Origin: an uncultured Methylococcaceae bacterium
GTDB taxonomy: Bacteria > Pseudomonadota > Gammaproteobacteria > Methylococcales > Methylomonadaceae
DNA: 40,635 nucleotides
NCBI GenBank assembly: GCA_903945605.1
Contig: CAJAWH010000044.1
Location: 1-40,635 of the forward strand
Direction: 5' to 3'
Below the pieces are notes generated by a model that saw only the letters and a list, made by a program, of their open reading frames with translations, was not told where the DNA came from and did no database searches. Of the stretch, positions 1-40,635 are shown piece after piece (the first letter of the stretch is position 1; the number at the start of each line of letters is the position of its first letter). The position numbers were made by a program, and so were the translations under genes.

Positions 1-202
1 ATCGTTTGCTTTTCTTCGCGGCCAGAGCCAATGAAGTGGAATACTTGATCACCCAACGGTTTAGGGTCGCGTGATCAACGATTACACGTCTTTCTGCCAA
101 TATTTCTTCCATATCCCGATAGGACACACCGTATCGAACATGGAAAAACACGGCATACAGAATGACATCTTTCGGATAGTGCGCGCCTTTGAAACTGATC
201 AT
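1..202 (-). CDS. IS6-family transposase, N-terminal part (cut by window edge)
   Basis: Reading leftwards from an ATG at 202, the frame stays open for 67 codons to the window edge. The protein begins MISFKGAHYPKDVILYAV and continues with VRYGVSYRDMEEILAERR, VDHATLNRWV. This is the typical start of IS6/IS26-type DDE transposases (FKGRHF, YGISYRELQEMLAERG, VDHSTIYRWV in IS26, from memory). The catalytic DDE residues lie outside the window, so it cannot be judged whether the element is intact. A terminal-repeat-like sequence lies about 55 bases upstream, at 244-257. Confidence 0.88.
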   Translation of the reverse strand, partial: MISFKGAHYPKDVILYAVFFHVRYGVSYRDMEEILAERRVIVDHATLNRWVIKYSTSLALAAKKSKR

Positions 203-205
203 AGC

Positions 206-355
206 TCAAAAAAATCGCAGGATTCTAGCCCAGGCTGCTAAAATTTGCGACACAACCGGATTTCCGTATTGATTCAGGCACAAACCCACTAAGGCCAAAC
301 CAGAATGGCTGGTATAAACTTCGGTTTCGGATTGTTCGAGGATAAAATGTTTCAT
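206..355 (-). pseudogene. Interrupted transposase N-terminus (IS4/IS1380-like)
   Basis: From ATG 355 the minus strand encodes MKHFILEQSETEVYTSHSG, then LALVGLCLNQYGN, and runs out through the IS6-like end at 257 to a stop at 206. The start resembles the N-terminus of DDE transposases of the IS4/IS1380 type (TSxAGLxLV motif), but the exact family is uncertain. Only about 33 residues before position 257 look native; the rest is translated IS6-end sequence. The simplest reading is that an IS6-type element inserted into this older transposase gene and the remainder lies to the left of the window. Confidence 0.5.
244..257 (-). repeat. Putative terminal inverted repeat end of the IS6-type element
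   Basis: Read on the minus strand this is GGTTGTGTCGCAAA. It matches the IS6-family end consensus GGCACTGTTGCAAA, as I recall it, at 10 of 14 positions, and lies about 40 bases upstream of the transposase start, the usual distance. It also coincides with the point where the neighbouring transposase-like reading frame stops making family sense. The other end and the 8-bp target duplication are outside the window. Confidence 0.6.
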
Positions 356-490
356 GGCTCACTCATCGGGTGAAATTGCATTGAGCCTATTTTATAAAAT
401 TATACCTTTTAAATCATGTACATGGCGGTGTTTTTGTGATTTAAAGTCACGGATTCAGGTGTTAGTTACATTAGTCAAATACTGAAAGCT

Positions 491-976
491 ATGATTAGCA
501 TCTTTGAAGCCGATTTATCAAATCCACTTCATGCCGAAGCGACTATAAACCTATTAAATCACTATGCACAGGATGCAATGGGTGGTGGGCAAGAGCTGTC
601 CCAATTTGTAAAGGACAACTTGGTCAACGCACTAGCAGGCCGTAAGGCAATTCATGTGGTATTGGCTTTTGATGAAAAAAAACCTGTAGGCCTTGCGATT
701 TTGATGGAGGGCTTTTCCACTTTTGCGTGTATGCCCTTATTGAACATCCACGATTTGGTGGTGTCCAGTGAATACCGTGGCAAGGGTATTTCTAAACAAC
801 TTTTAGGTAAAGCTGAGGAGATTGCCAAAAAGCTTGGTTGCTGTAAACTAACGCTTGAGGTTCTTGAAGGGAACAAGGTGGCCCAGGCCGCTTATCGTGC
901 CTGTGGATTTGAGGGTTACGAGCTGGCCCCGATAATGGGTAAGGCGCTGTTTTGGCAAAAGCGGCTAGCTGGCTGA
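491..976 (+). CDS. GNAT-family N-acetyltransferase
   Basis: A 161-residue protein with the GNAT fold pattern. A strand with VVLAFDEKKPVGLAI is followed by LLNIHDLVVSSEYRGKGIS, which holds the acetyl-CoA-binding R/Q-x-x-G-x-G/A signature (YRGKGIS) near residues 96-102. The C-terminal part VLEGNKVAQAAYRACGFEGY is the usual N-x-x-A-x-x-x-Y-x-x-x-GF motif. It presumably transfers acetyl from acetyl-CoA to a small amine or a protein N-terminus; the substrate cannot be inferred. It stands alone, convergent with nifQ, and follows an AT-rich promoter-like stretch (about 380-420). Confidence 0.85.
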   Translation: MISIFEADLSNPLHAEATINLLNHYAQDAMGGGQELSQFVKDNLVNALAGRKAIHVVLAFDEKKPVGLAILMEGFSTFACMPLLNIHDLVVSSEYRGKGISKQLLGKAEEIAKKLGCCKLTLEVLEGNKVAQAAYRACGFEGYELAPIMGKALFWQKRLAG

Positions 977-1038
977 TTTACCCAGAGAAATGCACGGCAT
1001 TTTTGCCGATGGATGAGTCGGTGGGTGGCTTGCGCGGG

Positions 1039-1617
1039 CTAGTCTTCCGGCCCAAAACATTTTTGGTAATCAATGCAAATAGCGCAGGATGGCGCACGGC
1101 ACACATAAATGCCTTCGGCTTCGCACAATTGCTTGTAGAGGAATTTTTTCCACTTCATATCATTGGCATTCTTAGCGGCAAGGGCAGGGAAGTTATAACG
1201 CAGCATGGCAGTCAATTGGGCGCGTGACCATAGCCCCAAATCCTGCCAAAGATGGTTGTTGCCTAAACAGGCCGCCACGATTATGGCAATTATCCAGTCC
1301 GTTTCCGGGCAATCTGCTAGCGCGTGGTTTTTTAGCAGCCTGACCAAATCATCTTTTTCCAACATGCGGCTGTAATCCAGTTGGCTGCCGGAAACAGCCT
1401 GTAGGGGTAAAGCCACCGTAGGGAATAAATGCAAGTGCAATTGGCTGAACCCTTCTGGCGTTATGCCCAAAAAATCCGGCAAGATACCGTCACCGATTTG
1501 CCAACTGGCAATAATACAGGCCAGCCATTCATGGTTGGGCGAGTATAAGCCTGGTTCGCTTAGGCGTGCATATGTTACAGAACGGGCATCTTGCCAAAGT
1601 TTGGGCATTGCGGACAT
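1039..1617 (-). CDS. nifQ: Nitrogen fixation protein NifQ (Mo donor for FeMo-co)
   Basis: A 192-residue protein ending with the NifQ cysteine signature C-x4-C-x2-C-x5-C (CRAPSCAICIDYQKC, about residues 173-187), which in the family binds an Fe-S or Mo-Fe-S cluster. NifQ delivers molybdenum to the NifEN/NifH machinery during FeMo-cofactor assembly in the cytoplasm. It is the last gene of the minus-strand nif cluster, 72 bases after the FeSII ferredoxin. An in-frame ATG three codons in (1608) is an alternative start. It converges on the GNAT gene with about 60 bases between; no strong terminator is visible there. Confidence 0.9.
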   Translation of the reverse strand: MSAMPKLWQDARSVTYARLSEPGLYSPNHEWLACIIASWQIGDGILPDFLGITPEGFSQLHLHLFPTVALPLQAVSGSQLDYSRMLEKDDLVRLLKNHALADCPETDWIIAIIVAACLGNNHLWQDLGLWSRAQLTAMLRYNFPALAAKNANDMKWKKFLYKQLCEAEGIYVCRAPSCAICIDYQKCFGPED

Positions 1618-1689
1618 GATAAGCTCACAAAAATGTGACGGGTAAAGACAGCTGTCTTACCCGTGCTAAATACTGAGGGTGGCAGTCAA

Positions 1690-2040
1690 TCAATATTCGA
1701 CCAAGATATCTTCGTCGCGCACTATCATTTGGCAAGCCAAACGCCACGGTGGCGGCAAATCATCAACTATCACCTGCTCCATTTCTGCTTTGCTGATCTT
1801 GCCGCATTGGCGCAACACGGCTTTTTCTTTTTCTGTCAAGGTGCCGCCCATGCGTTCGAGCTTTTTATCAACGCTGCTGACTTTCACCAGACAAGTGCCG
1901 CATTCGCCGTCTTCACATTCAAAATTAATGGGAATCTTGTTTTCGCGGGCCAGTTTCAGCAAGGTTTGGGTGTGGCTACCCGCCACCGCATAAACCGTTT
2001 TGTCTTTATATTCGGGGTTAGAAAAAGTGACTAAGGCCAT
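1690..2040 (-). CDS. 2Fe-2S ferredoxin of the Shethna protein II (FeSII) type
   Basis: A 116-residue plant-type 2Fe-2S ferredoxin. Cluster ligands are in FECEDGECGTCLV (C-x4-C-x2-C, about residues 41-49), with the fourth cysteine in WRLACQMIV near the C-terminus. The tail DLPPPWRLACQMIVRDEDIL and the insert with MGGTLTEKEKAVLRQCGKIS closely resemble Azotobacter FeSII as I recall it ([35 protein letters not shown]). FeSII binds oxidised nitrogenase and shields it from oxygen. A good AGGAG site precedes the ATG. It lies 24 bases after another 2Fe-2S ferredoxin and before nifQ. It could instead be a plain electron-carrier ferredoxin, but the FeSII-like insert and tail argue for the protective type. 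Confidence 0.8.
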   Translation of the reverse strand: MALVTFSNPEYKDKTVYAVAGSHTQTLLKLARENKIPINFECEDGECGTCLVKVSSVDKKLERMGGTLTEKEKAVLRQCGKISKAEMEQVIVDDLPPPWRLACQMIVRDEDILVEY

Positions 2041-2064
2041 AAAGTTCTCCTGATGTTAAGTGGC

Positions 2065-3699
<1,635 letters not shown>

Positions 3700-3707
<8 letters not shown>

Positions 3708-4125
3708 CACTGCAGCCAGCTTGGGCAAGCGTTTTAGGGCAGCTCTCCAAATCCGTTGCAGTGTCCGTATCCAGGCATAAGCCTAGCCATTCATCAACCC
3801 AATGCGGGTCAAAACCCACCCGCAACTCATCACCCACTTGCAGCAATGGCCGACGGATCAATAATGGGTCTGCCAGCATTAATGCCAAGGCGCGTTGCTC
3901 ATCCAACAGTTCCGGCTTGACTTGGCCAATCTTGATGGCAGGGGCATTGTAGTTAAACCAGTTACGGATAGGCAAAGCACCAAAAAAGGCACGCAAACGT
4001 TCTGCGTGCCAGCGCTCGGACAATAAGCTTTTGGCGATGACCTGATGACCGGCAGCGATCAGCATTGCTTTCTGCCGCTTATTGCTGACACAGCCGGGTT
4101 TTTCATAAAACAGTACGGTAGCCAT
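3700..4125 (-). CDS. nifO: NifO, nitrogenase-associated ArsC/Spx-like protein
   Basis: A 141-residue thioredoxin-fold protein of the ArsC/Spx group. It opens with VLFYEKPGCVSNKRQKAML, where a single active-site-like cysteine sits in the CVSN loop, and contains IRRPLLQVGDELRVGFD, equivalent to the ArsC motif L-I-x-R-P-L. Homologues are annotated as nitrogenase-associated protein; in Azotobacter nifO lies between fdxN and nifQ, and the same order relative to fdxN is seen here. Its role is thought to be in channelling molybdenum or redox balance and is not settled. GAGGA lies about 7 bases before the ATG. It starts 9 bases after fdxN ends and overlaps the flavodiiron gene. Confidence 0.8.
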
Positions 4126-4134
4126 TGCCCATCC

Positions 4135-4413
4135 TCAATGTGATTGCAACTCGGCCATGGCTTCCGCCATCCGTTCCGGTGGAATGCCAGTCAGGGAGCC
4201 GGGCGGGTTAATGGCTTCGCCTAATGAATTAAGGATTGCCCCTTCAATCGGGCAGATGCTTGCGCATTGGAACACCGGATAATCGCCTTCACATTCGGTG
4301 CATTTGTTGGGGTTCACCTTAAAATGTGGCTTGCTTTCAAAAATGGCCTTGCTGGGGCAGACTGGCTCACAGGCAAAACAATTCACACAAGATTCAATAA
4401 TTTTTACAGCCAT
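4135..4413 (-). CDS. fdxN: Nif-specific 2[4Fe-4S] ferredoxin FdxN (ferredoxin III)
   Basis: A 92-residue ferredoxin with two cluster motifs: C9-x2-C12-x2-C15-x3-CP (CVNCFACEPVCP) and C-x2-C-x8-C-x3-CP (CTECEGDYPVFQCASICP). The x8 spacing in the second motif is characteristic of the nifB-linked ferredoxin III group. It likely supplies electrons to NifB, as shown for FdxN in Azotobacter. I start at ATG 4413, which has a GGGGGT ribosome site about 6 bases upstream; the frame is open nine codons further back to 4440 without such a site. It lies between nifB and nifO. Confidence 0.88.
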   Translation of the reverse strand: MAVKIIESCVNCFACEPVCPSKAIFESKPHFKVNPNKCTECEGDYPVFQCASICPIEGAILNSLGEAINPPGSLTGIPPERMAEAMAELQSH

Positions 4414-4464
4414 AACAGACCCCCTACAGGTGGCTTGCACGTTATCAATTGCCTTTAGTGGCTT

Positions 4465-4494
4465 GTTGGGCCAACCCTGTTTGGGCGACCCAAC
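4465..4494 (-). promoter_or_regulatory. Mutually exclusive hairpins between nifB and fdxN
   Basis: In the 131-base gap after nifB the minus strand reads GTTGGG, then CCCAA, then GGGTTGG, then CCCAAC in close order. The first and last arms can pair (6 bp), or the first two pair around a 3-base loop and the last two pair separately. No T-run follows, so it is not a strong terminator. A role in mRNA processing or in lowering expression of the distal genes is inference. Confidence 0.3.
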
Positions 4495-4544
4495 TTACCT
4501 CTCCCATACAACCACACTACTACAAGCACACTACACAAACATTG

Positions 4545-6035
4545 TTAGCCTTGCGCCCTCAGGGCTTCCGGTTTGGCGGCGAGCTTACCGGCTGCGGCCA
4601 TTTCTTGGTACACTGCCATAACCGCCTCTTCGATAGGCTCCATGGCGTGTTCGCCATTGGGCATAATGCCGGCATTTTCCAGCAATTCCCAAGGCTCGTA
4701 GCCGACTTTGGAACACAGCACCGCTTCACAACCTGCCAAGGCGCGGACGGTTTGTTGCAATACGCTTTCGCCATCGCCACAGGTGCTGTCACCCCCACAG
4801 TATTGGTCGGCCTTACGGTGGCTAATAAAACGCACCCCTTCTGGCGAGGCCTCGTAAATCAAGAATTCTTTGGCATGACCGAAATGGACATTGATCAAAC
4901 CTTGTCCCGCTGTGGCAACTGCCATCAACACCGGACGGGTTGCTAACTTCGGTTCGGTTTTAAATTGTTCGGCTTTATGTGCCTTTGCCAAGCGCTTGCT
5001 GTCCATTTCTTCTTGGATAGCCTGATGGATAACTTTGCGTTTTTCCATTGCCGCTTGGTAATCAATTTCCATTTCTTCAATTTTATCAATGGTGAACTCA
5101 TCACCCCGGTCTTCACCCAATAAGCCGACCGCATCAGCGCGGCATTGGCGGCAATGGCGCATCATGTTCATGTCACCAGAACAGGCGTCTTGCAAATCTT
5201 GTAGCTCATCAGGTGTGGGTTCACGTTGCCCCATCACGCCAAAAAAAGTGCCGTGTTCAGCTTCGGCAATCAAGGGCATCACATTATGCAAAAATGCACC
5301 TTTGGCTTTGACCACGCGGCTGACTTCCGCCAAATGTTGGTCGTTAATGCCTGGAATCATGACTGAATTGACTTTGACCAGAATGCCTTTGGCAATCAGC
5401 ATTTCCAACCCTTTTTGTTGTTGTTCAATCAGGATTTTGGCGGCTTTTTTGCCTTTGATACGTTTGTTGTTCCAGAAAATCCACGGATAAATCTTCGCGC
5501 CAATTTCTGGGTCCACGCAATTGATGGTGATGGTGACATGGTCAATATTATGTTTTGACAATTCTTCGACCGCATCGGGCAAGGCCAAGCCATTAGTTGA
5601 TACGCACAGTTTGATGTCCGGTGCTTCCTCGCTCAAGCGGCGGAAAGTTTCAAAGGTGCGTTCAGGATTGGCCAGTGGGTCACCTGGGCCGGCAATGCCC
5701 AACACGGTCATTTGTGGAATGGTGGCTGCCACTGCCATGGTTTTTTTCACCGCTTGGTCAGGGGTCAACAATTCTGACACCACGCCCGGACGCGATTCGT
5801 TGGAGCAATCGTATTTGCGGTTGCAGTAATGGCACTGGATATTACAAGCGGGCGCGACGGCAACATGCATCCGTGCAAAGTAATGGTGCGCGTCTTCGGA
5901 GTAACAAGGATGGTTTTGGACTTTCTCCCGGATTGAATCGGGCAACGCATCCATTTGGTTTTCGGTAGTACCGCAGGAGCTGGAAGAGCAGCCGCTTTTC
6001 GCTGCTGGAGCTTCGTTTAAGACGGGCAGTTGCAT
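4545..6035 (-). CDS. nifB: NifB, radical SAM FeMo-cofactor biosynthesis protein
   Basis: A 496-residue protein that builds the carbide-containing 8Fe core NifB-co from two 4Fe-4S units and S-adenosylmethionine. The radical SAM motif C64-x3-C68-x2-C71 (ACNIQCHYC) is followed by NRKYDC; AGPGDPLANP (SAM GGE-like region) and the late MRHCRQCRADAVGLLG motif are also present. After about residue 370 a NifX/NafY-like domain follows (VAVATAGQGLINVHFGHAKE), making the bacterial two-domain form. The start at ATG 6035 has AGAGAGAGG upstream; the open frame extends back to 6080 but would run into the -12 element. First gene of the cluster, driven by the sigma-54 promoter at 6074-6089. Confidence 0.97.
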   Translation of the reverse strand: MQLPVLNEAPAAKSGCSSSSCGTTENQMDALPDSIREKVQNHPCYSEDAHHYFARMHVAVAPACNIQCHYCNRKYDCSNESRPGVVSELLTPDQAVKKTMAVAATIPQMTVLGIAGPGDPLANPERTFETFRRLSEEAPDIKLCVSTNGLALPDAVEELSKHNIDHVTITINCVDPEIGAKIYPWIFWNNKRIKGKKAAKILIEQQQKGLEMLIAKGILVKVNSVMIPGINDQHLAEVSRVVKAKGAFLHNVMPLIAEAEHGTFFGVMGQREPTPDELQDLQDACSGDMNMMRHCRQCRADAVGLLGEDRGDEFTIDKIEEMEIDYQAAMEKRKVIHQAIQEEMDSKRLAKAHKAEQFKTEPKLATRPVLMAVATAGQGLINVHFGHAKEFLIYEASPEGVRFISHRKADQYCGGDSTCGDGESVLQQTVRALAGCEAVLCSKVGYEPWELLENAGIMPNGEHAMEPIEEAVMAVYQEMAAAGKLAAKPEALRAQG

Positions 6036-6073
6036 GGGGTTGACCTCTCTCTGATGTGTTTGAGAAATGTCAA

Positions 6074-6089
6074 TGCACACACTATGCCA
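6074..6089 (-). promoter_or_regulatory. Sigma-54 (-24/-12) promoter of nifB
   Basis: On the minus strand: TGGCATAGTGTGTGCA. GG and GC are exactly 10 bases apart and both boxes (TGGCA and TGCA) match the sigma-54 consensus well. The start site would fall near 6062, giving a short leader of roughly 27 bases before the nifB ATG at 6035, with the ribosome site inside it. Confidence 0.85.
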
Positions 6090-6105
6090 AAATTGAATAC
6101 TGGTA

Positions 6106-6118
6106 TAAGTTTATGATA
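6106..6118 (-). promoter_or_regulatory. Probable IHF site between NifA site and promoter
   Basis: The minus strand reads TATCATAAACTTA. This matches the IHF consensus WATCARNNNNTTR except at one position and lies in an AT-rich stretch midway between the NifA site and the -24 box, the position where IHF bends DNA in nif promoters. Confidence 0.5.
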
Positions 6119-6165
6119 AAAATGGTTATATTTTATTTTTAAGGTGGCTTGGCGGGTGGCGGGTT

Positions 6166-6181
6166 TGTAGCAAACAATACA
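6166..6181. promoter_or_regulatory. NifA upstream activator sequence (TGT-N10-ACA)
   Basis: TGTAGCAAACAATACA fits the NifA-binding consensus TGT-N10-ACA exactly and lies about 77 bases upstream of the -24 box of the nifB promoter, a typical distance for looping activation. It predicts that the cluster is controlled by NifA together with RpoN. Confidence 0.75.
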
Positions 6182-6294
6182 ATTTTATGTAAATCTGGTG
6201 TGGATGGCACGATAAGACCCGGACAATGGCATTATTGGCCATGCGCCCCGTATGTAGCCTGGCGGAATACGGGGCAAGCACGCCGTGTGCGCAA

Positions 6295-7224
6295 TCAATC
6301 CGCTTTGAGCCCTGCCAGCCCATCGGCAAATTGCTGTAGCTTGTTTTGGAGGGTTCGGGTGTTTTCCGGCCCCATGCGCAGCAGTTGTTTATGCAAGGCG
6401 GGGGCCGCTTCCAGCTTGGGGTCGGCAAACCGGTAATAGCCCAGCCGCTTATCTACATAAAGGGGTTTCCCGATAATCGGGGCTGCTAAAATTTCCTTAG
6501 CCGCCTTGATCAACATTGCTTCAAGGGTAAGCGTGCCTGGCGGGTTAAATTCACCAAACGCTTGCAGCAAGAGCGGGCGGATTTTTTGGTAGAACGCCAA
6601 GCTGGCTGGCACGTCCAGAGCATTGATTGCCGCCACCCAAGGCTGGTAACGTTGGTAGCTGGCAGGGGCGATAAACAGCCCTTGTCGGTCTTGCCCAACA
6701 GCAAAGGGTGCTTTCGGTTTTAAAAAACGGACATGCTTGCCGATCCGTTCGCCTTTAGAAAAATCAACCGCTAAAGTTAGGTAATTTCTTAGCAATTGGC
6801 CTTGTCCGGTCTTATCTTGACCTAACCAAGGCGCGAGTTCCGGTGACAAGCCCCCTATAGATTGGCGTATCCACGCGTCGCTTTTGTCAAGTACAGGCAA
6901 CACCACAAATTCTTTCGGTGTGGCTAGCGTCTCAAGTGATTCGTCATTAGTGGCTAATGGCTCGGCGGCGTTATCGGCGGCATCAGGGCCGGCTGCTGCA
7001 GTTGGCTCGGCATTGCGCTTGAGAAAGGGTAGCCATTGGTAGGCTTCAGCGGCCAGTTCATATTGTTCCGAAAATTTGGCCAGATAAAACCCGCCGCAAG
7101 CAGACAGTGCCATCAGTAGCAAGACAATGATTGTACTGTGCTGCCGGGGGTTGCCTTCGCGACGGGAAGAGGGCGGGGAGGCACTGCGTTTGGTTTTGGC
7201 TGTAGCAGGGTCATAACGGCTCAT
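6295..7224 (-). CDS. DUF3014-type membrane-anchored protein
   Basis: A 309-residue protein. A basic N-terminus is followed by one membrane segment (TIIVLLLMALSACGGFYLA, about residues 31-49), then a low-complexity Ala/Glu linker and a soluble, probably periplasmic domain. The conserved-looking core (LPVLDKSDAWIRQSIGGLSP, LLRNYLTLAVDFSKGE, FLKPKAPF) matches my memory of DUF3014 proteins, common in gammaproteobacteria and of unknown function. The start at 7224 has AAGGAG about 10 bases upstream; the frame is open to 7263. It ends before the nifB control region and reads toward nifB, but is probably separately controlled. Confidence 0.7.
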   Translation of the reverse strand: MSRYDPATAKTKRSASPPSSRREGNPRQHSTIIVLLLMALSACGGFYLAKFSEQYELAAEAYQWLPFLKRNAEPTAAAGPDAADNAAEPLATNDESLETLATPKEFVVLPVLDKSDAWIRQSIGGLSPELAPWLGQDKTGQGQLLRNYLTLAVDFSKGERIGKHVRFLKPKAPFAVGQDRQGLFIAPASYQRYQPWVAAINALDVPASLAFYQKIRPLLLQAFGEFNPPGTLTLEAMLIKAAKEILAAPIIGKPLYVDKRLGYYRFADPKLEAAPALHKQLLRMGPENTRTLQNKLQQFADGLAGLKAD

Positions 7225-7412
7225 GATAGGTGGTCTCCTTAGGATGCAGCGGTGAATACTCATTTAATGGTAACTAAAAGACATTGGAGGCATTGCAGTT
7301 AATTGTTTTTCAATATCATTATATGCTTTTTAGCGTGCCTTTGCCGACACCGGCGGGCACTGGGATGGTGATAGGCGCTATAATAGGCGGTTTTTATGGC
7401 TGGTTCAGCGAA

Positions 7413-8036
7413 ATGGCACAGTTTTTTGCAATTCATCCGGAAAATCCACAGTTACGGCTGATTCATCGGGCTGTGGAGATTCTCAATAAGGGCGGTATTA
7501 TTGCTTATCCGACTGATTCATCCTACGCACTGGCTTGTCATGTGGGCGACAAACAAGCCATGGACAAAATCCGCCGCATCCGCCAGTTGGATGACAAGCA
7601 TGATTTTACCTTGGTGTGCAAAGACCTGACGCAAGTGTCCAATTTCACCAAAATTGGCAATGATGCATTTAGGCTGATTAAAAACCTGACCCCTGGGCCA
7701 TTCACCTTTATTCTGGATGCCACTCGGGAAGTGCCCAAGCGCTTGCAGCATCCTAAAAAAAAGACCATAGGTATCCGTATCCCCGACCATCCGGTGGCGC
7801 AATTGCTGGTGCAGGAGCTTGATGAGGCCGTGTTCAGCACCACTTTGGTTTTGCCAGGCGAATCCGAAGCGATGAGCGACCCTTATGACATCCGCCAGAG
7901 GTTGGAGCATGAATTGGATTTGGTGATTGATGCCGGCATAATTGAATTTGAACCGACCACCATGATTGCCTTTACCGCCAATGGCCCGGAAATTGTCCGC
8001 CAAGGCAAAGGCATTGCCCCCATGCTGGATGACTGA
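7413..8036 (+). CDS. yciO: YciO/Sua5/YrdC-family protein (threonylcarbamoyl-AMP synthase-like)
   Basis: About 207 residues. MAQFFAIHPENPQLRLIHRA followed by LNKGGIIAYPTDSSYALAC closely matches the start of the YciO branch of the Sua5/YrdC family, so I start at ATG 7413 although the frame is open back to 7284. The central LTPGPFTFILDATREVPKR and KTIGIRIPDHP are the nucleotide-binding signatures. YrdC makes threonylcarbamoyl-AMP for tRNA t6A; YciO shares the fold, and its cellular substrate is less certain. It lies 10 bases before the site-2 protease gene, suggesting co-transcription through rluB. Confidence 0.88.
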   Translation: MAQFFAIHPENPQLRLIHRAVEILNKGGIIAYPTDSSYALACHVGDKQAMDKIRRIRQLDDKHDFTLVCKDLTQVSNFTKIGNDAFRLIKNLTPGPFTFILDATREVPKRLQHPKKKTIGIRIPDHPVAQLLVQELDEAVFSTTLVLPGESEAMSDPYDIRQRLEHELDLVIDAGIIEFEPTTMIAFTANGPEIVRQGKGIAPMLDD

Positions 8037-8046
8037 TGAGGAATAA

Positions 8047-8700
8047 ATGATGGATCACCTATCGCTGGTGCAACGTATTGTAGTGTGGATTTTGCCGGTG
8101 GTGTTTGCCATTACCGCGCATGAGGCGGCACATGGTTGGGCGGCCAAAAGGCGCGGCGACAACACGGCATTTTTGCTGGGTAGGCTCACCTTAAATCCGC
8201 TGAAACATATTGATTGGCTGGGCACTGTGATCTTGCCTTGCCTGTTGCTGGTCACCGGCAGCGGTTTTATATTCGGTTGGGCCAAACCGGTGCCGGTGGA
8301 TACCCGCAATTTTAAGCGGCCTTTGCAGGATATGGCATTCGTGGCGCTGGCAGGGCCGTTGTCGAATTTGTTGATGGCCTTGGCGTGGGCTTTGTTGGCC
8401 AGGGTGGGCGTGATGATAGGTGTAGAGGCCGTGTCTTTGCCATTGATCTATTCCGGAGTGGCAGGCATCACCATTAATTTGGTGTTGTTCCTTATTAATT
8501 TGCTGCCCATTCCGCCCTTGGATGGTAGCCGAGTTTTAACAGGGCTATTGCCAGCCAGGATGGCTTGGCAATTTGCTAAAATAGAACCCTATGGCTTTTA
8601 TATTCTGTTGGCATTGCTGTATTTCAATGTATTGAATGTGGTGCTGGCTTATCCGATGTATGTGGCCCAAAAAATGCTGATGAGCCTTGCCGGATTGTAA
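8047..8700 (+). CDS. Site-2 protease family (M50) membrane zinc metallopeptidase
   Basis: A 217-residue integral membrane protein. The zinc motif HEAAH (about residues 25-29) sits in the first helix, and the second metal-ligand motif is in LLPIPPLDGSRVL (NLLPIPPLDG). The GRLTLNPLKHIDWLGT segment is typical of the short, PDZ-less group of bacterial site-2 proteases, whose targets are mostly unknown. It lies between yciO and scpA, and its stop is 19 bases before the scpA start. This arrangement upstream of scpAB is common in gammaproteobacteria. Confidence 0.9.
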   Translation: MMDHLSLVQRIVVWILPVVFAITAHEAAHGWAAKRRGDNTAFLLGRLTLNPLKHIDWLGTVILPCLLLVTGSGFIFGWAKPVPVDTRNFKRPLQDMAFVALAGPLSNLLMALAWALLARVGVMIGVEAVSLPLIYSGVAGITINLVLFLINLLPIPPLDGSRVLTGLLPARMAWQFAKIEPYGFYILLALLYFNVLNVVLAYPMYVAQKMLMSLAGL

Positions 8701-8719
8701 CAGCCCAAGGCCGTTGCCC

Positions 8720-9538
8720 ATGCCGGAGGAACAGCAAACGGAACAGCTGCAAGCCGTCGCCATGGTCAATGGTGCGCCCTACAACCAACTGCCCGAAGAC
8801 CTGTATATTCCCCCCGATGCCCTGGAAGTTTTTTTGGAACTGTTCGAGGGGCCATTGGATTTGCTGCTGTATCTGATAAAAAAGCAGAATTTGGATGTTG
8901 TCAATATCCCGATAGCAGAGATAACCCGCCAATATATTGATTATATAAAATTAATGGGGCATCTGAACATTGAGCTGGCGGCGGAATATTTGGTGATGGC
9001 TGCGGTGTTGGCAGAAATTAAATCGCGCATGTTGTTGCCTAGGCAAAGCGAGGCCGAAGTTGAAGAAGAAGACCCTAGGGCCACGCTCATCCGCCGGTTA
9101 CAGGAATATGAGCTGATCAAAAACGCTGCTGGGCAGCTGGAAGCGTTGCCGCGATGGGAGCGTGACATTTTTGCCGCCCAGGCGGATGCGCCTGACCTTA
9201 AGCTTATCCGGCAACACCCCGACCTTGAACTTAAAGACTTATTATTGGCTTTTGCCGATGTGTTAAAGCGCGTTGATCAGCTTAGCCATCACCATATCAG
9301 TAAAGAACCCTTATCAATCCGTGAACGAATGGCAACCATTTTGGCAAACCTTAAAGGCGAAGATAGCCTCCTTTTCTCGCAATGTTTTATCCGAAAAGAA
9401 GGAAGGGGAGGAGTTGTTGTCACGTTTCTGGCCATCCTCGAACTCAGTAAAGAACGGCTCATCGAAATTATCCAACTCGAAGCCTTTGCCGAAATCCGTA
9501 TCCGCGCCGTCCAAGCCAGCGCCGGCCCCCTTATCTAA
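8720..9538 (+). CDS. scpA: Segregation and condensation protein A (kleisin ScpA)
   Basis: About 272 residues. The N-terminal kleisin motif LFEGPLDLLLYLIKKQNLDV plus IPIAEITRQYIDYI, the AAEYLVMAAVLAEIKSRMLLP helix and the C-terminal winged helix (VVVTFLAILELSKERLIEII) are all diagnostic. ScpA bridges SMC heads and binds the ScpB dimer in chromosome condensation. ATG 8720 has AAGG upstream; a TTG at 8687 overlaps the previous gene and is less likely. scpB follows, though its reading frame is open long before the recognised scpB start. Confidence 0.93.
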   Translation: MPEEQQTEQLQAVAMVNGAPYNQLPEDLYIPPDALEVFLELFEGPLDLLLYLIKKQNLDVVNIPIAEITRQYIDYIKLMGHLNIELAAEYLVMAAVLAEIKSRMLLPRQSEAEVEEEDPRATLIRRLQEYELIKNAAGQLEALPRWERDIFAAQADAPDLKLIRQHPDLELKDLLLAFADVLKRVDQLSHHHISKEPLSIRERMATILANLKGEDSLLFSQCFIRKEGRGGVVVTFLAILELSKERLIEIIQLEAFAEIRIRAVQASAGPLI

Positions 9539-9719
9539 GCCCACAGCTAATGCCGATAAGCGCCGCACAACCGTAACCGCCAAGCTAGTATTGGACAGGG
9601 CAGACGCTTGCCAGCCCCCCACCCTTAAACCCCACCTTTATGCGAAATTGCGGGCCCGGCGGCATTGGACGGCACACCACCCCGTAACTGTCACCACTCT
9701 TGCACAGGTTGACCCGCAC

Positions 9720-10367
9720 ATGGACACCAAACGCATTGTTGAAGCCCTGTTGTTCGCCGCCAAACAGCCGATGACCGACAAGCAAGTACAGCAGGCCTTC
9801 CCCGAAGGGGAGCAGCCCGATTTAGTTAGCGTACAGGCAGCGATTGCCAGCATTGCGGAGGACTATTTGCAGCGTCCCATTGAGCTTAAAAAAGTGGCGG
9901 GGGGGCACCGCTTTCAAATCCGGCAAGATTTGTCGCCTTGGGTGGTGCGGCTATTGGCGGAAAAGCCGCCCAAATATTCCCGTGCGTTACTGGAAACATT
10001 GGCTATCATTGCTTACCGGCAACCGGTCACACGCGGTGATATTGAAGACATCCGTGGGGTGGGTGTCAGTTCCGGCATCATCCAAACCTTGCTGGAGCGG
10101 GAATGGATAAGAATCATCGCTTACAAAGAAGTGCCGGGGCGGCCCGGCTTGTACGGCACGACAAAACAATTTTTGGATTATTTTAATTTAAGCGCATTAG
10201 ATGAACTGCCAACTTTGCAAGCACTTGCAGATTTTGATGGTGTGTCTATGCCTGTAACCACACCGACTAAGGCAAACAGTGAACAACAACAACAAACCAA
10301 AACGTTACCCGCCGAAAAACCAGACCGGGCCTTCACCGGCAAGAAGGCCTCCCAAACCGACCCGTAA
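9720..10367 (+). CDS. scpB: Segregation and condensation protein B (ScpB)
   Basis: About 215 residues from ATG 9720. MDTKRIVEALLFAAKQPMT is the usual ScpB start, followed by winged-helix segments with YSRALLETLAIIAYRQPVTR, IEDIRGVGVSSGIIQTLLE and VPGRPGLYGTT, all strongly conserved. The C-terminal tail is Thr/Gln/Lys-rich. ScpB dimers bind ScpA in the SMC complex. The same frame is open upstream to 9273, through 181 bases of gap and into scpA; that stretch is low-complexity (Pro/Ala/Lys/Ser), so a longer N-terminus from a non-ATG start cannot be excluded. The 3' end overlaps rluB by 89 bases. Confidence 0.92.
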   Translation: MDTKRIVEALLFAAKQPMTDKQVQQAFPEGEQPDLVSVQAAIASIAEDYLQRPIELKKVAGGHRFQIRQDLSPWVVRLLAEKPPKYSRALLETLAIIAYRQPVTRGDIEDIRGVGVSSGIIQTLLEREWIRIIAYKEVPGRPGLYGTTKQFLDYFNLSALDELPTLQALADFDGVSMPVTTPTKANSEQQQQTKTLPAEKPDRAFTGKKASQTDP

Positions 10368-11241
10368 AGCGGTTGCCGCCAAGCCTGAGCCAGAACCGCA
10401 ATCTTGCCAAATAACCAGTGCAGCGGCCGGTACAGCTGAGCGCATCCAGAAAATTTTGGCACGGGGTGGGGTTGGTTCGCGGCGCGAAATTGAACGCTGG
10501 ATAGCAGAAGGCAAGTTAAAGTTAAATGGCAAAACCGTGCAATTGGGTGATCGCCTACAGGCAGGCGATACTTTGCAGCTTAACGAGCGCCGGATTGATT
10601 GGGAAAAATTCGCCGAACAAGCCACCCGGGTACTCATTTATCACAAACCGACCGGCGAAGTAGTCACCCGACGCGACCCCCAAGGGCGACCGCTGATTTT
10701 TTCAAAGTTGCCGGAGCTGGCCACCGCCCGCTGGATTGCTGTGGGGCGTTTGGACATCAACACTTCAGGGCTATTGTTGGTGACCAATAACGGTGAGCTT
10801 GCCAATTGCCTGATGCATCCATCCACCCAGGTGGAACGGGAATACGCCGTGCGTATTTTAGGTGCCGTGCCTGATGCTATGCTGGAAACACTCAAGCAAG
10901 GCGTGGAACTGGATGATGGGCCAGCAAAATTTGAGCATATTTTTTACACCGGCGGTGAAGGTGCCAACCGCTGGTACAACGTGATTGTCAGCGAGGGCCG
11001 CAACCGTTTGGTCAGGCGCTTGTGGGAATCACAACAAGTGGTGGTCAGCCGCTTGATGCGGGTGCGTTATGGGCCGGTGGTGTTGCCTGAACGGCTAAGG
11101 ACAGGGGCGGTTTATGAGCTGAACCAAAAAGAGTTGGCGTTATTGTTTGAATTTGCCGGGTTGGACAAGAAAAAAGCCTTGGCGGCCCCACTCACCCACC
11201 CGATGGAAAACAAAAGAATACGCATAAGGAAGCCTTTATAG
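10279..11241 (+). CDS. rluB: RluB-type 23S rRNA pseudouridine synthase
   Basis: 320 residues: a basic, Pro-rich N-terminal tail (about 1-50), an S4 RNA-binding domain (ERIQKILARGGVGSRREIER, about 53-110) and a pseudouridine synthase domain with the catalytic aspartate in VGRLDINTSGLLLVTNNGEL. RluB modifies 23S rRNA near position 2605 in E. coli. The GTG start at 10279 is supported by TAAGG about 7 bases before it, although it lies inside scpB. Gene order scpA-scpB-rluB is widely conserved. Assignment to RluB rather than RsuA or RluE rests on length, the S4 domain and context. Confidence 0.9.
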   Translation: MNNNNKPKRYPPKNQTGPSPARRPPKPTRKAVAAKPEPEPQSCQITSAAAGTAERIQKILARGGVGSRREIERWIAEGKLKLNGKTVQLGDRLQAGDTLQLNERRIDWEKFAEQATRVLIYHKPTGEVVTRRDPQGRPLIFSKLPELATARWIAVGRLDINTSGLLLVTNNGELANCLMHPSTQVEREYAVRILGAVPDAMLETLKQGVELDDGPAKFEHIFYTGGEGANRWYNVIVSEGRNRLVRRLWESQQVVVSRLMRVRYGPVVLPERLRTGAVYELNQKELALLFEFAGLDKKKALAAPLTHPMENKRIRIRKPL

Positions 11242-11411
11242 CGCAGTTATTGCACTTTTCCGCTTCGCCATCCTGTCGGAAAGGTTGACAATTATCTTAA
11301 TTATAAGTGACTTGGCAACATAAAGGCGGGGGTTGAAATGGATCAGCTTTTCAGGATGTTGATTTAATAAGTTCTTTTCATTAGAAATTAACAATAACTC
11401 GGCATCCTTAG

Positions 11412-11436
11412 GATTACGGAATCTTGTCCCGTAATC
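11412..11436 (+). promoter_or_regulatory. Hairpin in the leader of the AcpA-like gene
   Basis: GATTACGG pairs perfectly with CCGTAATC around a 9-base loop, starting about 60 bases before the start codon. There is no T-run after it, so it is a leader structure or protein site rather than a terminator. The rest of the 231-base gap (11242-11472) is AT-rich and holds TTGACA at 11284-11289 with no clear -10 partner. Confidence 0.4.
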
Positions 11437-11472
11437 GCAACGCTATTATTTTTAACCCCAAAAGGTCATCCG

Positions 11473-13329
11473 ATGAAAAGCAAACACCCCTTTATTTATT
11501 CCGCATTGGCGCTGGGCATAGCCGCTGCTGCCAGTGCGCCGCTGTCTGCAGCAACCCCTGCCACACCTATCGAACACGTTATCGTAGTGATTGGTGAAAA
11601 CGTAACCTTTGATACTTTGTACGGTGCTTATAAACCGGCTAAAGGCAAAATCAGCAACCTGTTATCAAACAAGATTATCAATGCCGATGGCACGCCAGGC
11701 AGCAATTTTGCCATGGCCCAGCAAGTACAGGGCAGCGATCCTTTAGTGCAAAACACCTTTAACCTTTACACCACCAAACCCAAATTGGGCGCACCTTATG
11801 CCAATTTGCCACAGCCTTTGCAAACAGGCATTTTGGATCCGGCCACTTTAACTTTTGCTGGTGGTGTCCCTGACAGCCGTTTTCCGGCCACCCTGCCTAG
11901 TGGGCCGTTCCAAATTACCAAGTATGTGCCCTACGGTTCTGCAAACTCTGCAACCGGTGACCCAGTACATCGTTTTTTCCAAATGTGGCAGCAAACCGGT
12001 GGCAACAACACTAACTTAGGTTTGTTCACATGGGTGGCCACTACAGCAGGTACAGGTGGCGACAACGGCGCAACTGGCCCGACCCCCGGCAATGCCCAAC
12101 AAGGCGGCGAATTGATGGGTTTCTTCAATATGTCCCAAGGTGACGCACCGTTGTTTAAAAGTTTGGCAGACAACTATGCGTTAAGCGATAACTACCACCA
12201 AGCCATTTTAGGCGGTACTGGCGCCAACTTTTTTGCCATTGCCACTGCCGGTGACGCTGCCGTTTATAACAATGCCGGTGTGTTGGCGACACCCCCCGCC
12301 AATCAAATTGAAAACCCTAACCCACAACCGGGAACAGACAATTTCTACACCCAAGATGGCTATTCTGGCGGTTCGTACGTAAATTGTTCTGATGCCAAGC
12401 AACCTGGTGTGCAAGCCATTTTGAGCAGGCTCAAGGCGTTGAACAGCACCAGCAATTGCGCCCCAGGCACCTATTATTTGGTCAACAACTACGACACGCC
12501 TTACAATGTCGACGGCACTGCCAAAGCCTTGGGTGCGACCAAATATGTCTATCCACCACAAACAGTGCCTACCATTGGCGAAGCCTTGTCAGCCAATTCT
12601 GTCAGTTGGAAATGGTACACTGCCGGTCGTGATACCAAAGATGTGCTGAACGACCCGCTTTACCCAAAAATCCATTATGTGGTCAACCTACAAGTGCCAG
12701 CGGCTATCCCTGAACCCACCCGCACGGCAATTGTCAATGCCAATGCTTATTCTTTGACACAAGGCGCTGTTTATAACAGTTTGGGCGATCCGCTCAATGG
12801 CTCCAGCAACGTTGTCAACACGCCCGCATTGCGTGCCAATTTGCAAGGCTTGGACAGTTTCAATAACGATGTGACTAACGGCACCTTGCCAGCGGTTTCT
12901 TTTGTCGTGCCTAAAAACCTGTCTAGCGGCCACCCTGGGTACTCAGTACCAGCACTTTACGAACAATTCATTAGCCAATTGGTGACTTCGGTTCAAGCCA
13001 AGCCTGATTTATGGGCAAAAACGGCGATCATTATCACTACTGACGAGGGTGGTGGTTCTTTTGACACTGGTTATATCCAAAACTTGGACTTCTTCGGTGA
13101 TGGCCCGCGTATCCCGTTGATAGTGGTTTCGCCTTATGCCAAAAAAGGTTATGTGGATCATGTTTATCATGACCATGCCTCTATTGCCAAGTTTATCGAA
13201 TACAACTGGGGTTTAAAGCCATTATCTGCACGTAGCCGTGACAATTTACCGAACCCAGTGATGAACGGTTATCATCCTACCAATAAACCAGCCATTGGTG
13301 ATTTGACCACGCTGTTCAGCTTTAAATAA
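11473..13329 (+). CDS. Secreted AcpA/phospholipase C-like phosphoesterase
   Basis: 618 residues. A signal peptide (MKSKHPFIYSALALGIAAAA, likely cut after PLSA) precedes IEHVIVVIGENVTFDTLYGA, the N-terminal metal-binding motif of the phosphoesterase family that includes Francisella AcpA and bacterial phospholipases C (usually ENxSFDxYFG). Later motifs DNYHQAILGGTGANFFAIA, SFVVPKNLSSGHPG, IIITTDEGGGSFDTGY and YHDHASIAKFIEYNWGL fit the alkaline-phosphatase-like fold. It probably releases phosphate from organic esters in the periplasm or outside the cell. It stands alone between rluB and its own terminator; no clear Pho box was found. Confidence 0.85.
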   Translation: MKSKHPFIYSALALGIAAAASAPLSAATPATPIEHVIVVIGENVTFDTLYGAYKPAKGKISNLLSNKIINADGTPGSNFAMAQQVQGSDPLVQNTFNLYTTKPKLGAPYANLPQPLQTGILDPATLTFAGGVPDSRFPATLPSGPFQITKYVPYGSANSATGDPVHRFFQMWQQTGGNNTNLGLFTWVATTAGTGGDNGATGPTPGNAQQGGELMGFFNMSQGDAPLFKSLADNYALSDNYHQAILGGTGANFFAIATAGDAAVYNNAGVLATPPANQIENPNPQPGTDNFYTQDGYSGGSYVNCSDAKQPGVQAILSRLKALNSTSNCAPGTYYLVNNYDTPYNVDGTAKALGATKYVYPPQTVPTIGEALSANSVSWKWYTAGRDTKDVLNDPLYPKIHYVVNLQVPAAIPEPTRTAIVNANAYSLTQGAVYNSLGDPLNGSSNVVNTPALRANLQGLDSFNNDVTNGTLPAVSFVVPKNLSSGHPGYSVPALYEQFISQLVTSVQAKPDLWAKTAIIITTDEGGGSFDTGYIQNLDFFGDGPRIPLIVVSPYAKKGYVDHVYHDHASIAKFIEYNWGLKPLSARSRDNLPNPVMNGYHPTNKPAIGDLTTLFSFK

Positions 13330-13348
13330 CCAGCCAGTCTGCAATGGA

Positions 13349-13384
13349 CAGCTGTAGGGTTGGGCAACCACCCAGCCTTACAGC
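13349..13384 (+). repeat. Imperfect hairpin after the phosphoesterase gene
   Basis: GCTGTAGG on the left and CCTTACAGC on the right, with GGG/CCC between them, can form a stem around the CAACCA region. It precedes the stronger terminator and may protect the mRNA end. Confidence 0.35.
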
Positions 13385-13399
13385 GAGTTAGGATTTATA

Positions 13400-13417
13400 G
13401 GGGCTAGCCCCTTTTTT
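13400..13417 (+). terminator. Rho-independent terminator of the phosphoesterase gene
   Basis: GGGGCTAGCCCC, a self-complementary GC-rich stem, is followed directly by TTTTTT. It ends two bases before the stop of the convergent nuclease gene and works for plus-strand transcription only. Confidence 0.8.
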
Positions 13418-13418
13418 A

Positions 13419-14225
13419 TTAGCGTTTGATGGCACTAGGATGGCGCACCAGCATCACTAGATGGCCTTTGCGCTGATGGATCCAGCCGCGCACCTCCACC
13501 GATTTATTCAAGTAATCATTAAGCTCACCAAATAACGGCACGTTACGTTGCTCGATATGGACGGCAAACCGCTCAGAAAACACCAGGTTCACGCCATGTT
13601 GTGTCGCTTGCACGGCATTGATTCTGCCAATTGCCCGTGTCCAGCCATGTGGGTGAGCATCTGCAAGTGCGGCAACGGCAATAGGCGCGTATTCAGGCAT
13701 TTGCCAGATGCCTAAATGGGCTGTTTCCGCGTGTTGTTCAGCACTGGCCAGTTGTCCGGCATAGGCCAAATTAGGCGGGAAAATCTCCACAGAGGCCATG
13801 CCATTAGCCACTAATTGCAAGTTAATATGTTCGTTTTCTGTGTTGAACAAGTGTGCCAAGGTGCGTCCGTAATGGTCGGTTTTTTCCACGCCGATTTCCA
13901 ACCGTACCGGCTGGTTCAGCAGCTTTTCGGTCAGCCACGCCTTGGCTTGTTCGCCACCGGCTTCGCCCACCCGGTTGCCGTGGGCGATTTCAGGTGTGTT
14001 AATGCCCAGTAGGCGGATTTTGCGCCCATCTTCCAATAATACCGTATCTCCGTCATAAACTTTTTTGACCGTTAAGAAACGCCTGTCCGGTGTTGCGGGG
14101 GCATTGCCGCGGGTCTGCGGGGCAAGTCCCGCAACTGGCTGGTCGCGACGGGCATCTTGTTGCTGGCTAATGCCAGAACAGCTTGGCAAGAGCAGGCACA
14201 GCAAAAGGCAAAGAAAAATTTTCAT
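13419..14225 (-). CDS. Staphylococcal nuclease-like (SNase) lipoprotein
   Basis: About 268 residues. A lipoprotein signal (MKIFLCLLLCLLLPSC, lipobox LLPSC, cysteine at residue 16) precedes an SNase OB-fold: VKKVYDGDTVLLEDGRKIRL, GINTPEI, then EKTDHYGRTLAHLF, which holds catalytic-type acidic and arginine residues. A further C-terminal OB-like region follows (AIGRINAVQATQHG to VRGWIHQRKGHLVMLVRHP). It is probably a cell-envelope nuclease, or a DNA/RNA-binding relative. ATG 14225 gives a cleaner signal peptide than ATG 14237. It diverges from dtd across 73 bases. Confidence 0.83.
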   Translation of the reverse strand: MKIFLCLLLCLLLPSCSGISQQQDARRDQPVAGLAPQTRGNAPATPDRRFLTVKKVYDGDTVLLEDGRKIRLLGINTPEIAHGNRVGEAGGEQAKAWLTEKLLNQPVRLEIGVEKTDHYGRTLAHLFNTENEHINLQLVANGMASVEIFPPNLAYAGQLASAEQHAETAHLGIWQMPEYAPIAVAALADAHPHGWTRAIGRINAVQATQHGVNLVFSERFAVHIEQRNVPLFGELNDYLNKSVEVRGWIHQRKGHLVMLVRHPSAIKR

Positions 14226-14298
14226 GTGACCGCCCATTCAGATTAAAGGTAGAATTAAATGCCAACCTTGTCATGATACCAATTATCGGGGCTGCTTT

Positions 14299-14742
14299 AT
14301 GATAACAATTATCCAACGCGTGACTTCCGCTTCTGTTACCGTAAACGGCGAGCTGTTGGGGGCTATTGGTGTGGGCATTATGGCCTTGGTGGCTGTGGAA
14401 AAAGCCGATACGCCAAAAGAGGCGGAACGCTTGCTGCAGCGCATCCTCAATTACCGGATTTTCGCCGATAGTGCGGAACGTATGAACCTCAGCTTGCAGG
14501 ATATAGGGGGGGGCTTGTTGTTGGTCCCGCAATTCACCTTGGCGGCAGACACCCAAAGCGGCAACCGCCCCAGCTTTACCCCCGCAGCCGCCCCCGAATA
14601 CGGGCGACAGCTGTTTGCTTACTTGCAGCAGCTTGCCATACAACGTCATCCGCAGGTGGCTTTTGGCGAATTTGGCGCGGATATGCAGGTGGCTTTGGTC
14701 AATAATGGCCCGGTTACCTTTACCTTGCGCTGTCCGGCGTAA
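14299..14742 (+). CDS. dtd: D-aminoacyl-tRNA deacylase
   Basis: 147 residues, the normal length. The active-site motifs SQFTLA (here VPQFTLAADT) and GxPxxF (GNRPSF), and the C-terminal NxGPVTF (NNGPVTF) motif, are intact, with the glycyl/prolyl gating region near the end. The enzyme removes D-amino acids, and glycine mischarged on tRNA-Ala, from tRNA in the cytoplasm. It precedes trkA by about 150 bases. Confidence 0.95.
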   Translation: MITIIQRVTSASVTVNGELLGAIGVGIMALVAVEKADTPKEAERLLQRILNYRIFADSAERMNLSLQDIGGGLLLVPQFTLAADTQSGNRPSFTPAAAPEYGRQLFAYLQQLAIQRHPQVAFGEFGADMQVALVNNGPVTFTLRCPA

Positions 14743-14893
14743 CGTTGATTAGGCATTGGCACGTGGCAACCAAGCACTAACGTTGCCGATTAGCCAAAAA
14801 CTTCGTTATAATCATAGCCACACCGTAACAGTGTGCCGACTCCCAGCTTGCCCGGCAAGCGGGTCAGACAATAAACAAGGGCAGGCCCAACTA

Positions 14894-16255
14894 TTGAAAA
14901 TCCTCATTCTTGGCGCGGGTGTCACTGGCTCCTCAGTTGCCGAAGCGTTGGCGAACGAAAACAATGATATTGTTGTCATCGATTTTAAACCGGAGCTTTT
15001 GGAGGCTTTAAAAGAGCGTTTTGATATTGCCACAGTGGTCGGTAATGCCGCCCACCCCAATATATTGGAACAGGCAGGGGTTGCCAGCGCCGACATTGTC
15101 ATAGCTGTGACTGACAGCGACGAAACCAATATGTTGGCTTGCCTGATTATCAAAGCCTTGTACAGCCGCCCCAAAACTATCGCCCGGGTAAGGGCGATAG
15201 AATACCTAAAAAATCCGAAATTATTTGGTGACAATGGTATCCCGGTTGATTTTGTCATCAGCCCTGAGCAAATTGTGATGGAATCCATCCGTAATTTGAT
15301 TGAATTGCCGGGGGTGATGCATATTTCCAATTTTGCCGATGGTCTGGTGCGGTTGTTTTCCGTCAAGGTGGTTGCCGATGGCGTACTGACCGGCAAAAAA
15401 ATCAAATCGTTAAGGGATCGTCTGGCAAAGGGCAAAACGCGGGTGGCGGCCATTTTCAGGCAAGGCAAACCACTGGTGATCAATGGCGAGGCGGTCATCC
15501 AGACCGGTGACGAGGTGTTTTTTGTTGCGCCTAGCCAAGAAGTGCGGCGAGTGTTGAGTGAGCTGAACAAATTGGAATCGCCGGTCAAGCGTATTATCAT
15601 TGCAGGCGGAGGCCACATCGGCAAGCGCCTGGCTTTGGCATTGCAAAATAGTTACCAAGTCAAGATTATCGAAAAAGACCCACGCCGCGCCAAAAAAATA
15701 TCCCATGAACTGGGCAAGACTATCGTATTGCTGGGCGATTGTGCCGATGAAGCGCTATTGCTGGATGAGTCTATTGAAAGCACCGATTTGTTCTGTGCGA
15801 TCACTGACAATGATGGGGTCAATATCATTTCCGCCTCGTTGGCGAAAAGTTTGGGGGCGCGCAAAACCATTTGTTTGCTTAACCATATCTCCTACAGCAA
15901 ATTGTTGCCCGGCACTGGCATTGATGTGTCAGTATTGCCCAATCAGGAAACCCTTGGCAGCATCCTTAAGCATTTGCGCCGCGCCGATGTCGCACAAGTC
16001 AGCTCGCTATGTGGCGGTAGTGCCGAAGCCATTGAGGCGATAGCCCACCATACCACCGACGGCATATCGGTGGTGGGTTGCCAAGTTGACGCGATTGAAC
16101 TGCCCGCAGGCATTGTCATGGGGGCGTTGATCCGTGCCAAGGAGGTGATACCTATCCACCATGACACAGTATTTGAAGAAGGCGACCATGTGGTGATGTT
16201 TGCCATTGAAAAACGCTTGGTCGCTCATATTGAAAAGCTTTTCAGACCTATTTGA
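14894..16255 (+). CDS. trkA: Trk potassium uptake regulator TrkA
   Basis: About 453 residues with two RCK modules: Rossmann motif ILILGAGVTGSSVAEAL at the start and IIIAGGGHIGKRLALALQ around residue 235, each followed by a TrkA-C domain. It gates TrkH in response to NAD(H)/ATP. The start is probably TTG at 14894, because family members begin MKIxILGAG and this codon precedes KILILGAG; a GCAGG stretch lies upstream. The frame is open back to an ATG at 14756, but those residues are unlike the family. trkH follows after 93 bases. Confidence 0.93.
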   Translation: MKILILGAGVTGSSVAEALANENNDIVVIDFKPELLEALKERFDIATVVGNAAHPNILEQAGVASADIVIAVTDSDETNMLACLIIKALYSRPKTIARVRAIEYLKNPKLFGDNGIPVDFVISPEQIVMESIRNLIELPGVMHISNFADGLVRLFSVKVVADGVLTGKKIKSLRDRLAKGKTRVAAIFRQGKPLVINGEAVIQTGDEVFFVAPSQEVRRVLSELNKLESPVKRIIIAGGGHIGKRLALALQNSYQVKIIEKDPRRAKKISHELGKTIVLLGDCADEALLLDESIESTDLFCAITDNDGVNIISASLAKSLGARKTICLLNHISYSKLLPGTGIDVSVLPNQETLGSILKHLRRADVAQVSSLCGGSAEAIEAIAHHTTDGISVVGCQVDAIELPAGIVMGALIRAKEVIPIHHDTVFEEGDHVVMFAIEKRLVAHIEKLFRPI

Positions 16256-16348
16256 TGGCCTTATGTGTGGCGGTGCTTGCTGTTCAGCCCTGCCGTACTT
16301 GGCAACCCCCGCCCAATCCCCATTAACTTTCATTAATCCGTCGCCAGC

Positions 16349-17806
16349 ATGAATATAGCCTTGACCATCGTCCATATCTTTGGAATTGTCACCATGGGCT
16401 TTGGTTGCTTAATGGCAACGTGTTTCGCCACTTCGAAATTGGCCGACGATGGGGCCACCGAAGCCTTTTACCAAGGTACGCTGATCACTTTTTTATCCGG
16501 CGTGTTCATGGTGTTATGCACCTTAAACATAGCCAAATCCTTGTCGAGGCAAGCGGGTTTCTTGTTGGTGGCCACCACCTGGTCAATAACCCCGATATTT
16601 TGCGCTTTGCCGTTGTTGCTGCATTTTCCGCAAATGTCTTTCGCCGATGGGTATTTTGAAGCGGTTTCCGCACTGACCACCAGCGGCGGCACGGTGTTAA
16701 GCGGCTTGGACAGTTTGCCTGTGTCGGTCAATCTTTGGCGGCATGAACTCAGCTGGGTTGCCGGTATGGGGGTCATTATCTTTGCCGTTGCCATCTTGCC
16801 TATTCTAGGCATAGGCGGGATGCAACTCTACAAAGCGGGTATGCCGGGCTCGGTTAAGGAATCGGAACTGCCGCCGCGCATTGCCCAGACCGCCAAAGCG
16901 TTATGGATAGTTTATGCAGGCATGACGGCAGTGTGCATCGTTGCGTTAAAGTGGGCCGGTATGGGCTGGTTTGATGCGCTTTGCCACGCATTTTCGGCCA
17001 TGAGCCTAGGCGGTTTTTCCACCCATGACAGCAGCATTGGCTTTTTTAATTCAGTGCCGATTGAGGTGGTGTTGACAGTGTTCCAATTGCTGGCGGGCAT
17101 TAATTTCGCCACCCATTTTATTGCCCTGAGCAAGCGCGATTGGCGCGGTTATATCACCGACAGCGAAGCCCGTTCATTTTTATTGTTGGTGTTATGTAGC
17201 TGTGTGTTGGTGGCGCTGATGTTGCTTGATGCCGGTATTTATGCCGATTTTTTGACTGCTTTGCGTTATGCTTCATTTAACGTGGTCAGCATGGCCACCG
17301 ATAGCGGATTTGTTAACCAAGATTTTAGCCACTGGCCCATTTTTGTGCCGATTTGGATGTTGTTATTGAGCTGCCTTTCGGCTTCTTCGGGTTCCACTGG
17401 CGGAGGCATTAGGATGATCCGCACCATCATCCTCATTAAGCAGGCGCGTATGGAGATGTTCAAATTCATCCATCCTTATGCGGTCAAGTCCATCAAAGTG
17501 GGCGACAGCACCATCCACAGCGAAGTGGTCGCTTCGGTGACAGGCTTTATTTTTTTGTATTTTATCAGCATCGTTTTTTTGGTCTTGGCACTGTTGGTTA
17601 GCGGCTTAGACTTTATGACCGCATTTTCTGCCATTATTGCTTGCTTCAATAATGCCGGCCCCGGTTTAAATCTGGTGGGGCCGGGCCATACCTATGCGGT
17701 ATTGACCGATTATCAAACTAATGTTTGCTCATTTGCCATGTTGTTGGGCAGGGTGCAGATTTATTCTATTCTGATTTTGTTTATGCCGGATTTCTGGCGC
17801 AAGTAA
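16349..17806 (+). CDS. trkH: Trk potassium transporter membrane subunit TrkH
   Basis: 485 residues with about ten membrane helices. Four K+-selectivity-like P-loops are visible: SALTTSGGTVLSGLDSLP, SAMSLGGFSTHDSSIGFF, VVSMATDSGFVNQDFSHWP and ACFNNAGPGLNLVGP. The loop with SASSGSTGGGIRMIRTIIL is the cytoplasmic Trk signature. Together with TrkA it forms a potassium uptake system. No terminator is evident before the RND gene. Confidence 0.93.
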   Translation: MNIALTIVHIFGIVTMGFGCLMATCFATSKLADDGATEAFYQGTLITFLSGVFMVLCTLNIAKSLSRQAGFLLVATTWSITPIFCALPLLLHFPQMSFADGYFEAVSALTTSGGTVLSGLDSLPVSVNLWRHELSWVAGMGVIIFAVAILPILGIGGMQLYKAGMPGSVKESELPPRIAQTAKALWIVYAGMTAVCIVALKWAGMGWFDALCHAFSAMSLGGFSTHDSSIGFFNSVPIEVVLTVFQLLAGINFATHFIALSKRDWRGYITDSEARSFLLLVLCSCVLVALMLLDAGIYADFLTALRYASFNVVSMATDSGFVNQDFSHWPIFVPIWMLLLSCLSASSGSTGGGIRMIRTIILIKQARMEMFKFIHPYAVKSIKVGDSTIHSEVVASVTGFIFLYFISIVFLVLALLVSGLDFMTAFSAIIACFNNAGPGLNLVGPGHTYAVLTDYQTNVCSFAMLLGRVQIYSILILFMPDFWRK

Positions 17807-17813
17807 AATCGAG

Positions 17814-17832
17814 CATCAACATCAACATCAAC
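17814..17832 (+). repeat. Short CATCAA direct repeat
   Basis: Three tandem CATCAA units (the third followed by C) lie just after trkH in the 91-base gap before the RND permease. It is too short to assign a role. Confidence 0.4.
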
Positions 17833-17897
17833 GCTACCCCCTACTTTCAGACGTATAAACTAGGGCAACCGCCCACACTGACACTGCACTTGCCGCC

Positions 17898-20800
17898 ATG
17901 AACCTTACTGACCTATTTATACGCCGACCTGTCTTATCGACCGTTATTAGCCTGATGTTGTTGGTGCTCGGGGTGCGTGCCTTAGCCAGCCTGCCGGTGT
18001 TGCAGTATCCGCGCACAGAAAACGCCGTCATTACCATCACCACGGCTTATTACGGTGCCGATCCGGATATTGTGGCGGGCTTTATCACCACGCCTTTGGA
18101 GAACATGATTGCCCAAGCCAACGGTATTGATTACATCACCTCCACTAGCCAAAATAGCCTCAGCACCATCACCGCTAACCTGCGCCTGAATTTTGACCCT
18201 AACAAGGCCCTGACCGAAATCAGTGCCAAAGTGAATGCGATATTGAACCAGTTGCCGCCAGAGTCACAACGCCCGGTACTGACGGTAAAAATTGGCGAGA
18301 GCATTGATGCCATGTACATCGGTTTTTCCAGTGATGTTTTGCCTGCCAACAATATCACCGATTATCTGATCCGTGCCGTGCAGCCCAGACTACAATCGGT
18401 GGAGGGCATCCAAACGGCAGAGTTGTTGGGCAGCAAATATTTCTCGCTACGCGCCTGGCTGGACCCCGACAAACTGGCGGGTTATGGGTTGACTGCCGCC
18501 GATGTCAGCACCGCCTTGGCCAAAAACGATTACATCGCCGGATTAGGGACAACCAAAGGCCAATCCGTGCAAGTCAATCTGTCTGCTTCAACCAGCCTGC
18601 ACAGTGTGGAAGAGTTTGCCAACCTTATTGTCAAGCAACAAGGCGGTGCGATTATTCGCCTGCAAGATGTGGCGAAAGTCACCTTGGGTGCGGATGATTA
18701 TGAAACCAGTGTGAGTTTTGATGGCAACAAGGCCGTCTATATTGGCTTGCAGATTGCTCCAGGGGCTAATTTGTTGGAGGTGATGGCGAGGGTGCGTGAT
18801 TTGATGCCCAGTATCCAGAGCCAGTTGCCGCAAGGCATCAGCGGCGAAATTGTTTACGATTCCACCAAATTTGTCGATAGCTCTATTCATGAAGTGGTGC
18901 ATACGCTACTGGAAGCCTTGGTGATTGTCACCTTGGTGGTGTTTGCCTTTTTAGGTTCGCCCCGTTCGGTGCTGATTCCGGTGGTTGCCATTCCTTTGTC
19001 GTTGGTTGGCACATTCACCATGATGCTGATGTTTGGCTTTTCCATCAATTTGCTGACCCTGCTGGCCTTAGTACTGTCCATCGGCTTGGTTGTCGATGAC
19101 GCGATTATTGTGGTCGAGAATATCAACCGCCACCTTGAAGACGGCATGAAGCCCATTCCGGCCGCCCTGTTGGCAGCCCGCGAGCTGACCGGCCCGATTA
19201 TTGCCATGACTATTGTGTTGATTGCCGTGTATGTGCCGGTAGGCTTTCAGGGGGGGTTGACGGGGGCCTTGTTTTCAGAATTCGCCTTTACCGTCGTGGG
19301 TGCGGTGACCATATCGGCAATCGTCGCATTAACCTTGTCGCCCATGATGTGTTCACGCTTGCTTAAGGCCCATGAGCCAGACCGCAGCGGCTGGGAAGAG
19401 CGTATGGTTGATTTTATTGACCGCCGCGTATTTGCCCTGCAACGTGGCTACCATAAAACCTTGCACCACTCGCTTAACTATTTGCCCGTCACTGCCGTGT
19501 TTGCAGCGATCATTTTGGGCAGCATTTATTTTCTGTATAACGCCTGCAACAGCGAACTCGCCCCCCAAGAAGACCAAGGTGTCATTATCACCATGGCCAC
19601 TGCCGCCCCTGATGCAACCTTAGAGCAACGGCTGGTTTATGCCAATGAGGTTTTCCAGAAATTCATCAAAAACCCAGAAAATGACCATGTTTTCCAATTG
19701 AACATGCCTGGGCAGTCAATTGGTGGCACGGTGTTGACACCGTGGAGCGAGCGCAAACGCACCGCCAGCCAACTGATGCCGCTGCTTCAAGCGGACTTGA
19801 ACCAGATTGCCGGTTTCCGTGTGGCGGCCTTTCAGCCGCCGCCGCTACCGGGCAGTAGTGGCTTGCCGGTGCAATTTGTCATTGGTTCCACTGATTCTTA
19901 CGCCGATATGTACGGTATGACCCAGCAATTTATCCAAGCCGCGCAAAAAACCGGCATGTTCATGTTTCTGGACAGCGACCTAAAATATGACCAACCGCAA
20001 GCACATGTGGACATTGACCGCGACAAGGCGGCGTTGTTGGGTTTGACAATGCAAGATGTGGGTGCTTCGTTGGCCTCAATGCTGGGCGGCGGCTATGTCA
20101 ATTATTTCAGCATGGACGGGCGTTCTTATAAGGTCATTCCGCAAATACAGCAACGTTCACGGCTTAACCCTGACCAGTTGGCTAACTATTATATCCATAC
20201 GGCGGACGGCACCAGTGTGCCGCTGTCCACCATTGCCAGTGTCAGTATGCACACGGTACCGCGCTCGTTGAACCATTTCCAAGAAACTAACGCAGCCATC
20301 ATTTCCGGGGTGATGTTCCCTGGCGTCACCTTGGGGGATGCCTTGGACACGCTGCAAACCGTTGGCAAACAAGTGTTGCCGCCCAGTTATTCCATTGATT
20401 ACGGCGGGCAGTCCCGGCAGTTGGTGCAAGAGTCCAGCGGCTTTGTGCTTACTTTTTTGCTGGCCTTGATCATCATTTTCTTGGCCTTGGCGGCGCAATT
20501 TGAAAGCTTCCGCGACCCGCTCATCATTTTGGTGTCGGTGCCCATGTCGATTGCCGGGGCCTTGGCCTTCATTGCTTTAGGTATTGGCAGCGCCACCCTG
20601 AACATTTACACCGAAGTGGGCTTGGTCACCCTGATGGGGTTAATCAGCAAGCACGGCATTTTGATTGTTGAATTTGCCAACAATAAGCAAAAAGAGGGCT
20701 TAAGCAAACGCGCCGCCATTGAAGCGGCAGCTGAAATACGCTTGCGGCCTATTTTAATGACTACTGCCGCTATGGTGTTGGGCGTGTTGCCGTTGATTAT

Positions 20801-20990
20801 GGCCAGCGGTGCGGGTGCGGTGTCGCGTTTTAACATGGGGCTGGTGATAGCCACAGGCATTGCTATTGGCACCCTGTTCACTTTGTTTGTCGTACCGGCG
20901 GTGTATTTGCTGTTGGGCGAGAACCATGCCAAGCAGCATGAACCTGGGCAGCTGGCCGCTATTGATGCCGAATCCGTTACGCATCCATAG
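17898..20990 (+). CDS. RND-superfamily (HAE1-type) efflux permease
   Basis: 1030 residues, the normal length of an inner-membrane RND pump protomer. It begins MNLTDLFIRRPVLSTVISL, with the first membrane helix in place. The proton-relay aspartates are present in helix 4 (SIGLVVDDAIIVVENINRHL) and the partner lysine region is GLISKHGILIVEFAN in the C-terminal half; the periplasmic porter domains are full-length. It should act with a periplasmic adaptor and an outer membrane channel to export hydrophobic compounds. Neither partner is adjacent: trkH lies upstream and htpX downstream. The closest subgroup (MexK/TriC-like or other) cannot be settled by eye. Confidence 0.92.
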   Translation: MNLTDLFIRRPVLSTVISLMLLVLGVRALASLPVLQYPRTENAVITITTAYYGADPDIVAGFITTPLENMIAQANGIDYITSTSQNSLSTITANLRLNFDPNKALTEISAKVNAILNQLPPESQRPVLTVKIGESIDAMYIGFSSDVLPANNITDYLIRAVQPRLQSVEGIQTAELLGSKYFSLRAWLDPDKLAGYGLTAADVSTALAKNDYIAGLGTTKGQSVQVNLSASTSLHSVEEFANLIVKQQGGAIIRLQDVAKVTLGADDYETSVSFDGNKAVYIGLQIAPGANLLEVMARVRDLMPSIQSQLPQGISGEIVYDSTKFVDSSIHEVVHTLLEALVIVTLVVFAFLGSPRSVLIPVVAIPLSLVGTFTMMLMFGFSINLLTLLALVLSIGLVVDDAIIVVENINRHLEDGMKPIPAALLAARELTGPIIAMTIVLIAVYVPVGFQGGLTGALFSEFAFTVVGAVTISAIVALTLSPMMCSRLLKAHEPDRSGWEERMVDFIDRRVFALQRGYHKTLHHSLNYLPVTAVFAAIILGSIYFLYNACNSELAPQEDQGVIITMATAAPDATLEQRLVYANEVFQKFIKNPENDHVFQLNMPGQSIGGTVLTPWSERKRTASQLMPLLQADLNQIAGFRVAAFQPPPLPGSSGLPVQFVIGSTDSYADMYGMTQQFIQAAQKTGMFMFLDSDLKYDQPQAHVDIDRDKAALLGLTMQDVGASLASMLGGGYVNYFSMDGRSYKVIPQIQQRSRLNPDQLANYYIHTADGTSVPLSTIASVSMHTVPRSLNHFQETNAAIISGVMFPGVTLGDALDTLQTVGKQVLPPSYSIDYGGQSRQLVQESSGFVLTFLLALIIIFLALAAQFESFRDPLIILVSVPMSIAGALAFIALGIGSATLNIYTEVGLVTLMGLISKHGILIVEFANNKQKEGLSKRAAIEAAAEIRLRPILMTTAAMVLGVLPLIMASGAGAVSRFNMGLVIATGIAIGTLFTLFVVPAVYLLLGENHAKQHEPGQLAAIDAESVTHP

Positions 20991-21114
20991 ATTCTTGTAT
21001 TTATTTTCAGACGCAGCAAACTTTTACCGGACAACACACTCATAAACAATGGATTGACTTTAACAATTAAGTCCCCATATAAGAGCTACCTTAACCAGAC
21101 ACAGGACACTCCCC

Positions 21115-21990
21115 ATGATGCGTATACTCCTTTTTTTGGCAACCAATGCCGCTGTATTGGTTGTCGTGACCGTCATTTTCAATTTGCTGGGCATTAAAAG
21201 CACCCTGGACGCGCAAGGCATAAACCTTGACCTGAACAGCCTGCTGTTGGTGTCCGCGATTATCGGCATGACCGGCTCTTTCATCTCATTGGCAATGTCC
21301 AAATGGACGGCTAAACGCGCCATGGGCGTACAAGTTATCGGTCAAGCCCAAAGCCGTGATGAACAATGGTTGCTGGATGTGGTCAGCCGCCAAGCCCGCC
21401 AAGCTGGCATTGGCATGCCGGAAGTGGGCATTTTTGCCGCCCCCGAACCCAATGCCTTTGCCACCGGCATGGACAAAAACCATGCTTTAGTAGCCGTCAG
21501 CACTGGCTTGTTGCACACTATGAACACCGATGAAGTGGAAGCGGTGATTGGCCATGAAATCACCCACGTTGCCAACGGTGACATGGTCACCATGGCCCTG
21601 ATGCAAGGCGTGGTGAACACCTTTGTCTACTTTTTCGCCAGCGTGATTGGCTATGTGGTGGACCGGGCCGTGTTCAAGACAGAACGTGGCTATGGCCCAG
21701 GCTACTACATCACGCAAATGGTGGCGCAAGTCGCCTTGGGTGTGTTGGCCTCCATGCTGGTCATGTGGTACTCGCGCCGCCGCGAATTCCGGGCCGATGC
21801 CGGTGGGGCAAAACTGGCGGGCAGCGACAAAATGATTGCCGCCCTACGTTCCTTGCAACGCGCCCATGAAGGCCAAGCCCTGCCGGGTCAATTGGCGGCT
21901 TTCGGCATTAATGGTGGCGGGGCCATGAAGCTGTTCATGAGCCATCCGCCCCTTGAAGAACGCATTGCCGCATTGCAAAACGCCCGTTAA
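21115..21990 (+). CDS. htpX: Membrane heat-shock protease HtpX (M48)
   Basis: 291 residues. Two N-terminal membrane helices, zinc motif H147-E-x-x-H151 in GHEITHVANGD, two further helices (about 158-215) and the third-ligand region in REFRADAGGAKLAGSDKM; all are typical. The MMRILLF start matches E. coli HtpX. It degrades damaged inner-membrane proteins and is usually stress-controlled. A strong terminator follows directly. Part of its 3' end recurs in decayed form about 740 bases downstream. Confidence 0.96.
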   Translation: MMRILLFLATNAAVLVVVTVIFNLLGIKSTLDAQGINLDLNSLLLVSAIIGMTGSFISLAMSKWTAKRAMGVQVIGQAQSRDEQWLLDVVSRQARQAGIGMPEVGIFAAPEPNAFATGMDKNHALVAVSTGLLHTMNTDEVEAVIGHEITHVANGDMVTMALMQGVVNTFVYFFASVIGYVVDRAVFKTERGYGPGYYITQMVAQVALGVLASMLVMWYSRRREFRADAGGAKLAGSDKMIAALRSLQRAHEGQALPGQLAAFGINGGGAMKLFMSHPPLEERIAALQNAR

Positions 21991-22001
21991 AAGCTATGGC
22001 G

Positions 22002-22027
22002 AGCCGGACAGCTGATGTCCGGCTTTT
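22002..22027 (+). terminator. htpX terminator
   Basis: AGCCGGACA pairs perfectly with TGTCCGGCT around a GCTGA loop, followed by a T-run. A mutated copy of this same hairpin occurs at 22754-22779. Confidence 0.85.
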
Positions 22028-22309
22028 GCAGGTGGTTTACTACGGAGTCGCCTATAGTGCATGGGTTGTGTGTACCCAATGGCATAAAAGAAACGCGACC
22101 AAACATCAAGCTTGATATATTTCCATTAATAGTTAAAACGGACGAATCATAAATATTATGACTTTGTTGGGGTTCGTTTTTTGTCAATAGTTGCCGTTTT
22201 TTTTGCAGCATTTTTTGGCCATTGGGCCTGCTTGGCTGAATGGCACTTGAGTCCCCGCACGCATTTTGCTAAGGTGCAACCCTCACCAACAAACGCATAG
22301 GGTTTCATT

Positions 22310-22588
22310 ATGATTGGCACGCTCACCGCTTTCTTGATCACTTATTGGTATTACAAAAGCGCCCAAGCAATGGGCAAAAATCCGCTATCTTCAGCCGGAT
22401 TGGGGTTTTTGGCTTATTTAATCCCGTGTGTGCTGTGGACTGTTACAGTGACCCCGGGCTTGCGTGATGCGGTTGACCATAACCCCAGCACGCTGTCCGG
22501 CTTGTTGGTCAATTATGCTTATATTGTGGTGGGGGCGGCTTGTGCCATTGGCATCAAATTAAAGCACTTCAAAGCGCCCAAGCTGTAA
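22310..22588 (+). CDS. Small membrane protein of unknown function (92 aa)
   Basis: 92 residues, starting MIGTLTAFLITYWYYKSAQA. Three hydrophobic stretches are visible (about 1-15, 28-48, 65-83), with a charged C-terminus (KLKHFKAPKL). AGGG lies about 8 bases before the ATG. I do not recognise the family. It sits between htpX and the decayed htpX 3' copy, so it may have arrived with, or survived, the rearrangement that made the copy. The 282 bases before it hold no other gene that I can see. Confidence 0.55.
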   Translation: MIGTLTAFLITYWYYKSAQAMGKNPLSSAGLGFLAYLIPCVLWTVTVTPGLRDAVDHNPSTLSGLLVNYAYIVVGAACAIGIKLKHFKAPKL

Positions 22589-22646
22589 AGCCTCTGTTGT
22601 ATCAGCGGGTAGGCAAGGGTGAAGCCAGTCTATATATCCGCGCTGC

Positions 22647-22742
22647 TACGAATTCCATGCTGATGCCGGTGGAACCATGAAGCTGTTCATGAGCCCCCCG
22701 CCCTTTGAAAAACGTATTGCCGCACTGCAAAACATCCGCTAA
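22647..22742 (+). pseudogene. Decayed internal-deletion copy of the htpX 3' end
   Basis: In one frame the sequence reads YEFHADAGGTMKLFMS, then PPPFEKRIAALQNIR and a stop. This aligns with two separate parts of HtpX: REFRADAGG, and AMKLFMSHPPLEERIAALQNAR at the true C-terminus, with about 35 residues missing between. There is no start codon or catalytic region, so it is a remnant. The homology continues into the terminator (22754-22779), showing that a DNA segment, not just a protein motif, was duplicated. Confidence 0.8.
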
Positions 22743-22753
22743 CAGGTATGGCA

Positions 22754-22779
22754 AGTCGGGCAGTGGCTGTCCGGCTTTA
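22754..22779 (+). terminator. Diverged copy of the htpX terminator
   Basis: AGTCGGGCA and TGTCCGGCT still pair (two G-U pairs) around a 5-base loop, followed by a short T-run. Same layout as the hairpin at 22002-22027 and the same distance from the stop codon. Confidence 0.6.
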
Positions 22780-23036
22780 CCACCGCTTGGCAAAGGCATG
22801 TTGTGCTTTTTGCCGTTCATGGGGGTGTCGAGGCGGAACCCGCCAAAAAAACATAAGGGTTTTAAAGCGGGAATTGCTGGCCTTTAAAATATGCGGGTGA
22901 CAGCGTACGGTAAAAAAATTACAATAGCAGGATTAGAGGATGGATGTTGGTTTTGAAGTGTGCCGGATGGGCAACTTGCAGGGACATCAGATTGCTAATT
23001 TTGTAACAGTACATTTTTATTTTTAGGAGTTTGGAA
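22780..23036 (+). promoter_or_regulatory. Intergenic region and leader of the cold-shock gene
   Basis: No gene is supported here. The stretch upstream of the cold-shock gene could give a long leader like those of cspA genes; it ends in an AT-rich run and AGGAG (23025-23029). A TTTAAAAT stretch near 22882 could be a -10 box, but no convincing -35 partner is seen. Confidence 0.3.
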
Positions 23037-23240
23037 ATGGCAACAGGCACGGTAAAGTGGTTCAACAATACCAAAGGTTTCGGTTTCATCGCCCCATCTG
23101 AAGGCGGCGAAGATGTTTTTGTCCACCATTCGGTGATTCAGGGCGAAGGCTTTAAGACACTGACAGAAGGCCAAACGGTCACTTTTGATATTGAGTCCGG
23201 CCCCAAAGGTTTGACAGCCGCCAATGTCAGCAGCAAATAA
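23037..23240 (+). CDS. CspA-family cold-shock protein
   Basis: 67 residues, a single cold-shock OB-fold. The RNA-binding motifs RNP1 (KGFGFI) and RNP2 (VFVHHS) are intact in the order [15 protein letters not shown], then DVFVHHSVI. It acts as a nucleic-acid chaperone that melts RNA structure. I start at ATG 23037, 8 bases after AGGAG; the frame extends two codons further to a TTG. It has its own terminator and faces the TM2 gene. Confidence 0.95.
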
Positions 23241-23262
23241 CGCTTAACATCAGCCAGATTCC

Positions 23263-23300
23263 AAAAAAGGCTCTTGTACGCAGGTACTTGAGCCTTTTTT
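23263..23300. terminator. Bidirectional terminator between cspA and the TM2 gene
   Basis: AAAAAAGGCTC pairs perfectly with GAGCCTTTTTT. The stem is flanked by A and T runs, so it can end transcription from both strands. The 16-base loop contains a second small GTAC/GTAC pairing. Confidence 0.88.
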
Positions 23301-23325
23301 GTTGCGGTCGGTTTAGCCTGCCCTG

Positions 23326-23733
23326 CTATTTCAATGGCCGGCCTTTGGCATCTTTGTCAATATGTCCGGCTAATAGCAGGATACACTCCACAAACCCCCA
23401 AAGCACCCCATATCCGGCTGTCAACAAGGTAAACGCCAATTGGTAAAAGGCCAGCTTGTAATGGCCCAAATAAACCCGGTGGATACCGGCAAAGCCAAAC
23501 ACCAAGGCCAGTGCTGCGGCTAAATACCTGGATTTGACGGCTTGGGGTTTTGCCAGACCCACCAAGTTGATTTTTTTCGCGCCGCCCTCTTCCACTTCAA
23601 ATGCCACCTCATCACCTGGCTCGGGCGGCACATCAGCTAGCCAATCTTGCAGATCAAAGGTATAACGTTGGTCTTCGCTGGTTATTTCTCCCGTTTGCGT
23701 GCTTGCATCAAACTGGTCAACTTTTCCTATCAT
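23326..23733 (-). CDS. TM2-domain membrane protein with cold-shock-like N-terminal region
   Basis: About 135 residues. An N-terminal OB-like part (MIGKVDQFDASTQTGEITSE, YTFDLQDWL, PGDEVAFEVEEGGAKKINLV) resembles the cold-shock-like domain often fused to small membrane proteins. The C-terminal TM2 domain has two helices with LVFGFAGIHRVYLGHYKLAF and YGVLWGFVECILLLAG. AGGGC lies about 8 bases before ATG 23733; the frame runs back to 23793. Its function is unknown. It converges with cspA and is last in the minus-strand group from tlpA. Confidence 0.8.
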   Translation of the reverse strand: MIGKVDQFDASTQTGEITSEDQRYTFDLQDWLADVPPEPGDEVAFEVEEGGAKKINLVGLAKPQAVKSRYLAAALALVFGFAGIHRVYLGHYKLAFYQLAFTLLTAGYGVLWGFVECILLLAGHIDKDAKGRPLK

Positions 23734-23828
23734 TTTTATTGCCCTAAAATATCTGCTAAAAACAGGAATGCTTACCAAGGTTGTACCTGGCAAACCAGCA
23801 TCCCCGCCCTAACTGCTTTGAAAATTTA

Positions 23829-24275
23829 TTAGTGTGCGTCAGGCAAATGCACTGCCAGCACATCGCAAGGTGCTTTATGCACAATGCCATCAGTGGTTGA
23901 ACCGAGCATTAATGCCAAACCATGCCGTCCATGAGAGCCGACTACTATCAAGTCCACATTGTTGTCAGTGGCAACCCGGACAATTTCGTACTTGGGGTTG
24001 CCTATCTCCAGCCATTGCCGCTCCTTAGGCACATCCAAGTTTGCGGCTAACCGCTCCAAGCTTTGTTTTGCCGTGTCTTCCAATGCGTTCATCAAATCGA
24101 AGTTGACCGGTATTTCACCGCCGAGACCGGCATCGTTAATGGGCATGGGTTCCATTACATGGATAATGCTTAGTTTTGCCTGAAATTTTTCTGCTATGGC
24201 TCTCGCCCGTTCGGCAATCAAATTGTCTTGCGCGAAAAAATCGACGGAAAGCAAAATGTGTTGGTAGTGGTTCAT
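23829..24275 (-). CDS. Universal stress protein (UspA family)
   Basis: 148 residues with the Usp fold: HILLSVDFFAQDN at the start and the ATP-binding loop G-x2-G-x9-G-S/T in VGSHGRHGLALMLGSTTD near residues 113-127, followed by PCDVLAVH. It is likely a cytoplasmic ATP-binding stress protein. It begins 8 bases after the upstream membrane protein gene, so they are probably co-transcribed. Confidence 0.93.
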   Translation of the reverse strand: MNHYQHILLSVDFFAQDNLIAERARAIAEKFQAKLSIIHVMEPMPINDAGLGGEIPVNFDLMNALEDTAKQSLERLAANLDVPKERQWLEIGNPKYEIVRVATDNNVDLIVVGSHGRHGLALMLGSTTDGIVHKAPCDVLAVHLPDAH

Positions 24276-24283
24276 GGTTGCTC

Positions 24284-24796
24284 CTAGGTGGTTTTAGGGA
24301 TTTCAGGGAACAGCAAAGCCATAACTTGATAGCTTGCCATTAAATATAATAATGCTACGCCCAAACCGAAGCTTAGGCTCTGATCCAGTGCATGGCGGAT
24401 AATATGCCCAATCACCGCCCAATGCCAGCCAATTAAGCCGATCAACAGCACAACAACGGTCAAGCCGCCCTGATTAATCGACAGGGTGGCTATGGCGGGC
24501 AACGAGAAAAAGCCGATCATGGCATCAATCCCCAGTATTGTGCCCAAAGTTTGGTTGAGCCGCGGGCGTTTCCGGCTCAGATAAAGGCAAAGCCAACAGA
24601 AAACACAGGCCAGCAATAAGCTAACAAGCGACTGCAGTGCGGCACTAAGCCAACTTGAGTCCACCCTGCCGATTAAAAGTCCGGTCAAAAAATTGACTGC
24701 CAGCAACAGTTTTAACAGGAATGGCGAATAGGGTAAATCTTGCGGCCCTTTTTGCAACAGGCAGATGGCAAACAACAACCTAATGACTTCAAACAT
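24284..24796 (-). CDS. Membrane protein of unknown function (170 aa)
   Basis: 170 residues, mostly hydrophobic with about five membrane helices (for example LLKLLLAVNFLTGLLIG, SLVSLLLACVFCWLCLYL, VVVLLIGLIGWHWAVIG). I do not recognise a family; it is loosely Yip1-like in composition. It lies between hemJ (47 bases) and the universal stress gene (8 bases), suggesting a tlpA-hemJ-orf170-usp transcript. Confidence 0.65.
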   Translation of the reverse strand: MFEVIRLLFAICLLQKGPQDLPYSPFLLKLLLAVNFLTGLLIGRVDSSWLSAALQSLVSLLLACVFCWLCLYLSRKRPRLNQTLGTILGIDAMIGFFSLPAIATLSINQGGLTVVVLLIGLIGWHWAVIGHIIRHALDQSLSFGLGVALLYLMASYQVMALLFPEIPKTT

Positions 24797-24843
24797 CGCT
24801 TGTTTTCCTTTTCTAAAACGATCTTGTGCTGCTGCTGCGCCAC

Positions 24844-25269
24844 CTAAAAAGGTTTGACGACAGCCAATAGTATAATAGCCACCAAAAATAACACCGGCAC
24901 CTCGTTCATCCAGCGGTAATAGATATGGGAATGCTGGTTGCGGTCTTGCTTAAAATCAGACAACCAAATGCCGCAAAGCACGTGATAAGCGACCAGCAAC
25001 ACCAGCAATGCCAATTTAAGGTGCAACCAACCGCTAGTGCCGTAAATGGCCCAGGCATAATCATGCAACATCCAGATGCCAAATAGAAAAGTGGCCACCA
25101 TGCCCGGTGTCATGATGCCAAAATATAATTTGCGCTCCATCACCTTAAAGCGTTCCCTGCTGGTTTGGTCTTCACTCATGGCATGGTAAACAAACAAACG
25201 CGGCAAGTAAAACAGCCCCGCAAACCAAGTGACCATAAAAATCAGATGTAGCGCTTTTAACCAGAGCAT
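24844..25269 (-). CDS. hemJ: HemJ, protoporphyrinogen IX oxidase (UPF0093/CopD-like)
   Basis: 141 residues with four membrane helices. LWLKALHLIFMVTWFAGLFY carries the conserved histidine, LPRLFVYH follows, and later MERKLYFGIMTPGMV has the conserved arginine and lysine of the HemJ family. HemJ oxidises protoporphyrinogen IX to protoporphyrin IX in haem synthesis in bacteria lacking HemG/HemY. It starts 3 bases after the TlpA-like gene ends, so translation is probably coupled. Confidence 0.85.
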   Translation of the reverse strand: MLWLKALHLIFMVTWFAGLFYLPRLFVYHAMSEDQTSRERFKVMERKLYFGIMTPGMVATFLFGIWMLHDYAWAIYGTSGWLHLKLALLVLLVAYHVLCGIWLSDFKQDRNQHSHIYYRWMNEVPVLFLVAIILLAVVKPF

Positions 25270-25272
25270 GGC

Positions 25273-25782
25273 TTATTCCTTCAAAAACTGTTCAATGGCG
25301 GCCCGCATGTCATCCTTATCAAACAGGCCGGTTATTTTTTTCTCAATCATCCCCTTAGGGTTTATCAAAAAAGTGCTGGGTGTCAACTCGACATCACCAA
25401 ACGCTTTGGCATGTGCCGAGTTTAAATCCAGTGCCACCGGATAAGGCAATTGCATGGCTCTAGACACCGCCACCACCTCGCTAGGCGGGTCGTAAGCCAT
25501 TGCCACGGCGATAATTTCCAGCCCTTGGTGGTGATAGCGCTGGTACAAGGAGCGCAACTCAGGGATTTCTTTAAGGCAACTTGGGCAGTCGCTTGCCCAA
25601 AACACCACCAACACCGGCTTGCCGCGCAACTGTTCAAGCCTGATAGGCTGTCCTGTCAGTGTCATAAAGCCCACATCTGGTGCGGCTTGGTGGGGTTGTG
25701 CAAACCACCCTGCCCAGGCAATGCTCAGGCATACAGTAACGGCAGCCAATGGCGACAGGATTTTTTTAAACGGCATAGGCAT
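25273..25782 (-). CDS. TlpA/ResA-like periplasmic thioredoxin
   Basis: 169 residues. An N-terminal signal or anchor (LAAVTVCLSIAWAGWFA) precedes a thioredoxin fold with the redox motif W-A-S-D-C-P-S-C in VFWASDCPSCLKEIPEL. The cis-proline segment is VELTPSTFLINPKG. It is probably a periplasmic disulfide reductase, perhaps in cytochrome maturation; coupling to hemJ hints at haem-protein biogenesis (inference). Confidence 0.88.
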   Translation of the reverse strand: MPMPFKKILSPLAAVTVCLSIAWAGWFAQPHQAAPDVGFMTLTGQPIRLEQLRGKPVLVVFWASDCPSCLKEIPELRSLYQRYHHQGLEIIAVAMAYDPPSEVVAVSRAMQLPYPVALDLNSAHAKAFGDVELTPSTFLINPKGMIEKKITGLFDKDDMRAAIEQFLKE

Positions 25783-25922
25783 ATCGTTCTATAGGGCGAC
25801 GCTTCAAATATGGGAGGTCAGTGCCCAGCGTTTGCCTTCCCTTAAAGCCAATATCAGGATTATAACAAAGCTGTTAAAATATATTCTTTTAGCTTGCACG
25901 CCACTGGCCCACTTAAAATCAC

Positions 25923-27506
25923 ATGAAAAAAATCCTTATTTCCGACAAACTGGCGGAAGCTGGTATCAACTACCTAAACGGACAATCCGGCATTCAAATC
26001 CATATCCAAACAGGGCTGGATGAAGACGGATTGTGTGCCATCATCGGCGATTTTGATGCCTTGCTGATCCGCAGTGACACGCAAGTGACCCGCAAAGTGT
26101 TGCAAGCAGCCACCCGCTTAAAATTGATAGGCCGGGCAGGCATAGGCGTGGATAACGTTGACATTCCGTTTGCCACTGAAATGGGTGTGATTGTGATGAA
26201 CACCCCCGATGCCAATGCCACCACCGCCGCCGAACTGGCGGTTGCCCATCTGATGTCATTAAGCCGCCACTTGCCGACTGCCGACCGCTCGGTACGCGCC
26301 GGAAAATGGGAGCGCTCCAAATTAATGGGTACAGAAGTCGCCCACAAAACCCTCGCCATTTTAGGCTTCGGTACTATAGGCCGCATTGTTTCGCAGCGTG
26401 GTTTGGGCTTGAAAATGGATGTCATTGCTTATGACCCATTTGTCGCACCGGAAATTTTTGCCGAATTGGGCGTGGAGTCTGTTGGTCTGGACGAATTGGT
26501 GTCAAGGGCCGATTACCTGACCCTGCATTGCCCACTGATTGAAAAAACCCGTAACATCATCGGCAGCGAGCAATTCGCCATGATGAAAAAAACCACCATG
26601 GTCATCAATTGCGCTCGGGGCGGGCTGATTGATGAAGAAGCTTTGTATCAGGCCTTAAAATCCGGTCAGATTGCCGGTGCGGCCCTTGATGTTTACGAAA
26701 ACGAACCCCCTGCCGGTTCACCTTTGCTGGAATTGGACAACATCGTGTTCACACCGCATCTTGGTGCGTCAACCACCGAAGCCCAAGTGGCGGTTAGCGT
26801 GGAAATTGCACGGCAAGCCGTGATGTTCCTGAAAACCGGTGAAGCCGTCAATGCCTTGAACTTACCTAGGCTGTCCGCTGAAGAACTGAAAAAATCCCAT
26901 GAATTTATGGCATTGTCCACCATATTGGGAAAAATAATGGCGGGGTTGGCAACCCAGCCCCTATCCAAAATTGAAGTGGCCACTTTTGGCAAAGCCGCTG
27001 AAGTGGCGGTGCGCCCCTTATCGGTGGCAGCCCTCGTTGGCGTGTTATCCGGCAAGGTGTCCACCCCCGTCAACCGTGTCAATGCCGAGAACCTTGCCAA
27101 ACGCCAAGGCATTGCCTTGGTTGAGTCCATGGCGCAAGAATCGCATGATTATGTCTCGCTAATAAAACTGACGGGCAGCACTGCCGATCAAAAGATAACT
27201 TTGTCAGGCGCATTATTGGGTGGCCGCCAACCACGCTTGGTCTGCATCAACCATTTTGATATCGAAGTGGTGCCGGAAGGCACGTTGCTGATCACCCGTC
27301 ATGATGACAAACCGGGCATGATTTCCGCCATCAGTGCCGTGTTGGGCAACGCCAACATCAACATTTCACGGATGCAGGTCAGCACTGCCGACGAACAGCA
27401 GCAAGCTATGGCGGTCATCAGTGTGTCCGAACCGTTGGGCCCTGACTTGTTACAAAAAATTGCCGCCATTCCAGCCGTACATAAAGCCACCCAAATCAGT
27501 TTATGA
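25923..27506 (+). CDS. serA: D-3-phosphoglycerate dehydrogenase SerA
   Basis: 527 residues, the long form. An N-terminal substrate domain and a Rossmann domain (LAILGFGTIGRIVSQRGLGL) carry catalytic R, E and H in NCARGGLIDEEAL, VYENEPPAG and TPHLGASTTEAQ. An intervening ASB domain follows (about 320-450), then a C-terminal ACT domain (TRHDDKPGMISAISAVLG), which gives serine feedback in the family. It performs the first step of serine synthesis, linked in many methylotrophs to C1 assimilation. It overlaps serB by 4 bases. Confidence 0.96.
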   Translation: MKKILISDKLAEAGINYLNGQSGIQIHIQTGLDEDGLCAIIGDFDALLIRSDTQVTRKVLQAATRLKLIGRAGIGVDNVDIPFATEMGVIVMNTPDANATTAAELAVAHLMSLSRHLPTADRSVRAGKWERSKLMGTEVAHKTLAILGFGTIGRIVSQRGLGLKMDVIAYDPFVAPEIFAELGVESVGLDELVSRADYLTLHCPLIEKTRNIIGSEQFAMMKKTTMVINCARGGLIDEEALYQALKSGQIAGAALDVYENEPPAGSPLLELDNIVFTPHLGASTTEAQVAVSVEIARQAVMFLKTGEAVNALNLPRLSAEELKKSHEFMALSTILGKIMAGLATQPLSKIEVATFGKAAEVAVRPLSVAALVGVLSGKVSTPVNRVNAENLAKRQGIALVESMAQESHDYVSLIKLTGSTADQKITLSGALLGGRQPRLVCINHFDIEVVPEGTLLITRHDDKPGMISAISAVLGNANINISRMQVSTADEQQQAMAVISVSEPLGPDLLQKIAAIPAVHKATQISL

Positions 27507-28138
27507 GCTTTGAGGTCGTCTGCTTTGATTGTGACAGCACCTTAAGCAAGATAGAAGGTATTGATGAGCTGGCGAAACAGGTGGGTCTGGGCGAGGCAAT
27601 GGCCCGGCTCACCAACTTGGCTATGAATGGTGACGTACCGCTAGAAGCCGTTTACGGGCAACGCTTGTCGCTTATCCGGCCCGACCAAGCCAGCATAGCG
27701 GCATTAGCGGAGCAGTACATTGCTGCAATGGTCGAGGGTGTTAAAGATGTGTTTGATGCCTTATTGGCACAAGGCAAAACGGTGCATATTGTCAGCGGTG
27801 GCCTGCGTCAAGCCATTCTGCCGCTCGCACAAGTGTTAGGCATACCGGCCGGGCAAGTCCATGCGGTTGACATTTTCTTCAACAGCGATGGCAGTTACAG
27901 CCATTTTGACAGCGATTCGCCATTGGCGCAAAGCGGTGGCAAAGCGATAGTGGCAAGCCAGTTGGCGGAACAAGGCAAACTGGTCATGGTGGGTGATGGC
28001 AAAACCGATATGGAAGCCAAACAAGCCGGAGCTTTCACTATCGGCTTTGGCGGCGTGGTGGAGCGGCCTGTGGTACGTGAATTGGCGGATGTTTATGTGG
28101 CTGATGCCAGCTTGCTGGCGGTGCTGCGTTATATTTAA
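27503..28138 (+). CDS. serB: HAD-family phosphoserine phosphatase SerB-like
   Basis: 211 residues. HAD motif I is CFDCDSTLS (D-x-D-S-T), motif II VSGG and motif III MVGDGKTDMEAKQAGAF; the cap region is short. It hydrolyses O-phosphoserine in the last step of serine synthesis. Overlap with serA (ATGA) shows a serAB operon; serC is not in the window. Because the sequence differs from E. coli SerB, another HAD phosphatase role is possible but the context makes serB the best reading. Confidence 0.88.
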   Translation: MSFEVVCFDCDSTLSKIEGIDELAKQVGLGEAMARLTNLAMNGDVPLEAVYGQRLSLIRPDQASIAALAEQYIAAMVEGVKDVFDALLAQGKTVHIVSGGLRQAILPLAQVLGIPAGQVHAVDIFFNSDGSYSHFDSDSPLAQSGGKAIVASQLAEQGKLVMVGDGKTDMEAKQAGAFTIGFGGVVERPVVRELADVYVADASLLAVLRYI

Positions 28139-28182
28139 GCGTTGTTGGGTGGGGCTTTGCCCACCCTCCAACCTGCTAGCCA

Positions 28183-28752
28183 TTAATGGATATGCACTTC
28201 ACGGTTCTTAACTGTATCGCTCCTGCGTAAAATATAGCCATCCGCTTGCTTGCCGCTTATCCTTGTGCCATCCGTGTTAAGCTGTATTAGCGTGCCTTCA
28301 TTATCAATATGATAATGCCGCACCACCGTGCCGCCCTTACGCGGGTTTAAAGTGACCCGCTGTTGGTCTTCATCCCAAACATATTTGCCTTTTTCATAAT
28401 ATTCTTTGGAAGAGTCCCGAGCTGGCTGGGTGACCAGCAAATAATTATCATTTTGCTTCAAAGAAAGCGTGGTTTTAATCCCGTTACAATCATCGCACGG
28501 CAAAAAACCATAAAACACCCCATGAAACACCAAACTTTTGTCAACCGGTGCGGTTGCCCCGATGTGTCCGGCATGTTCCGAGTGATCCCCAGCCTCGCCC
28601 TGTTGCTGGCGGGCCAACTGTTCGCGTGCACGCAAAACCCGCTCTTGGATTTGCATATCAGACTCAGCCATAACGGGGCTAAAAGCGGAAACTAAGGCGG
28701 CGAGTGCGAGCAAAGCCAAGCATTGGCGTGCTGTCGGGTAAAATAATGGCAT
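28183..28752 (-). CDS. NlpE-like envelope protein
   Basis: About 189 residues. A signal peptide (about 1-31, cleavage after SPVMA) is followed by a His/Glu-rich linker (GDHSEHAGHIG) and an NlpE N-terminal domain: GVFYGFLPCDDCNGIKTTLS, with the CxxC motif of that domain. In E. coli NlpE signals envelope stress and copper through Cpx. Here there is no lipobox cysteine, so the protein is probably soluble in the periplasm. It ends in VHIH. GGAGG lies 7 bases before ATG 28752; the frame is open to 28917 without such a site. Confidence 0.8.
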   Translation of the reverse strand: MPLFYPTARQCLALLALAALVSAFSPVMAESDMQIQERVLRAREQLARQQQGEAGDHSEHAGHIGATAPVDKSLVFHGVFYGFLPCDDCNGIKTTLSLKQNDNYLLVTQPARDSSKEYYEKGKYVWDEDQQRVTLNPRKGGTVVRHYHIDNEGTLIQLNTDGTRISGKQADGYILRRSDTVKNREVHIH

Positions 28753-28926
28753 ATATAATCCTCCTGTCCTAGGCATGTTGAGCTTATTGTTATACCAGAA
28801 AAATCGCTTTATCAAAGCATACCAGCAATATTTTTCACGTTGCCAGCGTTCTTCGATTTCACTCAGGGAACGCACGGAACTACAATAAGCCATGTCCAGT
28901 TGCTGGCCGCAAGCCAACCATGCCGT

Positions 28927-29574
28927 TTACGATACGGTATCAAGCATGTGCTTATCAATATCACCAATCGCAATATTTTTATCCACCAACATCCTATCCC
29001 TCAGCTTTATGGCATAAATAATCAAAAACGAATCCAACAACATGCCTTTATTGAACGCCTCATTTTTCAGGTTATTCAATTCCGCTTCACTCATTAGCTG
29101 CTGAATGTTATCCCTGACCACCGCAAATGCCCCTTCCTGAATATCGTAGGCGGTTTTGGGCAATTTACGTTCCACCAGTGCCTGCAACACCGGATAAAGC
29201 CTATCAATAGTGGCATCGGCATCCACTTTAACGGCAATCTCAATGCCTTGGGGAGTAAGGGCAATAGGGCTTTGTGATTGGGCAAACGGATTGGGGCTTA
29301 GCTTTTGGAACACCAAATCCAGCTTGGTTTCCATTCGTATGATACGTTCGCCAAATTCCACCGCTTTGCCAATATTGGCTTCCATGGCAATCACTTTGTC
29401 ATTGGTCTCGCCCGCTTTTTGCAGCTTTTTATCATGCTCGCCATGCTTATACTGCCAAATGGCTATGGCTGCACTCAGTTTCCAGACCAGCCATATCACC
29501 ACGACCAACAGCACCAATAGCACGGCCACGCTGGCGTTAAGCTCTTTTAGCAGTTCTGAAAAAAACGGGTTCAT
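28927..29574 (-). CDS. Membrane-anchored coiled-coil protein of unknown function
   Basis: 215 residues. One N-terminal membrane helix (VAVLLVLLVVVIWLVWKLSA, about 16-36) is followed by a charged coiled-coil-like stretch (KHGEHDKKLQKAGETNDKVIA to METKLDLVFQKL) and a folded C-terminal part (YPVLQALVERKLP, IQQLMSEAELNNLKNEAFNKG). I recognise no family. It lies between the NlpE-like gene and the two GTPase genes on the same strand, 244 bases downstream of the GTPases. Whether it belongs with them is open. Confidence 0.6.
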   Translation of the reverse strand: MNPFFSELLKELNASVAVLLVLLVVVIWLVWKLSAAIAIWQYKHGEHDKKLQKAGETNDKVIAMEANIGKAVEFGERIIRMETKLDLVFQKLSPNPFAQSQSPIALTPQGIEIAVKVDADATIDRLYPVLQALVERKLPKTAYDIQEGAFAVVRDNIQQLMSEAELNNLKNEAFNKGMLLDSFLIIYAIKLRDRMLVDKNIAIGDIDKHMLDTVS

Positions 29575-29818
29575 AACCTAGGCTGGATAGCTGTATTGAT
29601 GGGATGTTCGGACTAAAAGGTACACTACGACAATATAGCTTATACCATAGAACATCCGATATATGCAATCGCTGTCTTTTTTAATCGCTAAATTGTCGTG
29701 TGTACCGCTTCGCCCTGCGACTGCGAGAGCTATCCCGGCGCGTAGATATAAGGTTTGGGTACACCCAAACCTACGTGCTTTGACTGACTTGTTGGACTTA
29801 GTAATAGCACAACTCTAT
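29575..29818. other. Intergenic region between GTPase pair and coiled-coil gene
   Basis: No reading frame is supported. The left part is AT-rich. The right part holds the long hairpin at 29751-29772, and the minus-strand promoter of the coiled-coil gene is probably here but not clear by eye. Confidence 0.4.
29751..29772. repeat. Perfect 9-bp hairpin (AGGTTTGGG / CCCAAACCT)
   Basis: Nine perfect base pairs around a TACA loop, enclosed by CGTAG and CTACG. On the minus strand it follows the GTPase pair and could slow or end transcription, but there is no T-run. It looks like the type of palindromic repeat scattered in intergenic DNA. Confidence 0.5.
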
Positions 29819-30505
29819 TTAGTATATTTCTGAATTAGCGATATTTCGCCTTGTGATAGGGAAATGAGCAATAACATGGTCTATCAATGCGTCAACGTTA
29901 TACCCAAATTTAGCACTGTAATACACGGGTTTACTTATGCTTAATCCAGTTGATTCGTTAATGCGGTGTTTTACCGACCACGCCTTTTCCTCTAAAAAAT
30001 CAACCAAGATAGATTCTGGTTTATTTAGATGGGCATTCCAATTACGCCCTTTCATTGCCATATCTGCTTGATTGATCGCAACAATTACCCGTCTTGGTTC
30101 AATTGACTTTAATATTACTGAATCTAATAATTGAAAAGTTGTTCCTAAATCACGCGATCCCCCGTCAAGCAGAACCATCACCAAATCAATAAAATAGTAA
30201 TCGGTGTTACAAGTTCTCTGTAGCTCCTCTGTAATGTTCTTCGCGTGACAGTAGTCTTTTTCCTTGCCATCACCAAGTCCTGCCGAATCATGAAAGCGTA
30301 AAAAATCATGCAAAGAGTGAGCTGAAATGTGTTGCGTTTCTGGATCAACACCGTCCCCAACTTTAGCTGCGGTATAACCGAATAACGCGTTCAGCGTCGA
30401 ACTTTTACCAGTGCCAGTCCCGCCAACAAGTAAAATATCCAGCGGGGTTAACAAATTATTTCGGCTTATATGTGATTGAATATCATGGAATCTGTAGTTT
30501 TTCAT
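29819..30505 (-). CDS. Era/YfjP-like GTPase, short paralogue
   Basis: 228 residues, essentially a lone G domain. Walker A/G1 is GGTGTGKS (28-35), G3 is D73-S-A-G (with LGDG after it) and G4 is N145-Q-A-D148 (NQADMAMKGRNWN). It shares these segments and GGSRDLGTTF with the 347-residue neighbour, so the pair arose by duplication. It lacks the neighbour's C-terminal extension. The family includes prophage GTPases such as YfjP and YeeP in E. coli; the function is unknown. It starts 11 bases after the neighbour. The DNA is visibly AT-richer than the backbone, suggesting transfer. Confidence 0.75.
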   Translation of the reverse strand: MKNYRFHDIQSHISRNNLLTPLDILLVGGTGTGKSSTLNALFGYTAAKVGDGVDPETQHISAHSLHDFLRFHDSAGLGDGKEKDYCHAKNITEELQRTCNTDYYFIDLVMVLLDGGSRDLGTTFQLLDSVILKSIEPRRVIVAINQADMAMKGRNWNAHLNKPESILVDFLEEKAWSVKHRINESTGLSISKPVYYSAKFGYNVDALIDHVIAHFPITRRNIANSEIY

Positions 30506-30516
30506 GATAGATGGTT

Positions 30517-31560
30517 TTAATCAAAAATGCTGAAAATACTTTTAATTCCTCGACCAAATAAGCCTGCTAAACCACCAACAGCACCTCCGACAACATTACC
30601 CAATCCCTCTCCAACTCGTTTGCCGGGTTCACCGAAAAGAAATTCGCCGACACCACCAAAAACATCTTTACCAATGTCTGAACCCTTCGAAGCAGTTGAT
30701 CTAATGGCCTCCCATAATGTTTCTTGGATTTCCTGGCGGTAATTTTCTAATCTATCGTCATCCGCCCACATTGTTTTATCACGATTAATATCTTGGGCAA
30801 AAGCAGCTCGTTTTTCTTCTTTTGTATGCCGCAAAATAAAAAGTAGCAATTTAGATAAGTTGTAGGGATTTTGCGCTTGATCACCATCTTTGTAACCGGC
30901 GCAGTAATAAATTGGCTCAACATCCACTCTAGTGGCTTCTTTGATACGGCTTTGAGTTGATACAACTTTTTCGTCGAGAAATTTTATAAGCTCAGGTTCG
31001 GGGCGATTTTCTTTGTGATTCCAATTACGCCCTTTCATTGCCATATCTGCTTGATTGATCGCCACTAACAGCCGGTTTTTATCTTCACCAAGATTAGGAA
31101 TAATAACTTGATTAATTAACTCAAACGATGTGCCAAGATCACGGCTTCCTCCTTCAAGAATAACAAGAACTAAATCAATTAATAGGCTACCATTAGTATC
31201 GGTTTCATGGAGTTTGTCTATAATGTTTTTTGAGTGTTTAATGTCTGCGTCTTTGCCGTCACCGAGACCGGGTGTGTCGTACAGGACTATGTTATTAAAC
31301 TCAAATTTTTGAACATCCATTGTTTCTGGATTAACGCCTTGACCTACTTTAGCTTTTTCTGAATTGAAAAGCGCGTTAATGGTCGAGGATTTTCCGCAAC
31401 CAGTAGCTCCTGTAATCAATATGTTGACTTTGGTTTTTTTGAGTTTGTGCAGATTATGTACGACGCGAGCTTTGGCATCATCGCTCAGCGTGTTGTCACG
31501 TTCAATTTCGTCAGCCAATTCATCAGCAAAATGTTTTTCGTTCACAAAAGCCTCATTCAT
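30517..31560 (-). CDS. Era/YfjP-like GTPase, long paralogue with Gly-rich tail
   Basis: 347 residues: a short helical lead (1-44), a G domain with G1 GATGCGKS (51-58), G3 D95-T-P-G and G4 N169-Q-A-D172, then a helical region (AAFAQDINRDKTMWADDD). The tail is Gly-rich and hydrophobic (VGEGLGNVVGGAVGGLAGLF, ending in KSIFSIFD), like a glycine-zipper membrane-inserting segment. It is first of a two-gene operon, divergent from an XRE regulator 193 bases away. Whether it acts in membrane remodelling, ribosome binding or defence is unknown. Codon and base use differ from neighbouring housekeeping genes. Confidence 0.78.
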   Translation of the reverse strand: MNEAFVNEKHFADELADEIERDNTLSDDAKARVVHNLHKLKKTKVNILITGATGCGKSSTINALFNSEKAKVGQGVNPETMDVQKFEFNNIVLYDTPGLGDGKDADIKHSKNIIDKLHETDTNGSLLIDLVLVILEGGSRDLGTSFELINQVIIPNLGEDKNRLLVAINQADMAMKGRNWNHKENRPEPELIKFLDEKVVSTQSRIKEATRVDVEPIYYCAGYKDGDQAQNPYNLSKLLLFILRHTKEEKRAAFAQDINRDKTMWADDDRLENYRQEIQETLWEAIRSTASKGSDIGKDVFGGVGEFLFGEPGKRVGEGLGNVVGGAVGGLAGLFGRGIKSIFSIFD

Positions 31561-31682
31561 TATTTAATAGCCCGCGTTAGTATTTAAGGTGAAGGTCAAA
31601 TTTAGGCAACTGATGTTACGAGCCTGTAACGGAAATTTTCAGGGTAGTTGTCGCCTCGATGGCTAAATCTCAAGCAGCTTAA

Positions 31683-31711
31683 TTATCAAGCCGCGCGGCT
31701 TATGCTACAAT
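31683..31711 (+). promoter_or_regulatory. Probable sigma-70 promoter of the XRE gene
   Basis: TTATCA (31683-31688), a 17-base spacer and TACAAT (31706-31711). The -35 match is weak (4 of 6) and the -10 is good. The start site would fall near 31718, inside the palindrome. Confidence 0.5.
31688..31701. promoter_or_regulatory. Perfect 14-bp palindrome in the promoter spacer
   Basis: AAGCCGCGCGGCTT reads the same on both strands. It falls between the proposed -35 and -10 boxes of the XRE gene, so a protein bound here would block that promoter. Confidence 0.45.
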
Positions 31712-31746
31712 CAACCAATAGTTACTATTTCCCCCACTATTGGTTG
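31712..31746. promoter_or_regulatory. Operator-like inverted repeat before the XRE regulator
   Basis: CAACCAATAGT and ACTATTGGTTG form a perfect 11-bp inverted repeat around 13 bases. The left arm is also part of a second palindrome, AATAGT-T-ACTATT, so three ATAGT/ACTAT half-sites occur close together. The block ends 7 bases before the XRE start codon. This suggests autoregulation, and possibly control of the divergent GTPase operon. Confidence 0.65.
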
Positions 31747-31753
31747 GTATGCC

Positions 31754-32152
31754 ATGAAAATACAGGAAAAAATACGACTGATGCGGGAAGCCCACCAATG
31801 GTCGCAGGAAGAAATGGCCATGAAGCTGAACATGTCCACCAACGGTTATGCCAAAATTGAACGCGGCGAAACCAAGGCGTATATTCCTAAACTGGAACAA
31901 ATCGCCGAAACCTTAGGCATGGATTTTATGGAACTGATGTCTTTTGGTGAAAAACAGGTTTTATGTTTGATCGGGGAAAATAACAGCAATAACGGCTGTA
32001 ATATTATCGGATCATCACAGGAACTGGCGGCGGAAATACAAAACCTGAAAGCAGCCGTTAGCCACAAAGATGAAATTATCGAGCATCAAAAACGCGAAAT
32101 AGCCTACTTGCAAGAGCTGCTGGCTGTGCTGAAAACGGCGCAACAAGGGTAG
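31754..32152 (+). CDS. XRE-family HTH regulator with C-terminal coiled coil
   Basis: 132 residues. Residues about 5-60 form an XRE helix-turn-helix: IRLMREAHQWSQEEMAMKLN, then MSTNGYAKIERGETKAYIPK and LEQIAETLGM. The C-terminal part (LAAEIQNLKAAVSHKDEIIE, KREIAYLQELLAVL) is a coiled coil, probably for dimerisation. It is transcribed away from the GTPase operon and its own promoter carries palindromic operator-like sites. Its regulon is not known. Confidence 0.9.
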   Translation: MKIQEKIRLMREAHQWSQEEMAMKLNMSTNGYAKIERGETKAYIPKLEQIAETLGMDFMELMSFGEKQVLCLIGENNSNNGCNIIGSSQELAAEIQNLKAAVSHKDEIIEHQKREIAYLQELLAVLKTAQQG

Positions 32153-32308
32153 CTTAGCGGGGATTCGGGGCAAAATCGTGCCGCTTAATACCGGATGCGG
32201 GATCATCTAAATAAACGCAGTCGGGTTTAGCCCCGTGCATCATCAGGCTATCAGAAGCAAATCCCCCCATCATTTTCCCTAGCTTATTAGGCCACCAAAG
32301 GACAATAA

Positions 32309-33919
32309 ATGACCGATCCCCTGCTGATAGCCGTAATTTTGGCAAGTGTGTTGCTGCTGGTTATATTGATATTATTGGTTTTGCTGCTAAAACGGGTTAA
32401 CCTGTTGGCGGGCAACAATCCAGCGGTTATGCATAACGAACTGCTCTATTGGCTAAAACAAAGCGAAGAAAACGTAAAACAGGGTTTTGCCGACTCCCGC
32501 AAAGAATGGCGCGATATAGGTGCCGATAACAGACGGGAAAATCTTGATGCGTCCAAATATTTGCAGGACACCTTGCTGAACCGTATTGCCGAAAATAACC
32601 AGCTGCATAATCAGCAATTGGACTTATTCAAAACAGCTTTTAGCGAGTTGTCAGAAAAGCTGATTAACAACGCCAATGATTTTAAGCTGTCGGTCAGCCA
32701 ATCTTTTCAGCTGTCCAGTGATGCCCTAAACAGCAAGCAAGATGAGTTCAGGGACAAAACCCTTGCCCGCTTGGATGGTTTTGCCGAAAGCATCCAAAAA
32801 GATGCCAAGGACAACCGCAACGAATTGAATGACGCGCTAAAATCGTTTGAAAGCCAGTTTGCCACTAATATTAAAGTGTTTGGTGAACAACTGGGTCAAA
32901 AATTTGCCGATTTGCAGAAGCAGCAAACCGATGCCAATGCTCTTGCCAAAGCCAGCATCAGCGAGATTCGTGACACCATCGACAAGCAACTGCACGCCAT
33001 ACGGGAAGACAATACCCAGCAACTCAATGAAATGCGCAAGACGGTTGATGAAAAACTGCAAAGCACTCTGGAAAAACGCTTGGGTGAATCGTTTAAACAA
33101 GTCAGCGACCGGTTGGAACAAGTGCATAAGGGCTTAGGTGAAATGCAAACTTTGGCGATTGGTGTCGGTGATTTAAAAAAAGTGCTGTCCAATGTCAAAA
33201 CGCGCGGCATTTTGGGCGAATACCAATTGGGCAACATCCTCGAGCAAGTGCTTGCGCCGGAACAATACGCCACTAACGTTGCCACCAAGCAGGGTAGCCA
33301 AGCTAATGTGGAGTTTGCCGTGAAGCTGCCCGGCAAAGACGATGAAAAAACCGTGTGGCTGCCGATGGATTCCAAATTTCCGCTGGAAAGCTACCAACTG
33401 CTGTTAAAAGCCTACGAAGAAGGCGATTTGCTTAAGATTGACCAGACCCAAAAAGTGTTGTTCAAAGCAGTGGAAAGCTTTGCCAAGGACATCAGCGGCA
33501 AATACATAGACCCGCCCCATACCACTGATTTTGCCATTATGTTTTTGCCTATTGAAAGCCTGTTTGCCGAGGTGTTGCGGCATCCGCACATGTTTGAACG
33601 GCTACAGCGCCAATACCGCATCACCATCACCGGCCCGACCACGTTGTCGGCACTGTTGAACAGTCTGCACATGGGCTTTAGGACATTGGCGGTACAAAAG
33701 CGCAGCAGTGAGGTATGGAAGGTGCTGGCGGAAGTCAAAACCGAATTTGCCACGTATGCTGAGCAATTGGCTTTGGTGCATAAACAGCTCACCACGGCCT
33801 CTGGTTCGTTGGAAAAATTAAAAAACACACGCACCACGCAGATGCAGAAAAAACTGGATAAGGTCGGTGTTTTGGAGCTGGACAACGACAAGATTGACTT
33901 GCCCTTGTTGGATGAGTAG
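32309..33919 (+). CDS. rmuC: RmuC-family DNA recombination protein
   Basis: 536 residues. An N-terminal membrane helix (LLIAVILASVLLLVILILLV) is followed by a long coiled coil (about 60-280) and a nuclease-like RmuC domain: LKKVLSNVKTRGILGEYQLG, NILEQVLAPEQY, WLPMDSKFPLESYQ, TTDFAIMFLPIESLFAEVL. RmuC limits recombination at inverted repeats in E. coli; its biochemical activity is unsettled. AAAGGA lies 7 bases before the ATG. It follows the XRE gene by 156 bases and may be independent of the GTPase module. Confidence 0.93.
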   Translation: MTDPLLIAVILASVLLLVILILLVLLLKRVNLLAGNNPAVMHNELLYWLKQSEENVKQGFADSRKEWRDIGADNRRENLDASKYLQDTLLNRIAENNQLHNQQLDLFKTAFSELSEKLINNANDFKLSVSQSFQLSSDALNSKQDEFRDKTLARLDGFAESIQKDAKDNRNELNDALKSFESQFATNIKVFGEQLGQKFADLQKQQTDANALAKASISEIRDTIDKQLHAIREDNTQQLNEMRKTVDEKLQSTLEKRLGESFKQVSDRLEQVHKGLGEMQTLAIGVGDLKKVLSNVKTRGILGEYQLGNILEQVLAPEQYATNVATKQGSQANVEFAVKLPGKDDEKTVWLPMDSKFPLESYQLLLKAYEEGDLLKIDQTQKVLFKAVESFAKDISGKYIDPPHTTDFAIMFLPIESLFAEVLRHPHMFERLQRQYRITITGPTTLSALLNSLHMGFRTLAVQKRSSEVWKVLAEVKTEFATYAEQLALVHKQLTTASGSLEKLKNTRTTQMQKKLDKVGVLELDNDKIDLPLLDE

Positions 33920-33964
33920 GTTCTACAGGCAATGGACCCATTTTATATGCCAGTTGCCGGGTTA

Positions 33965-34120
33965 TCACTTGACAGGATCAATCACTTTCAACCCTTCCAG
34001 CCAGTTGAAATCGTGGGCATTTCGAGTGACTAAGGTTTGGCGATATTTCAGCGCGGCTGCTGCAATGACAGCATCGCCCAACGACATTTTGCGCTGTTGC
34101 CGTATGGATGGTAAAGTCGA
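33965..34120 (-). pseudogene. VapC (PIN-domain toxin) C-terminal remnant
   Basis: On the minus strand a frame reads IRQQRKMSLGDAVIAAAAL, then VTRNAHDFNWLEGLKVIDPVK and a stop at 33965. This is the C-terminal third of a VapC-type PIN ribonuclease: D in SLGDAVIAA and D in TRNAHDF are the usual acidic residues. The frame ends at a stop at 34121-34123, and no N-terminal PIN motif or VapB antitoxin was found beyond it, so it is a remnant of a toxin-antitoxin locus. Confidence 0.75.
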
Positions 34121-34123
34121 TCA

Positions 34124-34351
34124 TGATCGAAATTACTCGGACTGACGGGAGGCTAGCTGTTATGGTTCCGGGCATTTTTCAATCCGACCAAAGACGAGAA
34201 GCGCATGAGGAACTACAAACAGCTAAACCAAGGGTAAAGAGACCAGGGCGGGGTATTGTTGAAAGAGGGTTATGGGCAAAAAAAGATAGCCACAAAGCCC
34301 AATGCATCACCAGCCTAATTAAGCTATTCACATTCTTCTTGCAAATAGCCT
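34124..34351. other. Intergenic region without recognised gene
   Basis: Between the VapC remnant and mutS no frame resembles a known protein. The plus-strand frame from about 34108 runs into the mutS 3' end and looks non-coding. It may be scrambled debris from the lost toxin-antitoxin locus. Confidence 0.4.
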
Positions 34352-36967
34352 TTATAGCAAACTTTTTAGCTGATACAGCATATCCAGGGCTTGCTTGGGG
34401 CTTAGCTCATCGGCTTTGACTGCTTTCAACAAGTGCACCGCCGGATGGCATTCCTTGCCGACAAACAAATCCAATTGCTGGGCTTCTTTGTCCGCCTGCC
34501 TGCCACGGTATGCGGTATCTTCCAATTGCATCAATTTGGCTTTGGCGTGGTCAATCACCGAACGAGGCACGCCCGCTAAGGCCGCCACTTGCAGGCCATA
34601 GCTTTGGCTGGCTGGGCCGTCTTTGACGGCATGTAAAAAAATGATTTTGTCGCCATATTCAACCGCATCCAGATGGATGTTATGGATGGTTTTTTGCTCC
34701 TCAGCCAGTGCCGTCAACTCAAAATAATGGGTGGCAAATAAGGTGAAGGCCCGTGTTTGCTTGGCCAGAAAATCCGCACAGGCCCATGCCAGCGACAAGC
34801 CATCAAAAGTGCTGGTGCCACGGCCCACTTCATCCATCAGTATCAGGCTGTTGGCGGTGGCATTATGCAGGATGTTGGCGGTTTCTGACATTTCCACCAT
34901 AAAGGTCGAACGTCCGCCCGCCAAATCATCGGACGCGCCAATGCGGGTGAATATCTGGTCAATCGGCCCGCAAGCCATCGCTTGGGCCGGTACATAACAA
35001 CCGATATGCGCCAGAATCACCAATAACGCCGTTTGGCGCATATAAGTGGATTTGCCGCCCATATTCGGGCCGGTGACGATTAACATGCGCCGTTGATGGG
35101 AAAATGATAAGTCATTGGGTACAAACGGGGTGTCGGCGTATTTTTCCACCACCAAATGCCGCCCCGCCTGAATCGACAAACCGGAGGCATCGGTCAGTTC
35201 AGGCTGTATCAGATTTAGGCTGTCCGCCCGTCCGGCAAAATTGACCAGCACATCCAATTCCGCCAAACCGGTGGCGCACTGTTGCAATGCCTGCAAAGAT
35301 TCGGCAAGGGTTGCCAATAATGCTTCGTATAACTGCTTCTCAAATGATAAGGCCTTATCACGCGCACTGAGCACTTTATCTTCAAAGTTTTTTAGTTCCG
35401 GGGTGATAAAGCGTTCCGCGCCTTTCAGCGTTTGCTTGCGGATATAATGGGCAGGCACTTTGTCGGCGTGCAAGTGCGAGATTTCAATATAAAACCCGTG
35501 GACACGGTTGTAATGGACTTTAAGCGTGTTGATGCCGGTTGCCGCCCGTTCGCGGCTTTCCATATCTAGCAAATAGTGGTCGGCATGTTGGCTAAGATGC
35601 CTGAGTTCATCCAGTTCGGGGTGGTAGCCGCTAGCCAGCACGCCGCCATCACGGATCAACACTGGTGGATTATCAATGATTGCCTGTTGCAGCAAAGCCA
35701 GCAACACCGGCTGCACGCCGATTGCCGCTCCCAGTGCTGCCAAGTGCGGATTGTCGCTAACAGCCAAAGCAGCCTGCAAATCAGGCAGCACGGCTAAGGT
35801 ATTGCGTAACACCAACAAATCACGCGGTCTTGCTGACCGTAAAGCAATACGCGAGCTGACCCTTTCTATATCGCCCACTTGCCGTAACAAGGGCTGTATT
35901 TCGCCATATAAGTTATTGGACAATAAGCTGGCGATACCCGCATAACGTTGTTTTAGCAAAACCTGATCGCGTAGCGGCCGGTTAAGCCAGCGGCGTAAGC
36001 AACGGCTGCCCATAGCGGTTGCGGTATTGTCCAACACGCCAAATAGGGTGTATTGCATTTGTCCGGTGGGGTGGTAGTCCAGCTCAAGATTGCGGCGGCT
36101 AGCGGCATCCAATGCAATACAATCCGCACTGCTTTCAATATGGATGCCCTGTAGATGGGGCAAAGCACTTTGCTGGGTATCTTTAATATATTGCAATAAC
36201 GCCCCCGCCGCCGCCAGCGCCATGGGCAAATGCTCACAACCAAAGCCCTGCAAGTCATGGCAGGCAAATTGTTTCAGCAATAATTGCCGCGCACTGGCGG
36301 GTTCAAAATGCCACGCTGGTCTCATACCTATACCGCGTCGCTGCTTGAGCAGGGCGGGCAACTGGATATCTTCAGGCCATAACAATTCGGCAGGGTTCAA
36401 GCGGCTTATTTCGCTTAATAATGTATCTTCGGCAGCCAGTTGTTGTAAGGCAAAACGACCGCTGCTGACATCCAAACTGGCCAAGCCATAGCTTGCACCA
36501 TTGACAGATACTGCAACCGACACCAACAAATTGTCTTGCCGTTCATCCAATAACGCCTCATCAGTGACCGTGCCGGGGGTGATGACCCGCACCACTTTAC
36601 GCTCAACCGGGCCCTTGGTGGTTGCTGGATTGCCAATTTGCTCGCAGATCGCCACCGACTCACCGTGTTTGAGCAATTTGGCCAAATAGCCTTCGGCGGC
36701 ATGGTAGGGAATCCCCGCCATTGCAATCGGCTTGCCTTGCGATTGCCCACGGCTGGTCAGGGTGATATCCAACAGGGCTGAAGCCTTTTGGGCATCCTCA
36801 AAAAACAATTCGTAGAAATCACCCATGCGATAAAACAACAAGGTGTGCGGATACTGTGCCTTAATGGTCAGAAACTGCTTGATCATCGGCGTATGCGGCA
36901 AGACATTGGCCTCAGTCGGCTGCTTGTTGATGGTGGTGGCTTTTTGATTATGCTCTGCTTGGCTCAT
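34352..36967 (-). CDS. mutS: DNA mismatch repair protein MutS
   Basis: About 871 residues. The mismatch-binding motif is in [19 protein letters not shown] (F-x-E), and the core, lever and clamp regions follow. The ATPase has Walker [15 protein letters not shown] near residue 630, then Walker [21 protein letters not shown] and the ATHYFELT motif; the C-terminal tail includes [20 protein letters not shown]. It recognises mispairs and recruits MutL. I start at ATG 36967; 36988 or the later in-frame ATG before IKQFLTIK are alternatives, as none has a strong ribosome site. It lies downstream of purM on the same strand. Confidence 0.97.
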
Positions 36968-37006
36968 AGTGTTTTTATAAGCGCCCATGCAATTGGCGCA
37001 CTAACT

Positions 37007-38053
37007 TTATGCATCAAACACTACATGCGGCTTGCCTTCGGCAGCAACCACTTGGCCTATCGTGAAAACAGTTTCGCCCAATTGGCTTAGCAAATCCAAG
37101 GTGGCTTGTTCATCTGCTTTAGCCACACACACCACCATGCCGATGCCGCAATTGAAGGTGACTAACATATCAGCGAGTGCCACATTACCTTGCTGTTGCA
37201 GCCATTGGAACAACGGCGGGAATTGCCAACTGGACAGGCTAATCTGGGCGGCTGTGCCTTCAGGCAATACGCGCGGCAAGTTTTCGGTCAGGCCACCGCC
37301 AGTAATGTGTGCCAAGGCATGTACGGGTAATTTTTCCAGCAATGCCAACAGGTTCTTCACATAAATGCGGGTCGGCTCCAGCAAGGCCTCGCCCAGCGTG
37401 GTTGTGCCAAACGGATCATTTAAGCTTGCCCCACTATGGCTGATGATTTTACGGATCAGCGAATAGCCGTTGGAATGTGGGCCGGAAGAAGCAATGCCAA
37501 TCAGGCAATCACCTACTTGCACCTTGCTGCCGTCCAGTACGTTGGCTTTTTCGACAATGCCCACGCAAAAGCCCGCCAAATCATATTCACCTGCCGGATA
37601 CATGCCCGGCATTTCCGCTGTTTCGCCGCCCACCAAGGCCGCGCCAGACCATTCACAGCCTTGGCCGATACCGGCAATAACCGCCGCTGCGGTATCAACA
37701 TCCAACTTGCCGGTGGCAAAGTAGTCCAAGAAAAATAACGGCTCTGCGCCTTGCACAATGATGTCGTTGACGCACATGGCAACCAAATCAATGCCCACTG
37801 TGTGGTGAATGCCCAAGTCTATCGCCAGTTTAAGCTTGGTGCCGACACCGTCCGTGCCGGACACCAAAACGGGATGTTGGTAACGGTGCAGCGGCAGTTC
37901 AAACAACGAACCGAAGCCGCCCAAACCTGCCATGACACCCGCTGTACGGGTACGGGCAGCAATCGGCTTGATGCGTTCCACAAGGGCATTGCCAGCGGCG
38001 ATATCAACGCCCGCGCTTTTATAATCCAAGCTTTCTTTGTCAGGTAAATTCAC
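37007..38053 (-). CDS. purM: Phosphoribosylformylglycinamidine cyclo-ligase PurM
   Basis: 348 residues, normal length. It shows [66 protein letters not shown] and [16 protein letters not shown], the PurM/AIR synthetase signatures. It forms aminoimidazole ribonucleotide from FGAM with ATP in purine synthesis. The start is GTG 38053, with AAGGAG 9 bases upstream. It diverges from a secreted-protein gene across about 220 bases. Confidence 0.97.
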
Positions 38054-38274
38054 TGTGCTGCTCTCCTTGATGGGCTATAACTATGGATATTGTACAAGAC
38101 CTAGGATTTTTTTTCTGATGGGTCACTGGCTTTGCCGCTTATGCAATCCTCCAAACAATACAGGGCAGTTGTATTTAATGGCAAAAAAAACTAAAGTGGT
38201 TTGGGTATAATAAAAAAACAGGTATACCGTTGGATGATAACAATAATACCTAACCAACTAAGAGGAGATAATAA
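38054..38274. promoter_or_regulatory. Divergent promoter region purM / secreted protein
   Basis: AT-rich, with no gene. A TATAAT box at 38206-38211 could serve the secreted-protein gene, although the -35 region is only an A-run. Downstream of it AGGTAT and ATACCT form an inverted repeat with a 20-base spacer (about 38220-38251). Confidence 0.4.
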
Positions 38275-38682
38275 ATGAACGTAAAAAAAACCTTACTAAG
38301 AAGCTGTCTAATAACTGTCGGTTTGTTGTTAGCCGCCAATGCATTCGCCTACACACCGGAAGAACAAGAAAAAGTCTGTAAAAAACCTAAGTTCACCGAT
38401 TTTAACCTGACCGAATATACAGCGGAACAAGCGGAAACCGCGCCAGAAGCCGAGCTGATGTTTAAAGTACCCGCATGGACAGATGCCAGCACCATTAAGC
38501 TGACCGCCAAAAAACTGCCGCTGGCTTTTTCGGTTGAAAGCAACAGCAGTTTCCATAAGGTCAAGGCGAAATTACCAGTGGAATTTAATGGTCAATTTGT
38601 CAGGATTAGTGTCAGTGCCAAGGCCATGCTGGGCTGCCACGGCGAGGCAGGCTGGTTGATTAAGGTCGCCGAGAAAAAATAA
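38275..38682 (+). CDS. Small secreted protein of unknown function (135 aa)
   Basis: 135 residues. A clear signal peptide (basic start, LITVGLLLAANAFA, cut before YTPEEQ) is followed by a mature domain with cysteines in KVCKKPKF and MLGCHGEAG. The lysine-rich beta-like sequence (VPAWTDASTIKLTAKKLPLA) does not match a family I know. AGAGGAG lies upstream of the ATG. It stands alone, probably with its own promoter; periplasmic location is inferred from the signal only. Confidence 0.7.
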   Translation: MNVKKTLLRSCLITVGLLLAANAFAYTPEEQEKVCKKPKFTDFNLTEYTAEQAETAPEAELMFKVPAWTDASTIKLTAKKLPLAFSVESNSSFHKVKAKLPVEFNGQFVRISVSAKAMLGCHGEAGWLIKVAEKK

Positions 38683-38699
38683 CCGCTATACTGGGGCTG

Positions 38700-38725
38700 G
38701 GGTATAAAAAGCTGTTTTTATGCCC
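38700..38725 (+). terminator. Hairpin after the secreted-protein gene
   Basis: GGGTATAAAAA and TTTTTATGCCC pair along 11 positions (one G-U) around a GCTG loop. It has no T-run after it, so terminator strength is uncertain. Confidence 0.45.
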
Positions 38726-38731
38726 TACTCC

Positions 38732-38755
38732 ATCCGGCACCGTTTGATGCCGGAT
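38732..38755. terminator. Second hairpin between convergent genes
   Basis: ATCCGGCA and TGCCGGAT form a perfect 8-bp stem with an 8-base loop, 6 bases after the previous hairpin. It lies between convergent genes and could act in either direction. Confidence 0.45.
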
Positions 38756-38853
38756 AATCTATTGGACGACCATGCAGGCACTCAAAATGCGCCTGTTCGA
38801 TCCCTTCGGTTGACCGGTTTGACCGCCTTTTTTAGGACTGCTAAAGGCAGGGG

Positions 38854-39582
38854 TTAATTTTGCGCGGGTTCGCTGGTGGTTTGTTCGGTATTTTCTGTGG
38901 GTTCGGTTGGCGTTGCTTCTGTTGCTTCAGGGGCAGTTGGCTCAGGATCAGTTGCTTGCGCTGCTTCAGCCGCTGGTTTTTTTTCCAAACCGGCGACAAA
39001 ATCGGTGAACCAAGCCTGTTGTTTTACACAATCCAAATCAGCATCTTCTAGAATATCGGTGATATCTGGCAAGCTGCCGCGTTCTTTGGCGTATTGCAAG
39101 GCTTGCAAGGCACTATCATAATCTCCGCGCAAAGCATCAATACAGGCCGCGTTATAGGAAGCGGAACCCTTTTGGATGCGGTTGGCATTTTCAAAGCTGC
39201 TTTTAGCAAGGCTATACAGCCCATCACTGGGCGAGGCAGTCTGTAAGCGGGCCAAATCCATATAGGCCACGCCCATATCTATGGCGGCACCTAGATAATT
39301 GGGGTTGATCAACAGGCAAAAAGAAAATTTGCTGATGGCTTCCTCTAAGAGCGTAATGGCTTGCTCGGCCGGTTTCACCTTGGCTTGGTGCAATAACGCA
39401 AAACCCCAGCTGTAAAGGGCTTCGGCACGGATGGGGTCATCCAACAACACCGCCGCATAACCGGAATAGGCGGCATTATAAAAGCTGTCGGCTTCACCTC
39501 CTGTGCTGTTGCGGGCTTGGGCGGTGTGTTGGTGGGCGGCGGTCAATTTGGGTTTTTTGGTGAACGGGGCTAACAATGACAT
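38854..39582 (-). CDS. TPR-repeat-like protein with Thr/Glu/Pro-rich tail
   Basis: 242 residues. Residues about 30-190 contain paired helices typical of TPRs (AALYSWGFALLHQAKVKPAEQ-like units, LGAAIDMGVAYMDLARLQ, ASYNAACIDALRGDYDSALQ). The C-terminal 40 residues are a low-complexity P/E/T/A tail (PEATEATPTEPTENTEQTTS). There is no signal peptide. TPRs usually mediate protein binding; the partner is unknown. It diverges from the YxC-repeat protein. Confidence 0.7.
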   Translation of the reverse strand: MSLLAPFTKKPKLTAAHQHTAQARNSTGGEADSFYNAAYSGYAAVLLDDPIRAEALYSWGFALLHQAKVKPAEQAITLLEEAISKFSFCLLINPNYLGAAIDMGVAYMDLARLQTASPSDGLYSLAKSSFENANRIQKGSASYNAACIDALRGDYDSALQALQYAKERGSLPDITDILEDADLDCVKQQAWFTDFVAGLEKKPAAEAAQATDPEPTAPEATEATPTEPTENTEQTTSEPAQN

Positions 39583-39759
39583 GGGTTCGGCTCCTAGTGA
39601 TTAAGTCAGGTGGTTGATGGGGCTGGGTTCTCCCTGAAGTGCATAAAAGTGACAATGCTTGCGTCCGGAGGGTACAACCCGACAACAATGGCTATTATAA
39701 ATCAGTCCGGTAATGCTTCTGGTTCTTTTTGGCTTGTGTGGATAAGTGGGGAAACGATA

Positions 39760-40305
39760 ATGAAGTCCAGAAGACTAGTCTTTGCCATAATAATTCTAAT
39801 CGCCTGGCCTGCCCGGCAAAGTGCCTTGGCACACGGTGGTGGACATGGCGGTGGTTTTGTTGGTCATGGTGGCGGATTTAGCGGTCACCACCATGGCGGC
39901 GGTTTTATGGGCGGGATTCACCCGCATAGTTATGGTGGGCTGGGGTTTTATGGCGGCTTGCCTTATTACTGGCCCTATTATGCCAATCCGTATTATGGTG
40001 GCCTATATTATGGCAATTCGCCTTACTATCCATCTTCGGGCATCAACATGCCACCAGCCCCGCCGGTGTATATAGAGCAAAGCAGCACACCCGCCATCCA
40101 GCCGCGCGAAATCCATAATTGGGATTATTGCCGTAAACCTGAAGGCTATTACCCCCATGTACCAGCCTGCCCGACCGGTTGGCAAAGCATTGACCCGCAA
40201 CCGCTTGGGCAGGTGCCCGGTTATTGGTACTATTGTGTCAATCCGGCTGGTTATTATCCGTATGTCAGGGCGTGTTTGGCGGCTTGGCAACAAATTGTCC
40301 CTTAA
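39760..40305 (+). CDS. Secreted Gly/His/Tyr-rich protein with two YxC-GYYP repeats
   Basis: 181 residues. A signal peptide (MKSRRLVFAIIILIAWPARQ, cut near SALA) precedes a Gly/His-rich segment (HGGGHGGGFVGHGGG and HHHGGGFMGGIHPHS), a Tyr-rich part (YYWPYYANPYYGGLYYG) and two copies of the motif YC-x2-P-x-GYYP-x-V-x2-C-x3-W. I place it in a secreted or envelope protein family common in gammaproteobacteria, function unknown; the His-rich part could bind metal. ATG 39760 gives a clear signal peptide, although the frame is open from 39610. It is followed after 12 bases by a lipoprotein gene. Confidence 0.75.
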   Translation: MKSRRLVFAIIILIAWPARQSALAHGGGHGGGFVGHGGGFSGHHHGGGFMGGIHPHSYGGLGFYGGLPYYWPYYANPYYGGLYYGNSPYYPSSGINMPPAPPVYIEQSSTPAIQPREIHNWDYCRKPEGYYPHVPACPTGWQSIDPQPLGQVPGYWYYCVNPAGYYPYVRACLAAWQQIVP

Positions 40306-40317
40306 CGGAGCATCACT

Positions 40318-40635
40318 ATGTCACCGATTTTACGCTATTTATTACCAACCCTCTTGCTGGCGGGCTGTTCAACCCTACCCACTGGCCCTGATATTTTGGT
40401 GTTGCCCGGCACCGGCAAAAGCAATGGGCAATTTCGTGACGATGATGGCAACTGCCGACAACTGGCCCAACAACAATTGGCAAGCTCTCCTGCCCCCGAT
40501 TCTATTGAAGAGGGGCAACAAATTTATGACATCAGCTATATGCAATGCATGTACGGCAAAGGCCACCGCGTGCCCATACCTCGTGAATTGACCTACGGCA
40601 TGAAGCAAGAATGGCATGCCCCGCCACCGCCCAAT
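40318..40635 (+). CDS. Lipoprotein of unknown function, N-terminal part (cut by window end)
   Basis: From ATG 40318 (ACGGAG 7 bases upstream) the frame is open for 106 codons to the window end. A short signal with lipobox LLAGC (cysteine at residue 17) is followed by DILVLPGTGKSNGQFRDDDG, CRQLAQQQLA, then QIYDISYMQCMYGKGHRVP. The LPGTGKSxxQFxxDDxxCRxYA pattern occurs in small envelope lipoproteins of proteobacteria, function unknown. It is co-directional with the YxC protein, 12 bases after it. Confidence 0.7.
   Translation, partial: MSPILRYLLPTLLLAGCSTLPTGPDILVLPGTGKSNGQFRDDDGNCRQLAQQQLASSPAPDSIEEGQQIYDISYMQCMYGKGHRVPIPRELTYGMKQEWHAPPPPN

Follow-up and report, generated by a model that had tools for sequence, protein, structure and literature searches.

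Animals are well known to use membrane-acting GTPases of the IRG and GIMAP families for cell-autonomous immunity, and bacterial relatives exist for several of their immune proteins. Tandem bacterial dynamins and G domains of the type described below are also already known. Among the GIMAP proteins, tail-less GIMAP7 stimulates GTP hydrolysis by the membrane-anchored GIMAP2 (PMC8201404), and septins, TOC and GIMAP proteins (paraseptins; PMC11238149) have arginine fingers that act across the G interface. Among the IRG proteins, Irgm3 keeps Irga6 GDP-bound and Irga6 pairs trans-activate each other (PMC3042988). In bacteria, the tandem GTPases of LeoABC are thought to pair across their G domains (PMC4159319).

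Here we describe two adjacent genes, A and B, coding for a pair of GTPases in a 40,635-nucleotide stretch of DNA from an uncultured Methylococcaceae bacterium (the window, meaning the whole stretch analysed). No paper on this pair was found among the open-licence literature searched, and we regard it as an uncatalogued candidate defence family present in at least three phyla. The explanation that we favour, with a probability of about 0.5 for the whole of it, is a horizontally spread two-GTPase module of the paraseptin type, most likely directed against phages or mobile elements, in which B would control a membrane-acting A.

The closest parallel in overall design is GIMAP2 with GIMAP7, where, as in A and B, one member has a membrane tail and the other has none. 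The GIMAP/AIG1 family matches in G-domain profile and fold and, like A and B, carries an Arg that follows the strand between G3 and G4, but identity in the model matches is ~15-19%, the AIG1 match covers G1-G3 only, and A and B differ from it by their NQAD G4 and by being a bacterial gene pair. The IRG proteins (Irga6, Irgb10) are the nearest sequence-profile relatives of A and share with it the helices before the G domain, although the match is confined to G1-G3 and A appears to have a short Gly-zipper tail in place of the IRG C-terminal helical domain. B finds its best fold and profile match in Toc34/Toc33 (which work with Toc159), known G-domain dimers; identity is 16%, and B is without a membrane anchor, bacterial and mobile. 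LeoABC and other tandem bacterial dynamins are likewise tandem bacterial GTPases with a G-domain profile match, and a Leo-like cluster is even found near one of the pairs (in Photobacterium), but A and B are without dynamin stalk, neck or GED and A has 347 aa against ~560 for LeoA. YfjP, from the E. coli CP4-57 prophage, and related plasmid GTPases gave a profile-profile match of 98% probability and also reside on islands or plasmids; YfjP is a more distant relative, since it is solo, has SQSD as its G4 and is ~31% identical over 141 columns. Small ColE-like E. coli plasmids (L142 387-2778) carry a distant GTPase of the A/B kind near an EcsC-family protein. Finally, the PHROG family phrog_16468, which is not functionally described, matches A over its full length (1.4e-73).

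The two GTPases and their relatives

Genes A and B lie in the same direction on the minus strand, A then B, with 11 bp between them. Their features are the following:

30517-31560, minus strand: gene A, GTPase of 347 aa with a Gly-zipper C-terminal tail (ORF, Pfam, PHROG, family alignment)
31387-31410, minus strand: G1/P-loop core of A, residues 51-58 (G51, T53, G54, G56, K57 and S58 invariant in 16 A proteins)
31267-31278, minus strand: G3 of A (DTPG), residues 95-98 (D95, P97 and G98 invariant in the A alignment)
31141-31143, minus strand: Arg140 of GGSRDLG in A, candidate arginine finger (R or K at this position of the A alignment; putative catalytic role, by position)
31045-31056, minus strand: G4 of A (NQAD), residues 169-172 (N169, Q170 and D172 invariant in the A alignment)
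30520-30684, minus strand: Gly-zipper tail of A, residues 293-347 (GxxxG repeats and a G-rich end in most A proteins, none in B proteins)
29819-30505, minus strand: gene B, tail-less GTPase paralogue of 228 aa (ORF, PF01926 at 2.6e-7, family alignment, AlphaFold2 pLDDT 81)
30401-30424, minus strand: G1/P-loop core of B, residues 28-35 (G28, T30, G31, G33, K34 and S35 invariant in 14 B proteins)
30278-30289, minus strand: G3 of B (DSAG), residues 73-76 (D73 and G76 invariant in the B alignment)
30152-30154, minus strand: Arg118 of GGSRDLG in B, candidate arginine finger (nearly invariant in B proteins; putative catalytic role, by position)
30062-30073, minus strand: G4 of B (NQAD), residues 145-148 (N145, Q146 and D148 invariant in the B alignment)

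The two proteins share 45% identity over 211 residues (E 1e-54) and both have G1 (GATGCGKSST in A, GGTGTGKSST in B), G3, the segment GGSRDLG and NQADMAMKGRNW. Family alignments of 16 A and 14 B proteins showed that the motifs of both G domains are kept across phyla. B is a bare G domain, while A has additional helices ahead of it and a Gly-rich tail behind. B stops within a few residues of the G-domain end in 14 of 14 pairs and A runs 45-95 residues further. Most A tails have Gly-zipper repeats, with a terminal aromatic patch such as FGW; the Rodentibacter A protein is without the Gly-zipper. With a best hydropathy of 1.24 over 19 residues, the tail of A does not clearly qualify as a transmembrane helix. 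The original prediction of two adjacent GTPases with G1, G3, an NQAD G4 and GGSRDLG in common, only one of them ending in a Gly-rich tail, was confirmed on both counts.

MMR_HSR1 (PF01926) was the best Pfam match of both proteins and above the cut-off for each (2.6e-10 for A, 2.6e-7 for B), and G1, G3, the N-x-x-D G4 and the fold place them among the TRAFAC/Era-type P-loop GTPases. With AIG1 (PF04548), A scored 30.7 bits (cut-off 27) along positions 2-86 of the 212-position profile (G1-G3 only), and B fell below the cut-off. IIGP (PF05049) scored 29.9 bits on A against a cut-off of 24, over residues 30-101 only and ending at profile position 98 of 375. NCBIfam gave no match above the cut-off for A or B, the scores of the Era, EngA and EngB models being far below theirs, and PADLOC 2.0.0 gave no match to the pair beyond a partial one to the G domain. 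In a profile search of solved structures IRG proteins came first for A (1.4e-9), and Toc34 for B (6e-8), followed by EngA, IRG, septin and GIMAP.

The AlphaFold2 models had a pLDDT of 81 for B and 73 for A, with a low-confidence tail in the latter. The fold closest to the B model was Toc34/Toc33 (Z 16.9 over 209 residues, 3.7 Å), and Era/EngB gave Z 15-16. For A, Irga6 led the list (Z 16.4 over 246 residues, 6.9 Å) with many G domains within 1-2 units, so that the fold of A alone does not decide its relative. The Irga6 VIA ranges reach into the low-confidence A tail at 5-7 Å rmsd. The IRG-like character proposed in the original prediction is supported at the level of sequence profiles and fold. 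Its other suggestion, a dynamin-like system, did not hold: there is no stalk or GED, neither A nor B matched the Pfam dynamin family (PF00350), and the G domain is followed by nothing in B and by those 45-95 residues in A, so the dynamin superfamily was rejected. The PADLOC matches to LeoA/LeoBC cover ~70-110 residues of profiles that are 559-601 long, and the full-length LeoA/LeoBC profiles were not matched. In the explanation that we favour, A and B would belong to the septin/GIMAP/Toc34/IRG-like ("paraseptin") GTPases.

In a tree of 41 proteins, 13 of the 14 B proteins formed one clade with support 100/100. Only the Vibrio B protein, on a very long branch, fell outside it, and monophyly of B was not rejected (p-AU 0.41). 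The distance matrices of A and B from 12 pairs were correlated (r 0.65, Mantel p 1e-4), a relation that may come partly from host relatedness. A and B are old, separate and co-diverging partners.

Foreign DNA and distribution of the pair

The DNA of A and B has a GC content of 0.40, against 0.50 for the window, and GC3 is 0.30 in A and 0.34 in B, against 0.56 +/- 0.05 in the other window genes. Taking 17 other window genes as reference for codon usage, the codon likelihoods of A and B were 8.2 and 8.6 SD below expectation. The predicted low-GC island was thus borne out (codon usage ~8 SD off), and as neither GC nor codon statistics equal those of the backbone, the reading as transferred DNA stands. 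One neighbour needs separate consideration:

31754-32152, plus strand: divergent XRE-family gene, outside the transferred unit (native codon usage, orthologues beside other genes)

This gene had normal codon usage in the same test (z -0.9), and so had the RmuC gene. Its orthologues in two sister genomes (78-82% identity) adjoin unrelated genes and bring with them ~80 bp of the same upstream DNA. An XRE regulator had been predicted as part of the module; the divergent gene is real, but it lies outside the foreign segment, and its inclusion in the transferred unit was rejected because of its native codon usage and its orthologues elsewhere in the genus. In general, a regulatory link between XRE genes and A is possible by position, with divergent XRE genes adjoining A in Rodentibacter and in the Pasteurellaceae loci that have A only. 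The window XRE gene comes from a multicopy family of the genus, with 27 matches spread over 13 of 20 genomes; its members are often single genes with a coiled-coil-like end.

Also adjoining the pair is a gene for a 215-aa protein (28927-29574) with an N-terminal membrane-like stretch and native codon usage, without matches in Pfam, NCBIfam or PADLOC. A clean empty site could not be demonstrated in the sister genomes compared, as even the nearest of them has not kept the flanking synteny. As to mobile-element signatures, the boundaries held no informative repeats, and the left intergenic DNA matched one other place in the genome, weakly and over a short length.

The A-B pair occurs once in the source genome and was not found in 60 relatives from the same genus, family and order. 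Within the class, A was present in 2 of 369 genomes, in both as part of the pair. Plasmid-borne pairs were found in Comamonas, Acinetobacter, Photobacterium and Vibrio, and pairs on chromosomes or contigs in Limnohabitans, Rodentibacter, Neisseria, Clostridium, Lachnospira, other Clostridia and a Bacteroidales MAG. Altogether 34 loci were tallied, most of them found with A as query: at 19 of them B comes after A on the same strand (in two of these B is broken or both genes are degraded), at 13 A stands alone, 2 are cut off by a contig edge, and B alone occurs at none. Furthermore, a B profile search found no orphan B in 398 genomes of the phylum, and no A-B fusion was seen at the loci inspected. 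Despite the PHROG match, GenBank phage records and IMG/VR held no near relative at the sensitivity used, and the Rodentibacter pair had no E. coli homologue at the DNA level. The conservation of the pair in Proteobacteria, Clostridia and Bacteroidales and on plasmids, together with its foreign codon usage and absence from relatives, supports the transferred two-component module of the original prediction. A-B is a two-gene module that has spread horizontally as a unit between very different bacteria.

Two of these locations deserve mention. In Clostridium tarantellae (L010 7621-10287) serine recombinases are followed downstream by three consecutive GTPases, A-B-A'. In Neisseria (L125, L129) the pair directly adjoins rplC/rplD in the S10 ribosomal operon, where an acquired module is unusual.

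The Neisseria location, the closeness of the B model to Era/EngB and the best Pfam match of both proteins, MMR_HSR1, whose name is "50S ribosome-binding GTPase", could be taken to indicate ribosome-associated or translation GTPases of the Era/EngB kind. We consider this highly improbable. Such a sparse and mobile distribution does not fit a ribosome factor, A and B have no RNA-binding domain, the Era, EngA and EngB models of NCBIfam score far below their cut-offs, and the profiles rank IRG and Toc34 first.

Since 13 loci have A without B, B is not needed in every branch, and A is tolerated alone in those branches. This bears on another explanation, that the pair is a toxin with its restrainer, an addiction or abortive-infection unit in which the A tail would be a toxic pore-former or membrane disruptor and B would hold A in the GDP-bound state, like Irgm. 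The restriction of the tail to A, the mobile two-gene arrangement on plasmids and the Irgm3 precedent are all consistent with it. Apart from the A-only loci, what speaks against it is the P-loop of B, which is intact, unlike that of the GMS-type Irgm proteins, and the gene order, with A first here whereas toxin genes usually follow or overlap their restrainer. On balance we find it unlikely.

Genomic neighbourhoods

Several relatives of the pair have defence genes around them. The Vibrio pair is within a type I restriction operon, beside a PD-(D/E)XK nuclease, and the Photobacterium pair adjoins csm6, cas1 and cas2 in addition to the Leo-like dynamin cluster. In genome G1105 (L152 1114-8000) a degraded pair, with stops or frame breaks in A and B, lies beside Csm6-like ring nuclease, Cmr1-like and Cmr2-like genes; from the translated sequence, this neighbour reads like a type III-B CRISPR locus. 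The pair of G116 has C5 methyltransferases nearby, and an A-only locus of Proteus has methyltransferase, helicase, GIY-YIG and restriction endonuclease genes. No adjacent or obvious defence genes accompany the pair in the source window, in Neisseria or at the majority of its clostridial loci. At 1e-15, 134 neighbour proteins matched 222 PADLOC families, against 25 matched by 134 control proteins drawn from ten of the same genomes, a contrast that is exaggerated by model redundancy and by the lack of plasmid controls for the plasmid loci, and that we therefore take as moderate support.

WYL regulators adjoin A at five A-only loci, and one was also found by tblastn upstream of the Limnohabitans pair. 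Regulators of this type are described in one source as co-localising with phage-defence systems (PMC9122601). Two Pasteurellaceae genomes have more elaborate operons: in G936 (L120 7034-11463) the order is XRE, WYL, a small protein, the GTPase, JukA (DUF3944; PADLOC 6.5e-62) and a conserved hypothetical protein, and in G967 (L121 7305-11708) it is XRE, WYL, an A-like GTPase, JukA in two different frames and a conserved hypothetical protein. The A-like GTPases of both are without the Gly-zipper. In the Juk system JukA acts as the sensor, recognising proteins of the early jumbo-phage vesicle (PMC13282480), and these operons are possibly a Juk-linked GTPase system.

Serine recombinases, transposases and integrases were also found near several loci. 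With four pairs and one A-only locus on plasmids, they might point to a service for plasmids or integrative elements, such as entry exclusion, remodelling of the mating bridge or envelope, or maintenance, instead of defence. The chromosomal copies of Limnohabitans, Lachnospira and Neisseria have no element genes nearby, there is no constant association with transfer genes, and WYL and JukA beside the A-only cousins point to defence, all of which make a role of this kind quite unlikely in our opinion. A defence role for A-B is plausible but indirect, based on the neighbourhoods and on the association of the A-only cousins with JukA and WYL, and we rate the chances that the pair serves in defence or conflict as somewhat better than even.

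A possible mode of action

By analogy, the best reading of how the pair might work is that of GIMAP2 and GIMAP7. A would be the effector end, its Gly-zipper tail inserting into a membrane or oligomerising on it. B would be the tail-less partner G domain, pairing with A as a heterodimer across the bound nucleotides; we propose this because of the GIMAP7/GIMAP2, paraseptin and Irgm3 precedents and of the conserved R/K of GGSRDLG, which by its position appears to be where an arginine finger is expected. Each partner would offer this Arg to the other, and B would thereby set the timing of GTP hydrolysis by A and of its assembly and disassembly. An infection cue would presumably shift the balance between A and B, after which A would assemble on the membrane and damage or remodel it, with phage resistance as the probable outcome.

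If this is true, bacteria would have a compact, mobile two-gene counterpart of animal GTPase immunity that is open to testing, with one GTPase as the effector and a tail-less one as its partner. A bolder version, which we hold to be doubtful, is that of a bacterial equivalent of IRG/GIMAP immunity in which the GTPases would assemble on membranes that derive from the pathogen or lie at the site of infection, their GTP switch being set by a tail-less partner, with JukA being the sensor in the A-only branch and B the regulator in the paired one. Through the JukA link of the A-only branch, the idea that GTPases act on membranes made by phages can be tested directly.

Regarding the relationship between both genes in the window, A and B have a segment in common over VAINQADMAMKGRNW (within 29985-30091 and 30968-31074) that is identical at 41 of 42 nt, against 32-35 of 42 in the other pairs. 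At the sequence level this near-identity looks like a recent local gene conversion between A and B.
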